Source of the DNA: a candidate division WOR-3 bacterium
Lineage (GTDB): Bacteria; Hydrothermota; UBA3072
DNA length: 64,000 nucleotides
Assembly (NCBI GenBank): GCA_039804165.1
Contig: JBDRZZ010000005.1
Span: forward strand, 35,084-99,083
Direction: 5' to 3'
Positions 1-64,000 of this stretch are shown here, one piece after another. Numbering within the stretch: position 1 is the first letter of the stretch; every line of letters begins with the position of its first letter. The notes below the pieces were generated by a model, which ran no database searches, was not told where the DNA came from, and was given only the letters and a program-made list of their open reading frames with translations. Position numbers and translations under genes: made by a program.

Positions 1-1700
1 GAAATAAACTTCCATTTTATGTTTTAGGAGTTGCAAACGCTTCAGGTATGTTTGATGTAACAGGGACGATGATGTTGGTTACCTGGACTTTTATTTATGG
101 TGTAAAAGGAGCGTTTTTGCCTTGGGTTTGGCCTGTATTTAATCAGGTTTTCTTAATGATTTATCTCTCTATGTGGTTGCGCCGGTCTAATGTTATAACA
201 GGAGCGGAATGGATAAGGACAAGGTTTGGGCATGATCTTGGAGCAAAACTTGCTGATATAAGTGTGGTTGTTTTTGCTATTATCAGTGTTATTGGATTTC
301 TTGCTTATGATTTTCAAGGGATAGGAAAATTTGGACAGATAATTCTTCCCTGGAAGCTTTCTGCAAATACTTATGCAATGATATTTATGGGTGTTGCAAG
401 TATTTATACAATTATGGGTGGAATGCTTGCAGTCACAATAACTGACCTATTTCAGTATTTTCTTATGACAATTACCTCTATTGGAATCGCATTTATTGCG
501 ATTAAACATTCATCCCCTCTTCTTATAAAAAATTTAGTTCCTGATGGTTGGTTAAGTTTAAGATTTGGTTGGAGAAATCTTGGATTAGATTGGGCGAATT
601 TAATTCCAGAGATAAATAACAAAATAGCGAGTGATGGTTTTTCTCTGGCTGGGATTGCCTTAATGATGATGCTTTTTAAAGGTTTTCTTGTAAGTGCAGC
701 AGGACCTGCACCGAATTATGACATGCAAAGAATTCTTGCAACAAGAAATCCAAAGGAAGCTTCTTTAATGAGTTGGTTTGTCTCTGTTGTTCTTTATTTC
801 CCGAGATATCTACTTGTCACTGGTATTTGTGTTTTGGGTCTTATTTATTTTAGCCCTCAACTAAAAGCGATGGGAAGTGGAGTGGATTTTGAGCAAATTC
901 TTCCATATGTAATCCACAACTTTGTTCCTGTTGGTCTTTTAGGGCTTCTTCTTGCAGGACTTTTAGCAGCCTTTATGAGCACTTATGATGGAACGGTAAA
1001 TTGTGGTGCTTCTTATATTGTTAATGATATTTATAGAAGATACATAAATCCAAAAGCTCCTGCTAAGAGATATGTTACGATAAGCTACATAAGTTCTTTT
1101 GTTATCATTGCTCTTGGGATTATTTTTGGAATTATGGGAAAATCAATTTACCAAATTACAATGTGGCTTGTGGCTGGTCTTTGGGGAGGGTATACAGCCC
1201 CAAATGTTCTTAAGTGGCATTGGTGGAGATTTAATGGTTATGGATACTTTTGGGGGATGATTTCTGGGATAGTTGCTGCTCTATTCTTGCCAATTCTTTT
1301 TGGGAATCCAGATGTTTTATTTGGGGTGCAATTTAATCTTGCTCTTTTCCCACTTATTCTCGTAATAAGCACGGTTGCTTCTATCTTAGGAACCCTTCTT
1401 ACTGAGCCAGAGAAAGACGAGATTTTAATGGATTTCTACAAGAAGGTTCGTCCTTGGGGTCTTTGGAAACCTATTTATGAGAAAGTTAAGAAAGAAGATC
1501 CTAATTTTGAAAGGAATAAGAATTTCTTTAGAGATATGATAAATGTTATTGTGGGTATTATATGGCAGACAAATTTTGTATTAATTCCTATCTATCTTGT
1601 TTTAAGAGAATTCGTTCCTATGTATGTAAGTATTGGTTTGCTTATTGTAACCTCAATATTTTTGAAGTTCAACTGGTATGATAAACTGGAGAAAGAATAG
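1..1700 (+). CDS. Sodium:solute symporter (SSS family), 5'-truncated
   Basis: The reading frame is open from the left edge: codons from position 3 encode in-frame residues (NKLPFYVLGVANASG) that match the conserved start of SSS-family proteins, so the gene begins outside the window. The ATG at 48 is internal. The visible part is about 565 residues with roughly a dozen hydrophobic segments. It carries SSS-like features such as the GVANASGMFDVTGTM segment and a glycine-rich GLLLAGLLAAFMSTYDGTVNCGAS-type helix (about residues 300-330 of the visible part). The family imports sugars or other solutes with Na+ across the inner membrane. Upstream of mannoside phosphorolysis genes, a beta-manno- or gluco-oligosaccharide substrate is plausible but inferred. 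Confidence 0.85.
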   Translation, partial: NKLPFYVLGVANASGMFDVTGTMMLVTWTFIYGVKGAFLPWVWPVFNQVFLMIYLSMWLRRSNVITGAEWIRTRFGHDLGAKLADISVVVFAIISVIGFLAYDFQGIGKFGQIILPWKLSANTYAMIFMGVASIYTIMGGMLAVTITDLFQYFLMTITSIGIAFIAIKHSSPLLIKNLVPDGWLSLRFGWRNLGLDWANLIPEINNKIASDGFSLAGIALMMMLFKGFLVSAAGPAPNYDMQRILATRNPKEASLMSWFVSVVLYFPRYLLVTGICVLGLIYFSPQLKAMGSGVDFEQILPYVIHNFVPVGLLGLLLAGLLAAFMSTYDGTVNCGASYIVNDIYRRYINPKAPAKRYVTISYISSFVIIALGIIFGIMGKSIYQITMWLVAGLWGGYTAPNVLKWHWWRFNGYGYFWGMISGIVAALFLPILFGNPDVLFGVQFNLALFPLILVISTVASILGTLLTEPEKDEILMDFYKKVRPWGLWKPIYEKVKKEDPNFERNKNFFRDMINVIVGIIWQTNFVLIPIYLVLREFVPMYVSIGLLIVTSIFLKFNWYDKLEKE

Positions 1701-1765
1701 AAGATAGAATTCAAGAATTGGGTTTTTGGGATGAGGGGTTTTGAAAAATTAAGAAGGAGGAATTT

Positions 1766-3175
1766 ATGAAATCAGAAAATAGTTCTTTATCCATAAGAGA
1801 AAAAATTTGTTATGGTTTTGGAGACCTTGCCTCAGTTCTTTATTGGCAAACTTTTATGTTATATTTTACTTATTTCTACACAGACATTTTTCTTATCCCT
1901 GCTGCTTCTGCGGCTTATCTTTTTCTTTTGAGTAGAATCTGGGATGGAATAAACGATCCTATAATGGGAATGATTGCAGATCGGACAAAAACAAGATGGG
2001 GAAAATTCAGACCTTATTTACTTTGGATTGCTTTCCCTTTTGCTGTTGTGGGCGTTCTTACTTTTACTGTCCCTAATCTTGGCACTACTGGGAAACTAAT
2101 CTGGGCCTATATAACTTTCAATCTTATCATGATGCTTTATACAGCGATTAATATACCTTACACAGCCTTACTTGGTGTTATCTCTCCTGATTCAAAGGAG
2201 AGGACTACAGTCTCTTCTGTGAAATTCATTTTTGCATTTTTGGCAGGAACAATAGTTTCTTTTACCTTGCTTCCAATGACAAAGGCTCTTGGTAAAGGTA
2301 ATGACGCAAAAGGTTGGCAGTATTCTTTTATAATATATGGAATTGCAGCGATTATCTTCTTCCTCATTACTTTTGCTGGAACTAAAGAGAGAGTTCAGCC
2401 TCCTAAGACTCAAAAATCTTCTGTTAAGAAGGATATATTTGAATTAATCACGAATGGTCCATGGCTTATTCTTCTTGCAACAACAATAACTTTTATTCTT
2501 TTTGTTGCTGTTCGCAGTAGTGTTACAGTGCATTATTTTAAATATGTTATTGGGACAAGGGAAATTTTTATTCCGTTTTTAGGGAAAATAAAGTGTGATT
2601 TCAATAAGTTGGCTTCCTATTTTAATGGGGTTGGGCAAATTTCAGCACTTATTGGAGCTCTTTTGGTAAATTGGGTTGCAAAGCGAATTGGGAAAAAGAG
2701 AGCTTTTATTACACTATTCATTATCGCAATTTTTAGCACAGCAATCTTCTATTTTTTGACTCCTACACAAATTGCTTTAATTTTCCTTTTTCAGTTTACA
2801 GGTTCTATAAGTGGTGGTCCTCTAAGTGTTCTTCTTTGGGCAATGTATGCTGATACAGCAGATTATGCTGAATGGAAAAGAGGGAGGAGAACAACGGGTC
2901 TTGTATTTTCTGCTTCTACAATGTCTCAGAAAATTGGATGGGCTCTTGGGGCTTTTGTTGCTCTTCGCCTTATGTCTGGGGTTGGTTTCCAGCCTAATGT
3001 AGAGCAAACCCCAGAGAGTCTCAGAGGTTTACTCCTACTTTTTAGTTTAATTCCTGCTGGACTTGGGATTTTGTCTCTTCTAATTTTGTCGTTTATATAC
3101 CCATTAAGTGACAAAAAAGTTGAACAAATTGGTATGGAGTTGAAAGAAAGAAGAAAGTTAACTGAGGAAGTATAA
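1766..3175 (+). CDS. GPH-family (MFS) sugar:cation symporter
   Basis: 469 residues with about 12 transmembrane segments. It belongs to the glycoside-pentoside-hexuronide:cation symporter family (LacS/MelB-like). The family loop between TM2 and TM3 is clear: RIWDGINDPIMGMIADRTKT, followed by RWGKFRPYLLW. The second-half signature is MYADTADYAEWKRGRR. A strong Shine-Dalgarno (AGAAGGAGG) sits 5 nt before the ATG. It lies between the SSS transporter and the GH130 gene, so it probably imports a disaccharide such as mannobiose, mannosyl-glucose or cellobiose for intracellular phosphorolysis. The substrate is inferred from context only. Confidence 0.85.
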   Translation: MKSENSSLSIREKICYGFGDLASVLYWQTFMLYFTYFYTDIFLIPAASAAYLFLLSRIWDGINDPIMGMIADRTKTRWGKFRPYLLWIAFPFAVVGVLTFTVPNLGTTGKLIWAYITFNLIMMLYTAINIPYTALLGVISPDSKERTTVSSVKFIFAFLAGTIVSFTLLPMTKALGKGNDAKGWQYSFIIYGIAAIIFFLITFAGTKERVQPPKTQKSSVKKDIFELITNGPWLILLATTITFILFVAVRSSVTVHYFKYVIGTREIFIPFLGKIKCDFNKLASYFNGVGQISALIGALLVNWVAKRIGKKRAFITLFIIAIFSTAIFYFLTPTQIALIFLFQFTGSISGGPLSVLLWAMYADTADYAEWKRGRRTTGLVFSASTMSQKIGWALGAFVALRLMSGVGFQPNVEQTPESLRGLLLLFSLIPAGLGILSLLILSFIYPLSDKKVEQIGMELKERRKLTEEV

Positions 3176-3186
3176 GGAGGGAGAGA

Positions 3187-4185
3187 ATGGGTGTAAGAAT
3201 AATTGGGAAATCTTTACCTAATATTCCTTGGCAAGATAAACCCAAGGGTTCTAAGGATGTTGTTTGGAGGTATGATAAAAATCCAGTTATTGGGAGAGAA
3301 GCCCTAAATGGTGCAAGAATTTTTAATAGTGCTGTAATTCCTTATAAAGAAGAATTTATTGGCGTTTTTAGGGTTGAGCATAGAAATGGTTATCCTAAAT
3401 TGCATCTTGGTAAGAGTAAGGATGCGATTAAATGGAAGATCGAAGAAGAGCCAATAAAGTTCTTAAAAGAAGATGGTTCTTCGGCAAAGCCTATTCTTTA
3501 TGGTTATGATCCGCGAGTTGTAGAAATTGAAGGCATCTATTATATAACTTGGTGTAATTATTTTTATGGACCAACAATAGGTATTGCCAAGACCGAGGAT
3601 TTTAAGACTTTTATTCAGCTTGAAAACGCTTATCTTCCTTTCAATCGTAATGGGGTTTTATTTCCAAGAAGAATAAATGGGAATTTTGTAATGCTAAATC
3701 GTCCAAGTGATAATGGTCATACTCCTTTTGGAGATATTTTCTTAAGTCAAAGTCCAGATATGACATATTGGGGGAAACATAGGCTTGTAATGAGAGCTGG
3801 GCACTATTGGTGGAAGAATTTAAAAATTGGAGCAGGTCCTATTCCCATAGAGACAACAGAAGGTTGGTTGATGATTTACCATGGAGTTTGTCAAACCTGT
3901 AGTGGTTATATTTATAGTATGGGAGCAGCTCTCTTAGACATTGATGAACCTTATAAGGTTCTTGTTGATTGTGAAAACTTTTTGTTAACCCCGGAGGAGC
4001 CTTATGAAAGAGTTGGTTTTGTTCCGAGTGTTGTTTTTCCTTGTGCTACGCTTCATGATGCAGAAACAGGTAGAATAGCGATATTCTATGGGGCTGCAGA
4101 TACCACTTGTGCGCTTGCTTTTACTAAAGTGGATGAACTTGTTGAATACATAAAAGCAAATCCTTCTAAGCCTTTGGATTGGTAA
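3187..4185 (+). CDS. GH130 beta-1,4-mannoside phosphorylase (mannosyl-glucose / manno-oligosaccharide)
   Basis: 332 residues, cytoplasmic (no signal peptide). It resembles, from memory, Thermotoga maritima TM1225 along its whole length, including WRYDKNPVIGREALNGARIF, YDPRVVEIEGIYYITWCN, LNRPSDNGHTPFGDIFLS and the C-terminal HDAETGRIAIFYGAADT. GH130 enzymes cleave beta-mannosidic bonds with phosphate to give mannose-1-phosphate. With the 2-epimerase downstream, the likely route is mannobiose to mannosyl-glucose (epimerase), then mannose-1-phosphate plus glucose (this enzyme). A strong GGAGG lies before the ATG. GH94 starts 1 nt after this stop codon. Activity on mannosyl-glucose versus longer manno-oligosaccharides cannot be settled here. 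Confidence 0.9.
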   Translation: MGVRIIGKSLPNIPWQDKPKGSKDVVWRYDKNPVIGREALNGARIFNSAVIPYKEEFIGVFRVEHRNGYPKLHLGKSKDAIKWKIEEEPIKFLKEDGSSAKPILYGYDPRVVEIEGIYYITWCNYFYGPTIGIAKTEDFKTFIQLENAYLPFNRNGVLFPRRINGNFVMLNRPSDNGHTPFGDIFLSQSPDMTYWGKHRLVMRAGHYWWKNLKIGAGPIPIETTEGWLMIYHGVCQTCSGYIYSMGAALLDIDEPYKVLVDCENFLLTPEEPYERVGFVPSVVFPCATLHDAETGRIAIFYGAADTTCALAFTKVDELVEYIKANPSKPLDW

Positions 4186-4186
4186 A

Positions 4187-6583
4187 ATGCAGTTTGGTTA
4201 TTTTGACGATAAGAATAAAGAATATGTTATAGAGCGCCCAGATACTCCAAAATCTTGGAGCAATTATCTTGGTTCTACTGAATATGGAGCGATAATAACG
4301 AACAATGCAGGAGGATATAGCTTTTTTAAATCCAGTGCTCAGGGTAGATTTATTAGATTGCGTTTTAATTCAATCCCAATGGATCAGCCGGGACGCTATA
4401 TCTACATTCATGATTGTGAAAGTAAGGACTATTGGTCTAGTTCTTGGCAACCTGTGGGTAAGCCCCTTGAACTTTATAAATCTATCTGTAGGCATGGAAC
4501 TGCTTATACGGTTATTTCCTCTGAATATTCAAAGATAAGAACTGAAACAACTTATTTTGTTCCTTTAGATCGTTATTTTGAATTTTGGCTTTTTAAGATT
4601 ATAAATAAGGATTCTAAGAAACGTTCCTTAAGGTTATTTACTTTTGTAGAATACGCCAATAATTGGTTTGTGTGGCAGGATCTTATTAATCTCCAATATA
4701 CCTTAGGTATTTTGAGTATGGAGGTTGTGGATAATATAATTGATCATGGGATTAATGTTCTTTTACCTGACGATACAAGAGGCGATTTTGAGAGTCACGA
4801 TGGGAATAGACACACTTTTCTTGGGGTTAGTGGGGTAGAGGTAAGCGGGTATGACACTGATAGAGATATTTTTATTGGACCTTATCGTTCTTATCATAAT
4901 CCTTTGGTTGTAGAAGAAGGAAGATGTAGAGGTTCTCTTGCAAAGGGAGATAATGGTTGTGGAACTTTGCAAATTGATCTTGATTTAGAACCAGAAGAAG
5001 AGAAGGAATTTGTTGTCATTATGGGAATTGGTAAGGCAAAAGTGGAAGGGAAACAGGCGATTTGTGAGTTTAAGGACATTAGGAAAGTGTATGAAGAGTT
5101 TGATAAACTAAAAAAATATTGGCATAGCCGTTTAGAAGGGATGAGTGCTCTAACACCTGATTCTGAATTCAATAGTATGATAAATATGTGGAATCCTTTT
5201 AATTGTCTTATTACTTATACCTGGTCGAGAGCTGCGAGCCTTGTTTATAGTGGAGAACGAGATGGCCTTGGATATAGGGATACAGTTCAAGATATTTTAG
5301 GAGTCTTACATTTAATTCCTGAAGAAGCAGGAAAGAGATTAGAACTTATGATAACAGGACAAGTTTCAACAGGTGGGGCGATGCCTCTTGTGAAACCTTG
5401 GTCCCATAGTCCAGGAAAAGAAAAACCGCCTTCTCCAAAAGAGTACCGTTCCGATGATTGTCTTTGGTTATTTAATACAATTCCTGCTTATGTTAAAGAA
5501 ACAGGAGATATTTCTTTTTATGATAAAGTTCTTCCTTATGCAGATAAAGGAGAAGATACTGTTCTTGGTCATATGAAGAAAGCGATTCAATTTAACCTAA
5601 GCCATCTTGGTGTTCATGGACTACCTTGTGGTTTATATGCCGACTGGAATGATTGCTTGTCAGTTGGTTATGAAGGGGAATCGGTTTTTGTGGCATTTCA
5701 GGTTCGGTATGCTTTAAAAACATATATAGAAATTTGTGAAATGTTGAACAGAAAAGAAGAGGTAGCTTGGGCAGAATCTTACCTTAAAAAATTAGATGAA
5801 AATATTGGAAAATATGCTTGGGATGGAGAGTGGTTCATTAGGGCTTACAAAGATGATGGAATGAAAATTGGTTCAAAGGAGAATGAAGAAGGTCGGATTT
5901 GGCTAAATCCTCAATCTTGGGCAGTAATAAGTGGATATGCAACTAAAGAACAAAGCATAAAAGTGATGAAGGTTGTGAGAGAAAATCTTGCTACAGAGTA
6001 TGGAATTATGCTTGTGGATCCGCCTTTTGAGAAGACTGACCATAGGGTTGTGAAAGCATCCCTTTTCAATAAAGGAATGAAAGAAAACTCTTCTATATTC
6101 TGTCATACTCAAGGCTGGGCAATAATGGCTGAAGCAATGCTTGGGAATGGAGAACAGGCTTACAAATATTATCGTGCTTATTTACCTGCGGCTTACAACG
6201 CAAAAGCTGAGATTAGGCAGATCGAACCTTATGTTTACTGTCAATATACTCACAGCAAATACAGTCCTCGTTATGGAGCTTCCCGTATACCTTGGTTGAC
6301 TGGTTCGGCAGCTTGGGCTTATTATGTGGCTACTCAATACATTCTTGGGATTCAGCCGGATTACCATGGGCTTAGGATTGATCCTTGTATTCCTTCTTCT
6401 TGGAGAGAGTATAAAGTTAGAAGAAAATTTAGAAATAAGATTCTTGAAATCAAAGTGGAGAATAAAACTGGAGTCCAAAAAGGAGCAAAAAGAATCATAA
6501 TTAATGGAGAGGAAATAGAAGGTAATTTCATTCCAATTGATAAGTTAAAGGAGAATAATACGGTTTTTGTAGAAATGGGATAG
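4187..6583 (+). CDS. GH94 disaccharide phosphorylase (cellobiose or chitobiose type)
   Basis: 798 residues, the usual GH94 length, cytoplasmic. The start (QFGYFDDKNKEYVIERPDTP) and the end (GLRIDPCIPSSWREYKVRRKFR) are typical of cellobiose and N,N'-diacetylchitobiose phosphorylases. The catalytic general acid should be the second Asp of the DWNDC motif (residues 486-490). The motif GLGYRDTVQD, rather than GFRDSNQD, and the short segment after DWNDCLSVG look closer to the chitobiose-phosphorylase branch. The neighbours suggest a plant glucomannan disaccharide instead. The product would be a sugar-1-phosphate plus a free monosaccharide. I place it in GH94 firmly and leave the substrate open. 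Confidence 0.88.
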   Translation: MQFGYFDDKNKEYVIERPDTPKSWSNYLGSTEYGAIITNNAGGYSFFKSSAQGRFIRLRFNSIPMDQPGRYIYIHDCESKDYWSSSWQPVGKPLELYKSICRHGTAYTVISSEYSKIRTETTYFVPLDRYFEFWLFKIINKDSKKRSLRLFTFVEYANNWFVWQDLINLQYTLGILSMEVVDNIIDHGINVLLPDDTRGDFESHDGNRHTFLGVSGVEVSGYDTDRDIFIGPYRSYHNPLVVEEGRCRGSLAKGDNGCGTLQIDLDLEPEEEKEFVVIMGIGKAKVEGKQAICEFKDIRKVYEEFDKLKKYWHSRLEGMSALTPDSEFNSMINMWNPFNCLITYTWSRAASLVYSGERDGLGYRDTVQDILGVLHLIPEEAGKRLELMITGQVSTGGAMPLVKPWSHSPGKEKPPSPKEYRSDDCLWLFNTIPAYVKETGDISFYDKVLPYADKGEDTVLGHMKKAIQFNLSHLGVHGLPCGLYADWNDCLSVGYEGESVFVAFQVRYALKTYIEICEMLNRKEEVAWAESYLKKLDENIGKYAWDGEWFIRAYKDDGMKIGSKENEEGRIWLNPQSWAVISGYATKEQSIKVMKVVRENLATEYGIMLVDPPFEKTDHRVVKASLFNKGMKENSSIFCHTQGWAIMAEAMLGNGEQAYKYYRAYLPAAYNAKAEIRQIEPYVYCQYTHSKYSPRYGASRIPWLTGSAAWAYYVATQYILGIQPDYHGLRIDPCIPSSWREYKVRRKFRNKILEIKVENKTGVQKGAKRIIINGEEIEGNFIPIDKLKENNTVFVEMG

Positions 6584-6586
6584 TGA

Positions 6587-7798
6587 ATGGAACCTTCAAC
6601 CTCTTTTGATACTTATTATAAAGAGATTGAGGGAGAATTAAGAACTAATATTCTTCCTTTTTGGGATAAGACAATTGATTTAGAAAATGGTGGATTTTTT
6701 GGAAGAATTTTGAATAATGGAGAGGTGAAAAAGAAATCTCCAAAAGCATCTGTTCTAAACACAAGAATTCTCTGGACATACTCTGCTGTATACAGAAAAT
6801 TTAGAGAAAAAAGATATATGGAATTAGCCCAAAGAGCTTATAGTTATCTAAAGGATTTTTTTTATGATAAGGAAAAAGGAGGAATTTTTTGGCTTCTTGA
6901 TTGCAAAGGTAATCCTATTGATACAAAGAAACAGATCTACGCTCAAGCTTTTTGTTTATATGCTCTAAGTGAATTTTATAAAATTTATAGAGAAAAAGAA
7001 GTTTTAGATTGGACAAGTGAGATTTTTGAGTTGATAGAGAAATATAGTTTTGACCCTGAATATTTGGGTTATTTTGAGGCTATGGATAGAAATTGGAATT
7101 GGATAGAAGATGTTAGATTAAGTGAAAAGGATCAAAATGAAAGAAAAACAACTAATACTCATCTTCATCTCTTAGAAGCATACACAAATTTTCTTGAGGT
7201 AAAAAAGGACGAAAGAGTAAAAACTCGATTAAAACAGTTAGTTCAAATTTTTCTTGATAAAATTATAGATCCAGCAACTGGACATTTTAATTTATTTTTT
7301 GATGAAAAATGGAATAAAAAGTCACAGGTTTTTTCCTATGGTCATGACATTGAAGGTAGTTGGTTAATTTGGAAAGCTTCTTCTTTATTAGGAGACGAAT
7401 CTCTTAAGAGGAAAGTTAAGGAAGCTTCTTTAAGGCTTGCCGAGGCAACTTTAAGGGATGGGGTAGACTCTTCTGGTGGAGTAATGAACGAAGGGAATAT
7501 AATGGGTGTTTTTGACTCTGATAAACACTGGTGGGTTCAAGCTGAAGCTATGGTAGGTTTCTTTAATGCATTTGAGTTGTCAGGGGATGATAAATTTTTT
7601 AATGCATCTTGGGATTCCTGGAATTTTATAAAAAAATATATTATAGATTATAAAAATGGAGAATGGTTCTTTAGAGTAAATAGAGAAGGGATCCCTTATT
7701 ATGAAGAAGACAAAGTCGGACCTTGGAAATGTCCTTACCATAATTCAAGAGCTTGCTTAGAATTAATGGAAAGGTTGGGGCCTTTTAGAAACAATTAA
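6587..7798 (+). CDS. Cellobiose 2-epimerase (AGE superfamily)
   Basis: 403 residues with an (alpha/alpha)6-barrel AGE pattern. The motifs NTHLHLLEAY (His192, His194), YGHDIEGSW (His253), DKHWWVQAEAM (His314) and PYHNSRACLE (His385) match cellobiose 2-epimerases. His253 and His385 correspond in order and spacing to the acid/base pair known in that family. It interconverts glucose and mannose at the reducing end of beta-1,4 disaccharides, feeding the GH130 phosphorylase. The start is 3 nt after the GH94 stop, with no strong Shine-Dalgarno, so it is probably translationally coupled. Confidence 0.88.
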   Translation: MEPSTSFDTYYKEIEGELRTNILPFWDKTIDLENGGFFGRILNNGEVKKKSPKASVLNTRILWTYSAVYRKFREKRYMELAQRAYSYLKDFFYDKEKGGIFWLLDCKGNPIDTKKQIYAQAFCLYALSEFYKIYREKEVLDWTSEIFELIEKYSFDPEYLGYFEAMDRNWNWIEDVRLSEKDQNERKTTNTHLHLLEAYTNFLEVKKDERVKTRLKQLVQIFLDKIIDPATGHFNLFFDEKWNKKSQVFSYGHDIEGSWLIWKASSLLGDESLKRKVKEASLRLAEATLRDGVDSSGGVMNEGNIMGVFDSDKHWWVQAEAMVGFFNAFELSGDDKFFNASWDSWNFIKKYIIDYKNGEWFFRVNREGIPYYEEDKVGPWKCPYHNSRACLELMERLGPFRNN

Positions 7799-7814
7799 GG
7801 GAGGAAGAATAAAA

Positions 7815-9017
7815 ATGAAGAGATTTTTAAAAGAATTATTGTTGTTTGGAGTTTTTTTTCTTGGAGAAGGTTTAGTTGCTCTTGATGATGGGTTAGCTCG
7901 AACACCCCCTATGGGATGGAATAGCTGGAACAGTTTTCAGACAAACGTTAATGAAGAAGTAATAAAAGAGATTGTAGATGCTATGATAAGAACAGGAATG
8001 AGAGATGCTGGGTATGAATATATAATTATAGATGATGGTTGGGAGGCTATGGAAAGAGATAAAGAGGGAAAAATAGTTCCAGATCCAAAGAAATTCCCAA
8101 AAGGGATGAAAGCCTTGGGAGATTATATTCACTCTAAGGGATTTAAATTTGGGATTCATAATGATGCTGGAACAAGAACTTGTGCAGGTTATCCTGGTGG
8201 ACGAGGGCATGAATTTTTGGATGCAAAGACTTATGCTTCTTGGGGCGTTGATTATTTAAAATATGATTGGTGTAATACAGGTTCAGCGAATGCAGAAGAA
8301 ACTTATAAAACAATGAGGGATGCATTAAAAGCGACTGGTAGACCAATTATTTTTAGCATTTGCGAATGGGGAAGCAATAAACCTTGGTTGTGGGGTAAAG
8401 ATGTTGGTCATTTATGGAGGACAACAGGAGATATAATGAATTGTTATGATTGCCAAGGAGTTTATTCTTTGGGGTGGAAGGTAATTTTGGATGAGCAGGT
8501 TGGTCTTGAGAAATATGCTGGACCTGGACACTGGAATGATCCCGATATGTTAGTGGTTGGAATGGAGGGTTTGAGCTTAGCTGAATCTAGGTCTCATTTC
8601 TCTTTATGGTGTATTTTGGCAGCTCCTCTAATAGCGAGTAATGATATAAGAAATATGTCTGAAGAGATTAGGCAAATTCTTACCAATAAAGAAGTCATTG
8701 CCATAGACCAGGATTCATTGGGAAAACAAGGTTATAAGATAATGGATCATCCTGGAAAGGAAATTTGGGTAAAGGAGCTTTCGGGAGGGGCCTGGGCTGT
8801 TTGTTTCCATAATACAGGAGAAGAACCTCTTAAAATGAAAATTATCTGGGGTCATCTCTGGATTTTAAGGGGTAAATACAATAAGTATAAAGTTAGAGAT
8901 CTTTGGGAAAAGAAAGATTTAGGAATAATAGATCTTGAGAAGAAAGGAGATGAGTTTTATATAAAAGAGATTTCTCCTCATGATGTTTTGCTTTTAAAAT
9001 TTACCCCCATTAAGTGA
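7815..9017 (+). CDS. Exported GH27 alpha-galactosidase
   Basis: 400 residues. Residues 1-22 form a signal peptide (MKRFLKE followed by a hydrophobic stretch), and the mature enzyme begins with the GH27 signature LARTPPMGWNSWNSF. Asp151 in YLKYDWCN is the expected nucleophile and Asp206 in WRTTGDI the expected acid/base. The C-terminal roughly 90 residues form the usual antiparallel beta domain. It would remove alpha-1,6-galactose side chains from galactomannan outside the cytoplasm, so the backbone oligosaccharides can be imported by the transporters upstream. It has a GGGAGG Shine-Dalgarno and is the last gene of the locus. Confidence 0.9.
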   Translation: MKRFLKELLLFGVFFLGEGLVALDDGLARTPPMGWNSWNSFQTNVNEEVIKEIVDAMIRTGMRDAGYEYIIIDDGWEAMERDKEGKIVPDPKKFPKGMKALGDYIHSKGFKFGIHNDAGTRTCAGYPGGRGHEFLDAKTYASWGVDYLKYDWCNTGSANAEETYKTMRDALKATGRPIIFSICEWGSNKPWLWGKDVGHLWRTTGDIMNCYDCQGVYSLGWKVILDEQVGLEKYAGPGHWNDPDMLVVGMEGLSLAESRSHFSLWCILAAPLIASNDIRNMSEEIRQILTNKEVIAIDQDSLGKQGYKIMDHPGKEIWVKELSGGAWAVCFHNTGEEPLKMKIIWGHLWILRGKYNKYKVRDLWEKKDLGIIDLEKKGDEFYIKEISPHDVLLLKFTPIK

Positions 9018-9030
9018 GTATTAGGAAGAG

Positions 9031-9059
9031 TTGACAAATTTCCTCTTTTTTGTTATTCT
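9031..9059 (+). promoter_or_regulatory. Sigma-70-type promoter giving a leaderless mRNA
   Basis: TTGACA (9031-9036), 17-bp spacer, TATTCT (9054-9059). The predicted transcription start, 7 nt past the -10 box, falls on the A of the ATG at 9066, and there is no Shine-Dalgarno. The kinase transcript would therefore be leaderless. Confidence 0.6.
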
Positions 9060-9065
9060 TAATTA

Positions 9066-10163
9066 ATGGTTGATTTTCTTACAGAAATCTTTAAAGGGCT
9101 AGGGAAAGAAGAAACTCAAAAAGTTAAAGAATTATTTGAGGAAGTTACTTTTGAAGAAGATAGTCCAATAATTAAAGAGGGAGAGTTTGGAGGGGAAGTT
9201 TACATTCTGAAAGAGGGAAGAGCTTTGGTGACGAAAAAAGGCAAATTTCTTGCGGAATTACATCCAGGGGATATTTTTGGGGAAATGTCTCTCTTAGAAG
9301 AAAAAGTTCATTCAGCCACTGTTTTTTCAAGAGAAAAAGTGACTCTTCTAAGAGCGAATAAAGATAGTTTCTATAAACTTCTAACTATAAATCCTAAGAT
9401 TTCGATTTATCTTCTTAAGATGCTTTCGAGTAGATTAAGATCCATTGACGAAGACATTGTAGAGAAAGCCCTACAGGAGGAAAGGCTTGCGGTTCTTGGT
9501 AAGCTTGGTTCTACAATAATTCATGATATAAAATCTCCTCTTGCTGCTATCAAAGCTTACGCAGAACTTTTGAAAGAGAAAGAGGATGATAGAGTTAGAA
9601 GATATGCTGAGTCAATTAATAAAGCAGCTAATTTTGCTCTTGAGATGATAGAAGATATTTTGGAGTTTGGGAGAGATAAAAGTTCTTTGGATGTAAGAAA
9701 AGTTAACATTTACGATTTCCTCAAAGAAGTTGTTGAACTATTTGGAGAAGATTATGATGGGAAGGAAATTGAGTTTAAAATCGAAGTTCCTTCTTATTTG
9801 AGTTTTGAATTTGATCCTTTTAAGTTGAAAAGAGTGTTTATAAATCTTCTGAAGAATGCAAAAGAGGCTATTAAGAATAAAGGAACAGTTGAAATTGGAG
9901 CAAAAGAGATAGGGGATGGGGTAGAGTTATATGTAAAAGATACAGGAGTCGGAATGCCTCCAAATATAAAGGATAGAATTTTTGAGCCATTTTTTACTTA
10001 TGGGAAGAGAGGGATAGGTTTGGGTATGAGTGTTGTGAAAAAGATTGTTGACGAACATAATGGGAAAATAGAGGTTGAGAGTATAGAAGGGAAGGGAACA
10101 ACATTTAAGATTTTTTTGTTTAAGGAGGAAAGGAATGATCAAAGAATTGATAGAGAAGAATAG
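9066..10163 (+). CDS. Soluble histidine kinase with N-terminal cyclic-nucleotide-binding-like domain
   Basis: 365 residues without transmembrane segments. Residues about 8-125 form a Crp-type cNMP-binding beta-roll (EGEFGGEVYILKEG, LHPGDIFGEMSLLEE). Residues about 140-205 are HisKA with His153 in IIHDIKSPLAAIK. The C-terminal HATPase domain has the N box NLLKNAKEAI, the G1 box DTGVGMP and the G2 box GIGLGMSVVKK. It would autophosphorylate in the cytosol in response to a small ligand or another signal. No response regulator is adjacent. It overlaps the nitroreductase gene by 29 nt, so the two are translated together. There is no ribosome-binding site ahead of the ATG. Confidence 0.88.
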   Translation: MVDFLTEIFKGLGKEETQKVKELFEEVTFEEDSPIIKEGEFGGEVYILKEGRALVTKKGKFLAELHPGDIFGEMSLLEEKVHSATVFSREKVTLLRANKDSFYKLLTINPKISIYLLKMLSSRLRSIDEDIVEKALQEERLAVLGKLGSTIIHDIKSPLAAIKAYAELLKEKEDDRVRRYAESINKAANFALEMIEDILEFGRDKSSLDVRKVNIYDFLKEVVELFGEDYDGKEIEFKIEVPSYLSFEFDPFKLKRVFINLLKNAKEAIKNKGTVEIGAKEIGDGVELYVKDTGVGMPPNIKDRIFEPFFTYGKRGIGLGMSVVKKIVDEHNGKIEVESIEGKGTTFKIFLFKEERNDQRIDREE

Positions 10164-10704
10164 AAGTTATCGGCGTTTCGAGAAGAATTTTAAAATTTCG
10201 AAAAAAACACTAATTGAATTAGTTGGGCTTGCAAGACTTGGGGCATCCGCTGCAAATCTTCAGCCTCTTAAGTATATTATTTCAAATACAAAAGAAAAGA
10301 ATGAGAAAATCTTTTCCTGCACAAAATGGGCAACTTATTTAACGAATTGGGAAGGGCCTTCTCCAAGTGAGAGACCCTCAGCGTATATTCTAATTCTTGG
10401 TGATACTCAAATTACTTCTTCTTTCGGTTGTGATCATGGAATCGCGGCCCAGAATATTCTTCTTGGAGCTGTTGAAAAAGGATTAGGAGGATGCATTTTA
10501 GGAGCTCTTGATAGAAAAACCTTGCATAAGAATCTTAATATTCCTTCTCGTTATCAAATCTTACTTGCAATTGCTCTTGGTAAGCCGAAAGAAAAAGTTG
10601 TAATTGAAACCGCTAAAAATGGAAATATAAGATATTGGAGAGACAAAAAAGGTATTCATCACGTTCCCAAAAGATCTCTTAAGGAGTTAATTCTTGATTT
10701 GTAA
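10135..10704 (+). CDS. Nitroreductase-family flavoprotein
   Basis: 189 residues with the nitroreductase fold pattern: N-terminal ELIEKNRSYRRFE, then LARLGASAANLQPLKYII (FMN-binding) and the C-terminal GGCILGALDRKTL / IALGKPKEKV. These are FMN-dependent NAD(P)H oxidoreductases, and the substrate is not predictable. The start is inside the kinase gene with a good GGAGG Shine-Dalgarno (10123-10127). Co-translation with a cNMP-type kinase hints at a redox link, which is inference only. Confidence 0.82.
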   Translation: MIKELIEKNRSYRRFEKNFKISKKTLIELVGLARLGASAANLQPLKYIISNTKEKNEKIFSCTKWATYLTNWEGPSPSERPSAYILILGDTQITSSFGCDHGIAAQNILLGAVEKGLGGCILGALDRKTLHKNLNIPSRYQILLAIALGKPKEKVVIETAKNGNIRYWRDKKGIHHVPKRSLKELILDL

Positions 10705-10729
10705 AGTTTTTCCTCTCTATAAAGAGCTC

Positions 10730-10757
10730 TTGACAAAGGAATTCTTTCTTTTATATT
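10730..10757 (+). promoter_or_regulatory. Sigma-70-type promoter of the tRNA-Gly/tRNA-Cys/rpsT unit
   Basis: TTGACA (10730-10735), 16-bp spacer, TATATT (10752-10757). The predicted start near 10764 is about 7 nt before tRNA-Gly. The same promoter probably serves both tRNAs and rpsT, since no terminator is seen between them. Confidence 0.6.
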
Positions 10758-10770
10758 ATTTTTTAAATAA

Positions 10771-10842
10771 GCGGGAATAGCTCAGCGGTAGAGCGTCACC
10801 TTGCCAAGGTGAAAGTCGCGGGTTCAAATCCCGTTTCCCGCT
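10771..10842 (+). tRNA. tRNA-Gly (anticodon GCC)
   Basis: A full cloverleaf can be drawn: acceptor GCGGGAA/TTCCCGC, anticodon stem TCACC/GGTGA with loop TTGCCAA (anticodon GCC), T arm with GGTTCAAATC, and discriminator base T. The 3' CCA is not encoded. Confidence 0.97.
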
Positions 10843-10850
10843 TTTTATTT

Positions 10851-10922
10851 GGCGGCATAGCCAAGTGGAAAGGCAACGGTCTGCAAAACCGTTACACCCC
10901 GGTTCGAATCCGGGTGCCGCCT
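10851..10922 (+). tRNA. tRNA-Cys (anticodon GCA)
   Basis: Cloverleaf with acceptor GGCGGCA/TGCCGCC, anticodon stem ACGGT/ACCGT with loop CTGCAAA (anticodon GCA), T loop GGTTCGAATC, and discriminator T, the expected identity base for Cys. It lies 8 nt after tRNA-Gly and lacks an encoded CCA. Confidence 0.97.
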
Positions 10923-10961
10923 GAAAGAGAAAAGATTTTATTTAAAAATGGAGGTTTCTTA

Positions 10962-11219
10962 ATGCCGAATACGAAATCAGCTAAGAAAAGAGTAAGAATA
11001 TCAGAAGAGAGAAGGAGAAGAAATAAGGGTGTTAAGACCCGAATCAAAAATATTGGAAGGAAAATAAGAGAAGAGAAAGATCCTGAAAAAGCGAAAGAGT
11101 TACTAAAATTAGCTTATTCGGTGATAGATAAAGCTGTTAAAAAGGGTGTCCTTCATAGAAATACTGCGGCACGGAAGAAGTCAAAGTTATCTAAGGTAGT
11201 CCAGCTTAAGGCGATATAG
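10962..11219 (+). CDS. rpsT: Ribosomal protein S20
   Basis: 85 residues and strongly basic: MPNTKSAKKRVRISEERR, then a three-helix S20 pattern ending TAARKKSKLSKVV. It binds 16S rRNA during assembly of the 30S subunit. The start at 10962 is chosen because it gives the canonical S20 N-terminus and has GGAGG 7 nt upstream. The same frame is open further back through the two tRNA genes, which is not coding. The 3' end overlaps the convergent comF gene by 14 nt. Confidence 0.96.
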   Translation: MPNTKSAKKRVRISEERRRRNKGVKTRIKNIGRKIREEKDPEKAKELLKLAYSVIDKAVKKGVLHRNTAARKKSKLSKVVQLKAI

Positions 11220-11931
11220 CAAGGACAAGCCCATATACCTTTTTGAAACCTACTTCTTTTAATTTCTTAGCACATTCATTTAAAGTGCTTCCTGTTGTTA
11301 AAACGTCATCTATTATGATGATGCTTTTTCCTTTTTCTAATTTTAATTTTTTTAATTCTTTTTCCTTTATTTTATAAGCTTCTTTTACATTATTTATTCT
11401 TTTTTCTTCTGGTAGTTTTGTTTGAGAGGGTATGTTAGAAGCCTTATATAATAATTCTACACATTTTAAGGAAGAAATCTTTGCAAATTCCTTTGCAAGA
11501 AGCTCACTTTGATTGTATCCCCTTTCTCTTGTTTCTGCTCTTCTCATTGGCACCCAGGTTAGATAATCTATTTTCCCTAAGTGAGAATGAGCGAGATAAG
11601 AGGAGTATAGTTTTCTTGCAAGTTTGGAAGAAAGGACCGGTCTATTTTTGTATTTATAAATTTTTATTATTTCCGAAAAAGGAAAAACATAATTTCCTGA
11701 GCTAATTAAAAAATCGAAAGATGGTCTTTCTCTTCTACAAAATTTACATGTTTTTCCGTTTTTTATAGGTCTTCCACAAAATTTGCATTTCTTTGATGAA
11801 ATGAAATAAACTTTATCGAAGCATCTTTGACAAATAACCTCTCTTTTTTTTAATTCATTATTGCATATCATACATAAAGGTGGGAATATAAAATTTTCTA
11901 AATCTTTGAATATTTTAAACAACTGAATCAC
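11206..11931 (-). CDS. comF: ComF-family phosphoribosyltransferase-like protein
   Basis: 241 residues. The N-terminal part carries four CxxC pairs (CMIC, CQRC, CKFC, CKFC, within residues about 20-66), a double zinc ribbon. The C-terminal part is a PRTase fold with the PRPP-binding loop IIIIDDVLTTGSTLNEC. ComF-type proteins (GntX in E. coli) are linked to DNA uptake in competent bacteria, and their catalytic role is uncertain. It is the last gene of the exbB operon and overlaps rodA by 17 nt. Confidence 0.88.
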   Translation of the reverse strand: MIQLFKIFKDLENFIFPPLCMICNNELKKREVICQRCFDKVYFISSKKCKFCGRPIKNGKTCKFCRRERPSFDFLISSGNYVFPFSEIIKIYKYKNRPVLSSKLARKLYSSYLAHSHLGKIDYLTWVPMRRAETRERGYNQSELLAKEFAKISSLKCVELLYKASNIPSQTKLPEEKRINNVKEAYKIKEKELKKLKLEKGKSIIIIDDVLTTGSTLNECAKKLKEVGFKKVYGLVLAISP

Positions 11932-13108
11932 TTTTAACCAAGGTTAAAAGAGAAATAGAAATGGTTGAAATTAAAAGAGAACTTCCACCATAGCTTAAAA
12001 AAGGAAGGGGTAAACCCACAACTGGTAAAAGTCCCACAGTCATTGCAATATTTATTATTACTTGGGATGAAAAATAGAAGAAAATTCCATAAGCAAGGTA
12101 TTTGCTAAATGGCTTTTCAGCTTGTTGGGCGATGTAAAGAATACGGAGGAGAAACAAAGTAAATATTATAATTACAGCAAAAGTGCCTATAAATCCAAAT
12201 TCTTCTCCTAAAACAGAAAAAATGAAGTCTGTTCTTGTTTGGGGGAGAAATCCAAGATTTTTAATTACTCCGTTTAAATATCCTTTTCCCCAAAGACCTC
12301 CAGAACCTATGGAGATTTTTGATTGAAGTAGTTGCCACCCTGCACCGGTGGGATCCTTAGAGGGATTTAAAAAATTGAGAAGTCTTGCTTTTTGATATGG
12401 TTTTAGAAATTTTGTGATAACAGGTGCAGATGCACCTACTCCTGTATTAAAAAGAAAAATCAAAATAGAAGACTTTAAATCTAATTTTGCCAATAATATT
12501 GTTGTAATAAGTAGGATCATAAATAGAATCCAAGAAATTAGATGGAATCCGCACAAAATGGAAATTAGAGGCGAAAGGAGTAGGATATAAAGAGGGATGG
12601 TTATATTTATAGTCCATATTAAGCCTAAAAATGTGAAGAGAAAAATGGCTGATGTGCCGATATCTGGTTCTATAAAAACAAGAAATGTTGGGATACCAGC
12701 AACTATAATGGGTAATCTTAGATCTTTAATATTTACTTTTTTATCTTCAAACTCTGAAAGTATTTTTGCGATAAAGATTATGAAGAAAATTTTCATCAAC
12801 TCGGAAGGTTGAAATTGAAAACCTCTCATTCTTATCCACCTTCCATCACTATTTGGCAGAAAAATTACAATAATTAAGAGAAATAAGCCTATTAAATATA
12901 AGAATAAAGAAATTTCTTTTAACCTGTGTAAGGATAAAAAGAGAAGGAGTGGGCTTAACAATAAAGAGATTCCAACCCAAATTAAATGGTTTTTAAAGAA
13001 AATAGGATTTTTTGGATAATTTGCTGTATATTGGAGTAAAATTCCAATACTTACCAGTAATAAAAAAAGAATTAGTAAATTTTTATCAAACTTTATCTCT
13101 TTAAACAT
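11915..13108 (-). CDS. rodA: RodA-type SEDS peptidoglycan polymerase
   Basis: 397 residues with about ten transmembrane helices. SEDS signatures are present: IEPDIGTSAIF, the conserved region SKISIGSGGLWGKGYLNG, then FLPQTRTDFIFSVLGEEFGF, and the C-terminal GLLPVVGLPLPFLSYGGSSL. RodA polymerises glycan strands during cell elongation with a class B PBP, none of which is in this window. FtsW is the alternative. The QTRTDFIFS form (not HTDFIF plus an FtsW N-terminus) and the short N-terminus favour RodA. It overlaps recJ by 8 nt. Confidence 0.88.
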   Translation of the reverse strand: MFKEIKFDKNLLILFLLLVSIGILLQYTANYPKNPIFFKNHLIWVGISLLLSPLLLFLSLHRLKEISLFLYLIGLFLLIIVIFLPNSDGRWIRMRGFQFQPSELMKIFFIIFIAKILSEFEDKKVNIKDLRLPIIVAGIPTFLVFIEPDIGTSAIFLFTFLGLIWTINITIPLYILLLSPLISILCGFHLISWILFMILLITTILLAKLDLKSSILIFLFNTGVGASAPVITKFLKPYQKARLLNFLNPSKDPTGAGWQLLQSKISIGSGGLWGKGYLNGVIKNLGFLPQTRTDFIFSVLGEEFGFIGTFAVIIIFTLFLLRILYIAQQAEKPFSKYLAYGIFFYFSSQVIINIAMTVGLLPVVGLPLPFLSYGGSSLLISTISISLLTLVKSDSVV

Positions 13109-14609
13109 TTTCCCATCCTTTTAATATAATTTTCTCAGGATAAATTTCTAAATATGCGTTTATTTTCATAGAAGCTGGAGGTATTTCTCTTATTTCTGTA
13201 ATAAGAATAGAGGCTTTTTCATTGGAAAGAAAAGAAGAATTTCCCTCGTTAAAGTAGTTTACATTCCTAATTAAGAAAATTGGAAAATAATTTCCAATTC
13301 CAAAAGGCTCCATTTTTTTTATCAATTTTTGTAAATCAGGAGTTATTTCTTCAAGTTTGAGTTCTACAGTAGGTGGCTTCTCTTTTTTATATTCTTTAAG
13401 AAGGAGTTCCATTTTTTCTTTAAATTCTTCTATATTTTCTCTTTCTAAAGTGAAGCCACAAGCCGATTTATGCCCTCCATAGTCAATCAATAAATATTCT
13501 AATTTTTTGAGAAGAGAAAGTAAGTCAGAATCGCTTGGGCCTCTACATTCACCTCTAATTGATGAACCTGTAGAGTAAATTACTACAACAGGGGCTTTAC
13601 AGAAATCCTTAGCTCTATTTGCCAGTCCACTTGCTATCTTATAATTGAGGTTTTTTCTAAATACAACTCTTTTTCCATTTTCCAATTCTTCCTTTATTGC
13701 CAAGAATTCCTCTCGCACATTTTTATCCCAAGCTTTATAGTTAGATTTTAAGATTCCATAAATTCTATCTGCTTCTTCTATTGAATCCGCAGAGAAAAAC
13801 TTAAATATAAGATTACTTTTTCCTGAAGAGATGGGTTTTAATTCGTTCAAAATGTCATTCTTATTTGAGAATAAAGAAAAAGGGGGTTTCTTTGCTTCTT
13901 TTAATAATTTCAATCCTTCACAATATAAAATTCTATTCTCATCCACTAAAGGAACTTTATCTACAATTGTTCCTATAAAAGCAAGAATTGGAATCTCAGG
14001 GATTTTTTTTGTCCAAGTTTTGGCTTTTTCTCCTTTATATTCATAATAAATACAATCCGCAAATTTAAAAGCCACCCCAGCTCCGGCAAGATTCTTGTAA
14101 CCAAAAGGTAAAAATTTTGGATTTAGAAAAGGAACTTTTGGTATTTTTTCTTTTAATTCGTGGTGATCTGTTATTATTACTTCCATCCCTTTACTTTTTA
14201 GATACTCTACTTCTTCAAAGCTATCTGTCCCAGAATCAACTGTTATTATTAAATCTATTCCTTGCTCTTGAGCTTTGTCAATTCCCCCTTTGGATAGACC
14301 ATAGCCTTCTTTTTCTCTATTCGGAATATAATAGGAAACTTCAATATCAAATAAGTCTTTAAAAAGAAATTTCATAATTAAAGTAGAAGTTATACCGTCG
14401 ATATCTTCGTCTCCCCATATAAGTATTCTTTTCCCCTTTTTTATAAATTCTTTTACCATTTCTATTTCGGGTTTTAAAATTTCATAACAAGGACGGAGGT
14501 GATCAAAGGATGGATTTATAAATCTTTCTAGTGTCTCATCATCATATACTTCTCTTTTTCTCAAGAGTTCTTTAATACCCTCTGATAAATTGTCAAATTT
14601 TATATTCAT
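13101..14609 (-). CDS. recJ: RecJ-like single-stranded-DNA exonuclease (DHH/DHHA1)
   Basis: 502 residues, slightly shorter than typical RecJ. Motifs in order: GDEDIDGITST (the DxDxDG metal motif, usually GDYDVDG), ITVDSGT, VIITDHHEL (the DHH motif), FIGTIVDKVPL, and the DHHA1 motif GGHKSACGFTL. The C-terminus holds the OB-like domain. It degrades single-stranded DNA 5'-3' in recombination and repair. An ATGA overlap with scpA implies coupled translation. The Y-to-E and V-to-I changes keep all metal-binding Asp residues. Confidence 0.85.
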   Translation of the reverse strand: MNIKFDNLSEGIKELLRKREVYDDETLERFINPSFDHLRPCYEILKPEIEMVKEFIKKGKRILIWGDEDIDGITSTLIMKFLFKDLFDIEVSYYIPNREKEGYGLSKGGIDKAQEQGIDLIITVDSGTDSFEEVEYLKSKGMEVIITDHHELKEKIPKVPFLNPKFLPFGYKNLAGAGVAFKFADCIYYEYKGEKAKTWTKKIPEIPILAFIGTIVDKVPLVDENRILYCEGLKLLKEAKKPPFSLFSNKNDILNELKPISSGKSNLIFKFFSADSIEEADRIYGILKSNYKAWDKNVREEFLAIKEELENGKRVVFRKNLNYKIASGLANRAKDFCKAPVVVIYSTGSSIRGECRGPSDSDLLSLLKKLEYLLIDYGGHKSACGFTLERENIEEFKEKMELLLKEYKKEKPPTVELKLEEITPDLQKLIKKMEPFGIGNYFPIFLIRNVNYFNEGNSSFLSNEKASILITEIREIPPASMKINAYLEIYPEKIILKGWENV

Positions 14610-15289
14610 TTCCTTTCAATTATTATATCATCAAATGGTTCTTTTTGAAAAACTTTTGCCTTACCCCTTTTTATTACTTCAAGAAGAGCAAAAAATAGTC
14701 CAATTTTTTCTTCCTTTTTGGTATCTTCTATAAGACTTGAGAAGAGAAATCTTTTAAACCTTTTTAGGGTATTTGTTATTTTCTCAATAAGATTATCTAT
14801 ATGAAATAGAATCGTTGCAGGTGGATTAAATGAGGATTTCTTTTTTATCTCTTTTAAGAGGGAATTTAACTCCTCAATTGAAATAGGAATTTCTTTCTCT
14901 ACATTTACCAAAGGTCTTCCAAACATCGTATTTGCAATTTTTAATTTTTCCCCTAAATAAATTCCTGCTTCTTTGAATTTTTTGTATTTAGAAAGTTTCT
15001 CGATCAAGGATTCCTTTGTTTCGAAATCTTCTTCAGATTCTTCTCTTTTCTCTTCATAAGAGAGTTCTTTTGCTTTTATCGAGAGAAGAGTAGCAGCATA
15101 TCTTATAAAATCTCCAGCACCATCAAAGTCTATTTTTTGAAGATCTTTTACAAAGAGTAAGTATTCCCTTGTTATACGGGAAAGAGAAATATCTCGAATG
15201 GAGACTTCTTGCTTTTTTACAAGATAAAGTAATAAGTCAAGGGGACCTTCAAATTCTTCGCAAAAAACCTGATAACTTTCAGTGATCAT
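14606..15289 (-). CDS. scpA: Segregation and condensation protein A
   Basis: 227 residues, a usual ScpA length. The N-terminal kleisin signature FEGPLDLLLYLVKKQEVSIRDI is followed by a YAATLLSIKAKEL-type segment, and the C-terminus has winged-helix character (FFALLEVIKRGKAKVFQKEPFDDI). It bridges SMC heads with ScpB in chromosome condensation; scpB and smc are not in the window. ATGA overlaps join it to both neighbours. Confidence 0.9.
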   Translation of the reverse strand: MITESYQVFCEEFEGPLDLLLYLVKKQEVSIRDISLSRITREYLLFVKDLQKIDFDGAGDFIRYAATLLSIKAKELSYEEKREESEEDFETKESLIEKLSKYKKFKEAGIYLGEKLKIANTMFGRPLVNVEKEIPISIEELNSLLKEIKKKSSFNPPATILFHIDNLIEKITNTLKRFKRFLFSSLIEDTKKEEKIGLFFALLEVIKRGKAKVFQKEPFDDIIIERK

Positions 15290-16887
15290 AATTGACCCAA
15301 TATTACTTTTGCAATATTATAAATATGATAATTTATTCTATCAAAATCATTCAATAAATCAAGATGTAGAGCACTTGTATCTATGCTTTCTTTTTTTCCT
15401 TCTTTTAGACGGTTTATGTGACTTTCTTTATAATTCTTTAAGAGTTCTTGAGTCTTTTCTTGTGAAAGAAGGAGCTTTTTTGCTATATTTTTGTCCATCT
15501 TAGAGAGTGCGTTTTCTACCTCTTTTATATTTAAAAGAGTCATTTTATAGCACTCTTTTATTTCTTTAAATCCCTCTTTTGAAAAATAGTAAGCCCATTT
15601 TATTTTCTTTTCTGCGCTTCTCATAATACTTTTACTAATTAGGTCTCCTATATGCTCAATCTCATTTTGTATTTTGAGAATTGTTACGCATTTATTACTT
15701 TCTTTAACTGATAGTTCTTCTCCAAGGAGTTTGGAGGTGTAGGCGATTAGTTCTTCTTGATTTTTGTCAATTATGTTGTCTTTAGAAATTATAAGTCTTC
15801 TCAATGGATCGTTATTTTTTTCTAAAACTTCTAATGATTCTTCGAGCATACTTCTTGTTATCTCAATGGATTCCTTAAGAACCTCATAGGATTTTGAGAT
15901 TGCCACTGGAGAAGAGGAGAGGTAAAGAGGATCAAGTTTTAGCTTGGATTTCTCTTCCCCAAAAATCTTCTTTAAAAAAGCTCCAAGAGGGAAACATAGA
16001 GGGATTAGAAATATTCCCCAAGAATTTACAAGTGTATGGAAATTGGCAATTTCTCTTCCAGTAGGAATTAAGTTTTTGGGAAAGAAAAGCATATAGGAGG
16101 ATAGAAGCACAAAGAGAAGTTTTAGAAAGAAGTAGCCTACCCCCATTGCCTTTCCGGAAGAAGAAGAAAATCTTGTAGAGCTAAGCAGGATTGAGAAAGT
16201 TGTTCCGATATTTATTCCAAGAATTATAGGTATAACTTTTGATAAGTCTAAGATTCCTGCAAAAGCAATGAGTAATCCAAGAGCTCCTGCACTTGAATAT
16301 AGCAAAAAGGTGAGGAATGCAGAAAAAGAGAAAAGCAAAACAGGGTTGATTTTTACAGCAAATAAATCCTTAAGAGGTTGAATGTTTTCTCTTATTAACC
16401 AGATAGAAAAAAATATTAAACCAAAACCAAATAGAATTCTTCCAAGATAACTCCATTTTTTCTTAGATTGCCATAGAATGAAACCTAAAAGAACAATAAA
16501 TGGGCTATATTGAATTATTTCTGTTGCTATAATTTGGACTGTAAAAGTAGAACCAAGAGCTGCTCCTAAAAGTATAATAAGGGAAGTGGATAGTTCTATA
16601 AGAGAGGATTCAAGTAAGCTAAGTAACATTACACCTGTTAGGGTACTAGATTCAAATAAAATTGCAAGAATTATTCCTGAAGTATAAGCGAGAATTGGAT
16701 TTTTTGTTGTTTTCCAGAGCATTTGTCTTATTTTTTCACCACTTAATCGGGAAAAACCTTTATTTGTATGATCAAGACCTGTTAAGATGAGAATTATTCC
16801 TATTATTACAGATAACATAAATTTTATTAAATTTTCTCTTTGAACCTGAAATTGAGTATTAAAAAATATTGTAATCGAGAAACTCAT
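15286..16887 (-). CDS. Na+/phosphate cotransporter family protein with C-terminal PhoU-like domain
   Basis: 533 residues. Residues about 20-310 contain two inverted groups of transmembrane helices of the NptA/SLC34-type family. Residues about 335-533 are a coiled, PhoU-like helical domain. The family's QSSS motifs are altered: the first repeat reads ESST (Glu79-Thr82) and the second YSSA (Tyr197-Ala200), so phosphate may not be the substrate. It sits between tonB and scpA with ATGA overlaps. It is separate from the pst/pho cluster at 47-55 kb and no PHO box is seen ahead of it. Confidence 0.8.
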   Translation of the reverse strand: MSFSITIFFNTQFQVQRENLIKFMLSVIIGIILILTGLDHTNKGFSRLSGEKIRQMLWKTTKNPILAYTSGIILAILFESSTLTGVMLLSLLESSLIELSTSLIILLGAALGSTFTVQIIATEIIQYSPFIVLLGFILWQSKKKWSYLGRILFGFGLIFFSIWLIRENIQPLKDLFAVKINPVLLFSFSAFLTFLLYSSAGALGLLIAFAGILDLSKVIPIILGINIGTTFSILLSSTRFSSSSGKAMGVGYFFLKLLFVLLSSYMLFFPKNLIPTGREIANFHTLVNSWGIFLIPLCFPLGAFLKKIFGEEKSKLKLDPLYLSSSPVAISKSYEVLKESIEITRSMLEESLEVLEKNNDPLRRLIISKDNIIDKNQEELIAYTSKLLGEELSVKESNKCVTILKIQNEIEHIGDLISKSIMRSAEKKIKWAYYFSKEGFKEIKECYKMTLLNIKEVENALSKMDKNIAKKLLLSQEKTQELLKNYKESHINRLKEGKKESIDTSALHLDLLNDFDRINYHIYNIAKVILGQL

Positions 16888-17459
16888 CTTATTTCAAAGT
16901 ATATTGTCACAATTCCTTTTTGATTTTCTTGGGGAAGAGTAGGAGAAAGAGGTTGAAATTCCCATTCTTGGACCGCTTCAATTGCGCTTTTATCAAATGA
17001 AAGACCTCCTGTCTTTATAACTTTAATGCTTTTGATTTTTCCTTCTGGTGTTACTTCTATTTCCAATTTTACTTCAGTATTTTCATTTTCATCTTTAGGA
17101 TATTTCGGATTTTCAAAATGGATTAATTTCCTTTTCGAGAGTTCTCCAGAAATTCTATACCCACTACTTTTTCCCTTTTCTTCTATTTCTCCTTCTTTAT
17201 AAGGAGGTTTTAGAAGAGGAGACAAACCTTTTTTAGGTTTATTTTCTATTATGGGGAGATCTCCAATGGAAGAAAAAACATCTTCTGCTCCACCTACTTC
17301 CCGATTTACTTCTCTTTCTTCTATTTCTTCTGTTTCAAAGCCAAGAGTTAAGATTTCTCCTCCTAAGGGTTTAAGTTTAAAAGTAATAACGGAGAGAAGA
17401 AGGATTAAAGTTGAATATGTTAAGATAGTTAATGTTAGAGAGGTTAATTTTGTTTTCAC
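16884..17459 (-). CDS. TonB-family energy transducer
   Basis: 191 residues. There is one N-terminal transmembrane helix (residues about 8-28) and a periplasmic linker with few prolines. The C-terminal TonB domain has VEVTPEGKIKSIKVIKTGG and SAIEAVQEWEFQPL. It would couple the ExbB/ExbD ion-driven motor to an outer-membrane receptor; no receptor gene is in the window. GTG start, overlapping the exbD stop as GTGA. It is short for a TonB, as usual for the family outside Proteobacteria. Confidence 0.85.
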   Translation of the reverse strand: MKTKLTSLTLTILTYSTLILLLSVITFKLKPLGGEILTLGFETEEIEEREVNREVGGAEDVFSSIGDLPIIENKPKKGLSPLLKPPYKEGEIEEKGKSSGYRISGELSKRKLIHFENPKYPKDENENTEVKLEIEVTPEGKIKSIKVIKTGGLSFDKSAIEAVQEWEFQPLSPTLPQENQKGIVTIYFEIR

Positions 17460-17848
17460 TCTAATTTTGGGGTTGTGGCTATTACAAGTTTGCTTGCGCC
17501 ACTTCTTCTGACCATTTCCATTACTTTTACAGCCATCTCTATAGGGAGTTCACGATCTGCTTTTATTAAGATTATCTTTTCTATATCATCTTTAAGCAAA
17601 TATGGAAGGTTAGAAATTTGGACTGGGTTTTCTCCAAGATAAACGGCCCCACTTTTTGTTATCGTTATTATTACTTTTTCTTCACTTACAGCTTCCTTTG
17701 TAGTCGTTCTTGGAAGATGAACTTGAATTCCAGGTTGAATTATATAAGTGGAAGTAAGGAGGAAGAAAACAAGAAGCAATAAGACAATATCTGCTATAGA
17801 GATTATGGGGAATACAGAGATTCTTTTAAATCTTGAGTTCATTTCCAT
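17456..17848 (-). CDS. exbD: ExbD/TolR-family protein
   Basis: 130 residues. There is a single transmembrane helix near residues 14-34 with the conserved Asp in SIADIVLLLLVFFLL, then a periplasmic domain (VHLPRTTTKEAV, LIKADRELPIEMAVKVME). With ExbB it forms the ion-driven motor for TonB. TolR is the alternative, and the adjacent tonB gene decides for ExbD. It starts 3 nt after exbB. Confidence 0.88.
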   Translation of the reverse strand: MEMNSRFKRISVFPIISIADIVLLLLVFFLLTSTYIIQPGIQVHLPRTTTKEAVSEEKVIITITKSGAVYLGENPVQISNLPYLLKDDIEKIILIKADRELPIEMAVKVMEMVRRSGASKLVIATTPKLE

Positions 17849-17851
17849 TTG

Positions 17852-18439
17852 TTACTCCAAGAATATTGATATTTCGGAGATTGCTTTATTTATATCTCTT
17901 AGAATAGAATTCATTTTATCGGATAACCCATTATAGATTAGGATAAACAAAATTCCAACTGGTAACCCTGCTGCAGTGGTAACAAGAGCCTCCCAAATTC
18001 CTCCTGCAAGATTGGAAGGGTTCACACTTCCTCCTAAGATTTCAATTTGCATAAACGCCTTTATCATTCCTAAAACGGTTCCAAGAAAGCCGAGCATAGG
18101 AGCTATGGATCCCATTGAAGCTATAACTCCGAGGCCATTTTCCAAATTCTTTAGCTCTTCAGATGCGGTTGCAAACATAGATTCTTTTTTCCCTGAGATA
18201 ATTCCTTTTGCTATTACTCTTGTTACAGGAACATCATAATTTTTGGATTCTTTAACTGCCTCTTCTATGTTTTTCTCCTTTAGCCAAGCACAAATTTTTT
18301 TTAGCAAGTTATCGATTGAGATTTGACTTTTTTTATAGTAAAGGAATCTCTCAATAGAGAAGTAAATTCCTACAAAAAGGGTAATTCCTATGGGGATCAT
18401 TGTCCATCCGCCTTTTATTAGAATCTCCATTAAACTCAT
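17852..18439 (-). CDS. exbB: ExbB/TolQ-family proton (ion) channel
   Basis: 195 residues with three transmembrane helices and the MotA/TolQ/ExbB signature around SIAPMLGFLGTVLGMIKAF and the helix-3 segment GGIWEALVTTAAGLPVGI. It is the first gene of an eight-gene operon (exbB-exbD-tonB-Na/Pi-scpA-recJ-rodA-comF) whose members overlap or nearly abut. GGAGG precedes the ATG by 4 nt, and a good promoter lies just upstream. Confidence 0.9.
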   Translation of the reverse strand: MSLMEILIKGGWTMIPIGITLFVGIYFSIERFLYYKKSQISIDNLLKKICAWLKEKNIEEAVKESKNYDVPVTRVIAKGIISGKKESMFATASEELKNLENGLGVIASMGSIAPMLGFLGTVLGMIKAFMQIEILGGSVNPSNLAGGIWEALVTTAAGLPVGILFILIYNGLSDKMNSILRDINKAISEISIFLE

Positions 18440-18462
18440 TTCTCCTCCTTTTAATTTTTTAT

Positions 18463-18491
18463 ATTTTATTTAAAATCTCTTCCAAAGTCAA
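18463..18491 (-). promoter_or_regulatory. Sigma-70-type promoter of the exbB operon
   Basis: On the minus strand: TTGACT (18491-18486), 17-bp spacer, TAAAAT (18468-18463). Predicted start near 18456, followed by AAGGAGGAG and the exbB ATG. The 102-bp gap between hisD and exbB holds this promoter and a weak AT-rich hairpin (about 18517-18541), so the superoperon probably ends here. Confidence 0.65.
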
Positions 18492-18541
18492 GTTTATTTC
18501 ATTGGAGAAAAATTTTAAAAAGAAATAAGTTTATTTTGTGA

Positions 18542-19810
18542 TTACCGAGAGTACCTAATCTTTATTGAGTTCTTATGGGCAGATAGTCCCTCAATTTCTG
18601 CGAGTTTTTCAGCTATTGGTCCTATTTCTTTGAATCCTTCTTTTGTTACTCTTAATGTCGTTTGGAGTTTCAAAAAATCTTTAACACCAAGACCTCCTGT
18701 GTATTTGGAAGCAGTATTTGTGGGTAAAGTGTGATTAAGTCCACTTGAGTAATCTCCAAGAGCTTCAACAGAATATTTTCCAATAAATAAAGAGCCGTAG
18801 TTCCTAAGCTTATTTAAAACATTTTTTGGATTTTTTATGTGTAATTCTAAATGTTCCGGAGCCATTTTATTTGCAAAGATAATTCCTTCCTCCATATTTT
18901 CTAAGAGAACTATGAGCCCTTTATTTTCTATGGATACTCTTGCTATTTCTTTTGTTTGAAGATTTTCTATTTGTTTATTTATTTCCTTTATTACTTTGGA
19001 TGCAAGTTCTTTAGAAGTTGTGGCAAGGATTGGGAATGCTTCCTTATCGTGTTCGGCTTGGGATAGTAAATCCATAGCTATTAGTTCTGGTTCTCCACTT
19101 TCATCTGCAATTATCATTATTTCTGTTGGTCCTGCTATGAAGTCTATCCCTACATCTCCGAAAACTTCCTTTTTTGCAGATGCTACATATTTGCTTCCTG
19201 GACCGACTATTTTATCAACTTTTTTAATGCTTTCAGTTCCATAAGCTAAGGCTGCAATTGCTTGGATTCCTCCTATTTTGTAGATTTCTTTTATTTTGAG
19301 AAAATAAGCAGTTGCTAAAATTAAAGGGTGAATACTATTTTCAAATCTTGGAGGGGAGACTACGGCTATTTCAGATACTCCGGCTACTTGAGCAGGTATT
19401 GCACACATAATCAAGGTAGAAACCAAGGGGAAATTCCCACTCGGGACATAAATTCCTATTCTTTCAATCGGAATTACTCTTTGTCCTGTAAATACACCTT
19501 TTTGAATTTCAAATTCGAAATCTTTAAATTGCTCTTTTTGCTTTTCTGAAAATTTTTTTATATTTTTAGCTGCTTTTTCTATTGCTTTTAAATCTTCTTT
19601 TTTTGCTTTTCTATAAGCATTTTCTATTTCTGATTGACTAACTTTTATTTCCTTTAGAGAGACTTTATCATATTTTTTTGTATATTTTATAAGAGCTTTA
19701 TCTCCTTTTTCTTTTATTTCTTTAATTATCTTTTGAATAAACCTTTTATCTTCAATTTTTTTATATTCAAAAAAATCTTCTTTTATTTCCCTATATTTTA
19801 TAATCTTCAT
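18542..19810 (-). CDS. hisD: Histidinol dehydrogenase
   Basis: 422 residues, typical length. Motifs: GIYVPSGNFPLVSTLIM, KIVGPGSKYVASAKKEVFG, AGPTEIMIIADESG, zinc ligands in LLSQAEHDKEA, and the C-terminal GLNHTLPTNTASKYTGGLGVKDF and GLSAHKNS. It oxidises L-histidinol to histidine with 2 NAD+. It is the last gene of the superoperon, 1 nt after trpG, about 16 kb from the other his genes of the same operon. Confidence 0.95.
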   Translation of the reverse strand: MKIIKYREIKEDFFEYKKIEDKRFIQKIIKEIKEKGDKALIKYTKKYDKVSLKEIKVSQSEIENAYRKAKKEDLKAIEKAAKNIKKFSEKQKEQFKDFEFEIQKGVFTGQRVIPIERIGIYVPSGNFPLVSTLIMCAIPAQVAGVSEIAVVSPPRFENSIHPLILATAYFLKIKEIYKIGGIQAIAALAYGTESIKKVDKIVGPGSKYVASAKKEVFGDVGIDFIAGPTEIMIIADESGEPELIAMDLLSQAEHDKEAFPILATTSKELASKVIKEINKQIENLQTKEIARVSIENKGLIVLLENMEEGIIFANKMAPEHLELHIKNPKNVLNKLRNYGSLFIGKYSVEALGDYSSGLNHTLPTNTASKYTGGLGVKDFLKLQTTLRVTKEGFKEIGPIAEKLAEIEGLSAHKNSIKIRYSR

Positions 19811-19811
19811 T

Positions 19812-20384
19812 TTATATTTCTCTTTCTTTAATAAAATTTTTTAATATATTCATCCCTACCTCAGTTAAGATTGACTCAGGATGGAATTGAATTCCTTCAA
19901 TGTTATATTTTTTGTGTCTTATTCCCATAACTATGTTGTCTTCTGTCCATGCTGAAAGTTCAAAACAGCTTGGAAGGCTATCCCTTTCTACTATTAAAGA
20001 ATGATAACGAGTGGCAACAAAAGGATTTTCAATATTTTCAAAAATTGTTTTTCCATCATGATAAATTATAGAAGTTTTCCCATGGAGAATTTTCTCAGCT
20101 CTTTTAACTTTTCCTCCAAAGACTTCTCCAATTACCTGATGCCCAAGGCAAACACCCAAAATAGGAATTTTTCCTTTAAAATGGAGAACGACTTCTGGGC
20201 TTATTCCTGAATCTTTTGGGGTTCCTGGGCCTGGTGAGATAATTATGGTTGTTGGGTTCATTTTCTCTATTTCCTCAATAGAAATTTTATCGTTTCTTTT
20301 TACTTTAATTTTTGCTCCTAATTCTCCCAAATATTGAGCGAGATTATAAACAAAGGAATCGTAATTGTCTATTAAGAGAATCAT
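19812..20384 (-). CDS. trpG: Anthranilate synthase glutamine amidotransferase component
   Basis: 190 residues, class I amidotransferase: N-terminal LIDNYDSFVYNL, oxyanion SPGPGTPKDSG, nucleophile Cys in LGVCLGHQVIGE, and His/Glu in GIQFHPESI. It supplies ammonia to TrpE and could also serve 4-amino-4-deoxychorismate synthase (PabA), since TrpG proteins are often dual. ATGA overlap with trpE. Confidence 0.93.
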   Translation of the reverse strand: MILLIDNYDSFVYNLAQYLGELGAKIKVKRNDKISIEEIEKMNPTTIIISPGPGTPKDSGISPEVVLHFKGKIPILGVCLGHQVIGEVFGGKVKRAEKILHGKTSIIYHDGKTIFENIENPFVATRYHSLIVERDSLPSCFELSAWTEDNIVMGIRHKKYNIEGIQFHPESILTEVGMNILKNFIKEREI

Positions 20385-21790
20385 TGGGAAAAATCGATTG
20401 CTCTTTTTAAAGCGCTCATTTTGTTAATTGTCTCTTTATATTCGAGTTCAGGAATTGAATCTGCAACTACTCCACCTCCTGCTTGGATATATAACATTCC
20501 TTTGTATATTACAATTGTCCTTATGGCAATACAAAGATCCATATTTCCTGCGAAACCAAAATACCCTAATGCTCCCGCATAAATTCCTCTTCTTACTGGT
20601 TCTAATTCATCAATTATTTCCATTGCTCTTATCTTTGGTGCGCCAGAAACAGTTCCTGCCGGAAATGTTGCTGCCACAAGATCAAAAGCATCTTTATCAG
20701 AAAGGAGGTTCCCATTAACCACAGAAATAATGTGCATAACCTGAGCGTATTTTTCAATTCGCATGAATTCTGAAACCTTAACACTTCCAAATTCACAAAC
20801 TCTTCCAATGTCATTTCTTGCAAGGTCAACAAGCATCACGTGTTCTGCTAATTCTTTCTCGTCATTTAATAATTCTTTTTCTAAGAGTTTGTCCTCCTCT
20901 TCTGTATTACCCCTTCTCCTTGTTCCTGCAATTGGGTTGCTTGTCACAAGACCTCCTGGTTCAAGCTTTATTAAAGTTTCTGGAGAAGACCCAAGAATGA
21001 ATAAATCATTGAACCTGAGGTAATACATATAAGGCGAAGGGTTTGTAATCCTGAGAGCTTTGTATATATTCATTGGATCTTTTTTTATTGGAGCTTTAAA
21101 TCTCTGAGAGGGAACAACCTGGAATATATCTCCTTTATAAATATATTCTTTTGCCTTTTTCACCATCTCGCAATATTCTTCTTTTGTAAAATTTCCAATA
21201 AGTTCTATTGGTTCTCCTTCTTTTATTTTATATTCTTTTTCTTCTGCCCCTTTTATAATTTTTACCAGTTCTTCTATTCTTTTGTTTTCTTCTTCCTCAT
21301 CATTTGTGCTGTAGAGTATTATGTCCACAGTATCATTTTTATGACTAAAGAGGATTATTTCCGAAGGGAACATAAAATAAGTTTCAGGAGCTTTTATCTC
21401 GTCAGGATTTTTATCCGGTATTTCTTCAAAAAATCTAACTGTGTCATAGGAAAGATAACCCACTGCTCCTCCTGAGAAACCAGGAATGTATGGATAGTTG
21501 GTTACTATAGAGATAAGTTCTCTAATTTTATTAAGAGGGTTTCCCTTTTCTTTATATTTTTTTCCATAAACTTCAATTTCTATGTCTTCTTTATAACTTT
21601 TTAATATAATAAAAGGTCTTCCACCTAAAAGAGAATATTCCCCTCTTTTTTTGAGGTGAACAATTGACTCATAAATAAAACTATAAGGATCTTCTTTATA
21701 AATTCTTTCAAACACTGCCTCAGGAGAAGATTTTGCTTTTATTTTCTTATGTATAAACTTAATTTTTTTCGACAATATTGTTTTTACCAC
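20381..21790 (-). CDS. trpE: Anthranilate synthase component I
   Basis: 469 residues. The start is placed at the GTG at 21790, not the upstream ATG, because AGGAGG lies at 21800-21795 and the homologous N-terminus then begins directly (VVKTILSKK). The chorismate-binding core is clear: [75 protein letters not shown]. It makes anthranilate from chorismate with TrpG, the first committed step to Trp. It overlaps the end of aroA by 32 nt. Confidence 0.94.
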
Positions 21791-23066
21791 TAATCCTCCT
21801 GAGTGTCCGGATAAACTCAGGGAAGGAAACATTGATACACTCTGCTTCCAAGATTGTTGTTTCTCCTTCTGCTAAAAGACCGCCAATTGCTAATGTCATT
21901 CCAATTCTATGATCTCCAAAGCTTTCACAAATATTTCCTTTTAGTTTTACTGGTCCTTCTACTATAAAACCATCTTCTTTTTCTTCAATTTTTGCTCCTA
22001 ATTTTCTTAATCCCTCTGTTATTGTATGAATTCTATCGCTCTCTTTTACTCTAAGTTCCTTAGCGTCCCTTACAATTGTTTTCCCCTTCGCCTGGGTTCC
22101 TGCAAGAGCAAGGATAGGAAGTTCATCTATTAGTTTTGGTATAATATCTCCTCCAATTTCTATTCCTTTTAAACTGCTGCCTTTTATAAGTATATCAGCT
22201 ACTGGCTCATTACAAATCTCTTTTTTGTTTAAGATAGAAATCTGGGCGCCCATTTTTTTTAGAATTTCAATGATTCCTGTTCTCGTTGGATTTATTCCAA
22301 CTTGTTCAATTAAGAGTTCTGAATCTTCTTGGCAAGATGCAAGAACAATGAAAAAAGCCGCTGAGGAAATATCTCCTGGGATAAAAACCTCTTGAGCGTT
22401 TAGCTTATTTTTTTCTTTTAAGATTATCTTATTGCCCTTAAATTCTACTTTTGCCCCAAATAAATTTAACATTCTTTCTGTATGATCTCTACTTTGAGTA
22501 GGCTCTTCTATTATTGTATTTCCCCTAGCATAAAGGGAAGCGATCAATAAAGAAGATTTCACTTGTGCGCTTGGAATAGGTAACTTATAGTCTATTCCTT
22601 TTAACTTCGTCCCTTTTATTGCAAGAGGTGCATATTCATCGTTATTTCTCCCATATATTATAGCTCCCATCCTTCTAAGAGGCTCAACAATTCTTTTCAT
22701 AGGACGGCTGAGGAGGGATTTATCTCCTGTAAGAATAGAGAAGAAATCTTGTCCTGCTAAAAGACCTGCGATTAATCTCATAGATGTTCCTGAATTTCTG
22801 CAGTCTAAAATATTAGATGGTTCAGCTAATCCGGTAAGCCCTTTTCCTTCTATTTCTAATACTTTATTATCTTCTTTAATCTGAACTCCAAGCTCTTTCA
22901 TAATTTCTAAGGTGGAGTAACAATCTTCGCATGTTGAATAATTTCTTAGAATTGTTTTCCCTTCAGCGATTGATCCAATTATTAAACCACGATGAGTTAT
23001 TGACTTATCTCCACTTACTCTTATTTTGCCTTTTATCTTGGGAGATTTTGATAAAATGAGTTTCAC
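21759..23066 (-). CDS. aroA: 5-enolpyruvylshikimate-3-phosphate synthase
   Basis: 435 residues, standard length. Motifs: GDKSITHRGLIIGSIAEG, LDCRNSGTSMRLIAGLLAG, GDKSLLSRPMKRIVEPL, DISSAAFFIVLA, IDELPILALAGTQAKGKT, ELRVKESDRI, DHRIGMTLAI. It joins shikimate-3-phosphate and PEP in the sixth shikimate step. It starts 2 nt after pheA. The LRNSGT region (NSGTSMRL) is intact. Confidence 0.95.
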   Translation of the reverse strand: MKLILSKSPKIKGKIRVSGDKSITHRGLIIGSIAEGKTILRNYSTCEDCYSTLEIMKELGVQIKEDNKVLEIEGKGLTGLAEPSNILDCRNSGTSMRLIAGLLAGQDFFSILTGDKSLLSRPMKRIVEPLRRMGAIIYGRNNDEYAPLAIKGTKLKGIDYKLPIPSAQVKSSLLIASLYARGNTIIEEPTQSRDHTERMLNLFGAKVEFKGNKIILKEKNKLNAQEVFIPGDISSAAFFIVLASCQEDSELLIEQVGINPTRTGIIEILKKMGAQISILNKKEICNEPVADILIKGSSLKGIEIGGDIIPKLIDELPILALAGTQAKGKTIVRDAKELRVKESDRIHTITEGLRKLGAKIEEKEDGFIVEGPVKLKGNICESFGDHRIGMTLAIGGLLAEGETTILEAECINVSFPEFIRTLRRISGKNNIVEKN

Positions 23067-23068
23067 TT

Positions 23069-23890
23069 TTAGTCCTTTACAAGATAACTTCCTAAAATTT
23101 TCATATAAGTTACGACTTCTTTTAAAGTCTCTACAGCATGGCTACAATTTTCATTTTCAAGACTTCCCCTAAAATCTATATAGAAGAGATAATCGTATGG
23201 TTTTCCAAAGGTAGCTCTAGATTCTAATTTGGTCAGGTCTATATTTCTCAAGGCAAAAATGCTTAGGCAGCGAAACAAGATTCCGGGTTCGTTTTTTACT
23301 CCAAATACAAGCATTGTTCTTGCATTTTCTCCTGAGTAGACTTCTTTTTTCTTTGATATTATAAGAAATCTTGTAAAATTATGAGGATGATTTTCAATTC
23401 CACTTTTTAATTTTTTAAAGCCGTAAAGTTTTGCCACTTGAGGTCCTGCTATAATCGCTACATCTTTTCTCTTTTCCTCTTTTACAATTTTTGCTGCGCC
23501 TGCGGTATCGTAAACTGAGACCACTTTATATTCAGGATGTGAAGAAAGAAATTCTCTGCATTGAGCCAAAGCTTCAGGATGAGACCAAACTTCTTTTATA
23601 TTTTCTAACTTTATTCCTTTAGGAGCCAATAGATTATGGACTATTTTTTGCTTCACTTCCCCAATCACCCAAACATCAAACTCAAGAAGTAAATCATAGT
23701 TTTGGTGAAGACTCCCTGTAAGGGAATTTTCCACAGGAACAATTCCATATGTATCTTTTTCTTTTTGAACTCTTTCAAAAATTTCTCTGAATGTTTTAAC
23801 CCCAATTCTTTTCACCTCCTTAGGGAAGAATTTATAGGAGGCAACTTCGCTATTACAACCTGGTTCTCCTTGATATATTACCTTTTTCAT
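23069..23890 (-). CDS. pheA: Prephenate dehydratase (PDT-ACT, monofunctional)
   Basis: 273 residues. The PDT domain (residues 1-175) has [36 protein letters not shown] and [14 protein letters not shown]. The ACT domain (about 185-270) has [27 protein letters not shown]. It makes phenylpyruvate and is presumably Phe-inhibited through ACT. It lacks a chorismate mutase domain, so prephenate must come from the mutase fused to TyrA. ATGA overlap with aroF. Confidence 0.94.
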
Positions 23891-24903
23891 AGTTCTCTCC
23901 CTACAACTTTCGCTATTTTTCTTAAATCTTCCATTAATTCCTGAAAGGTAAGAGGAGTGATTGATTGTTTACCATCTGAAAGTGCGTGGGAAGGATCTGG
24001 GTGAACCTCTATAATTAATCCGTCAGCCCCAGCTGCAATTGCAGCTCTTGCTAAGGAGGGAACATATCTACTATCTCCAGCAGGATGGCTTGGATCTACA
24101 ACAATTGGTAAGTGAGAAAGATTTTTTATTACTGGGATTGTACTTATGTCAAGAGTATAACGAGTATAGGTTTCAAAAGTTCTTATCCCTCTTTCGCATA
24201 AAATTACGTTTGGATTTCCTTCCGCTTGAATATATTCAGCTGACATAAGCCATTCTTCAATTGTAGCAGATATACCTCTTTTTAAAAGAACAGGTTTGTT
24301 AAACCTTCCAACTGTTTTTAGCAGCTGGAAATTTTGCATATTTCTAGCTCCAATTTGAAGGATATCTGCGTATTTTGCAACAAGTGGGACGTCAACTTCT
24401 GAAAGAACTTCAGTTATTATGAGAAGACCCGTTTTTTCCCGTGCTTTCCCCAATATTTTTAGTCCCTTTTCTCCTAGCCCCTGAAAACTGTAAGGGGAGG
24501 TTCTTGGTTTAAAAGCACCTCCTCTTAAGATCTTTCCTCCTGCTTTTTTAACTTCTTGTGCTACTTTCAAAACAATTTCTTCTGATTCCACAGCGCAAGG
24601 ACCAGCCATAACAACGATTTCTTTCCCTCCAATTGAAACCCCATCTATTTTTACAATTGTATCTTCAGGATGAAATTCTCTACTTCCAAGTTTAAAAGGA
24701 CTTAAAATTGGAGTAATCTTTTCTACGCCTGGAAGAGGTTCAATTGCAAGAATAATCCTTTCTCTATCGGTTGCTCCAATTACATGAATTACAGTTTTTT
24801 TTACCCCTTTAAAAACTTTTGTATCATAACCAAGCTCTTTTATTTTTGCCCTTACTTGGTTTATATCTTCTTTTGTTGCAGTTGAGCTCATCGTTATTAC
24901 CAT
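23887..24903 (-). CDS. aroF: 3-deoxy-7-phosphoheptulonate (DAHP) synthase, type I-beta with N-terminal ferredoxin-like domain
   Basis: 338 residues. Residues 1-75 are a ferredoxin-like regulatory domain as in Thermotoga DAHP synthase. The TIM barrel follows: [93 protein letters not shown]. It condenses PEP and erythrose-4-phosphate, and in this class the N-terminal domain mediates Tyr/Phe inhibition. GGGAGG precedes the ATG. The 30-nt gap to trpA is the largest within the superoperon. Confidence 0.95.
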
Positions 24904-24933
24904 ATTATTTCCTCCCTAATATATTTAACCTTT

Positions 24934-25713
24934 TCATAGTTTTGTTGCCTCTTTAAGTTGTCGGGTTAAATCTATCAAATTTTCTTTATTTATTATTGCT
25001 TCTATTATTCTACTTCCTAAAATTACACCATCGGCTTTTCCGTGAAGCATTTTTATTTGCTCTGGGGTTGAGATTCCAAATCCCACAGCTATTGGTAGGT
25101 CTGTTAATTTTTTTACTTCTTTTAGGAATTTATCAAGATAGCTTGGGAGTCTTTCTCTAATTCCTGTGGTTCCTGTTACTGTAACGCAATACACAAAACC
25201 CCTTGATACGCTTACAATTTTTTTCCTTCTATTTAATGGAGAGGTAGGGGTTAAAAGAAAGATAAGTTCTGTTTCGTATTCTTTAGATAAAGAAATCCAT
25301 TCTGATGCTTCTTCAACAGGTAAGTCTGGAATTATAAGACCACTTACCCCACTGTCTTTCATATCTTTTATGAATTTTTCCTGTCCGTAGGCAAGTAGGG
25401 GATTCAAATAGCTCATGAAAACAAGAGGGACATTCACTTTTAATTTTTTTACAGCAGAAAGTATTTTCTTTAATGTAGTCCCTTTTGTTAAAGATATTTG
25501 TGAGGAGTGTTGTATTGTGGGGCCATCCGCAATGGGATCTGAAAAAGGTATTCCTATCTCAATTATATCTGCACCACTTTTTGATAGAGTTTTTATAATC
25601 TTCATTGATTCTCCAAGATTTGGAAATCCTCCTGTTACATAAAGAATTAAAGCCATCTCATTTTTTTCTTTTAATTCTTTGAATTTTTCTTGGATTTTTG
25701 AAGATCCCATCAT
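24934..25713 (-). CDS. trpA: Tryptophan synthase alpha chain
   Basis: 259 residues, TIM barrel. Catalytic residues are in [18 protein letters not shown] (Glu, Asp) with [24 protein letters not shown] and [11 protein letters not shown]. It cleaves indole-3-glycerol phosphate and passes indole to TrpB. ATGA overlap with trpB. Confidence 0.96.
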
Positions 25714-26891
25714 AATAGTCCTTCAACAATTTCTAAGTCTTTATCCCCTCTTCCGGAAAGATTAACAATAATTATTTTATCTTTTGGTATATTCTTTCCA
25801 ATTTTTATTGCATAGGCAAGGGCATGAGAACTTTCTAGAGCTGGAATTATTCCTTCGGTTTTTGATAGAATATCAAAAGCTTCTAAGGCTTCTTTATCTT
25901 TTACTGCTGTAAACTCTACAATCCCTTCTTCTTTTAGATAAGCATGTTCTGGCCCTACCCCAGGATAATCCAAACCAGGAGCAATTGAGTGAGTTTCCAT
26001 TATTTGTCCGTCTTTATTTTGTAGGAGATAACTCATAGCTCCGTGAAGGGTTCCAATTCCTCCTTTGCATAGACTTGCCGCGTGTTTTTTTGTATCAAGC
26101 CCAAGCCCAGCTGCTTCGACTCCAATCATTTTAATTTTTTCTCCTATAAAGGGATAAAAAATTCCTATGGCATTACTCCCTCCACCTACGCAAGCTATGA
26201 TTAAATCTGGGAGTCTATTTTCTTTTTCTAAAATTTGTGACTTTGTTTCTTTTCCTATCACAGATTGAAAATCTCTTACCATCATTGGATAAGGATGAGG
26301 CCCTACCACAGAACCAATACAATAGTGAGTTGTTTCTACATTAGTAACCCAATCTCTTATAGCTTCATTTATTGCATCTTTAAGAGTTTTCGAACCTGAG
26401 TCCACTGGAATTACTTCTGCTCCAAGAAGTTTCATTCTAAAAACATTCATTTTTTGTCTTTTTATATCCTTTGTTCCCATATAAACGTGGCACTCTAAAC
26501 CCAAAAGGGCGCAAGCTGTTGCAGTTGCTACTCCATGTTGACCTGCCCCAGTTTCAGCAATTACCCTTTCTTTTCCCATTTTTTTTGCTAAGAGAGCCTG
26601 ACCCAAGGTATTATTTATTTTATGAGCCCCTGTGTGCATCATATCTTCTCTTTTTAGATATATTTTTGCTCCGCCTACTTTTTGGGTAAGCCTTTCTGCG
26701 AAGTATAAAGGAGATGGCCTCCCAGCGTATTCCTTTAAATAGTAATTTAACTCATCATTAAAATTTTTGTCTTCTTTAAGAGATTTATATGCTTTTTCTA
26801 ATTCAGAGACTGCATTCATTAAAACTTCAGGGATAAACTTCCCTCCAAATCTTCCAAAATATCCTCTTTCATCGGGTAAATTATAATTCAT
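25710..26891 (-). CDS. trpB: Tryptophan synthase beta chain
   Basis: 393 residues, TrpB1 type: N-terminal [19 protein letters not shown] lysine in [30 protein letters not shown], phosphate-binding [12 protein letters not shown], and [18 protein letters not shown] enzyme that condenses indole and serine. Its partner trpA follows directly. It overlaps aroQ by 11 nt. Confidence 0.97.
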
Positions 26892-27321
26892 TTTTACTTT
26901 CCTTTAATAGATAATTAAGAGCAAGGATATATCCATACCAACCAAGGCCACTGATTTGTCCTTTACATACAGGAGCAATCATACTTGTGTGTCTAAATTC
27001 TTCTCTACCGTATATATTACTTAAATGGACCTCTACTGTTGGGATTTCCATAGCTTCAATTGCATCTCTAATCGCAATTGAGGTGTGAGTATAACCACCC
27101 GGATTTATAACTATTCCTGAATATCCTTTTGCCTTATGGATAAATTCCACAATTTCTCCTTCGCTATTTGACTGCTTTATTTCTACCTCAATTTTATTTT
27201 CTTTAGCAAATTTTTTTATCTCTTCATTTATTTTTTCGAGATTCATTTTTCCATAAATTTCCGGTTTTCTTTTGCCTAAAAGATTAAGGTTTGGTCCATG
27301 AATTACAAGAAATTTTTGCAT
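26881..27321 (-). CDS. aroQ: Type II 3-dehydroquinate dehydratase
   Basis: 146 residues: [55 protein letters not shown]. Converts 3-dehydroquinate to 3-dehydroshikimate. AAGGAGG lies 4 nt before the ATG. It overlaps aroKB by 19 nt. Confidence 0.95.
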
Positions 27322-28883
27322 TCTACCTCCTTAAAAATTATTTTACCTATTCCTTTTGGAACTGGTAATCTTATTTTTCCATTTCTCACTTTTTTGTCTT
27401 GTGCTACAAATTTTCTCATCTCTTTATAATTTATATTATCTGGAAGTGATGTTGGCAACTGGTATTTTGAGACTAATTCTTGGATTCTCAAAAAATCTCT
27501 TTCTCGGAGTATTTTTTCTTTTAGGGCTAATTTTGCCTCTTCCACCATTCCAATTGCAATCGCTTCTCCATGAGTATATTTAGAATAATTTGTTAAAGTT
27601 TCTATAATATGACCTATTGTATGACCATAATTTAGAATTTCTCTTTTCCCTTTTTCTTCCTTTTCGTCTTTTTCTACAACTTCTTTTTTAATCTTGATGC
27701 ATCTTGTTACGATTTCTAATAGGGTTGGGATGTCTCTATTTAAGATTTCTTTTTGTTTCTCCTCCAAGAGATAGAAAAGCTTTGCGTCTTTTATTATTCC
27801 GTATTTTATCACTTCCGCCAGGCCGTTTCTGAATTCTTTCTCAGGAAGAGATAAGAGTTTTTTAATATCAACAATAACTTTCTCAGGCTGATAAAATGTT
27901 CCAATCATATTCTTCCCAAGAGGATGGTCCACGCCGGTTTTCCCACCAATTGAAGAATCTACTTGGGCAATTAAGGTAGTCGGAATGTGAAAAATAGGGA
28001 TTCCTCTTTTAAATGTAGAAGCCACAAAAGCTCCCAAGTCACCAATTACCCCTCCTCCGAGAGCCAAGATGGTTCCGGATCTATCCATTTTTTCTTTAAG
28101 AAGAAAATCATAAACATCTTTTACAGTGTCAAGAGTTTTGTATTTTTCGCCACTGGGAATTGTGAATATTAAAGAATTTAATCCTTTTTTTCTCAATATA
28201 TTTTCTATTTCATAGTAATATAATGAACTAATTAATGGGTTTGATATTACCACTACTTTATTAGTAGGACTTATGTTTAAATAATCTTTTTCAAAAAGAT
28301 CATATCCAATGATAATCGGATAAGTTTTAGAACTTGTTTTTATTTTGATTATTTTAAAGAGATTTTTCCCCCACTTTTTTTCAATTTTTAGTTCTTCTAT
28401 TATTTTTCTTGCTACTTCTTCTTTTGTAATTGAAGAGGTATCAATTTTTTTATCTGCGAATTCATATATTCCTTTTTTCATCCTTTCGTTATAGATTTTT
28501 TCAATGTTATCTTTATTTTTTATTAAGGGTCTTGTTTCATCATTCTTTAATCTTTCTTTAATAGCGGGAAGAGTAGCATAAAGATAAACCACCTTTCCAA
28601 TCTTAGAAAGGAGTTCCCTATTTTCTTTGTCTTTTACTACACCCCCTCCTGTAGCAATCACTGTATTTTTTATATTTTTTATTTCCTGGAGTGTCTGTTT
28701 CTCAATCTTTCTAAAGTATTTTTCTCCAGACTCTTCAAATATTCTATTTATAGATCTTTTTTCTTTAAAAGTTATATAATCATCCATTGAAAAAAAACAG
28801 AGATTAGTCCTCTTTGAGAGCTCTTTGCCTACAGAATCTTTACCTGAGCCCATAAACCCAATTAGAATTATATTGTTAGACAC
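27303..28883 (-). CDS. aroKB: Bifunctional shikimate kinase / 3-dehydroquinate synthase
   Basis: 526 residues, a fusion. Residues 1-165 are shikimate kinase (Walker A GFMGSGKDSVGKEL, SMDDYITFKEKRSINRIFEE, ATGGGVV, RPL). Residues about 175-526 are dehydroquinate synthase (GGGVIGDLGAFVASTFKRG, PTTLIAQVDSSIGGKTGVDHPLGKN, GLAEVIKYGII, NYGHTIGHIIE). The steps are numbers 5 and 2 of the shikimate pathway, so this is co-expression rather than direct channelling. GTG start with AGAGGA upstream, overlapping aroC by 8 nt. Thermotoga has the same fusion, as I recall. Confidence 0.94.
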   Translation of the reverse strand: MSNNIILIGFMGSGKDSVGKELSKRTNLCFFSMDDYITFKEKRSINRIFEESGEKYFRKIEKQTLQEIKNIKNTVIATGGGVVKDKENRELLSKIGKVVYLYATLPAIKERLKNDETRPLIKNKDNIEKIYNERMKKGIYEFADKKIDTSSITKEEVARKIIEELKIEKKWGKNLFKIIKIKTSSKTYPIIIGYDLFEKDYLNISPTNKVVVISNPLISSLYYYEIENILRKKGLNSLIFTIPSGEKYKTLDTVKDVYDFLLKEKMDRSGTILALGGGVIGDLGAFVASTFKRGIPIFHIPTTLIAQVDSSIGGKTGVDHPLGKNMIGTFYQPEKVIVDIKKLLSLPEKEFRNGLAEVIKYGIIKDAKLFYLLEEKQKEILNRDIPTLLEIVTRCIKIKKEVVEKDEKEEKGKREILNYGHTIGHIIETLTNYSKYTHGEAIAIGMVEEAKLALKEKILRERDFLRIQELVSKYQLPTSLPDNINYKEMRKFVAQDKKVRNGKIRLPVPKGIGKIIFKEVECKNFL

Positions 28884-30018
28884 TTTTAATCCTCTTTATA
28901 TAGAAATTGTAATTTGCTTTAATGTCTTCCATGCAATCTCCGCCAAATTTTTCCAGAAAGGCGTCGGTTAGGATATATGCAAGAACGCTCTCTCCAATAA
29001 CTCCAGCTGCAGGAACAATGCAAGTATCAGCTCTTTCTTTTTGGGCAAAGGTTTGTTTTTTTGTAATGAGGTCTACAGAGCGGAGGGGTTGAGATAGAGT
29101 TGGAATTGGTTTCATAAATATTCTCACTATGATGTCTTCTCCATTACTCATTCCCCCTTCAATACCTCCAGCTCTATTTGTAAGTCTATAGAATCCCTTT
29201 TTCTTATCATAAAATATTTCATCATGGACTTCAGAACCAAACATTTCTGTATTTTGAATTCCTTCTCCAATTTCAACAGCTTTTACAGAAGGTATTGACA
29301 TCATTCCTCCTGCAATTTTTGTATCAAGCCTTCGATCAAAATGAGTATAACTTCCTATTCCAGGGCAAACTCCTTTTGCGATTATTTCACTTACCCCACC
29401 AAGAGAGTTTCCATTTTTTCTTGCTTCATCAATTAGTTCCATCATCTCTTTCTCTCTTTCGGGATCTCTACATCTTAGAGGAGTATTTTCTATTTCTTCA
29501 AAACTCCTTTTGTTTTCCTTTATTTTTATTTTTCCAATTGAAATGGTATGGGAATAAATTTTTACTCCAAATTCTCTTAAAAAGGTTTTAAATATTGCTC
29601 CTGCAGCTACTCTTCCAGAAGTTTCTCTTGCAGAGGCTCTTTCTAAGATGTCTCTTATATCCTCTCTATTATATTTTAAAGTTCCTGATAAGTCGGCATG
29701 TCCTGGACGAGGAGAAGTTACTTTCTCTACATTCTTTTCTCCTTCTATTCTCATTATATCTTTCCAGTTTTCAAAATCTCTATTTTGAATTAAAAAAGTT
29801 ATTGGAGAACCTATTGTTTCTCCGAATCTTATTCCAGATAAAATTTCGATTTCATCTTTTTCAATTTTCATTCTATTCCCACGTCCATATCCTTTTTGTC
29901 GCCTTGAGAGTTCTTCATTCAAAAAGTCAAGATCTATTTTTAATCCTGCCGGTAGCCCTTCTATTATTACAGTCAGACTTTTACCGTGTGATTCACCAGA
30001 GGTTAATAATCTAATCAT
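28876..30018 (-). CDS. aroC: Chorismate synthase
   Basis: 380 residues: TSGESHGKSLTVIIEGLPAG, RRQKGYGRGNRMKIE, SPRPGHADLSGTLKYN, ERASARETSGRVAAGAI, RAGGIEGGMSNGEDI and VPAAGVIGESVLAYIL. FMN-dependent elimination giving chorismate, the branch point for Trp, Phe and Tyr. ATGA overlap with aroE. Confidence 0.96.
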   Translation of the reverse strand: MIRLLTSGESHGKSLTVIIEGLPAGLKIDLDFLNEELSRRQKGYGRGNRMKIEKDEIEILSGIRFGETIGSPITFLIQNRDFENWKDIMRIEGEKNVEKVTSPRPGHADLSGTLKYNREDIRDILERASARETSGRVAAGAIFKTFLREFGVKIYSHTISIGKIKIKENKRSFEEIENTPLRCRDPEREKEMMELIDEARKNGNSLGGVSEIIAKGVCPGIGSYTHFDRRLDTKIAGGMMSIPSVKAVEIGEGIQNTEMFGSEVHDEIFYDKKKGFYRLTNRAGGIEGGMSNGEDIIVRIFMKPIPTLSQPLRSVDLITKKQTFAQKERADTCIVPAAGVIGESVLAYILTDAFLEKFGGDCMEDIKANYNFYIKRIKSV

Positions 30019-30788
30019 TTTTTGAATCCTGCAGCCTTTTTCATTACTTCTATGGGTGCTTTTTTACCTGTCCATATTGTAAAAGCACGAGCACCTTGTA
30101 AGACAAGCATTAAAGAACCATCCACTACTTTGATCCCCTTTTTTTGCTTCATTTTAAATTTATAGTTTATGTCGTAGTAAGTAGAACCTTCTTTAAGTAA
30201 ATTTAAAATTTTATCCTGTAAATCTATTGGGGTTGCGTTAAAAATTATATCCATTTCCGGAATTAGTTTTCTAACATTCTTAAGGAGAATGAACTCGGCG
30301 TTATAAATCTTGGCAAGTTTTTTAGCTTTTTCTGAAATTTTATCAGTAATAAAAAATTGGGAAGGCTCTTTTTTGTTTATTATATAAGAACAAGCATATC
30401 CTACTCCACCTGCTCCAATTAGCATAACTTTTTTATTCTTAAGATTAATTTTATAATGAGAAAGAGACTGGTTAAATCCGTAGACATCTGTATTGAATCC
30501 TTTCAGTTTCCCTTCTTTTATAAGGACAGTGTTTACAGCATCTATTGTTTTTGCTTCTTGAGAGATTTCATCAAGATATTGAATTATTTCTTTTTTATAA
30601 GGAATTGTAACATTGAAACCTCTAAAGCCAAGAGCGCGAAATCCATAAATGGCTTCTTTTAACTTTTCTTTTTTAATTGGAAAACTAAGATAAATTCCCT
30701 CAATATTAAGGGCTTTAAATGCGGCGTTATGCATATGGGGTGATAATGTTATTTTTAGAGGATAGCCTATTATTCCTGTAATTAACAA
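30015..30788 (-). CDS. aroE: Shikimate dehydrogenase (NADP+)
   Basis: 257 residues: IIGYPLKITLSPHMHNAAFKAL, FNVTIPYKKEI with the catalytic Lys, DAVNTVLI, NADP-binding LIGAGGVGYACSYII and DGSLMLVLQGARAF. TTG start: AGGAGG sits 7 nt before TTG at 30788, and no better start fits the family N-terminus. Overlaps trpF by 7 nt. Confidence 0.94.
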   Translation of the reverse strand: MLITGIIGYPLKITLSPHMHNAAFKALNIEGIYLSFPIKKEKLKEAIYGFRALGFRGFNVTIPYKKEIIQYLDEISQEAKTIDAVNTVLIKEGKLKGFNTDVYGFNQSLSHYKINLKNKKVMLIGAGGVGYACSYIINKKEPSQFFITDKISEKAKKLAKIYNAEFILLKNVRKLIPEMDIIFNATPIDLQDKILNLLKEGSTYYDINYKFKMKQKKGIKVVDGSLMLVLQGARAFTIWTGKKAPIEVMKKAAGFKK

Positions 30789-31393
30789 GTTCTCACCTCC
30801 TCAATGAATTTTTTAACTTTTTCTTTATCTTTTTTACCCTCTATTTTTTCAACTCCTGTAGATACATCAACACCATAAGGAGAAAGCATTTTTATTACAA
30901 TTTTGACATTTTCAGGGGAAAGACCTCCGGCAATTATTAGAGTTTTTTTAATTCCTCTTGCAATTTCCCAATTGAATGTTTTTCCGCTTCCTTTTCCTGG
31001 ATCGAGAATATATGCTGAGACAGAATATGGTTCCATTTTTTTTATGAGATTTTCTTTTGAATCAAAAGGAGAGATAGAGATTCGCTTTATAACTTTTCTA
31101 TTCACTTTATTACAATACTCTGGAGATTCATCACCATGTAATTGAACCACATCTAAAGGGACAAATTCCGCTATTTCGTTAACTTCTGAAAGAGGAGCAT
31201 CCATAAAAACTCCAACTACTGTAATAAATGGGGGAAGTTTTTTTACTATCTCTTTGGCCTTTTGTGGTGTGATTCTTCTTTTCGATTCTGCGAAGACAAA
31301 ACCTATTGCGTCTGCTCCAAGTTCTGAAACCATTAGGGCGTCTTCCTCGTTTGTAATTCCGCAAATTTTTAGTTTTGTTCTTCTTGTAGCCAT
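30782..31393 (-). CDS. trpF: Phosphoribosylanthranilate isomerase
   Basis: 203 residues: KLKICGITNEEDALM, GADAIGFVFAESKRRI, VVQLHGDESPEYC, IIAGGLSPENV, GVDVSTGVEKIEGKKD. Converts PRA to CdRP in Trp synthesis. Its presence as a separate gene means the HisA domain in this operon need not be a dual PriA enzyme. Overlaps tyrA by 25 nt. Confidence 0.94.
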   Translation of the reverse strand: MATRRTKLKICGITNEEDALMVSELGADAIGFVFAESKRRITPQKAKEIVKKLPPFITVVGVFMDAPLSEVNEIAEFVPLDVVQLHGDESPEYCNKVNRKVIKRISISPFDSKENLIKKMEPYSVSAYILDPGKGSGKTFNWEIARGIKKTLIIAGGLSPENVKIVIKMLSPYGVDVSTGVEKIEGKKDKEKVKKFIEEVRTC

Positions 31394-32460
31394 TTTTTTC
31401 CTTCTTCCATTACATTAATAAAATTTTTCTTTTTACCATCTTTCACTGATTTTATTACATATCTAAGAGCACTCTCTAAGTTTTTATATAATTTATTCTT
31501 AAAAGGATTGAATTTCTGGATCGCATAATATAAATAAGGATTTTCTGTGATAACGTCTTTTGTTGTCTTTAATTGAGAATTAAAAGTTGTGCTTGCCATT
31601 TCCTTTAATTCTTCATACTTATACTCTCCATTCATTAAAGCTTTCATAAATATTATGTTAATTACATGGGATAAACCAAGGATATAGGAAATTTTTTTGT
31701 CGTGTTCTTCAAGGGAAGTTTCTATAATTGATACGCTTGTATCTTTAAAGAATTTTTTTACTTTTTCATCTGCAAAATTATTTCCACAATTACAGATGCA
31801 GATTATTCTATCAGAAAGGGTGCTTACTTTTGGTCCAAACATAGGATGAATGCTTGTGTAGGCTATTTTGTGTTTAATGGCTTTTTTGATTGCAGATTTT
31901 AAAGGGCTTTTTAAACTTGCTATATCAAAGACGATCCCTTTGAAATTCAATTTGATTATCTTCTCGATAATTTCTGGCATAACTTCAAAAGGAGTGGCTA
32001 TTAAAATACAGGTTGCTTTATTAATTGCATCTTCCAAATTGTCAAAGCATTTAAAATCTTTTGATTTCCCTTTTGTATCATAAATTAGCACATGATGCCC
32101 TTGATTCGTGAAAAAGTTTGCGAACCATCTTCCCATTTCTCCAAGTCCACCAATGATTAGAATGTCTTCTTTATCTCCTGTGTATGAAGGGGATTGTAGT
32201 TTTTCCTGCTGGAGCTTAGATTCCGTTATTATATGTTGCATAATAGCCTTTACCAAATCCTTTGAAAGTTTCTCTTTTGAAGCTGCCTGAAGAGCGTTTT
32301 TTATAACCTCTTTTTCTACCTTCCAGTCCCTTAAAGGGATTCCCTTTTCTTTTTTCCTTTTTCCTATTTCTTTTGTTATTGAAAGTCTTTTTCCTATAAG
32401 TTTAATTATTTCTCTATCGACCTTTTTTACTTCTTTTCTAAGTTTTTCAATTTCTTCCAT
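31369..32460 (-). CDS. tyrA: Bifunctional chorismate mutase / prephenate dehydrogenase (T-protein)
   Basis: 363 residues. Residues 1-88 are an AroQ-type chorismate mutase (LRKEVKKVDREIIKLIGKRL, EIGKRKKEKGIPLRD). Residues about 98-360 are an NAD-binding prephenate dehydrogenase (IIGGLGEMGRWFANFF, IATPFEVMPEII, DIASLKSPLKSAI, SIHPMFGP). It is the only chorismate mutase seen, so it probably supplies prephenate for both Tyr and Phe. 2 nt after trpC. Confidence 0.92.
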   Translation of the reverse strand: MEEIEKLRKEVKKVDREIIKLIGKRLSITKEIGKRKKEKGIPLRDWKVEKEVIKNALQAASKEKLSKDLVKAIMQHIITESKLQQEKLQSPSYTGDKEDILIIGGLGEMGRWFANFFTNQGHHVLIYDTKGKSKDFKCFDNLEDAINKATCILIATPFEVMPEIIEKIIKLNFKGIVFDIASLKSPLKSAIKKAIKHKIAYTSIHPMFGPKVSTLSDRIICICNCGNNFADEKVKKFFKDTSVSIIETSLEEHDKKISYILGLSHVINIIFMKALMNGEYKYEELKEMASTTFNSQLKTTKDVITENPYLYYAIQKFNPFKNKLYKNLESALRYVIKSVKDGKKKNFINVMEEGKKWLQEEQN

Positions 32461-32462
32461 TT

Positions 32463-33242
32463 TTACCTTCCAAGAAGTTCTTTTATTTTTTCTCCAGGTT
32501 CTCTTTCCCTTAATAGTGTTTCTCCAACTAAAATTGCGTTAAATCCTGCTTCTTCTAAGATTTGGACGTCCTCTCTTTTTTTAATACCACTTTCACTCAC
32601 TGTTATATATTTCTCAGGGATAAATTTCTTTAAATTTATTGAGTTGTCAATAGATGTTTTGAATGTTTCGAGATCTCTATTGTTTATCCCTATTATCTCT
32701 GCTTCGGTAGAGAAGACTTTCTGTAGTTCTTCTTTTTTGTGGATCTCTACAAGGGGATAAAGTCCAAGGTCTTTTGCAAGTTGGATAAATTTTTTTAATT
32801 GTTCTAATTCAAGGATTCTTGCTATTAAAAGGATTGCATCAGCTCCAAGATAGGCGGATTCATATATTTGATATTCGTCTATGATGAAATCTTTTCTTAA
32901 TATAGGGAGCCCAACTCCTCCTTTTACAAGAGGTATGTCACTATCTTTGCCCCAGAAGAATTTTGCATCAGTTATAATAGATATTGCACTCGCCCCAGAA
33001 CTTTCATATTCCCTTGCTATAGCAATAGGATCAAGATTTTCCATTATTATTCCAGAAGAAGGAGACATTCTTTTTATTTCAGCAATTAGAGAAATTTTGT
33101 TTCCCTCTAAAGCTTTCTTAAAATCTCTTGTTTCTTTTGGTATTTTTTGGATAAAAGTTCTAAGAGGAATGAAACTCCTTCTTTTCTCAATTTCTACTTT
33201 TTTAAAATCGAGGATCTTTTTTAGAATATTTTTTTCTATCAT
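32463..33242 (-). CDS. trpC: Indole-3-glycerol-phosphate synthase
   Basis: 259 residues: LIAEIKRMSPSSGII, ISIITDAKFFWG, LRKDFIIDEYQIYESAYLGADAILLI, IGINNRDLETFKTSI, VSESGIKKREDV, LVGETLLRE. Ring closure of CdRP to indole-3-glycerol phosphate. ATGA overlap with trpD; not fused to trpF. Confidence 0.95.
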   Translation of the reverse strand: MIEKNILKKILDFKKVEIEKRRSFIPLRTFIQKIPKETRDFKKALEGNKISLIAEIKRMSPSSGIIMENLDPIAIAREYESSGASAISIITDAKFFWGKDSDIPLVKGGVGLPILRKDFIIDEYQIYESAYLGADAILLIARILELEQLKKFIQLAKDLGLYPLVEIHKKEELQKVFSTEAEIIGINNRDLETFKTSIDNSINLKKFIPEKYITVSESGIKKREDVQILEEAGFNAILVGETLLREREPGEKIKELLGR

Positions 33243-34249
33243 AGAGCTATCTTCTTTAATAGGTCTAATTTTCTTAATGCTTCTCCTGAATCGATGGATT
33301 CCTTTGCTTTTTCGATACCTTCCTCTAAGGAGTTTGCTTTCCCTGCAATATATATAGCTGCTCCTGCATTTAGCAAAGTAACATCTCTTTTAGGACCTTT
33401 TTCTCCTTTGAGAATACTAACTGTTATTTTTGCATTTTCTTCTGGGGTTCCTCCTTTAAGTTCTTCTAAATTTGCCCTTTTTATTCCAAAGTCTTCCGGT
33501 GTTATTGTATATTCTATTATTTCCCCCATTTTTAATTCACTTACAAAAGTTTTTCCTGTTGTTGTTATTTCATCTAAGCCATCTTCTCCATGCACAACCA
33601 TACAGTGAATTGATCCAAGATTAAGAAGAACGTTAGCAATTGTGGAGGTTAATTCTTTAGAATAAACACCCAATAGTTGTCTTTTTGCTCCTGCAGGATT
33701 TGTTAAAGGACCAAGGATATTAAATATTGTTCTAATTCCCATCTCTCTTCTTGGCCCAATTGCGTATTTCATAGCGGGATGTAAAAGAGGTGCAAATAGG
33801 AATCCAAATCCTGCTTCTTGTATACACTTTTCTACTTTTTCTGGTGGATTTTCAATATTGATTCCGAGCTCTTTTAACAAATCTGCACTTCCGCATCTAC
33901 TTGATACAGAACGATTTCCATGTTTTGCGACTTTACAATTTGCTCCTGCAGCAACAAATGCGCTTATTGTGGAGATATTGAATGTTCCTACTCCATCACC
34001 ACCTGTTCCACAGGTATCTATGAGGCATTCAATAGGAACATTTATCTTTGTTACTTTTTCTCTCATAGCTCTTACAAATCCAGTTATTTCATCAACGGTT
34101 TCTCCCTTCATCCTCATTCCGGTTATGAGCGAGGCTATTTGAGCATCTGTTGTTTCTCCGTTCATAATTGAAAGAGCCACTTTATATGCCTCTTCCTGAG
34201 TTAGATTTTCTTCTTCTACAACTTTTTTAATTGCATCTTTAATGTTCAT
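33239..34249 (-). CDS. trpD: Anthranilate phosphoribosyltransferase
   Basis: 336 residues: PRPP-binding DTCGTGGDGVGTFNIST, KHGNRSVSSRCGSADLLKELG, GFLFAPLLHPAMKYAIGPRREMGIRTIFNILGPLTNP and VHGEDGLDEI. Second step of the Trp branch. Not fused to trpG. ATGA overlaps join it to hisAIE upstream and trpC downstream, so the his and trp sections are translationally coupled. Confidence 0.96.
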   Translation of the reverse strand: MNIKDAIKKVVEEENLTQEEAYKVALSIMNGETTDAQIASLITGMRMKGETVDEITGFVRAMREKVTKINVPIECLIDTCGTGGDGVGTFNISTISAFVAAGANCKVAKHGNRSVSSRCGSADLLKELGINIENPPEKVEKCIQEAGFGFLFAPLLHPAMKYAIGPRREMGIRTIFNILGPLTNPAGAKRQLLGVYSKELTSTIANVLLNLGSIHCMVVHGEDGLDEITTTGKTFVSELKMGEIIEYTITPEDFGIKRANLEELKGGTPEENAKITVSILKGEKGPKRDVTLLNAGAAIYIAGKANSLEEGIEKAKESIDSGEALRKLDLLKKIAL

Positions 34250-35451
34250 TTTCTATACCTCCTTAATTCGCTTAAAACTTCGTCAAAAGAAATATTACTC
34301 TTTGCCAAAGCAAAGGTCGCGAGGTATAATAAATTTGCAGCCTTTAATTTAATCTCTTCTTTATCTTTTCCTTCTAAAAGTTCCTTATTTAAGTCTTCAT
34401 AGGAGACTCGGTTTTTAGGATCTCTTATCTTGTCTTTAATTATTTTATACAATTCTTTCAAATTAAAGTTCTTCTCTCCAAAACAAGTGTAAGTTTCGAG
34501 GTGACAAGCAACTCCTTTTTGTTGAACTGTGGCAAGTAGGGTATCTCTATCACAATCAGCTCTTATTTTTAGAAGCTTTTGGATGTTTCCAGAAGTTTCT
34601 CCTTTCATCCAAAGTTTTCCCCTCGAGCGAGAAAAATAGCACATATTACCTGTTTCAAAAGTTTTTCTTAAAGAATCTTTATTTGAATATGCAAGCATTA
34701 AAACTTGACCTTCATCATCTTGAGTAATTGTTGGTAAGAGGTCTGTTTTCCAATTAAGAGATTCTATAAACCCATCTTTTAAAGAAATTTTTCCTGTATA
34801 TAGAGCCATTCCAAGTTGGACATCACATCCCAAGTTAGCTAATTCTTTTATTTCTTCAATTGTGCTTACACCTCCTGCTACTGTAACTTTATTTTTTGTC
34901 TCTTTTAACAATTTCTTTACAATCTCAAGGTTTATACCTTTTAAGGTTCCTTCTTTTTCTACACAGGTAAATAAAAATTCGGAGGCAAATTCTTCTAAAT
35001 CTTTTATCGCTTTATAAAGAGAAATTCCTGTAGAGTGCTTCCAACCTCTTGTTACAATTATTTCATTTAAAGCATCTATGGCTATTATTATTTTCCCCTT
35101 ACCTACTTTTTTTTTGAGCTCTTTTAAGAAGGTCTTGTTTATCTTATCATTTTCAAAAGCCTTAGACCCAATTATAACCTTTTTTGCCCCAAGAGAAATC
35201 ATCTCTTTGGCTTTTTCTACACTTCTAATTCCACCTCCAACCCTGCATTCAGCTATTTTTAGGATATTTTTGATAATTTCTTTATTTTCTCCTTTTTCCA
35301 TCGCGGCATCAAGGTCAATCACTGCGATTTCTCCATATTTATCGAATTCTTCTGCCAATTTTAGAGGTTGGCTATGTTCCAACATTTTTTCTTTTCCTCT
35401 TCTCAGTTGGACAGCTTTTCCTTCCATTAAATCAATAGAAGCCACAATCAT
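34246..35451 (-). CDS. hisA: HisA-HisI-HisE fusion protein (HisE part degenerate)
   Basis: 401 residues. Residues 1-225 are ProFAR isomerase HisA (ASIDLMEGKAVQLRRG with Asp7, CRVGGGIRSVEKA, IAIDALN with Asp126, VAGGVST). Residues about 232-325 are phosphoribosyl-AMP cyclohydrolase HisI (VLMLAYSNKDSL, CYFSRSRGKLWMKGETSG, zinc/metal site CDRDTL with Cys300, and ACHLETYTCF with Cys316 and Cys323). Residues 332-401 resemble HisE, but the helix with the EExxE motif is missing and the usual EAADLLYH reads KAANLLYL, so pyrophosphohydrolase activity is doubtful. HisI and HisA are successive steps. I have not seen this order of fusion described. Confidence 0.88.
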   Translation of the reverse strand: MIVASIDLMEGKAVQLRRGKEKMLEHSQPLKLAEEFDKYGEIAVIDLDAAMEKGENKEIIKNILKIAECRVGGGIRSVEKAKEMISLGAKKVIIGSKAFENDKINKTFLKELKKKVGKGKIIIAIDALNEIIVTRGWKHSTGISLYKAIKDLEEFASEFLFTCVEKEGTLKGINLEIVKKLLKETKNKVTVAGGVSTIEEIKELANLGCDVQLGMALYTGKISLKDGFIESLNWKTDLLPTITQDDEGQVLMLAYSNKDSLRKTFETGNMCYFSRSRGKLWMKGETSGNIQKLLKIRADCDRDTLLATVQQKGVACHLETYTCFGEKNFNLKELYKIIKDKIRDPKNRVSYEDLNKELLEGKDKEEIKLKAANLLYLATFALAKSNISFDEVLSELRRYRK

Positions 35452-36200
35452 CTAACGGTAATCCCCCTTTCTTTTAGATATTTCTTTATATCTTTTATTT
35501 TATATTCACCATAATGAAGTAGAGATGCAAGTAAAACACTGGAAGCTTTTCCTTTTAGAATGGCAAGGGCTACTTGTTCGAGATTCCCTGCTCCTCCTGA
35601 GGCGATTACGGGAATATTCACTGCTTCTGAGACCATTTTAGTGAGTTCAAGATCATAACCTTCTTTGGTTCCATCCTTATCTATTGAATTAAGAAGAATT
35701 TCTCCTGCTCCTAATTCTTCACCTTTTTTTGCCCATTCTATTACAGATAATCCTGAGTTAAATCTACCTCCGTGAGTATATGCTATCCATTTGTTCCCTT
35801 TTCTTTTAGCGTCTATTGAAAGCACGATACATTGAGAACCAAAAATTTTAGCTCCTTCACTTATTAAGGAGGGATTTTTTATGGCACTTGTGCAGATTGA
35901 GACTTTATCTGCCCCAGCATTTAAGACTTTTCTTATATCTGAAACAGAACGGATCCCCCCTCCCACAGTTAGAGGGATAAAGACTTCTTCAGAGACCTTT
36001 TTTACAACTTCTATCAAGATTTCTCTACTTTTGTAAGATGCCCCTACATCTAAAAACATAAGTTCATCTGCTCCATCTTTGTAATAAGTTCTTGCAAGTT
36101 CAACAGGGTCTCCAACGCTATTTAGATTTTTAAATTTCACTCCTTTTACAACCTTCCCATTTTCTACATCAAGACAAGGGATGATTCTTATCGCTAACAT
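35448..36200 (-). CDS. hisF: Imidazole glycerol phosphate synthase, cyclase subunit
   Basis: 250 residues from ATG at 36200, which gives the canonical MLAIRIIPCLDVENGKVVKG start; an in-frame TTG four codons earlier is less likely. Other motifs: DPVELARTYYKDGADELMFLD, LTVGGGIRSVSDI, GADKVSICTSAI, NSIDKDGTKEGYDLEL and VIASGGAGNLEQ. With HisH it makes ImGP and AICAR. It overlaps hisH by 7 nt and hisA by ATGA. Confidence 0.94.
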   Translation of the reverse strand: MLAIRIIPCLDVENGKVVKGVKFKNLNSVGDPVELARTYYKDGADELMFLDVGASYKSREILIEVVKKVSEEVFIPLTVGGGIRSVSDIRKVLNAGADKVSICTSAIKNPSLISEGAKIFGSQCIVLSIDAKRKGNKWIAYTHGGRFNSGLSVIEWAKKGEELGAGEILLNSIDKDGTKEGYDLELTKMVSEAVNIPVIASGGAGNLEQVALAILKGKASSVLLASLLHYGEYKIKDIKKYLKERGITVR

Positions 36201-36793
36201 TTTTCTACCCAATTTCTTAGGAGTTTTAGACCCATTTCTCCACTTTTTTCAGGATGAAATTGAACTCCTATTATATTACCTTTTTCTATTATTGAAGGAT
36301 AATTCTTATAGTAATTGGTAGTAGCTACAATTATTTCAGAATCGATAGGTTCTACAAAATAACTGTGCAAAAAATAAAAATAAGTTTTATTTTTGATTCC
36401 TGTAAGGAGAGGAGAATTCTTTTTAATTTCTATTTCGTTCCATCCTATTTGAGGAACTTTACCTTTTTCAAATTTAAGACATTTCCCCTTAAAGATTCCA
36501 AAGCCTTTTGATTCTTTAGATTCCATACTTTCTTCGAAGAGAAGTTGCATACCAAGGCAGATGCCCAAAAAAGGTCTATTATTAATTAGCCAATTCTTTA
36601 TTATTTCATAAAAACCATTTTCTTTTAATTTATTTATTGCTGCTTCAAAAGCCCCAACTCCTGGAAGAACAATTTTATTAATTTCTTTTAAATCTTTTGG
36701 CTCCGTTGCTACTATAGTCTCTTTTTTTAGAAAATTAAAAGCTTTCTTTACCGAGTGGAGATTCCCTGCACCATAATCAATTATTGCTATCAT
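36194..36793 (-). CDS. hisH: Imidazole glycerol phosphate synthase, glutaminase subunit
   Basis: 199 residues: IIDYGAGNLHSVKKAF, LPGVGAFEAAI, nucleophile Cys in LGICLGMQLLFE, FLHSYFV, GVQFHPEKSGEMGLKLL. Supplies ammonia to HisF. AAGGAG lies ahead of the ATG. Overlaps hisB by 17 nt. Confidence 0.95.
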   Translation of the reverse strand: MIAIIDYGAGNLHSVKKAFNFLKKETIVATEPKDLKEINKIVLPGVGAFEAAINKLKENGFYEIIKNWLINNRPFLGICLGMQLLFEESMESKESKGFGIFKGKCLKFEKGKVPQIGWNEIEIKKNSPLLTGIKNKTYFYFLHSYFVEPIDSEIIVATTNYYKNYPSIIEKGNIIGVQFHPEKSGEMGLKLLRNWVEKC

Positions 36794-37382
36794 TTTCTAT
36801 TACTCCTTTTGTGCTCGGTATGTCTTCAATTGCTCTTTTATCCAATGAGCAAGCCATTTTCATTGCCTTTCCAAAAGCCTTAAAAATGGCTTCAATTTTG
36901 TGGTGGTCGTTTCTGCCATAAGGCATCCTTACTACAAGATTTGCCCCAAGATTTGTAGCGAATCCATAGAAGAAATCTTCGATAAGGTCTGTGTCTAAGT
37001 CTCCGCAAAATCTCCTTTTAAATTTTGCTTCAAATTGGAGATATGGTCTTCCGCTTATGTCCACAGCTACAACAGCAAGGGCCTCATCCATTGGATAAAC
37101 AAAATATCCTGCCCTATTAATTCCCCTTTTGTCTCCAAGAGCTTTTTTGAAGCTAAGACCAAGGGTAATCCCACAATCTTCTACAAGGTGATGTTGATCT
37201 ACGTTTAAATCGCCAATTGCTTTTATTTGTAAATCAAAAAGACCGTGTTTAGCGAAATTCTCCAGGGAGTGATTTAAAAATCCAATTGGAGTTTCAATCT
37301 TGTAAGTTCCGCTCCCATCAATATTTAATTCAACTTTTATCTCTGTTTCTTTTGTTTTTCTTTCAACAGATGTTTTTCTCAT
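36777..37382 (-). CDS. hisB: Imidazoleglycerol-phosphate dehydratase
   Basis: 201 residues, monofunctional (no histidinol-phosphatase domain). Metal-binding His motifs: GFLNHSLENFAKHG, DQHHLVEDCGITLG, RNDHHKIEAIFKAFGKAM. It starts 20 nt inside hisC with GAGAGG ahead. The histidinol-phosphatase needed two steps later is not in the window. Confidence 0.95.
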   Translation of the reverse strand: MRKTSVERKTKETEIKVELNIDGSGTYKIETPIGFLNHSLENFAKHGLFDLQIKAIGDLNVDQHHLVEDCGITLGLSFKKALGDKRGINRAGYFVYPMDEALAVVAVDISGRPYLQFEAKFKRRFCGDLDTDLIEDFFYGFATNLGANLVVRMPYGRNDHHKIEAIFKAFGKAMKMACSLDKRAIEDIPSTKGVIENDSNN

Positions 37383-38427
37383 TTATAACCTCTCTCAATC
37401 TTTCAATAAAAATTTTATTTTCTTTGGTTTTTCCAATTGTTACCCTCAATGTGTTTTTCAATCTTGGGTTGTCGAAGTATCTTAAAAGGACTCCCTTTTT
37501 ATAAAGTTCTTCAAATAGTTCTTTTCCAGAAAGAAATTTTGTTTTAAAAAGGATAAAATTAGTGTAAGAAGGAATGGGTTCAATTCCTGGAAGATCTTGT
37601 AATTTGGAGAAAATATTCTCTCTTTCTTTTATGATTTTTTTTACAACCTCTTCTTTATATTCCTTATTTTTTAATAAAACCTCTCCCGCCACCTGGCTGA
37701 ATATTCCCAAGGAGAAGGGAAGCTTTGCCTTTTGAATTTGGCTTGCTAAAGTTTCATTACTTAAAAGATAGCCGATTCTAAGGCCTGCCAGTCCAAAAGC
37801 TTTAGATAGAGTTCTAATTATAACGAGATTTTCATATTTATTTAATAGGGGAACTGCGGTTTCCTTTGAGAATTCGAAATAAGCTTCGTCTAAAACTAAA
37901 ACTCCATTTATATTTTTTGCAATTTCTTCTATTTCTGGAAGAAAAATTGTTGTTCCTGTAGGATTGTTTGGGACTGCTAAAACGACCATTTTTGAATTTT
38001 TTCCTTTTTTGATTATTGATCTTATATCAAAACTGAAATCTTCTAAAAGGGGAACCTCTATTATTGTTAGATTCATAATTTTAGCAAGATAAGTGTATAT
38101 TGGAAAACTTGGAGAAACGAAAGTAACTTTATCTTTTTTTTCACAGAATGTTTGGAAGACTGCTTGAATTATTTCATTTGAGGCATTCCCTGCCACTATT
38201 CCATTTTTGGGAAAATTATTATATTTAGCAATTGCTTCAACTAAAGGATTGGCAGTTCGTGGCGGATATCTATTCCAGTTTATTTTAAGCATTCTTTTTA
38301 ATATTTCTTTTTTTAAATTTAAAGGAACATCATAAGGAGACTCATTTTGATTTAGCTTTACTTCATATTTCTCTTGTGGAACTTTGTATTCTTTCAATTC
38401 CTGAATTTCTTTTCTTACATATTTCAT
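37363..38427 (-). CDS. hisC: Histidinol-phosphate aminotransferase
   Basis: 354 residues, class I/II PLP aminotransferase: KLNQNESPYDVPLNLK, NASNEIIQAVF, VLAVPNNPTGT, VLDEAYFEFS, PLP Lys in IIRTLSKAFGLAGLRIGY, and the C-terminal LRVTIGKTKENKIF. First gene of the superoperon, with AAGGTGG ahead of the ATG. No other aromatic aminotransferase is present, so it may also transaminate phenylpyruvate and 4-hydroxyphenylpyruvate, as HisC is known to do in Bacillus. That is inference. Confidence 0.93.
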   Translation of the reverse strand: MKYVRKEIQELKEYKVPQEKYEVKLNQNESPYDVPLNLKKEILKRMLKINWNRYPPRTANPLVEAIAKYNNFPKNGIVAGNASNEIIQAVFQTFCEKKDKVTFVSPSFPIYTYLAKIMNLTIIEVPLLEDFSFDIRSIIKKGKNSKMVVLAVPNNPTGTTIFLPEIEEIAKNINGVLVLDEAYFEFSKETAVPLLNKYENLVIIRTLSKAFGLAGLRIGYLLSNETLASQIQKAKLPFSLGIFSQVAGEVLLKNKEYKEEVVKKIIKERENIFSKLQDLPGIEPIPSYTNFILFKTKFLSGKELFEELYKKGVLLRYFDNPRLKNTLRVTIGKTKENKIFIERLREVINEKNIC

Positions 38428-38548
38428 AAAACCACCTTAACTTTGCATAATGATTTTCTCTAATTTATACAAAACACAATTCTTTTCAAGGGAGTTTCTA
38501 AAAAAAAGAGGTTTATTAAAAATATTTTTTTGAGATTTAAGAATTAAA

Positions 38549-38680
38549 TTAAAGGGAAATTTTTCTTTTAAGTAAAAGAGTAATTTGGAAGTGAAGATAA
38601 AAAAATTCCCTTTTTGGAGGGATGAAAAGAGACCTCCTTTCGAGATTTTTTGATTTTAAAAGGAAGATTGAATTAATCAT
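38549..38680 (-). CDS. Possible leader peptide of the his/aromatic superoperon
   Basis: A 43-codon frame begins 9 nt after the -10 box of the superoperon promoter. It lacks a Shine-Dalgarno but sits where a nearly leaderless start would fall. Codons 26-31 read Phe-Phe-Tyr-Leu-His-Phe, a cluster of operon end products, placed exactly in the arm of a foldable structure. There is no Trp codon. The stop codon lies at the end of the last pairing segment. It could be chance in AT-rich DNA. Confidence 0.3.
   Translation of the reverse strand: MINSIFLLKSKNLERRSLFIPPKREFFYLHFQITLLLKRKISL
38551..38637 (-). promoter_or_regulatory. Candidate attenuator in the superoperon leader
   Basis: Four segments can pair in alternative ways on the transcript: GGAGG (38637-38633) with CCTCC (38620-38616); TCCC (38622-38619) with GGGA (38610-38607) followed by seven T; and AAAGGGAA plus five T (38613-38600) with five A plus TTCCCTTT (38564-38551), with one T/T mismatch. 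The 2:3 and 3:4 pairings exclude each other, as in classic attenuators. The rest of the 386-bp hisC-nagB gap is AT-rich with no other gene seen. Confidence 0.4.
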
Positions 38681-38689
38681 AATAAAATA

Positions 38690-38717
38690 ATTATAAAAAG
38701 AAGTAAAGTTATGTCAA
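38690..38717 (-). promoter_or_regulatory. Consensus sigma-70 promoter of the his/aromatic superoperon
   Basis: On the minus strand TTGACA (38717-38712), 16-bp spacer, TATAAT (38695-38690): both hexamers are exact consensus. Predicted start near 38683, giving a leader of about 255 nt before hisC. A promoter this strong with a long leader suggests control after initiation. Confidence 0.75.
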
Positions 38718-38813
38718 GTGCTAAGAGAAATCTTTGTTTTTAAGGAAATAATCTAAAAAATTCTCTTGACGAAAATTAAAAATATATTAGTGTTATAGAA
38801 AGGAGAGGTTTAT

Positions 38814-39557
38814 ATGCTTAAATTAATAATTACCTCTGATTACGAAGAAATGAGTAAACTTGCCGCAAAATTAATAGCCGAAGAAATAAAGAAAAGAGAG
38901 CAAATTGTGTTAGGGCTCGCCACAGGAAATACGCCGCTTGGAACTTATAAAGAACTTATCAGATTACACAAAGAGGAGGGCCTTGATTTTTCAGATGTGA
39001 TTACCTTTAACTTAGATGAATATCTTGGGCTTTCTCCAACAGATAGAAGAAGTTATAATTTTTATATGTGGGAAAATTTGTTTTATGAAATAAATATAAG
39101 ACGAGAGAATGTTCATATTCCAAGAGGTGACACTTCAAATCCTGAAGAATTTTGTAAGTGGTATGAAGAGGAGATCAAGAGAGTGGGGGGGATTGATTTA
39201 CAACTTCTTGGAATAGGTCGGGATGGTCATATTGGTTTTAATGAGCCAGGTTCGTCTTTTTCTGGGAGAACGCGGGTTAAAAAGCTTGCAGAAGTAACAA
39301 TTAGAGATAATGCGAGATTTTTTGATAATAAGATAGAAGATGTTCCTCATTATGCGATTTCAATGGGGATTGGCACAATTTTGGAAGCTGAAAAGATAAT
39401 TCTTATTGCAAATGGGGAACATAAAGCAGAAATTTGTGCCCGGTTTATAGAAGGTCCTGTTACAAAGCAGGTTCCTGCTTCTTCTTTACAATTGCATTCT
39501 GATGTTACTGTGATTCTTGATAAAGCTGCGGCTTCCCGGCTTGAAAGAACAAGATGA
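38814..39557 (+). CDS. nagB: Glucosamine-6-phosphate deaminase
   Basis: 247 residues: LGLATGNTPLGTYKELI, VITFNLDEYLGLSPTDRRSY, LLGIGRDGHIGFNEPGSSF, HYAISMGIGTIL. Converts GlcN6P to fructose-6-phosphate and ammonia, linking amino sugars to glycolysis. Good Shine-Dalgarno (AAAGGAGAGG) before the ATG. ATGA overlap with the radical SAM gene. No nagA or amino-sugar transporter is in the window. Confidence 0.93.
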   Translation: MLKLIITSDYEEMSKLAAKLIAEEIKKREQIVLGLATGNTPLGTYKELIRLHKEEGLDFSDVITFNLDEYLGLSPTDRRSYNFYMWENLFYEINIRRENVHIPRGDTSNPEEFCKWYEEEIKRVGGIDLQLLGIGRDGHIGFNEPGSSFSGRTRVKKLAEVTIRDNARFFDNKIEDVPHYAISMGIGTILEAEKIILIANGEHKAEICARFIEGPVTKQVPASSLQLHSDVTVILDKAAASRLERTR

Positions 39558-40390
39558 AGGAAAGAAAAGTAAAAATTGCCTGGTATGGGAAACATTTTGG
39601 GGAAGAACCACCTTTAGTGGGAGAGCTTTCTTTTGGGAATGGAAAAAATGGAGCTGGCACAATTTTCTTTTCCGGATGCAATCTTCATTGTGTTTTTTGT
39701 CAGAATTATCAGATTTCTCAAGAAAATCTTGGGAGGGAATATTCCATTTTAGACTTAGCTGAGATTATGCTTGGGCTTGAGAGAGATGGTGCGCTTAATA
39801 TTGATCTTGTTACTCCTACAATTTGGTGGAAAGAGATAAAAGAAGCTATTGTTATTGCTCGGAGAAAAGGGCTTTCTATTCCAATTGTTTGGAATTCGAA
39901 TGCTTATGAAAGTGTAAATATGCTTAGAGAAATGAAAGGTTTTGTTGATATTTATCTACCTGATTTTAAATATATGGATGATAAATTGGCAATGAAATAT
40001 TCAAGAGCTTTTGGTTATTCTAAAATAGCTGAGAAAGCAATTAGGGAAATGTATAATCAGGTCGGTAATTTATATTTGAAGGACCAAATTGCAAAAAGAG
40101 GTTTAATCATTCGGCATTTAATTCTCCCTGGGTATTTAGATAATAGTTTTTGTGTTCTAAAGAAAATTGCAGAGATTGATAAAGAGATTTATGTAAGCTT
40201 AATGACTCAATATTACCCTCTGTATCTTGCAAAAAATTTTCCTGAAATAAATCGTTCTCTTACTGAAGATGAAATTATCTACTCAGAGAATAAGAGACTG
40301 GAACTAGGGCTTTTAAATGGTTGGAACCAAGAAAGAGGTTCTGGAGAGGTATTTTTGCCAGACTTTAGGAAACAAAATCCCTTTTCCTAA
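39554..40390 (+). CDS. Radical SAM protein, PflA-like activase family
   Basis: 278 residues. The 4Fe-4S/SAM motif is in FFSGCNLHCVFCQNYQIS (Cys42, Cys46, Cys49). Other segments: PTIWWKEIKEAIVIARRKG, DIYLPDFKYMDD, LIIRHLILPGYLDNS, SLMTQYYPLYLA. This matches the uncharacterised pyruvate-formate-lyase-activating-enzyme-like family (related to the radical SAM protein often called AmmeMemoRadiSam or PflX-like). Coupled to nagB by an ATGA overlap. No glycyl-radical enzyme is nearby, so the target is unknown. Confidence 0.82.
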   Translation: MKERKVKIAWYGKHFGEEPPLVGELSFGNGKNGAGTIFFSGCNLHCVFCQNYQISQENLGREYSILDLAEIMLGLERDGALNIDLVTPTIWWKEIKEAIVIARRKGLSIPIVWNSNAYESVNMLREMKGFVDIYLPDFKYMDDKLAMKYSRAFGYSKIAEKAIREMYNQVGNLYLKDQIAKRGLIIRHLILPGYLDNSFCVLKKIAEIDKEIYVSLMTQYYPLYLAKNFPEINRSLTEDEIIYSENKRLELGLLNGWNQERGSGEVFLPDFRKQNPFS

Positions 40391-40394
40391 CTTA

Positions 40395-40573
40395 GGGTCA
40401 GGTCTTGATTTTTGAATTTACTCCAAATTTTAATAACTTTAGGGTTTCGATACCAACTTACAAAAATCTTAAGAGGATTCTCTATCAACATAAGTTATAG
40501 AAAGGAAGACAATCCTTCGGCAATCTAAAAATTATCTAGAAATCATAGGAATTCAAAAATCAAGACCTGACCC
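40395..40573. mobile_element. 179-bp mini-element with 24-bp perfect terminal inverted repeats (MITE/REP-like)
   Basis: The left arm 40395-40418 begins GGGTCAGGTCTTGATTTTTG. The right arm 40550-40573 is its exact 24-bp reverse complement and ends CAAGACCTGACCC. The 131-bp interior encodes nothing. It fills the gap between two convergent genes, 4 nt after one stop and 8 nt before the other. I recall GGTCAGGTCTTG-type ends near REP-associated (IS200-like) transposases in other bacteria; that link is unverified. No target duplication is seen. As RNA it could also fold as a terminator on either strand. Confidence 0.65.
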
Positions 40574-40581
40574 CAAAGGTA

Positions 40582-41676
40582 TTAACTTTTGGGGATAAAG
40601 AGGGTGAATTTAGAACCTTTATCCTTTTCGCTTTCTACTTCGATCCAACCACCCATTCCTCTTATTACGCTGTTGACAAAGAAAAGTCCTATTCCTGAGC
40701 CTCCTTCGTCTCCATTTTCTTCTGTTTTTGTTGTAAAGAAAAGTTCAAAGATTTTTTCTTTTACCGCAGGTTCCATACCGCATCCATTATCAGAAACTGA
40801 TATAGCGACATATTCTTTTTCCTTTTCGTCTTTCTCAAGGCGGAAGATATTTCTGACTTCAAAGTGAATTTTACCCTCGTTTGATTCTCCAATTGCATCT
40901 TTTGCGTTCATTAGTAGGTTTATAAGCACTTGATGAAGTTGGTCTGGGTCTCCTATTACTAAGGGTTCTGGATCAAAATAAGAAGCTGTAATTGTTAATT
41001 TTTTGGATAATGCTTGTTGACCTAAATGAACTACTTCTTTTACCACATCAATTACATTAAAGAGTTTCTTCTCTCCTCTAATTTTTCTTGTGTTAGAGAG
41101 AAGAGCTTTTAAGAGATTTTTTATTCTCCTTACCCCATCCGCACCTAATTGGACGTCCTCAAGGACTTCAGGGTCCTTTATGTATTCTAAGGCAGCATTA
41201 ATTCCATATGAAACTTCCATTAATAAATTGTTTGCTTCATGGGCTATTCCCCCAATAAGTTGTCCAATTGTTGCAAGCCTTCTTGAAGAAAGCATCCTTT
41301 TTTGGAGTATTTCTAATTTTGAGACATCTTTTGCCATTGATAAACCCCTAATTTGTGAACTCAAATTAAGGAAAATAGAACTCCATTCGTAAATTCTTTT
41401 ACTTCCAAATTCAGGCTTTATTTCTATATTTTGGATGATTATAAAAGGCTCTTTTTCATCAAAGGCTTCTCCTTCAATATTTCCCTCTTTTTGAGCTTTA
41501 ATTGATTCCTGTAACTCACGCATAAGTGTTGGTTCTAAGATTTCCTTTATTGGTTTTCCAAATTCTTGTTCTGCCCTTCCATTCCAGAAAAGAATTTTGT
41601 AATCTTTGTCCCAAGCGATAAGAGGAACAGGAATAAAATCAAGTAAAAATCCCAATTCTTTTTCTATCTCTATCAT
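40582..41676 (-). CDS. PAS-domain soluble histidine kinase
   Basis: 364 residues, no transmembrane helices. Residues about 5-125 are a PAS domain (FIPVPLIAWDKDYKILFWNGRAEQEFG). The HisKA-like H box is GQLIGGIAHEANNLL with His146. The HATPase has LINLLMNAKDAIGES, SDNGCGMEP and GSGIGLFFVNSVIRGMGG. It senses a cytosolic signal, and no receiver is adjacent. It lies downstream of the Sm-like gene behind a bidirectional hairpin and has no evident Shine-Dalgarno. Confidence 0.87.
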   Translation of the reverse strand: MIEIEKELGFLLDFIPVPLIAWDKDYKILFWNGRAEQEFGKPIKEILEPTLMRELQESIKAQKEGNIEGEAFDEKEPFIIIQNIEIKPEFGSKRIYEWSSIFLNLSSQIRGLSMAKDVSKLEILQKRMLSSRRLATIGQLIGGIAHEANNLLMEVSYGINAALEYIKDPEVLEDVQLGADGVRRIKNLLKALLSNTRKIRGEKKLFNVIDVVKEVVHLGQQALSKKLTITASYFDPEPLVIGDPDQLHQVLINLLMNAKDAIGESNEGKIHFEVRNIFRLEKDEKEKEYVAISVSDNGCGMEPAVKEKIFELFFTTKTEENGDEGGSGIGLFFVNSVIRGMGGWIEVESEKDKGSKFTLFIPKS

Positions 41677-41687
41677 AAAAGGTTTCT

Positions 41688-41739
41688 AAAAATAAAGGGA
41701 AGAGAGTAGGACTTTCTACTCTCTAAACCCTTTATTTTT
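41688..41739 (-). terminator. Long bidirectional terminator hairpin
   Basis: AAAAATAAAGGG (41688-41699) pairs with CCCTTTATTTTT (41728-41739), and inside it AGAGAGTAG (41701-41709) pairs with CTACTCTCT (41716-41724). The loop is 6 nt and there is a small A/AAA bulge. The outer arm supplies a U tract in both directions. It would end the peptide/Sm-like transcript before the histidine kinase gene. Confidence 0.75.
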
Positions 41740-41748
41740 GTTTTATTT

Positions 41749-41946
41749 TTATTCCTCCCAGTCTTTCACTTCAAGATGAGAAATCGCACGATGGGAGACG
41801 AAAACAGATCGGTTGTTCGCCATTGGGGTTTCCACTTTTAGAAATAAACCTCTATCATTTCTTCCAGTTACAGTCCCTTCAAACTTTGATCCATCTATCG
41901 TTATTATCTTTACATGTCTTCTTAACCCCCTTTTCCAGTCCACCAT
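41749..41946 (-). CDS. 65-aa Sm/LSm-like protein (candidate small RNA-binding protein)
   Basis: 65 residues with strong Shine-Dalgarno AAAGGAGGAG ahead of the ATG. The sequence suits a lone Sm-fold five-strand barrel: basic N-terminal helix (WKRGLRRHVK), Sm1-like VKIITIDGSKFEGTVTGRND followed by RGLFLKVE, then Sm2-like SVFVSHRAISHLEVKD. It lacks the Hfq YKHA motif. Sm-like proteins assemble into rings that bind RNA; that role is inferred from pattern only. It is second in a two-gene unit behind a candidate sigma-54 promoter. Confidence 0.7.
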   Translation of the reverse strand: MVDWKRGLRRHVKIITIDGSKFEGTVTGRNDRGLFLKVETPMANNRSVFVSHRAISHLEVKDWEE

Positions 41947-41970
41947 TTCTCCTCCTTTATTTTTTACTTT

Positions 41971-42108
41971 TTAACAATAACCTACAGTTCCATCACCGCT
42001 TAAGACAATCATTCCAATTTCTGGATTACTTAAATTTTCTAATTTTGTTCCCTTTTTCAAAGACCCAACAAAACTTAATAAGATTAATAATACATTTAAA
42101 GTAACCAT
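41971..42108 (-). CDS. 45-aa hydrophobic peptide, sigma-54-promoter proximal
   Basis: A 45-codon frame missed by length filters but with an ideal Shine-Dalgarno (AGGAGG at 42121-42116, 7-nt spacing). Residues 2-15 are hydrophobic (VTLNVLLILLSFVG), then SLKKG, then a polar tail ending SGDGTVGYC with a C-terminal Cys. It may be an anchored or secreted peptide, for example a signal or processed precursor. I do not recognise a family. The stop lies 24 nt before the Sm-like gene. The strength of the ribosome site and the promoter upstream support a real gene. Confidence 0.65.
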   Translation of the reverse strand: MVTLNVLLILLSFVGSLKKGTKLENLSNPEIGMIVLSGDGTVGYC

Positions 42109-42145
42109 ACGTACACCTCCTTTTATTCTTTTGTAATTTTTATAC

Positions 42146-42160
42146 GCAATACTCGTTCCA
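42146..42160 (-). promoter_or_regulatory. Candidate sigma-54 (-24/-12) promoter
   Basis: On the minus strand TGGAACG (42160-42154), 4 nt, TTGC (42149-42146). GG and GC are separated by exactly 10 nt, as required for sigma-54. There is one mismatch to the TGGCACG-N4-TTGC core. Predicted start near 42134, about 26 nt before the peptide ATG. No sigma-70 pair of comparable quality is present. Confidence 0.65.
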
Positions 42161-42213
42161 AAAAGATTAAGTTATTGAAAATCAAATACTTATATTGTTA
42201 AAAAGAGAAAATT

Positions 42214-42234
42214 TGTGACATTTATGTCATAAAA
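42214..42234. promoter_or_regulatory. Promoter-proximal upstream activator site (palindrome)
   Basis: TGTGACATTTATGTCATAAA with a 5-bp palindromic arm pair TGACA-N4-TGTCA (42216-42229). Centre at about -88 from the predicted sigma-54 start. Near-identical to the site at 42279-42299 except for three central bases. Confidence 0.6.
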
Positions 42235-42278
42235 AATTGCTTAATCTTTAGAAAGTATTGAAATTGCTGAATTTTTAT

Positions 42279-42299
42279 TGTGACAAAAATGTCATAAAA
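42279..42299. promoter_or_regulatory. Promoter-distal upstream activator site (palindrome)
   Basis: TGTGACAAAAATGTCATAAA with arms TGACA-N4-TGTCA (42281-42294). Centre at about -153, 65 bp (about six helical turns) from its twin. It lies 22 bp beyond the stop codon of the sigma-54 activator gene. Confidence 0.6.
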
Positions 42300-42320
42300 G
42301 GGACAGAAGAGGCGTAAAAT

Positions 42321-45300
42321 TTACTTTTTTATTTCAAATTCTTTAATTAGTCTATATAGATGTCTTTTTGAAATTTTTAAGTTTTCTGCGGTTTTTTTTA
42401 TATCCCAATTTGTTTCTTCAAGAGCTAAAAGGATTGTTTCTCTTTCCCATTTTTTCTTTATCTCTGGCCATGAGACCTTTTTCTCTTCTATTTTTTCTCT
42501 TTTTACTTCTTCTGGTAGGTCTTCTTCTTTTATATATTCTCCTTTACATTTAATTATAGAAATTTCTACAATATTTCTTAATTCTCTAATATTTCCGGGG
42601 AAGGGATAATTTTTCAAAATCTCAATTGCTTCTTCTGTAAAGCCCTTTATCTTCTTTTCTCTTTTTTCTCTAAATATTTTTAAATAATGTTCAAGTAAAA
42701 TGGGGATATCAATTTTTCTTTCCCTTAGGGGAGGGATTGATATGTTTATTTGGTTTAAACGATAAAGGAGGTCTTCTCTAAATTCTCTTAAGAAAGCCAT
42801 TTGTTCGATATCCTTATTTGTTGCAGAAATAATTCTAACATCGACCTTTCTTATTTCTGTTTCTCCCACCCTTCTAATTTCTCCAAGGTCTGTAACTCGC
42901 AAGAGTCCTGCTTGGATTGAAGGAGGAGCATCTCCAATCTCATCCAAGAAGAGAGTTCCTCCGTTTGCCTCTTCGCACATTCCCTTTTTGTCTTTTATTG
43001 CTCCGGTGAATGAACCCTTTTTGTGACCAAATAATTCACTCTGAAGCAAGGTTTCTGTTAGGGAACTACAATCCACAGTTACAAAGGGCCTATTTTTTCT
43101 TTTGCTTAAAGAGTGGATCGTTCTTGCAATAAGTTCTTTTCCAGTTCCTGTTTCTCCTGTGATTAAAACATTTACATCTGTTGGAGCAATTTCTTCTATT
43201 GTTTTATATATCTTTTGCATTGGTTCTGAAATCCCAATTATTGAATGGAAAGAATGTGGAGGGGAAGTCATTTTTCTTAACCGAGCTAACTCCTCTTTTA
43301 TTTGGTAAAGGAGATCTCCTTTTGCAAAAAGAATGCCGAGAATCCTTCCAATTGACTGTAAGAACTCTTTATCAGAAGGAAGGAAAATGTCTTTTTTTAT
43401 TGTTGAATCAAGATAAAGAACTCCATAAATTTTGTTTTTATAAGTTATTGGAACACATAAAATTGAACGGATTTTATTTCTCTGAATGGAATCCATTTTG
43501 TAAAATCTTTCATCTATTGTTGCATCTCCTGTGATTATGACTTCTCCTTTTATAACTTTTTCAGTTATTGTTTTTGAGATCTTCCTTGCGTCCTGGAGAG
43601 TTATTTCATCTATGTTGTAAGAAGAAACAATAATATTTTTATCATTCTCTTTTAAAATTAGAGCTCCTCTTTCTGCATTTAGAAATTCTGTAATTGTGGA
43701 TAAAGCTTCATCAAACCTTTTTTCCGAGTCAATTGAAGAAAGGAGTTTACTTATTTCGTCATAGGTGTAGATATATCCTTTTCTTAATGAAGTTTTTCTA
43801 GCGCATTCTGCAAGAAGTTTGGTTGTTTCATTTAAGAAAAGTTCTGATTTTAGCTCCTTAAAAACTTCCTCTGCTTTTTTTAATTCTTCAATTGCTTCTT
43901 CTATTCTATTTTTTTGAAGTAAAATGGTTCCTTTTTTCAATTGTGTTTGAGCAATGTGGAAAGGTAGGCTAATCTTAGAGAAAAGCTTAATTGCTTTATC
44001 GCAAAACCTTGGTTCCTCGTTTATAAAACCCCAAGAAGAAAGAAGCTTCCCTTTTTCAAAATTTGATTTTAAGGAAGAGATTTTCTCAAAATAAGGTTTT
44101 AGAGTTTCTACTGCCTCTTCTTTTTTTCCTTCTAAGAATAAAACTTCCGAAAGTTGTCGAGCAATATCTCTTTCATCTCTTGGGTCTCCTTTTGTTCTTT
44201 TTAAAACCTCTCTAAAAATCTTCTCAGCTTCTTTTAGTTCTCCTTTCCATCTAAGAATTGTTCCTTCTAAGTCTCTTAAGTCATATTTTTCTTCTTTTAA
44301 TTCATTTCTTAATCTTTCAACCTCAAGCCAATTTCCTTTATATAGCTCTCCTTCAAGTAATTTTGCCTTTAAGAAAGGTTGAAGCTTTCCATGCCTATTT
44401 TTAAAATCTTCTATTTTCTCTTTTAATTTTTCCCAAAAACCAGTATTAAGATAAAGAATAGATAAACTTGTTAGACAAGGAGATTCAAGTTCTCCAATTT
44501 TTAATTTTTTGAAAATTGAAAGGGCCTCTTCAAGTTGTTTTAAAGCTTCCTTATAGTTATCAAGGCGTAAAAGGGAAATTCCTTTATATGTTATAAATAT
44601 TGCTTCATTTACAAAATCTCGTTCTTTTTTAGATATCTCAAGACATTTCTCAAAATATTCAATTGCCTCTTCATGTTCTTCTTTCTGTTGATTCGCAATC
44701 CCTCCAAGGGTTAAGAAATGTCTTTTTAAGGTAGGGGAGAGGTCTTTTTTTAGTTCCTCTTCAACAATTTTTAATGTTTTCTCAAAATCTCCTTTTGCGC
44801 AGAGAAACCTTCCTTCAACAAATTTTAATTTTGGTGGTAATTCTTTTGCTTCATTTTTGTATTCCAAAATGAGTTTTTCTGCCTCTTCTATTCTTTCCTG
44901 TCTTACAAGAAAATAACCTAACCAATAAATCCCTTCTTCTTTTAATTTTCCCTTTGCAAATTTAATTCCTTCTCTAAAATATTTTTCAGCTTCTTCTTTA
45001 TTCTCAAGCCTATCAAAAATAGCTCCAATTTTTAATAAATAAAAAGGATTCTCTTTTTTCTTTTCTAAAAGTTCTTTGTAAATGGATAGGGCTTCATTTA
45101 TCTTTCCTCCTAATTCAAAAACTCTTCCAAGAACCATCCGAAGAATTGGCTCATCTTTTAAAAGAAGAGCTTCTTGTAAAAATTTTCCAGCTTCCTGATA
45201 ATCTTTCTCTTTTATTTTCTTTTTTGCTATTTTTATTAAAGATTCTCTATATTCTTTTTCTTTACCTAAGTCTTTTTCAAGAAGATGTAAAGACTCAGGA

Positions 45301-46946
45301 GTGGAGATTCTTTTTTTTATTCTTTTATAAAGTTCTTCCTTTTCTTTTTGGGTCAGTTTTTTATAGAAGAAATCTCTTGTCCAATTAGAAAGAAATTGAA
45401 TTCCTTTCTTATCTTTTTTTAATATGTTCTTTGAGGAAAGAGAATTAACCAAAGTGTAAGGATTTTTTATTTCAAAAATTGAAATTGAATTTAAAGGGAA
45501 GCTTTCCTGGAAAATGGATAGTTTTTTTAATAGTTCCTTTTCTTCTAAGGGAAGCTTTTCGAGTTTTGCTTTTAAATTTTCTTCAATACCTTTTGGTAAG
45601 GAAATAGATAAGGGAAGTTTCTCATTAAAGAAAATTTCATCTCCTTTTCTTTCAATTGCTCCTTCTAAAATGAGATTCTCGATTAGCTGATTTAAAATAA
45701 GAGGATTCCCTTCGCTTTGTTTAAGGAGAAAAGAAGTTAGCTCTTTTTTATTTATAATCTTATTAGGAAAATTTTTGTTAATAATGAATTCAATTTCTTC
45801 TTTGTTTAAGGGAGAAAGGGTAAAAGAAGTTGTAATATCTTCTAATTCTTCTAATTCGTTTTCTTTATCAGGGCTGCTTATCACAATTAAAATAGGGCTT
45901 AACCTTATTGTTGTTTTATTTTCTTTTAAGATAACTTTTATTTCCTGAAGAGAAGCATTATCAATAAATATAACAATGGGTTCTGTTATTCTTTCTTCTT
46001 TAAAGAAAAGATGGATTTCTCCGGAACTCATTTCTTTTATGTTTATTCCCTTTATAAGAGCTCTTATTTTGAATTCCCTTAAAAGAGCTGTTTTGCCAAT
46101 TCCTTTTTCTCCTTTTATTAATAAAATGTGAGGCTCAGGCAGGTTGGAAAGATAAAACTCGAAATCCTTTATTTCTTTTTCTCTTCCAGAAAAAATTGTA
46201 ATAAATGAGAGCTTTCTTTCTTCTATTGTGGTTCCAAGAAGAATTTCTCTTTTTACATCTTCTATATTCTTAATCCTATTTTCAATTTGGGGTTCAATCA
46301 TCCTCTGAATTAGAAAGTTTAATTCCTCTGGAATTAAAGGATTATATCTTTCTGGTGGGGGAAGACGGTTTTTTAGTTTTTCCTCTATTATTTTTGACAG
46401 GTTTCCTTTAAATGCTTTTTCTCCTGTTAAAATCTCGTAAAGAATTATGCCAATAGAGTAAATGTCAGAAGAAAAAGAAGGGACTTCTGTAAAGGCTTCT
46501 GGAGATGTATATGTAGGAGTAATTATTTCCGGATTATATCCTGGATCGATCAACTTGACGTTATTTCTTTCATCCACAAATATGTGATTTGGTTTAAGAT
46601 CGCCACAGACAATTCCACGAGAATGTAGAACTGAAAGAGCATCAAGAATGGAGTTAAGAATATTTTTGATTTTGTCGAAATCTTCTTTTTGAGACGGTTT
46701 TACTTTGAAGACTTTGTCGATTGTTGGAGAAGAGATTTTTTCCATTGAAAAGCCACATTTTTCACCATCTTCAAACCACTCGTAAACAGTTACAAAATGA
46801 GGGTCTCTAATTTCAGAGAGAAGTTTAAATTGTTCGTAAAGTAAATCCTTCTTTAGAAGTTCTCCAACTTTGTATACAATTTCTCCTTTTTCGTAAATCT
46901 TTGCAAAATTTCCTTTTTTAATAAGATTAAATTTAGTTAAATCCAT
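42321..46946 (-). CDS. Giant sigma-54 activator: Ser/Thr kinase-like, ATPase, TPR, GAF, AAA+ and Fis HTH
   Basis: 1541 residues. Residues 1-235 are a protein-kinase fold (Lys26, GDLKPNH with Asp116, DPG with Asp134). Residues 250-450 are a STAND/AAA ATPase (Walker A GEKGIGKT, 279-286). About 565-1035 are TPR-like repeats, 1065-1205 a GAF domain, and 1235-1460 a sigma-54 AAA+ domain (GETGTGKE 1264-1271, GSFTGA 1311-1316, GGTLFLDEIGD). 1495-1540 are a Fis-type HTH (ISKRHLYRLIKEF). Within the kinase, the Asn five residues after the catalytic Asp is His121, and DFG reads DPG, so it may be a pseudokinase or variant. It probably activates the sigma-54 promoter just downstream of its own gene. Confidence 0.92.
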   Translation of the reverse strand: MDLTKFNLIKKGNFAKIYEKGEIVYKVGELLKKDLLYEQFKLLSEIRDPHFVTVYEWFEDGEKCGFSMEKISSPTIDKVFKVKPSQKEDFDKIKNILNSILDALSVLHSRGIVCGDLKPNHIFVDERNNVKLIDPGYNPEIITPTYTSPEAFTEVPSFSSDIYSIGIILYEILTGEKAFKGNLSKIIEEKLKNRLPPPERYNPLIPEELNFLIQRMIEPQIENRIKNIEDVKREILLGTTIEERKLSFITIFSGREKEIKDFEFYLSNLPEPHILLIKGEKGIGKTALLREFKIRALIKGINIKEMSSGEIHLFFKEERITEPIVIFIDNASLQEIKVILKENKTTIRLSPILIVISSPDKENELEELEDITTSFTLSPLNKEEIEFIINKNFPNKIINKKELTSFLLKQSEGNPLILNQLIENLILEGAIERKGDEIFFNEKLPLSISLPKGIEENLKAKLEKLPLEEKELLKKLSIFQESFPLNSISIFEIKNPYTLVNSLSSKNILKKDKKGIQFLSNWTRDFFYKKLTQKEKEELYKRIKKRISTPESLHLLEKDLGKEKEYRESLIKIAKKKIKEKDYQEAGKFLQEALLLKDEPILRMVLGRVFELGGKINEALSIYKELLEKKKENPFYLLKIGAIFDRLENKEEAEKYFREGIKFAKGKLKEEGIYWLGYFLVRQERIEEAEKLILEYKNEAKELPPKLKFVEGRFLCAKGDFEKTLKIVEEELKKDLSPTLKRHFLTLGGIANQQKEEHEEAIEYFEKCLEISKKERDFVNEAIFITYKGISLLRLDNYKEALKQLEEALSIFKKLKIGELESPCLTSLSILYLNTGFWEKLKEKIEDFKNRHGKLQPFLKAKLLEGELYKGNWLEVERLRNELKEEKYDLRDLEGTILRWKGELKEAEKIFREVLKRTKGDPRDERDIARQLSEVLFLEGKKEEAVETLKPYFEKISSLKSNFEKGKLLSSWGFINEEPRFCDKAIKLFSKISLPFHIAQTQLKKGTILLQKNRIEEAIEELKKAEEVFKELKSELFLNETTKLLAECARKTSLRKGYIYTYDEISKLLSSIDSEKRFDEALSTITEFLNAERGALILKENDKNIIVSSYNIDEITLQDARKISKTITEKVIKGEVIITGDATIDERFYKMDSIQRNKIRSILCVPITYKNKIYGVLYLDSTIKKDIFLPSDKEFLQSIGRILGILFAKGDLLYQIKEELARLRKMTSPPHSFHSIIGISEPMQKIYKTIEEIAPTDVNVLITGETGTGKELIARTIHSLSKRKNRPFVTVDCSSLTETLLQSELFGHKKGSFTGAIKDKKGMCEEANGGTLFLDEIGDAPPSIQAGLLRVTDLGEIRRVGETEIRKVDVRIISATNKDIEQMAFLREFREDLLYRLNQINISIPPLRERKIDIPILLEHYLKIFREKREKKIKGFTEEAIEILKNYPFPGNIRELRNIVEISIIKCKGEYIKEEDLPEEVKREKIEEKKVSWPEIKKKWERETILLALEETNWDIKKTAENLKISKRHLYRLIKEFEIKK

Positions 46947-46959
46947 AAATTATTTTTAT

Positions 46960-46988
46960 AATTTAATCAAAATATGTGAAATACACAA
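46960..46988 (-). promoter_or_regulatory. Possible promoter of the sigma-54 activator gene
   Basis: On the minus strand TTGTGT (46988-46983), 17-bp spacer, TAAATT (46965-46960). Predicted start about 7 nt before the ATG, and no Shine-Dalgarno is present. It shares the 106-bp divergent region with the phoB promoter. Confidence 0.4.
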
Positions 46989-47015
46989 GAGGGGAGGAGA
47001 AGATAATAAAACCTC

Positions 47016-47043
47016 TTTACTTTTATCTTCTTTTTTGTAAAAT
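47016..47043 (+). promoter_or_regulatory. Possible promoter of phoB-phoR, near-leaderless
   Basis: TTTACT (47016-47021), 16-bp spacer, TAAAAT (47038-47043). Predicted start near 47050, about 3 nt before the ATG at 47053. No Shine-Dalgarno. Confidence 0.45.
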
Positions 47044-47052
47044 ATAAAAAAT

Positions 47053-47733
47053 ATGGGTAAAATAATTGTGGTTGTAGATGATGAGGTTGATATTGTAGAG
47101 CTTATTTCTGTTAACCTGGGAAAAGTAGGCTTTAAAGTTGAAGGTTTTTATAATGCAGGTGACTTTTTAAATTTTCTTAAAAAGAGAACCCCTGACCTTA
47201 TTATTCTTGATTTAATGTTGCCTGACGCGGATGGTTTTGAGGTTTGTAAATATTTAAAATCTGAGGAGAAATATGGAAATATTCCAATTATAATGGTAAC
47301 AGCAAAAGGTGAAGAGGTGGATAAGATTTTAGGTCTTGAGATTGGAGCTGATGATTATATCACAAAGCCTTTTTCTACAAGGGAATTAATTGCAAGGGTT
47401 AAGGCGGTTTTAAGAAGGTTTGAGAAAGAGGATAAATTTGAGGTTATTAAGATAGGGGGAAACGTGGAAATTCTTCCTAATAAGTATAAGGTTATTGTTT
47501 CTGGCAAAGAAATTGAGCTTACTTCAACCGAGTTTAAAATTTTGGTTTTGCTTGCTAAGAGGAAAGGGTGGGTTTTTTCCCGAGACCAGATTCTAAATTA
47601 TCTATATGAAGGGGAGAGACTCGTATTTGACAGAACTATTGATGTTCACATAGCACATCTTAGGGAAAAACTTGGCAAATATGGAGGTTTTATTAAAAGT
47701 GTGAGGGGTATAGGATATAAAATAGAAGAATGA
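47053..47733 (+). CDS. phoB: PhoB/PhoP-type response regulator (OmpR family)
   Basis: 226 residues. The receiver domain has the acidic pair Asp9/Asp10, phospho-acceptor Asp53 (LIILDLMLPDADG) and Lys in DDYITKPFSTREL. The C-terminal winged helix has ELTSTEFKILVLLAKRKGWVFSRDQIL and RTIDVHIAHLREKLG. The phosphate-type assignment rests on the pst, phoU and porin genes immediately downstream and on the PHO boxes there. ATGA overlap with phoR. Confidence 0.9.
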   Translation: MGKIIVVVDDEVDIVELISVNLGKVGFKVEGFYNAGDFLNFLKKRTPDLIILDLMLPDADGFEVCKYLKSEEKYGNIPIIMVTAKGEEVDKILGLEIGADDYITKPFSTRELIARVKAVLRRFEKEDKFEVIKIGGNVEILPNKYKVIVSGKEIELTSTEFKILVLLAKRKGWVFSRDQILNYLYEGERLVFDRTIDVHIAHLREKLGKYGGFIKSVRGIGYKIEE

Positions 47734-49466
47734 AGAATATATTTTTTAGAATCTTTTTTGGGCAGTTAATTTTGATTAGTTGTGTTTCTTTATTTTTTGT
47801 TTTGTTTTCTTTTGGTTTAGTAAAAAGGTATTATGTTAATACTCTTACCGAAAACCTTGAAAAAATTGCTCTTTCTCTTAGAAGGACCTTAACTCCTTAT
47901 CTTGTTTGTGAAAAATTCTCTTCTTTAGATTCTCTTGCAAAGTATATTGGAAAAGAGATAAAGGTGAGAATTACTGTAGTTGACTTAAAAGGGGTTGTTC
48001 TTGCTGATTCCGAAGAGAATCCTGAGAAAATGGAAAACCACGGAACAAGGCCAGAAATATTACAAGCTTTTTATGGAAAAACCGGGATTTCTCTTCGTTT
48101 TAGCAAAACTTTTGGTAAAGATATGTTATATGTTGCTATTCCTATTAAAGATGAAAAAGGTGAGGTGTTTGGAGTTATAAGGTTGAGTTTATTTTTCACT
48201 CAGATAGATGAGCTAATAGGTGCTTTTGTTAGAAATTTACTTATTGTTGTTTTTTCGCTTTTATTTTTTTCTATTTTTGTATCTTTTTTTTATTCTAAAT
48301 CTCTTGCAAAACCCATTGGTGAGCTTGTAAGTATAGCCGATGAAGTAGCTAAAGGTAATTTTGAACTTGAGGTTTTTGTAGAAGGTAAGGGAGAATTAAA
48401 GAGGCTTGCCGAAAGCTTTAATAGTATGCTCACTCGTATTAGAGAATTGGTTTCTAAATTATCAGAACAAAGAGATTCTCTTGATATTGTTATTTCTTCT
48501 ATTGGAGAAGCTCTTCTTGTGATTAACTCGGATGAAAAGATAGTGATTGTTAATGATAGTTTTAAAGAGATTTTTAATGTAAGTGAAGTAAAAAATAAAT
48601 ATTATTGGGAGGTTTTTAGAGAACCTCAGTTTGGAGAAATTATAGAAGAAGTAAAAAAGAAAAGAGATAGCGTAGTAAAGGAAATAAAAATTGGAGAGAG
48701 ATATTTTATATGCACTGCTAACTTTTTAAAAAAATATAATGAAGTTGTAATTACTCTTCACGAAATAACCGAGAAAAAGAAAACCGAATTAATGAAAAAA
48801 GATTTTATTTCAAATGTCTCTCATGAACTCCGGACACCTTTAACTGCTATTAAGGGTTTTGTTGAAACTCTTTTAGAAACTCAAAAGGGTGATGGTAAGA
48901 GATATCTTGAAATAATAAGAAAGCAAACAGATCGTCTCATTAATATTGTTAAAGATTTACTTAGACTTTCTGAACTTGAAGAAATTGAAGAAGGGAAGAT
49001 TAAAATTGATTTTTCACAGGTGGATTTAAAGAAATTGATAAAGGATGTTTTAAGTATTTACGAAAAAGAAATGAAAGATAAGGGCTTGCGCTTGGTTGTT
49101 TCTATAGATAGAAGCGTTTCTAAGATTAAAGGTGATCCATTTAAACTCGAGCAGCTTTTTATGAATTTAATTGAGAATGCTATTAGGTATACAGATAAAG
49201 GAGAAATAAAAATAAATGCAAGAAGAGAAAAGAGAGCGATTGTTATTGAAGTTTCTGATACAGGAATTGGAATATCCGAGGAACATTTACCAAGAATTTT
49301 TGAAAGATTCTACGTTGTGGATAAGTCTCGTTCCCGTGAATATGGAGGGACAGGTCTTGGGCTATCCATTGTGAAGCATATTGTCCAATTACATCAAGGA
49401 GAGATAAGGGTTGAGAGTAAAAAAAATAAAGGAACAAAATTTACCATTATTTTGCCGGAGAATTAG
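47730..49466 (+). CDS. phoR: PhoR-type membrane sensor histidine kinase
   Basis: 578 residues. TM1 about 9-31, extracytoplasmic sensor about 32-165 (Cache-like), TM2 about 167-190, HAMP about 190-240 (PIGELVSIADEVAKGNFEL), and PAS about 250-350. HisKA has His365 in FISNVSHELRTPLTAIKGF. HATPase has LFMNLIENAIRYTDKG, DTGIGISEEHLPRIFERFY and GGTGLGLSIVKHIV. It should phosphorylate the PhoB above under low phosphate, probably through contact with the Pst/PhoU complex encoded downstream. Confidence 0.9.
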   Translation: MKNIFFRIFFGQLILISCVSLFFVLFSFGLVKRYYVNTLTENLEKIALSLRRTLTPYLVCEKFSSLDSLAKYIGKEIKVRITVVDLKGVVLADSEENPEKMENHGTRPEILQAFYGKTGISLRFSKTFGKDMLYVAIPIKDEKGEVFGVIRLSLFFTQIDELIGAFVRNLLIVVFSLLFFSIFVSFFYSKSLAKPIGELVSIADEVAKGNFELEVFVEGKGELKRLAESFNSMLTRIRELVSKLSEQRDSLDIVISSIGEALLVINSDEKIVIVNDSFKEIFNVSEVKNKYYWEVFREPQFGEIIEEVKKKRDSVVKEIKIGERYFICTANFLKKYNEVVITLHEITEKKKTELMKKDFISNVSHELRTPLTAIKGFVETLLETQKGDGKRYLEIIRKQTDRLINIVKDLLRLSELEEIEEGKIKIDFSQVDLKKLIKDVLSIYEKEMKDKGLRLVVSIDRSVSKIKGDPFKLEQLFMNLIENAIRYTDKGEIKINARREKRAIVIEVSDTGIGISEEHLPRIFERFYVVDKSRSREYGGTGLGLSIVKHIVQLHQGEIRVESKKNKGTKFTIILPEN

Positions 49467-49516
49467 GTTTGTAAGTTTTGTTTTTATAGGGTCGATTAAT
49501 AAGTCAATTTTTAATC

Positions 49517-49555
49517 TTAACAAATACTTAATACTGAATTAATAAGAAATTAACC
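49517..49555 (+). promoter_or_regulatory. PHO box (four 11-bp-spaced repeats) upstream of porin gene
   Basis: TTAACA at 49517, TTAATA at 49528, TTAATA at 49539 and TTAACC at 49550: exact 11-bp period, all on one helix face, as for PhoB/PhoP dimers. It lies about 95 bp before the porin ATG in the 181-bp phoR-porin gap. Confidence 0.7.
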
Positions 49556-49647
49556 ACTCTATTTATGGTAGATTGTGAAGACTAAGTTGTATGTTTGACT
49601 TCATTAAATGGTGTATTATAAACCTTTAACTCAAAAAGGAGGTTTTT

Positions 49648-50652
49648 ATGAAGAAGTTTAGTTTAGTAGTCGGTTGGAGTTGCCTGATTTTATTGATTGT
49701 TGCTCCTATAGGTCTAAAGGGAGGAGAAACGAAAATCTCTATGACGTTGTGGAATAGATATACTGCTGAAAGAAGCGAAGGGAAATTTACCAAAAGTGCA
49801 TTTACCTTAGAGAGAGGTTATTTTGGTGTTGAACCCACTTTTACAGATAGGATAAAAGGTAGATTCACAATTGATGTTTTCTCTTCTGATAAATTTGCAG
49901 ATGGAGCTGGACTTAAGTTGAAATACGCTTATCTTAATTTTACGCAAGTTTTGCCAATACCAGAGAGCGATATCCAGGTTGGGTTACTAAAGCATTATTT
50001 TGGAACTGTCTATGACTGGGAGTATATTTCTATTCGGAAAGCCCTGGAGGACGAGAGAAAAGTAGCTTCATCCGCAGATTATGGACTTGCTCTTTTTGGT
50101 TATATTCCGCATGGTTTTGGAGAATATGCAATTTCAATTTTAAATGGAGAAGGATATAATAAGACAGGGAGTGCCCTTGACAAAGAACCTGAAATTGCAG
50201 GTAACTTGAGAGTTATTCCTTTACCAGGATTAACTATTGGAGGCTCTATTCTTTATGAAAATAAGGAAAGTGATCGATTTGCCTATGTAGGTGTAGGACG
50301 TATTGCAAGAGGTCCATTTGAAATCTGGGGAGAGTATCTTATTCAAGATAAAAGCGATATTAAGAGTAATGGTTGGATGATTATGCCAATCTTAAAGCTT
50401 CAGAATTTAGCAAAATTGGATGTGGACATTATTGGAAGATTTGATAAATGGGACGGCAATACCGAATTAGAAAATGATGGAGATATGACTATTACCTGTG
50501 GGATAAACTGGAATCTCGTTAGAGACGAAAAGAATAAATCTTGTGTTTTCCTTCAAATTCAGGGAGAGAAGACTATTTTCGAAAATGAAGCTATAAGTGA
50601 TATTAATCAGCTTTTGATTCAACTCCAATGGAAATTCAGCAATACCATATAA
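49648..50652 (+). CDS. Outer-membrane beta-barrel protein, phosphate-porin-like
   Basis: 334 residues. The signal peptide (residues about 1-25, MKKFSLVVGWSCLILLIVA) is followed by alternating strands with aromatic ends (TLWNRYTAERSEG, GYFGVEPTF, RFTIDVFSS, KYAYLNFTQ) and ends in an aromatic-containing strand (LLIQLQWKFSNTI). It resembles OprO/OprP-type and short alginate-type porins only in pattern. Its PHO box and position before pstS argue for phosphate uptake across the outer membrane. AAAGGAGG lies before the ATG. Confidence 0.72.
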   Translation: MKKFSLVVGWSCLILLIVAPIGLKGGETKISMTLWNRYTAERSEGKFTKSAFTLERGYFGVEPTFTDRIKGRFTIDVFSSDKFADGAGLKLKYAYLNFTQVLPIPESDIQVGLLKHYFGTVYDWEYISIRKALEDERKVASSADYGLALFGYIPHGFGEYAISILNGEGYNKTGSALDKEPEIAGNLRVIPLPGLTIGGSILYENKESDRFAYVGVGRIARGPFEIWGEYLIQDKSDIKSNGWMIMPILKLQNLAKLDVDIIGRFDKWDGNTELENDGDMTITCGINWNLVRDEKNKSCVFLQIQGEKTIFENEAISDINQLLIQLQWKFSNTI

Positions 50653-50659
50653 AAGACTC

Positions 50660-50710
50660 TTAACAAAAACTTAACATTTAATTAATGGTTTTTTAATGAT
50701 TGGATAGAAT
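50660..50710 (+). promoter_or_regulatory. PHO box and promoter of pstS
   Basis: TTAACA at 50660, TTAACA at 50671, TTAATG at 50682 and TTAATG at 50693: exact 11-bp period, matching the porin box. TAGAAT (50705-50710) lies 17 bp after the third repeat, which would replace the -35 element. AAAGGAGG and the pstS ATG follow. Confidence 0.72.
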
Positions 50711-50728
50711 AATAAAAGGAGGTTTAAA

Positions 50729-51547
50729 ATGAAAAAGAGTGGAATTTTTAATCTTGTAAAAGTGTGGATGGTTCTTTTAGGTTTCTCCGGTTTTGCTGCT
50801 TCAAAGAGGATAAATATCACGGGTTCCACCACTGTTTTACCAATTGCCCAAAGAGAGGCAGAAGCTTTTATGGATCTTTATCCAGATATTTCAGTCTCTG
50901 TCCGAGGCGGTGGTTCTGGAGTAGGAATTACAGCACTTATTGATGGAAGAACAGATATAGCAAATTCTTCAAGGGCTATTCAAACGAAAGAACTTAAAAT
51001 TGCTCGAGAGAAAGGTGTAAATGTTTATGCGAATGTGATAGCTCGGGATGGAATTGCAATTGTTGTTAACCCTAAAAACCCTATAGATTCTATTACATTG
51101 GAAGATTTAAAGAAGATTTATACTGGAGAGATTAGTAATTGGGAAGCTCTTGGAGGACCATCTAAACCTATAGTTGTTATTTCTCGGGATTTCTCTTCAG
51201 GAACTTTTGAAGTTTTTAAAGACCTTGTTCTTAAAGGAGGAAAGGTAAAAGATGATGCTTTGATGCTTGCTTCAAATAAAGCCGTTGCTACAACTGTAGC
51301 AGAAACTCCAGATGCGATTGGTTATATTGGTCTTGGGTATATTTCTGAGGAAGTAAAAGTTTTGAAGATTGATGGAGTTTTTCCTAATAAAGAAACAGTT
51401 CAAAGTGGGAAATATAAACTATCGCGTGCTCTTTTTATGTATACGAATGGTGAACCTAAAGGCATCATAAAAACTTTTATAAATTTTGTATTATCCAGAG
51501 AGGGGCAGAGAATTGTTGAAGAAGAAGGATTTGTGCCAGTTAAATGA
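50729..51547 (+). CDS. pstS: Phosphate-binding periplasmic protein
   Basis: 272 residues. N-terminal signal sequence (about 1-25). Phosphate-binding loops ITGSTTVLPIAQ, VRGGGSGVGITALIDGRTDIANSSR, SRDFSSGTFEVFKD and ETPDAIGYIGLGY. It delivers Pi to PstCA. No lipobox Cys is seen, consistent with a periplasmic protein in a diderm. The first gene of the pst operon, behind its own PHO box. Confidence 0.95.
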   Translation: MKKSGIFNLVKVWMVLLGFSGFAASKRINITGSTTVLPIAQREAEAFMDLYPDISVSVRGGGSGVGITALIDGRTDIANSSRAIQTKELKIAREKGVNVYANVIARDGIAIVVNPKNPIDSITLEDLKKIYTGEISNWEALGGPSKPIVVISRDFSSGTFEVFKDLVLKGGKVKDDALMLASNKAVATTVAETPDAIGYIGLGYISEEVKVLKIDGVFPNKETVQSGKYKLSRALFMYTNGEPKGIIKTFINFVLSREGQRIVEEEGFVPVK

Positions 51548-51600
51548 AGTCAAATACCTCCTTATTTATGGGTTTGTTGTTGACACAGCTGAAAAAAACC

Positions 51601-51628
51601 AAGAGGTGGGGGGTAGGCCCCACCTCTT
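51601..51628 (+). repeat. Perfect 11-bp hairpin between pstS and pstC
   Basis: AAGAGGTGGGG (51601-51611), 6-nt loop, CCCCACCTCTT (51618-51628). It ends 11 nt before the pstC ATG. On the plus strand it is followed by AAATAATAAAAA rather than T, so it is not a standard plus-strand terminator. It may stabilise the 3' end of a processed pstS message and lower pstC expression. Confidence 0.7.
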
Positions 51629-51639
51629 AAATAATAAAA

Positions 51640-52506
51640 ATGTTGAAAGAAAAGATTTTTAAATATTTGACTGAGGCAGCAGCTTTATGTTCTATTATTT
51701 TTCTTTTTGGAATAATATTCAGTGTATTTAAGGAAGGATATGTTATATTTTCTGAAGTGGGTTTTCTTAAATTTATTTTTGGTAAATCCTGGCACCCCGT
51801 TTATTCTCCTCCAGAATTTGGAATCTTGGGACTTATTGTTGGTTCGGTGATTGTCACTTTTGGAGCCTTGATTATTTCCGTTCCACTTGGTTTGGGCTCC
51901 GCCATTTATATTTCAGAGCTTTCTTATCCAAAAGCTAAGGAAGTTTTAAAACCAATTATAGAGCTTCTTGCAGGTATTCCTTCAGTAATTTACGGTTTAT
52001 TTGGTATGGCTTTTTTGGGACCTTTCCTTGCAAGGATTTTTGGTTTGGAAGTGGGTTTAAATGCTTTTACCGCTTCAATAATTCTTGGGATAATGGTGAT
52101 TCCCATAATTTCAAGTATTTCGGAGGATGCGATAAATGCGGTTCCAAAGGATTTAAGGGAAGCATCTTTTGCTCTTGGAGCAAATAAATGGGAGACAATA
52201 ATTCATATAATACTTCCCGCAGCAAAGTCAGGAATCATTGCTTCAATAGTTCTTGGGTTTGGAAGAGCAATTGGAGAAACAATGGTTGTTTTGATGGTAG
52301 CAGGGGGATCAGCAAAGATACCCCATTCAATATTTCAACCAGTTCGTCCTATGACTTCTACGATCGCGGCGGAAATGGGAGAAGCAACCGTTGGTAGTTT
52401 ACACTTCCATGCTTTATTTGGAATAGCGATTGTCCTTTTTTTAATAACGTTTTTTTCTAACCTTTTAACTGAATGGGTGATTAGAAAGGCAAAGGGTAAA
52501 AAATGA
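51640..52506 (+). CDS. pstC: Phosphate ABC transporter permease
   Basis: 288 residues, about six transmembrane helices. GxxxGPF-type permease segments: PSVIYGLFGMAFLGPFLA, the EAA-loop DLREASFALGANKWETIIHIILP, and GRAIGETMVVLMVAGG. No Shine-Dalgarno; the hairpin described above lies just upstream, and translation may depend on reinitiation or on that structure. ATGA overlap with pstA. Confidence 0.94.
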   Translation: MLKEKIFKYLTEAAALCSIIFLFGIIFSVFKEGYVIFSEVGFLKFIFGKSWHPVYSPPEFGILGLIVGSVIVTFGALIISVPLGLGSAIYISELSYPKAKEVLKPIIELLAGIPSVIYGLFGMAFLGPFLARIFGLEVGLNAFTASIILGIMVIPIISSISEDAINAVPKDLREASFALGANKWETIIHIILPAAKSGIIASIVLGFGRAIGETMVVLMVAGGSAKIPHSIFQPVRPMTSTIAAEMGEATVGSLHFHALFGIAIVLFLITFFSNLLTEWVIRKAKGKK

Positions 52507-53357
52507 AGATTAGAAAACTGAAAGAATTTTTAGGAATAAATGCTTTAAGAATAGCAATACTTATAAGCATATTGTTTTTATTTTTGTTTATTGGTATTGT
52601 TTTTTCTAAAGGAGTTAAAATGATTTCCTTTTCTTTTCTTCTTGAGCCACCACGGGATGGAATGACAAAAGGTGGAATATTTCCGGCTATAATTGGGACT
52701 TTATATTTGACAGTTCTTGCTGTTTTATTTGCTTTTCCTTTAGGGGTTCTATCAGCCATTTATCTTGTTGAGTATTCAAAAGAAAATTTTCTTGTTACTA
52801 TTATAAGAACAGCTATAGGAACCTTGGCAGGTATTCCCTCTATAATTTTTGGACTATTTGGTCTTGCAATCTTTGTAATAACTTTTGGATTTGGAGTTTC
52901 TATTCTTTCTGGTTCTCTAACTTTAGGAATAATGATTTTGCCAATGGTTATTAAAGCTTCGGAAGAAGCTTTAAAGGCAGTTCCTCATAGTTTTAGGGAA
53001 GCTGCTTATGCTCTTGGAGCGACTAAAAGACAAACTATTCTTAAAGTTATTGTTCCCACAGCACTACCAAGTATAATGACAGGTGTGATTATTAGCATTG
53101 GGAGAGCCGCAGGTGAAACAGCTCCTATTCTTTTTACTGCAGCAACTTTCTATACTAGAAGATTACCCAGATCCGTTTTTGATGAGGTTATGGCTCTCCC
53201 ATATCATATTTACGCCTTAATGACAGAAGGGACAAGGCCAGAATCTCAAGTTCCTATTGCTTATGGAACTTCAGTTATTCTTTTAACACTTGTTTTAGCG
53301 ATTAGTTCTCTTTCTATTATTATTAGATACAGAATTAGGAGGCAAAGGAAATGGTGA
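52503..53357 (+). CDS. pstA: Phosphate ABC transporter permease
   Basis: 284 residues with about six helices: [22 protein letters not shown] loop [37 protein letters not shown] and the C-terminal [12 protein letters not shown] typical of PstA. Overlaps pstC (ATGA) and pstB (7 nt). Confidence 0.94.
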
Positions 53358-54106
53358 AGAATAGACTAAAAGTTGAGAGATTAAATCTTTGGTTTGGAGA
53401 GAAGCAAATCCTAAAAGATATTTCTTTTTCTATACCTGATAAAAAGGTAACAGCGATTATCGGTCCCTCAGGTTGTGGAAAAACAACTCTTTTAAGATGT
53501 TTTAATAGGATGAACGATCTTGTAGAAAACGTAAAGATTAAAGGCAAGATTTTCTTGGATGGTTACAATATATATGAAGAAACAGATTTATCATCTTTAA
53601 GAATGAAAGTAGGGATGGTTTTTCAAAAGCCAAATCCTTTTCCTAAGTCAATTTTTGAGAATGTTGCTTTTGGGCTTCATATTAAAGGAATAAGAGATAA
53701 AAATAGAATAATGGAGATTGTAGAGAATAGTTTAAAAAGAGCTTGGCTTTGGGAAGAAGTTAAGGACCGCTTAAGCTCTTCCGCAATGGAACTTTCGGGT
53801 GGACAACAACAGAGACTCTGCATTGCAAGAGCTCTTGCAACGGATCCAGAGGTTATTCTATTTGATGAACCAACCTCTGCTCTTGATCCAAAAGCTACAG
53901 CAAAAATAGAAGAGTTAATTGTAGAACTTAAAAATTCTGTGACTGTTATCCAAGTAACCCATAACATAGGTCAAGCCGCGAGAATTTCTGATTTTACTGC
54001 TTTTCTTTATCTTGGTGAGTTAGTTGAGTTTGGCCCTACAGAAAAATTATTTACAGTTCCTCAAGATAAAAGAACGGAAGAATATCTTGAGGGTAAATTT
54101 GGATAA
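53351..54106 (+). CDS. pstB: Phosphate ABC transporter ATP-binding protein
   Basis: 251 residues: Walker [24 protein letters not shown]-loop [19 protein letters not shown], signature [17 protein letters not shown], Walker [14 protein letters not shown], switch His in [10 protein letters not shown]. The RCFNRMND sequence is diagnostic of PstB. Confidence 0.97.
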
Positions 54107-54117
54107 GAGGTGTTAAA

Positions 54118-54783
54118 ATGTTGGAAGAAAGAATAAAATCTTTAAAAAAAGAGATAATAAATTATGCTTCTTTGGTTGAGGTAATGATTGAAAAAAGTAT
54201 TCAAGGCTTAGTAAAGAGACAAAAAGAACTGCTTAAGGAAGTTATTGAGAAAGACGAGGAAAAAGCAAATGAGATGGAGATGAAGATTGAAGAGCACTGT
54301 ATTGAAACCTTGGCTCAGTTTGAACCGAGGGCTAAGGACCTAAGGTTAATTGTTGCAGCTTTAAAGATGAACAACGATTTGGAGAGAATGGCTGATCATG
54401 CTGTAAATATAGCTGGTAACGCTTCTTTTTTGATTGAACTTCCAAGAGAGGCTTTTATAGAAGAAATTCTAACTATGGCAGAAAAGACTAAGAAAATGTT
54501 AAAGGATAGTGTGGACTCTTTTATTGAGGGAGATACCCAAAAAGCTGAGGATGTTTGTAAAAGAGATGATGAGGTGGATGAACTTCAGGATAAGATAATC
54601 AAAGCCCTTGTTTCGAATATGTGCGTTGAGCCAGATTCGCTTGCCTCGATAGACCAGAGAGTGCATCTTCTTATAATAGCTAAAAATTTGGAGAGAATAG
54701 CGGATCTTTCCACTAACATATGTGAAGATACGATTTATTTAGAGAAAGGAAAGGACATAAAACACCACAGAGGATTTAAATAA
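54118..54783 (+). CDS. phoU: Phosphate transport regulator
   Basis: 221 residues, two three-helix PhoU repeats with the family metal-cluster motifs, DLRLIVAALKMNNDLERMADHAVNIA and QRVHLLIIAKNLERIADLSTNICED. It links Pst flux to PhoR and dampens the pho response. 11 nt after pstB, end of the pst operon. Confidence 0.95.
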   Translation: MLEERIKSLKKEIINYASLVEVMIEKSIQGLVKRQKELLKEVIEKDEEKANEMEMKIEEHCIETLAQFEPRAKDLRLIVAALKMNNDLERMADHAVNIAGNASFLIELPREAFIEEILTMAEKTKKMLKDSVDSFIEGDTQKAEDVCKRDDEVDELQDKIIKALVSNMCVEPDSLASIDQRVHLLIIAKNLERIADLSTNICEDTIYLEKGKDIKHHRGFK

Positions 54784-54806
54784 AGGTTTTTTGGTTGAAA
54801 TTAACC

Positions 54807-54834
54807 TTGACTTTTTTTATTTTTATTCTAAAAT
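54807..54834 (+). promoter_or_regulatory. Sigma-70-type promoter of the EF-Tu-domain-like gene
   Basis: TTGACT (54807-54812), 16-bp spacer, TAAAAT (54829-54834). Predicted start near 54841; AAAGAGAGGTG and the ATG follow at 54868. Confidence 0.6.
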
Positions 54835-54867
54835 AGGTTAATGAAATCTTTAAAGAGAGGTGTTTAA

Positions 54868-55122
54868 ATGGAAGAAAAGAAAATAGGTGTTATAACTCAT
54901 TATTTTGGAAAGATCTCCGTTGGAATAATTGAATTATCAGGCCCTTTAAGGGTTGGGGATACTATTCACATAAAAGGGGCTCATGATGATTTCGTGCAGA
55001 AGGTAGAGACAATGGAGATAGAACATAAAGCAGTGGCTTCTGCAGATAAAGGAGATCTGGTAGGGATAAAGGTTACAAATAAAGTGCATCCTAAGGATGA
55101 AGTATATTTGGTTGTGGAATGA
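54868..55122 (+). CDS. Small EF-Tu domain-2-like (translation elongation factor-like) protein
   Basis: 84 residues forming one beta-barrel like domain 2 of EF-Tu/IF2: GVITHYFGKISVGIIELSGP, LRVGDTIHIKGAHDDF, VETMEIEHKAVASADKGDLVGIKV. No GTPase domain is attached. Stand-alone proteins of this type occur in archaea and some bacteria and have no settled function. It has its own promoter and terminator, so it is a single-gene unit. Confidence 0.85.
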   Translation: MEEKKIGVITHYFGKISVGIIELSGPLRVGDTIHIKGAHDDFVQKVETMEIEHKAVASADKGDLVGIKVTNKVHPKDEVYLVVE

Positions 55123-55130
55123 AATTAGGA

Positions 55131-55157
55131 TAGCTTCTTCTTAAAAAGCTAATTTTT
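55131..55157 (+). terminator. Intrinsic terminator after the EF-Tu-domain-like gene
   Basis: TAGCTT (55131-55136) pairs with AAGCTA (55146-55151), followed by ATTTTT. It is short but well placed, 8 nt after the stop. Confidence 0.55.
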
Positions 55158-55208
55158 CCTGTTTTCCCCTCAAGATTGTATTATTTCAGTTTAAGAGAAG
55201 GAGGCGAA

Positions 55209-55523
55209 ATGCCTGAAGCTTTTATAAAAGAAATAAAAGAAGCAGAAAAAAAGGCAGAAGAGGTGGTTCAAAAAGCAAAAGATGAAACTGTAAAGATGAT
55301 TGAGAAAGCTAGGGAAGAGGCGGAAATAATTATAGAAAAGAGCAAAGAGAAAGTGAAGGAATTACTCAAAGAGAAAAGAATGGAAGGGAAAAAAGAAGCA
55401 GAAGAGGAAAAGAAGAAATTGGATATAGAAATCGATAAGGAGATTGCAGAAATTAAAGATAGGGCTTATAAGAAAATGGAAGAAGCAAAGAAAATGATAA
55501 TAGAAAGGATTTTAAAGGGCTAA
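55209..55523 (+). CDS. V-type ATPase peripheral-stalk subunit G/H
   Basis: 104 residues from the ATG at 55209, chosen because AGGAGG lies 5 nt ahead; an upstream ATG in the same frame adds 11 residues with no ribosome site. It is almost wholly a charged coiled coil (KEAEKKAEEVVQKAKDE and following), the pattern of the V/A-ATPase H or G stalk subunit that pairs with subunit E. First gene of the V-ATPase operon. Confidence 0.82.
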   Translation: MPEAFIKEIKEAEKKAEEVVQKAKDETVKMIEKAREEAEIIIEKSKEKVKELLKEKRMEGKKEAEEEKKKLDIEIDKEIAEIKDRAYKKMEEAKKMIIERILKG

Positions 55524-57482
55524 ATGCCTCAGAAGGAACTTAAAAAGGTTAGTTTTGTTATATACGAAGAAGATAAAGAGGCCTTCTTAAGAGAACTCCA
55601 AGAAAAGGAAATTTTTCATATAAGTGATTTGCGATCTTCTTCTCTGGCGGAAAAATTTCCCGATTTAATTCCTGAGGAGAGATTTAAGGATGGAGAAGCT
55701 GAAGAACTTATTAAAAAACTTGAAAAAATTTTAGATTTGCTTAAGCCTTATGTAAATGAGGAAAAAGGCCTACTTGGACAATTTATAGATTTGAAAATTT
55801 CTGTTTCAACTGAAGAGTATAAAAGAGTAGTTGAGAGCTTTAATCTCAAAGAAATTGATGAAATTTATAATTGGGGAGAGGAGTTGTATCATCTTAAAAA
55901 TAAATTAGTAGAACTTACTGATAAGTTAAATTTTTATGAAGAGTGGAAAGCATTAAAGATAAAATTGTCTGATTTAGAAGTTCTAAAAAATGTTACTTTG
56001 AAGATATATAAGTTATCTGTGGAAGAAGAAGAATTAAAGGAAAAAATTAAAGAATTACCGGTGGATTTCTATACTATTTTCGAGAAAGAAAAGAAAAAGG
56101 GAATGATTTTTTTGATTTATAAAGGGTTTGAAGAGGATTTTAGAAGGATTTTGGCTGATTATCAAGTTGAAGAAGTGAATTTTAAGGGAGAAAAGGAAGA
56201 ACCAGAAGAAATTGTTTCTAAATGTAGAGAAGAAATAGAGAAAATAAATGAAAAGATTTCAGAAGTTTCTGAAAAGATTAAAAAGAAAGGAAATGAGTAT
56301 AAGAAGTATATAATTTTGTATGACTATTTTCTTTTTAGGTTGAAGAGAGCTGAGGTTTTAAATAAGTCCCTTGGAACCAAGAAGGTTCTTATCTTAGAAG
56401 GTTGGGTTGAAAAGGAAAATCAGGCAATTTTACAAAGTCTTGCTAATTCTTATGAGGGTGTTGAACTTACTTGGGTGGAGCCTGAAAAAGGAGAATCAAT
56501 CCCAGTTAAACTAAAGAATAATCCCTTAAGTAGCCCCTATGAAGCTGTTGTAAGGTTATATGCTTTGCCTAAAAAGGAAGAAATTGATCCTACTCCTTTT
56601 GTGGCCTTATTCTTCGCTTTGTTTTTTGGTTTTTGTATGACTGATGCAGCTTATGGAGTTATTTTAATTGCAGCGTGTTTTTACTTAATGCCAAGGCTAC
56701 CTGAAGGGAGGAAATATTTATGGATATTTATAGGAGGAGGTATTCTTACGGTGTTTGCAGGAGCTATAACAGGTAGTTGGTTTGGTAGTAACATTGAAAT
56801 GGCTTTTCCTGAGCTTTCTTGGTTTAAAAATTTTAGAGAAAAATTTATGATTTTTGATCCTTTTTCTAATCCTCTTGATTTTCTAAAACTCTCTCTGGTT
56901 TTTGGAGTGATTCAAATTTTTACTGGTTTAGTTATTTCTATAATAGAGAAGATAAAAAGAGGAAAGTTTTATAATGCTTTTACAAATGAGATATCTTGGA
57001 TCTTATTCTTTCTTCTTTTGGGCTTATATATGTTAGCCGATTTAAGAATACTGAGGCCTTTTCTCTTTATTCCAATTTTTGTGATCTTCTTATTTTCTGG
57101 AGAAAGTAAGTCTTGGATTATAAAAATAGCAAAAGGTGGTTTTACTGTATTTAATGGACTTATTAGTTTCCTTGGGAATGTGCTTTCTTATAGCCGTATT
57201 ATGGCTCTTGGTCTTGTAACTGCGGGACTTGCTATGTCCATAAATATTCTTGCTAAAATAGTTAGGGATTTAATCCCTGGGGTTGGGATTCTCTTTGCTA
57301 TAATTCTTTTCATCTTTGGGCATCTTCTCTCTATAGGGATAAATACTTTAAGTAGTTTTGTTCATACAATGAGACTTCAGTTTGCTGAGTTTTTCTCGTA
57401 TTTCTATGAAGGAGGAGGAGAACCTTTTGAACCTTTTGGATTAGTTGGAAAATATATAAGAATTGAAAAAAGGAGGTTTTAA
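55524..57482 (+). CDS. ntpI: V-type ATPase subunit I (a-subunit)
   Basis: 652 residues. The cytoplasmic N-terminal half (1-340) has coiled coils. The membrane half has about eight helices, including ALFFALFFGFCMTDAAYGVI, FLGNVLSYSRIMALGLVTAGLA (with the essential Arg of the ion half-channels) and HTMRLQFAEFFSYFYEGGGEPFEPF. It forms the stator ion channel against ring subunit K. The TTT TAA end abuts the GTG start of K. Confidence 0.94.
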   Translation: MPQKELKKVSFVIYEEDKEAFLRELQEKEIFHISDLRSSSLAEKFPDLIPEERFKDGEAEELIKKLEKILDLLKPYVNEEKGLLGQFIDLKISVSTEEYKRVVESFNLKEIDEIYNWGEELYHLKNKLVELTDKLNFYEEWKALKIKLSDLEVLKNVTLKIYKLSVEEEELKEKIKELPVDFYTIFEKEKKKGMIFLIYKGFEEDFRRILADYQVEEVNFKGEKEEPEEIVSKCREEIEKINEKISEVSEKIKKKGNEYKKYIILYDYFLFRLKRAEVLNKSLGTKKVLILEGWVEKENQAILQSLANSYEGVELTWVEPEKGESIPVKLKNNPLSSPYEAVVRLYALPKKEEIDPTPFVALFFALFFGFCMTDAAYGVILIAACFYLMPRLPEGRKYLWIFIGGGILTVFAGAITGSWFGSNIEMAFPELSWFKNFREKFMIFDPFSNPLDFLKLSLVFGVIQIFTGLVISIIEKIKRGKFYNAFTNEISWILFFLLLGLYMLADLRILRPFLFIPIFVIFLFSGESKSWIIKIAKGGFTVFNGLISFLGNVLSYSRIMALGLVTAGLAMSINILAKIVRDLIPGVGILFAIILFIFGHLLSIGINTLSSFVHTMRLQFAEFFSYFYEGGGEPFEPFGLVGKYIRIEKRRF

Positions 57483-57956
57483 GTGGTTAGTGGTTTTTGG
57501 TTAGCAATGTCAGGTGTAGCTTGTGCAGTTTTTCTTGCTGGTATTGGTTCTTCAATAGGAGTTCAGATCCCTTCAAGAGCGGCAGCCGGGGTGCTTTCCG
57601 AGCAACCAGAAAAATTTGGGAGGACTTTTATCTTGGTGGTTTTACCATCCACACAGGGTTTCTATGGCTTTATTGCGGCAATGTTTATGATGATGAAATT
57701 GGGAATGTTTGGGGGAAATATGAATTTGGATATGAGTATAATTGAGGGTCTTAGATATATGATGGCTGGTCTTCCTGTAGGGATTGTGGGCTTGGTTTCT
57801 GGTATTCATCAAGGACTTGTTTCTGCTGCAGGGGTTGAACTTGCTGCAAAACAACCAGAAGCTACAATGAGAGTTGTTATTTTCGCTGTTATGATTGAAA
57901 CTTATGCTATTTTAGGTTTTGTTACGAGTTTCTTAATGGTTAACGCGATTGGTTGA
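57483..57956 (+). CDS. ntpK: V-type ATPase rotor subunit K (duplicated, four helices)
   Basis: 157 residues from GTG, with AGGAGG directly upstream. Two helical hairpins arose by duplication. Only the second keeps the ion carboxylate (Glu139 in MIETYAILGF); the first has Gln58. The set Leu54, Thr57, Gln58, Gln110 and Glu139 matches the Na+ ligands known in Enterococcus hirae NtpK (LPGTQG, AQG, VETYAILGF), so the enzyme is predicted to be Na+-coupled. Confidence 0.94.
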   Translation: MVSGFWLAMSGVACAVFLAGIGSSIGVQIPSRAAAGVLSEQPEKFGRTFILVVLPSTQGFYGFIAAMFMMMKLGMFGGNMNLDMSIIEGLRYMMAGLPVGIVGLVSGIHQGLVSAAGVELAAKQPEATMRVVIFAVMIETYAILGFVTSFLMVNAIG

Positions 57957-57958
57957 AA

Positions 57959-58528
57959 ATGAGCAAAGTTATAGAGAAGATTTTAAAAGAAGCAGAAGAA
58001 ACTAAGAGAAAAATTGAGGAAGAAGCGGAAATTAAGGTTAAGGGAATAATAGAAAAGGCTGAAAAGGAAGCAAAGGAAATAGAAATTAAAGGAGAGAGAG
58101 AAGCAGAGGAAGAAAAAAAACGAGAAAAGGAAAGAATTTTAAGTAGGCACAGGCTTGAACTTTCAAAAAGAAAGTTGGAGGAAAAAAACAAAATTATGAA
58201 TGAACTTAAGGAAAAAGTTGTTGAAGAAATTAAAAAATTAAAATGGGAAGAATATAGGTCTTTTGTTGAGAATCTTATCCTTAAGGCTTCTGAAAATGGA
58301 AGTGAGGAAATTCTTCCTGGTCTTCTTCATATTGAGAAAGTAAAAGAACTGATTAGATCAATGAATGAAGAGAAGAAATGTAAATTTAAAATTTCTGAGG
58401 AAACTCCAGATTTTGATGTAGGGATTGTGATGGTAAAGGGAAGAAAGAAGATTGATGCAACTCTTCCTACTATTTTAGAGGAAGTCTTTGATAAAAGTCA
58501 AGAGGAATTAATAAAGATTTTATTCTGA
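57959..58528 (+). CDS. ntpE: V-type ATPase subunit E
   Basis: 189 residues from ATG 57959. A TTG two codons earlier would overlap the K stop and has no better ribosome site. The N-terminal half is a Lys/Glu coiled coil and the C-terminal half the globular E domain (EILPGLLHIEKVKELI, DVGIVMVKGRKKIDATLPTILEE). Peripheral stalk with the G/H subunit. Confidence 0.9.
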   Translation: MSKVIEKILKEAEETKRKIEEEAEIKVKGIIEKAEKEAKEIEIKGEREAEEEKKREKERILSRHRLELSKRKLEEKNKIMNELKEKVVEEIKKLKWEEYRSFVENLILKASENGSEEILPGLLHIEKVKELIRSMNEEKKCKFKISEETPDFDVGIVMVKGRKKIDATLPTILEEVFDKSQEELIKILF

Positions 58529-58529
58529 A

Positions 58530-59516
58530 GTGAATAGATTTGAGGCTTTAAGGGTTCTAAATCTAAAATATACTTATGCTCTGGGATTAATAAGAGCAAA
58601 AGAAGTAAAACTTATCTCTAAGAAGAGATTTGAAGAACTTGTTTCCTCTAAAGATGTTAATGAGCTGATAGCGGCCCTTCATGACACAGATTATGCTTCT
58701 TATCTTAGAGTTGGAAGTGGATATGAAGAGATTGAGGAGGGATTACAGAAGGCACGAATTGAACTTTATAGAGAAGTTGAAAAACTTGTAGATGATCCTG
58801 AAATTATGAAAATCCTAAGAGCAAAATTTGATTTTCATAACATCACTGTTCTTCTCAAAGGGAGAATCGCGGATAAGGATTTTTCTGATAAGTGTTCTCC
58901 TTTAGGTTCTATTCCTATAGTGGAATTAGAAGAGATATTTAAAGAAGAAAAATACCGAGAATTACCTTTTTATCTTAGGGAGGCTATTGACCATGGGGTA
59001 GAGGCTTATTACTCATCTAATCATAATCCACAAAGATTAAGTTTTGCGATTGATTCTGTTATGGCTATTACTCTTACTTCTTCAAAAAATGAATTTCTCA
59101 ATAATTATTATAAGTTGTGGATAGACCTCGTTAACTTGAAAACAATCCTTCGTCTTCTTTTTGTTAAAAGATATCAGGAACTTGTTAGTTTTGCGTTGTT
59201 GTGCTGTGGAAATATAAGTAAAGAAGAGATTGAGAAATTAAAAATAGAGAATTCTGATTCACTTCTTTCCCTTTATAAAGGAACAATTTACGAATTTCTT
59301 TTAGAATGGAAGGATTCTTTTCCCATTTTAGAAAGAGAAGGAGAAAAACTTCTTATTTCCTATCTTAGGTCTATTGCTTTTGAGTCAATTGGGGTTGAGC
59401 CTATTATTTCATATCTTCTTTTAAGGGAAAATGAAATAAAAAATTTAAGGATTATATTTATTGGTAAAGCCAATGGTGTAGAGGAAGAATTAATAAAGGA
59501 AAGGTTGATTATATGA
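58530..59516 (+). CDS. ntpC: V-type ATPase subunit C (AC39/d)
   Basis: 328 residues, GTG start 1 nt after subunit E. Family segments: YTYALGLIRAKEVKLISKKRF, YREVEKLVDDPEIMKILRAKFDFHNI, DLVNLKTILRLLFVKR and the C-terminal ENEIKNLRIIFIGKANGV. Forms the socket between the central stalk and the K ring. Confidence 0.9.
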   Translation: MNRFEALRVLNLKYTYALGLIRAKEVKLISKKRFEELVSSKDVNELIAALHDTDYASYLRVGSGYEEIEEGLQKARIELYREVEKLVDDPEIMKILRAKFDFHNITVLLKGRIADKDFSDKCSPLGSIPIVELEEIFKEEKYRELPFYLREAIDHGVEAYYSSNHNPQRLSFAIDSVMAITLTSSKNEFLNNYYKLWIDLVNLKTILRLLFVKRYQELVSFALLCCGNISKEEIEKLKIENSDSLLSLYKGTIYEFLLEWKDSFPILEREGEKLLISYLRSIAFESIGVEPIISYLLLRENEIKNLRIIFIGKANGVEEELIKERLII

Positions 59517-59824
59517 AAATTGCATTCGTTGGGCCATATAATTTTGTTTTTCCTTTTAAGTCTTTAGGAGCCGAGATAATTAGTAGCGAAAATAAAAGTA
59601 TTGAAGAAATAAAAGAAGAGATTCAAAAATCAAATTTTGGAATTGTTTTTGTATTTGAGAGTGTTTTTAAGGAACTAATGAATTTTAAGGATTTTATATT
59701 TGATCCTGAGAGAAATATTGTTCCTATCCCGGAAGTAGGAGGAAGTAAGGGATATGGAATTTTGAGGATAAAAGAAATAGTTAGGAAGGCAGTTGGAATT
59801 GATATAGGAGGTTTTGATGATTGA
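59513..59824 (+). CDS. ntpF: V-type ATPase subunit F
   Basis: 103 residues: [62 protein letters not shown]. Small central-stalk subunit. ATGA overlap with subunit C and 8-nt overlap with subunit A. Confidence 0.88.
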
Positions 59825-61577
59825 AGGGAGAATAATCAGAGTCTCTGGGCCTCTTGTAGTTGCAGAAAAAATGCAGAGTTCAAAGATGTTTGATGTGGTT
59901 ATGGTTGGAGAAGAAAAATTGTTAGGTGAAATTATTGAGTTAGAGGGTGATAAAGCAGCAATTCAAGTTTATGAAGAGACCGAAGGATTAAAGATTGGTG
60001 AACCTGTTTTAGGAACAGGTGAACCACTTTCTGTTTCCCTTGGACCAGGTTTAGTTGAGTCTATCTATGATGGGATTCAAAGACCTCTTGATGAGCTTAG
60101 AAATAAAGCGGGGGATTTTATTAGAAGGGGAATTTCTATTCCAGGAATAAATCCTGAAAAGAAATGGTTTTTTACACCTCTTAAGAAAGTAGGGGATAAA
60201 GTTTCTGGAGGGGATATAATAGGTGTTGTTAAGGAGACAAAGCTAATTGAGCATAGAATTTTAGTTCCACCCCTTGTAGCTGGAGTGATTGAAGATATAA
60301 AAGAAGGGGAATTTACTGTGAAGGACACAGTAGCTATTGTGAAAGCTGATAAAGAGGTAAAAGAGATAAAGATGGAACAAAGATGGGGAGTGCGTAAGCC
60401 AAGACCAGTGAAAGAAAGGCTTGCTCCTTCTATCCCCTTATTTACAGGTCAAAGAGTTATAGATACTTTTTTCCCACTTGCAAAGGGTGGAACTGCTTGT
60501 GTTCCTGGACCTTTTGGATCCGGAAAAACAGTTATTCAACATGAGCTCGCAAAATGGGCTAGTGCAGAAGTTGTTGTTTATATTGGTTGTGGAGAAAGAG
60601 GAAATGAAATGACAGACGTTCTTAACGAATTTCCTAAGCTTATGGATCCGAAGTCAGGAGAGCCTTTAATGAAAAGGACGATTCTTATTGCAAACACCTC
60701 CAATATGCCAGTTGCAGCGAGAGAGGCTTCAATTTATACTGGTATAACAATTGCTGAATATTTTAGAGATATGGGTTATTCAGTGGCTTTAATGGCAGAT
60801 TCAACTTCAAGATGGGCTGAGGCTCTTAGAGAGATTTCTGGTAGGCTTGAAGAGATGCCTGGGGAAGAGGGTTATCCTGCTTATCTTGGAAGTAAAATAG
60901 CTGAGTTCTATGAGAGGGCTGGAAGAGTGAAGTGTCTTGGAAGTGATGATAGAGAAGGAGCTATTTCTGTAATTGGAGCTGTTTCTCCTCCAGGAGGAGA
61001 TCTTTCTGATCCTGTTGTTCAAAACACTCTGAGAGTTGTAAAAGTTTTCTGGAATCTTAAGGCTGAGTTAGCTTATGCAAGACATTTCCCTGCAATTGAT
61101 TGGTTGACTTCTTATTCCCTTTATTCGGACAATGTAAGAGATTATATGAGAAGAGAAATAGCAGATGATTTTCTTGAGCTAAAAGAAGAAGCTATGAGAT
61201 TGCTTGAAGAAGAAGATGAACTTCAACAAATGGTGCGACTTGTTGGAATGGATGCTCTTTCTAAGAAGGAAAGGAGAATCCTTATGGCAGCGAGAATGAT
61301 AAGGGAAGATTTTTTACATCAAAACGCTTTCCATGAAGTGGATACTTATACTTCAATAAGGAAACAATATCTTATGTTGAAAAACATTATTACTTTTTAT
61401 AAAGAGGCAGAAAAAAAGGATGCTGATCCTAAAGAGCTTGAATCACTTGAGATTCTTGAAGAAATTGCGAGAATGAAGTTTGTTGAAGAAAAAGAAATTT
61501 ACAAAATAGAATCTTTAGAAAGCAAAATTAAAGAAGAAATTAAGAGTATTGGAGTGAAAGAGGAGATAGTCCAATGA
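59817..61577 (+). CDS. ntpA: V-type ATPase catalytic subunit A
   Basis: 586 residues from ATG 59817 (AGGAGG ahead; the TTG one codon earlier is less likely). P-loop GPFGSGKT (residues 231-238), the V-type insertion near residues 110-190, and motifs [32 protein letters not shown] and [32 protein letters not shown]. Catalytic nucleotide site together with subunit B. Confidence 0.96.
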
Positions 61578-63001
61578 GAGTAGAATACAAGACAATTTCT
61601 AACATAGCTGGTCCTTTGCTTTTTGTGGAGGGAGTTAAAGGTGTTAGCTATGGAGAATTGTGTAGAATTAAATTGCCAGATGGAGAGGTTAGGACCGGGA
61701 AGGTTCTTGAGATTCACCAAGATAAAGCGATGATACAGGTTTTTGAAGGAACAAGGGGGATAGATATATCTGAATCTTCAGTAATTTTTGAAGGTAGAAC
61801 AATTCAACTTGACCTTTCCCCTGATATTCTTGGTAGAATTTTTGACGGTCTGGGTAATGTTATTGATGGTGGACCCAAAATTTTGCCAGAAAAAAGAAGA
61901 GACATTAATGGCGAGCCAATTAATCCATCTGCTCGTGAATATCCAAATGAGTTTATTCAAACAGGTATTTCTACAATTGATGGTTTAAATCCTCTTGTGC
62001 GTGGACAAAAGTTGCCCTTTTTCTCTGGATCTGGACTCCCTCATAATAAACTTGCTGCTCAAATTGTCCGGCAGGCTAAAGTTTTGGGAAAAGAAGAAAA
62101 ATTTGCTGTGGTTTTTGCAGCGGTGGGAATTACCTTTGAGGAAGCAGAATTTTTCAGGGAGGACTTTGAAAAAAGTGGAGCTTTGGAGAGAGTTGTAATG
62201 TTTTTGAATCTTGCTGATGATCCTCCGATTGCGAGAATTTCCACTCCAAGAACTGCTCTAACCGCAGCAGAATATCTTGCTTTTGATCTTGAAATGCACG
62301 TTCTTGTTATTATTACTGATATGACAAATTATTGTGAAGCTTTAAGAGAAATCTCAGCTGCGAGGAAAGAAGTTCCTGGAAGAAGAGGTTATCCTGGTTA
62401 TCTTTATACAGACCTTGCGACGCTCTATGAGAGAGCAGGAAGGATAAAGGGAAAGAAAGGTTCAATCACTTTAATTCCTGTGCTTTCAATGCCTGAGGAT
62501 GATAAAACGCATCCAATTCCAGACCTTACTGGCTATATTACAGAAGGTCAGATTATATTTTCAAGAGCTCTTGAAAGGAAAGGTATTAAACCCCCCATCG
62601 ATGTTTTACCTTCGCTTTCTCGTCTTAAAGATAAAGGAATAGGAAAGGGAAAAACAAGAGAAGATCATGCTGATCTTTATAACCAATTATATGCTGCTTA
62701 TTCAAGAGGAAAAGAGGCAGAAGAGCTTTCTATTATTCTTGGAGAAGCGGCTCTATCTGATATGGATAAAAAATATCTTGAGTTTATGAATAGGTTTGAA
62801 AAAGAATATGTAAGTCAGGGTGAATATGAAAATAGAAGTGTAGAAGAGACTTTGGATTTAGGTTGGAAACTTCTTTCTATCTTTCCAAGGAGAGAACTAA
62901 AAAGAGTTAGAGAGGAATATCTGAATAAGTATTTTGCAAAATTTGAAGAAAATGATAAATTAGATTTATCTGCTGTTAAAAGTGGAAATAATGAAGGGTA
63001 A
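61574..63001 (+). CDS. ntpB: V-type ATPase subunit B
   Basis: 475 residues: [35 protein letters not shown] (degenerate P-loop, as usual for B), [41 protein letters not shown] and SIT(L/I)[27 protein letters not shown]. Non-catalytic nucleotide-binding subunit of the A3B3 head. ATGA overlap with subunit A. Confidence 0.96.
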
Positions 63002-63051
63002 GAAAAGAGAAAAAGGTCTCAAACCAAAATCTTAAAAGGGGTTTGGAAGAT

Positions 63052-63669
63052 ATGGCTATCCAAATAAGTGCAACGAGAATGGAGTTACTTTATCTTAAGA
63101 AGCGGTTAAATATTGCGAAAAGAGGTTATAAATTATTAAAACAGAAACAAGATGAACTTTTAAGAATAATTCAAAAGTTTGTGGCTCTTTTTGTTTCAAT
63201 GAGAAGGGAAATAGAAAAGGAGTTAATAGAAGCTTTGAAGCAAATCTTCCTTGCCAAAGCTTATGAAGATAGAAATATTTTTGAAGGAGCATTTTTATTG
63301 CTTGATACTAAGGTTGAGCTTTCTATGGAAATAGAAAAAGTGATGAATGTTCCTCTTCCAAAATACAGAAAGGATTTGAAAGGAGAGATTGTTTCCTATG
63401 GCTTTACAACGACTTCTCCTACGCTTGATTTGGCCTTAAAGAGTTTATGGGAAGTTTTTGAAAGACTAATAGAATTGGCTGAATTGGAAAAAAGAATTCT
63501 CCTTTTATCTTTCGAATTAGATAAGACAAGACGGAGAGTAAATGCTCTTGAGTATATTTTAATTCCAGAAGTTGAAGAGGCAGTGAGAGAAATAAATATG
63601 AAATTAGAGGAAAGAGAACGGGAAAAGAATTCGAGATTAATGATAATTAAGGATATAATAAGAGGATAG
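63052..63669 (+). CDS. ntpD: V-type ATPase subunit D
   Basis: 205 residues from ATG 63052, which yields the usual short N-terminus ahead of SATRMELLYLKKRLNIAKRGYKLLKQKQDELL; a TTG three codons upstream is possible. The C-terminal motif is DKTRRRVNALEYILIPEVEEAVREI. Central rotor shaft, last gene of the operon. Confidence 0.93.
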   Translation: MAIQISATRMELLYLKKRLNIAKRGYKLLKQKQDELLRIIQKFVALFVSMRREIEKELIEALKQIFLAKAYEDRNIFEGAFLLLDTKVELSMEIEKVMNVPLPKYRKDLKGEIVSYGFTTTSPTLDLALKSLWEVFERLIELAELEKRILLLSFELDKTRRRVNALEYILIPEVEEAVREINMKLEEREREKNSRLMIIKDIIRG

Positions 63670-63684
63670 CTAATATCTTTTTTT
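63665..63684 (+). terminator. Weak candidate terminator of the V-ATPase operon
   Basis: GATA (63665-63668) and TATC (63674-63677) can form a 4-bp stem followed by seven T. Only the T run and its place at the operon end support it. Confidence 0.3.
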
Positions 63685-63717
63685 AAACACCTTGTCAGTT
63701 TTTGAAATTTTGTTTTT

Positions 63718-64000
63718 CTACCTCACCACAACTATCTTGTTGCTTTCTGTTTTTTCATCAATAGTTAACCGGTAAAAGTAAACTCCCGAAGGGACAACTT
63801 TCCCGTTTTCATCCCGTAGGTCCCAGTCAATAAGATAATCTTTCGTGTTTATTTGCCCATTGAATAATTTTCTAACCTCTCTTCCAGCAATGTCGTAAAT
63901 GTCCAACTGAACAGAATGAGAAACAGGACTCCCTATAGAGGAGATGCCCGGAGTCACCGGCTCGTTCTTTTCTTCGGTTCTAAGATATATCTTTACCTTC
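63718..64000 (-). CDS. C-terminus of an exported protein with FlgD-like/T9SS-type sorting domain, 5'-truncated
   Basis: The minus-strand frame is open to the right edge, so only the last 93 residues are seen. They match the FlgD Ig-like / type IX secretion C-terminal pattern: VQLDIYDIAGREVRKLFNG, then WDLRDENGKVVPSGVYFYRL and ending NKIVVVR. Such domains end large secreted or surface proteins in several diderm candidate phyla. The function of the missing part is unknown. It converges with the V-ATPase operon. Confidence 0.82.
   Translation of the reverse strand, partial: KVKIYLRTEEKNEPVTPGISSIGSPVSHSVQLDIYDIAGREVRKLFNGQINTKDYLIDWDLRDENGKVVPSGVYFYRLTIDEKTESNKIVVVR

Follow-up and report, generated by a model that had tools for sequence, protein, structure and literature searches.

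How a giant sigma-54 activator, encoded next to a short peptide gene and a small Sm-like protein in a bacterium of the uncultured candidate phylum WOR-3, is wired to its neighbours, and whether the peptide might serve as a signal, are the questions raised by the locus analysed here. The window, that is, the whole stretch of DNA analysed, comprises 64,000 nt of the assembly GCA_039804165.1 (contig JBDRZZ010000005.1, 35,084-99,083), with the respective genome of 1.96 Mb designated G000. A sigma-54 gene, on whose presence the earlier note on this DNA had made its proposal depend, is encoded by this genome as a single rpoN-like gene (Sigma54_AID, E 8e-12).

Layout of the locus

The gene of a 1541-aa activator had been described to end at 42321 and to be followed by two palindromes at -153 and -88 relative to the predicted transcription start, a promoter, a Shine-Dalgarno sequence, a 45-codon and a 65-codon open reading frame and a terminator. 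Length and end of the activator gene and the entire order with all its coordinates were reproduced from the sequence, with the site positions matching exactly. The proposed unit of activator, peptide and Sm-like protein equally stands, but had omitted a fourth gene, a PAS histidine kinase present in most relatives, which sits directly beyond the terminator on the same strand. The features of the block are as follows.

42321..46946, minus strand: giant sigma-54 activator, 1541 aa (Pfam/NCBIfam matches, orthologues in relatives)
42301..42314, minus strand: possible relic of a distal activator site (read from the sequence, putative)
42281..42294, minus strand: predicted upstream activator palindrome TGACATTTTTGTCA, centre -153 (exact; conserved in three relatives)
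42216..42229, minus strand: predicted upstream activator palindrome TGACATAAATGTCA, centre -88 (exact; conserved in three relatives)
42168..42180, minus strand: IHF-like bending site TTTCAATAACTTA, centre -40 (one mismatch to WATCAANNNNTTR; tentative)
42146..42160, minus strand: sigma-54 -24/-12 promoter TGGAACGAGTATTGC (TGGAACG-N4-TTGC; sequence, relatives)
42115..42120, minus strand: Shine-Dalgarno sequence GGAGGT of the peptide gene (read from the sequence)
41971..42108, minus strand: 45-aa peptide precursor with hydrophobic N-terminus and variable tail (homologue in G001, positional equivalents)
41749..41946, minus strand: 65-aa Sm/Hfq-like small beta-barrel protein (conserved in relatives; structure model)
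41701..41724, minus strand: intrinsic terminator 3' of the Sm-like gene (sequence)
40582..41676, minus strand: conserved fourth gene of the block, coding for a soluble 364-aa PAS histidine kinase (domain scan, conservation)

Conservation of the block and its promoter

The block of activator, palindromes, promoter, peptide and Sm-like protein is found in three WOR-3 families (G000, G001, G004 and G005 in f1, G007 in f2 and G009 in f4), usually with the PAS histidine kinase after it. Activator, peptide, Sm-like protein and PAS histidine kinase follow each other in this order in G001, which belongs to the same genus, and in G004 and G005, which belong to the same family. G007, a member of another family of the same order, displays the activator end, palindromes, promoter, a 55-aa peptide and an LSM-like protein, after which a histidine kinase and subsequently a response-regulator-like frame are located, while G009 from a further family of the class harbours activator, palindrome, promoter, a 49-aa peptide and a 71-aa small protein. 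G002 and G003 were left out of this comparison, as their activators end at contig ends with the downstream genes unread. The conservation does not extend to the surroundings, as the window lacks, at the corresponding place, counterparts of the proteins encoded on either side of the block in G001 and G004.

Both palindromes are perfect TGACA-N4-TGTCA sequences and, even when one mismatch is allowed, the sole matches in the 64 kb window, with 0.85 expected; equally, the promoter motif, from which a transcription start near 42134 is predicted, matches only once. Neither the palindrome count nor the promoter alone is significant against a shuffle of the whole window, and shuffles of the upstream region placed sites in both observed position windows in 0 of 20,000 cases. 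The palindrome centres are located at -172, -152 and -86 in G001, at -174, -153 and -86 in G004 and at -175, -154 and -88 in G005, with the two proximal sites thus kept at -152 to -154 and -86 to -88. In the window, the stretch 42301..42314, where the half-site TGTCC remains, might be the relic of a third, distal site centred at approximately -174. The intergenic region of G001 is about 600 bp longer, with the sites holding their distance to the promoter and not to the activator gene. A sigma-54-type promoter occurs at the same place in G001, G004, G005, G007 (TGGAACA-N4-TTGC) and G009 (TGGCACG-N4-TTGT). Five of the six promoters, those of the window and of four of the five relatives, also carry an IHF-like site (-37 to -40, no more than one mismatch), a tentative assignment given the high AT content of the sequence. 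As the earlier note had demanded of its own proposal, the relatives that possess the genes keep gene order, palindromes and -24/-12 promoter, with a spacing constant to approximately 2 bp.

A sigma-70 promoter for the peptide operon was not found on the right strand. Two candidates for additional regulon members were rejected, since the lone further exact palindrome in G000 (C4:9678) looks chance-like and the gene downstream of an exact palindrome in G001 (C43:85082) has a promoter that is by eye sigma-70-like and not of the -24/-12 type; the search for further palindromes allowing two mismatches stayed at background level. Because the exact palindrome is found three times in the 1.96 Mb genome, twice at this locus, and the flanking genes vary between genomes, the designation of the block as self-contained can be retained. 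The promoter architecture is well supported by conservation, with binding of the activator to the palindromes predicted, and the transcriptional half of the module, comprising activator, palindromes, sigma-54 promoter and peptide operon, can be proposed with high confidence.

The giant activator

Pfam models identify in the activator a Ser/Thr kinase domain (aa 36-226), an AAA_16/STAND-like ATPase from aa 252 onwards, a TPR solenoid (approximately aa 560-1050; TPR_12, E 9e-26), a GAF domain (1075-1205) and a sigma-54 AAA+ domain (1236-1402; PF00158, E 6e-67), the latter with Walker motifs (GETGTGKE) and a GAFTGA-type loop (GSFTGA) and followed by the lid and a C-terminal HTH. This HTH is Fis-type, as the alignment to NCBIfam TIGR02915 reaches the model end (445/445), and PF02954 is matched in the activators of the relatives G009 and G015. 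By its AAA+ domain, its HTH and the conserved sites and promoter, the protein can be classed as a sigma-54 bacterial enhancer-binding protein with predicted DNA binding and activation. Orthologues are present in G001, G003, G004, G005 and G007, while the G009 activator carries PAS domains in place of the kinase and retains the ATPase-TPR-GAF-sigma-54 core. The AAA+ domain, the Fis-type HTH, the paired upstream sites and the -24/-12 promoter with a possible IHF-like site between are shared with NtrC, NifA, NorR and PspF, from which the WOR-3 activator differs by its very large TPR/kinase/ATPase sensory part and by an operon for a short peptide as its target. In the open literature searched, such an operon was not found described as the target of a sigma-54 activator.

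Cytoplasmic TPR receptors that read peptide signals are known from Firmicutes and their phages. The TPR part of the activator (aa 520-1060), modelled at pLDDT 92, forms a long solenoid of about 15 helix pairs, whose best structural matches include a eukaryotic APC subunit (Z 26.7), which ranks above Rap, with the next family represented by a phage Rap receptor solved with pheromone present (Z 24.4, 329 residues). Z 17.4 is reached both by another Rap with peptide and by NprR with NprX, and the Foldseek list and the PDB sequence search for the solenoid contained generic TPR proteins only. The structural matches of the model are compatible with peptide sensing, though solenoids match many non-peptide partners. 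Should the peptide be a signal, the TPR solenoid would be its likely receptor.

The short peptide and the Sm-like protein

The peptide open reading frame is located 212 bp from the activator gene. Its product is 46% identical to the G001 peptide (E 6e-5), and positional equivalents are found in G004, G005, G007 and G009, with lengths of 42-66 aa across all six members of the block. Changes in the first 16 codons between the window and G001 concern mainly codon positions 1 and 3, with position 2 almost unchanged. Across families, the peptide can be aligned only in its hydrophobic N-terminal half, while the tails vary, namely GDGTVGYC, WEWGC, GGGGDGGGIPEIP, two copies of GGPNDGGGFIDELK (G005), GGGGGDGTVVIPPGGA and DDFLPPDIPGA. 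Export is likely for the peptides of G004 and G009 and uncertain for those of G000, G001, G005 and G007. In G000, G001 and G007, the hydrophobic stretch lacks a basic n-region and lysines come after it, so that the tail could remain cytoplasmic. The initially proposed output, a peptide plus an RNA-binding protein, agrees with an operon for a peptide and a putative RNA-binding protein; the view of the peptide is to be refined, as probable export and variable, partly duplicated tails point to a signalling peptide.

Among the short products, the Sm-like protein is conserved best, with 44-70% identity in G001, G004 and G005, and the four orthologues have a VFVSHxAISHLE-type motif in common. Its model is a five-strand barrel (pLDDT 78), for which Hfq chains dominate the Foldseek results at TM-scores of approximately 0.6-0.67, with a best E of only 5e-3. 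In VIA-align, small barrels, among them Hfq, Gemin6 and a cytochrome domain, score Z 7-9, with diheme cytochrome c and Gemin6, not Hfq, in the top rows; values under 10 show a small barrel and not a specific relationship. The PDB sequence search with the Sm-like protein found nothing, the G007 equivalent has a weak LSM match below cut-off and canonical Hfq (PF17209) has no match above threshold anywhere in the G000 genome. The five-strand small barrel and the motif, which resembles the Sm2 region of Hfq, liken the protein to the Hfq/Sm family; on the other hand, it has no Hfq-family match at threshold and its gene resides within a sigma-54 peptide operon, with RNA binding and ring formation putative. 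A viral origin was considered and rejected, with the viral contigs devoid of an Sm-like relative.

A parallel version in other families

In the families f5, f10 and f14, giant kinase-TPR activators are equally found beside a -24/-12-like element and a Sec-type peptide. The palindromes are of the AAGTGTAAC-N5-GTTACACTT type (TGTAAC-N5-GTTACA), with one located at -122/-123 in G015, G044, G146 and G036 and none recognised in G059 or G032, and the promoter element downstream of them reads TG(A/T)CACG-N4-TTGC. The peptides of G015, G044, G146, G059 and G032 (46-60 aa) possess a classical signal sequence and a Pro/Gly-rich tail of approximately 19-33 residues, resembling typical Sec substrates with signal-peptidase-like sites. 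Among members of the same genus, the leader is 74-93% identical while the tails differ; the G044 tail contains RPPGVP twice. The small protein encoded next is, in G015, G044 and G146, a member of a 117-aa family that matches no Pfam model and has weak relatives in G032 and G036. G010, G040 and G048 encode peptide and 117-aa protein with no activator adjacent in the stretch read. Beyond E 1e-15, a profile search with the parallel-version peptide gave nothing but apparent noise. That giant TPR sigma-54 activators and short secreted peptides are again encoded side by side in distant families speaks, more strongly than any other evidence, for a joint function of peptide and activator.

Several loci show variations on this arrangement. 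The promoters of L100, L103, L084 and L091 have TGACACG or TGTCACG as the -24 element versus the canonical TGGCACG, with TTGC at -12 and standard spacing. At G036:C33 (L080) and G021:C97 (L088), giant TPR sigma-54 activators, palindromes and TGTCATA-N4-TTGC precede large secreted proteins, with a Por_Secre_tail in the one at G036:C33, representing the same wiring with another secreted product instead of the short peptide. Two tandem copies of the gene for the 117-aa protein enclose the peptide gene in G048 (L156 8507-9473) and at G040:C18, with no adjacent activator in the stretch read. A second locus, G048:C13 (L156) 10387-10765, combines three GTGTAA-N7-TTACAC palindromes with a TGACACG-N4-TTGC promoter, a 14-codon hydrophobic frame (MNILAIIISYLKGG) as first open reading frame and a repeat protein farther on.

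Relation to peptide-pheromone systems

The Firmicutes RRNPP systems (Rap, NprR, PlcR, Rgg, PrgX) equally consist of a gene for a short precursor with hydrophobic N-terminus and variable, sometimes duplicated tail next to the gene for a cytoplasmic TPR protein. RRNPP_detector applies a propeptide of 10-100 aa and a receptor of 250-500 aa (PMC10075063). Three of five such properties are present in the WOR-3 block, namely propeptide length (42-66 aa), TPRs in the putative receptor and gene adjacency (212 bp); the putative receptor has 1541 aa versus 250-500 aa, and the features of a Sec-type export signal, for which SHP-like peptides are an exception, are clear in the parallel version and mixed in the version of the window. 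As receptor size deviates and the export signals give a mixed picture, the module is not classed as RRNPP, although it possibly works like one. The duplicated tail units in G005 and G044 parallel the intragenic duplications reported to be frequent in RRNPP propeptides (PMC10075063). Different from RRNPP, the putative peptide binding would occur in a receptor with kinase, ATPase and GAF domains, sigma-54 AAA+ domain and Fis-type HTH, the host is not a Firmicute and the pair is joined by an Sm-like protein and a histidine kinase.

Proposed mechanism and alternative explanations

That the block constitutes a sigma-54-driven, self-contained peptide-signalling module has, in our estimate, nearly an even chance of being correct. 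In the part that conservation supports, the giant activator would bind palindromes at two or three fixed positions, located 86-175 bp upstream of the -24/-12 promoter, and its AAA+ domain would let sigma-54 RNA polymerase transcribe the operon of peptide precursor and Sm-like protein, often with the histidine kinase next. The precursor might be exported and trimmed, with the variable tail as the signal, which might re-enter via oligopeptide-binding proteins or act on its own cell; the TPR solenoid of the activator might read this signal, resulting in positive feedback. Kinase/PAS and GAF domains would contribute further inputs, and a probable role of the Sm-like protein is to pass the output on at the RNA level or to adjust the circuit. 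Re-import is conceivable because four SBP_bac_5 oligopeptide-binding proteins are encoded in the genome. The block itself showed neither an exporter nor a protease or importer of its own, which counts against the module, as does the non-canonical -24 element of the parallel version. The signalling half, in which the TPRs would read an exported peptide and thereby close a positive feedback loop, is about as probable as not, leaning slightly to the negative.

The cytoplasmic tail favoured by the positive-inside rule for the peptides of G000, G001 and G007 would equally suit an envelope-sensing feedback resembling Psp, in which a membrane peptide with its tail inside directly inhibits or stimulates the activator and cell-to-cell signalling does not take place. 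In the Psp system, small envelope proteins are known to be under sigma-54 control and a sigma-54 activator likewise adjoins an operon with a small hydrophobic product; moreover, the AAA+ domain of the giant activator is matched by PspF models. However, this match is generic, Pfam and NCBIfam scans gave no PspA, PspB or PspC match among the block products and the activator is multidomain. Moreover, the equivalents in the parallel version, as well as the G004 and G009 peptides, carry signal-peptidase-like sites, and the tails vary and duplicate, unlike a fixed regulatory contact, which renders this alternative unlikely, albeit worth consideration.

Short Pro/Gly-rich tails behind secretion signals might also belong to a secreted effector with an antimicrobial or structural role, produced in response to an environmental signal perceived via kinase/PAS/GAF, with the Sm-like protein as immunity protein or unrelated regulator. 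A large secreted protein directly downstream of other giant activators (G036, G021) fits this explanation, which is nevertheless rather improbable, as the block is devoid of export and modification enzymes or a recognisable immunity gene and as the two versions have the pairing of peptide and activator in common but not the companion small protein. A translated leader as the sole role of the peptide frame, with the Sm-like RNA-binding protein as a sigma-54-controlled alternative Hfq, would agree with the superior conservation of the Sm-like protein, with a genome without canonical Hfq and with the peptide stop lying close to the Sm-like ribosome site. Yet, the almost unchanged second codon positions indicate that conservation of the peptide N-terminus concerns its protein sequence, and the parallel version retains the peptide next to a different small protein, so that this reading has very little probability. 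A defence system was considered and discarded, with the PADLOC matches being generic ones, to kinase and RtcR-type AAA+ models.

Extending the signalling module to both versions, a peptide-pheromone quorum sensing outside of Gram-positives, in which giant TPR sigma-54 activators read secreted hypervariable peptides in at least two WOR-3/Stahlbacteria subtypes, can be proposed tentatively, with the balance somewhat against it. In the open-access full texts searched, and thus provisionally, no paper was found on sigma-54 in Stahlbacteria or on TPR receptors and peptide pheromones linked to sigma-54 in this sense; WOR-3/Stahlbacteria are likewise not mentioned in a recent study of sigma-54 regulons across phyla. 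If true, cytoplasmic peptide sensing would be extended to other bacteria and tied to sigma-54, and communication or adaptive regulation in this candidate phylum would for the first time become accessible to study. Even if the peptide is no signal, the locus offers a compact switch based on sigma-54, whose operators and promoter are defined and which is directly testable in a laboratory strain.

Other observations in the genome

A second giant kinase protein, a 1363-aa frame with no recognisable sigma-54 domain, is located at G000:C37:4680-5360 (L094). Within the window, a probable outer-membrane protein of 334 aa without Pfam match is encoded at 49648-50652, adjoining PhoB/PhoR-like genes and a phosphate-binding-protein-like gene.
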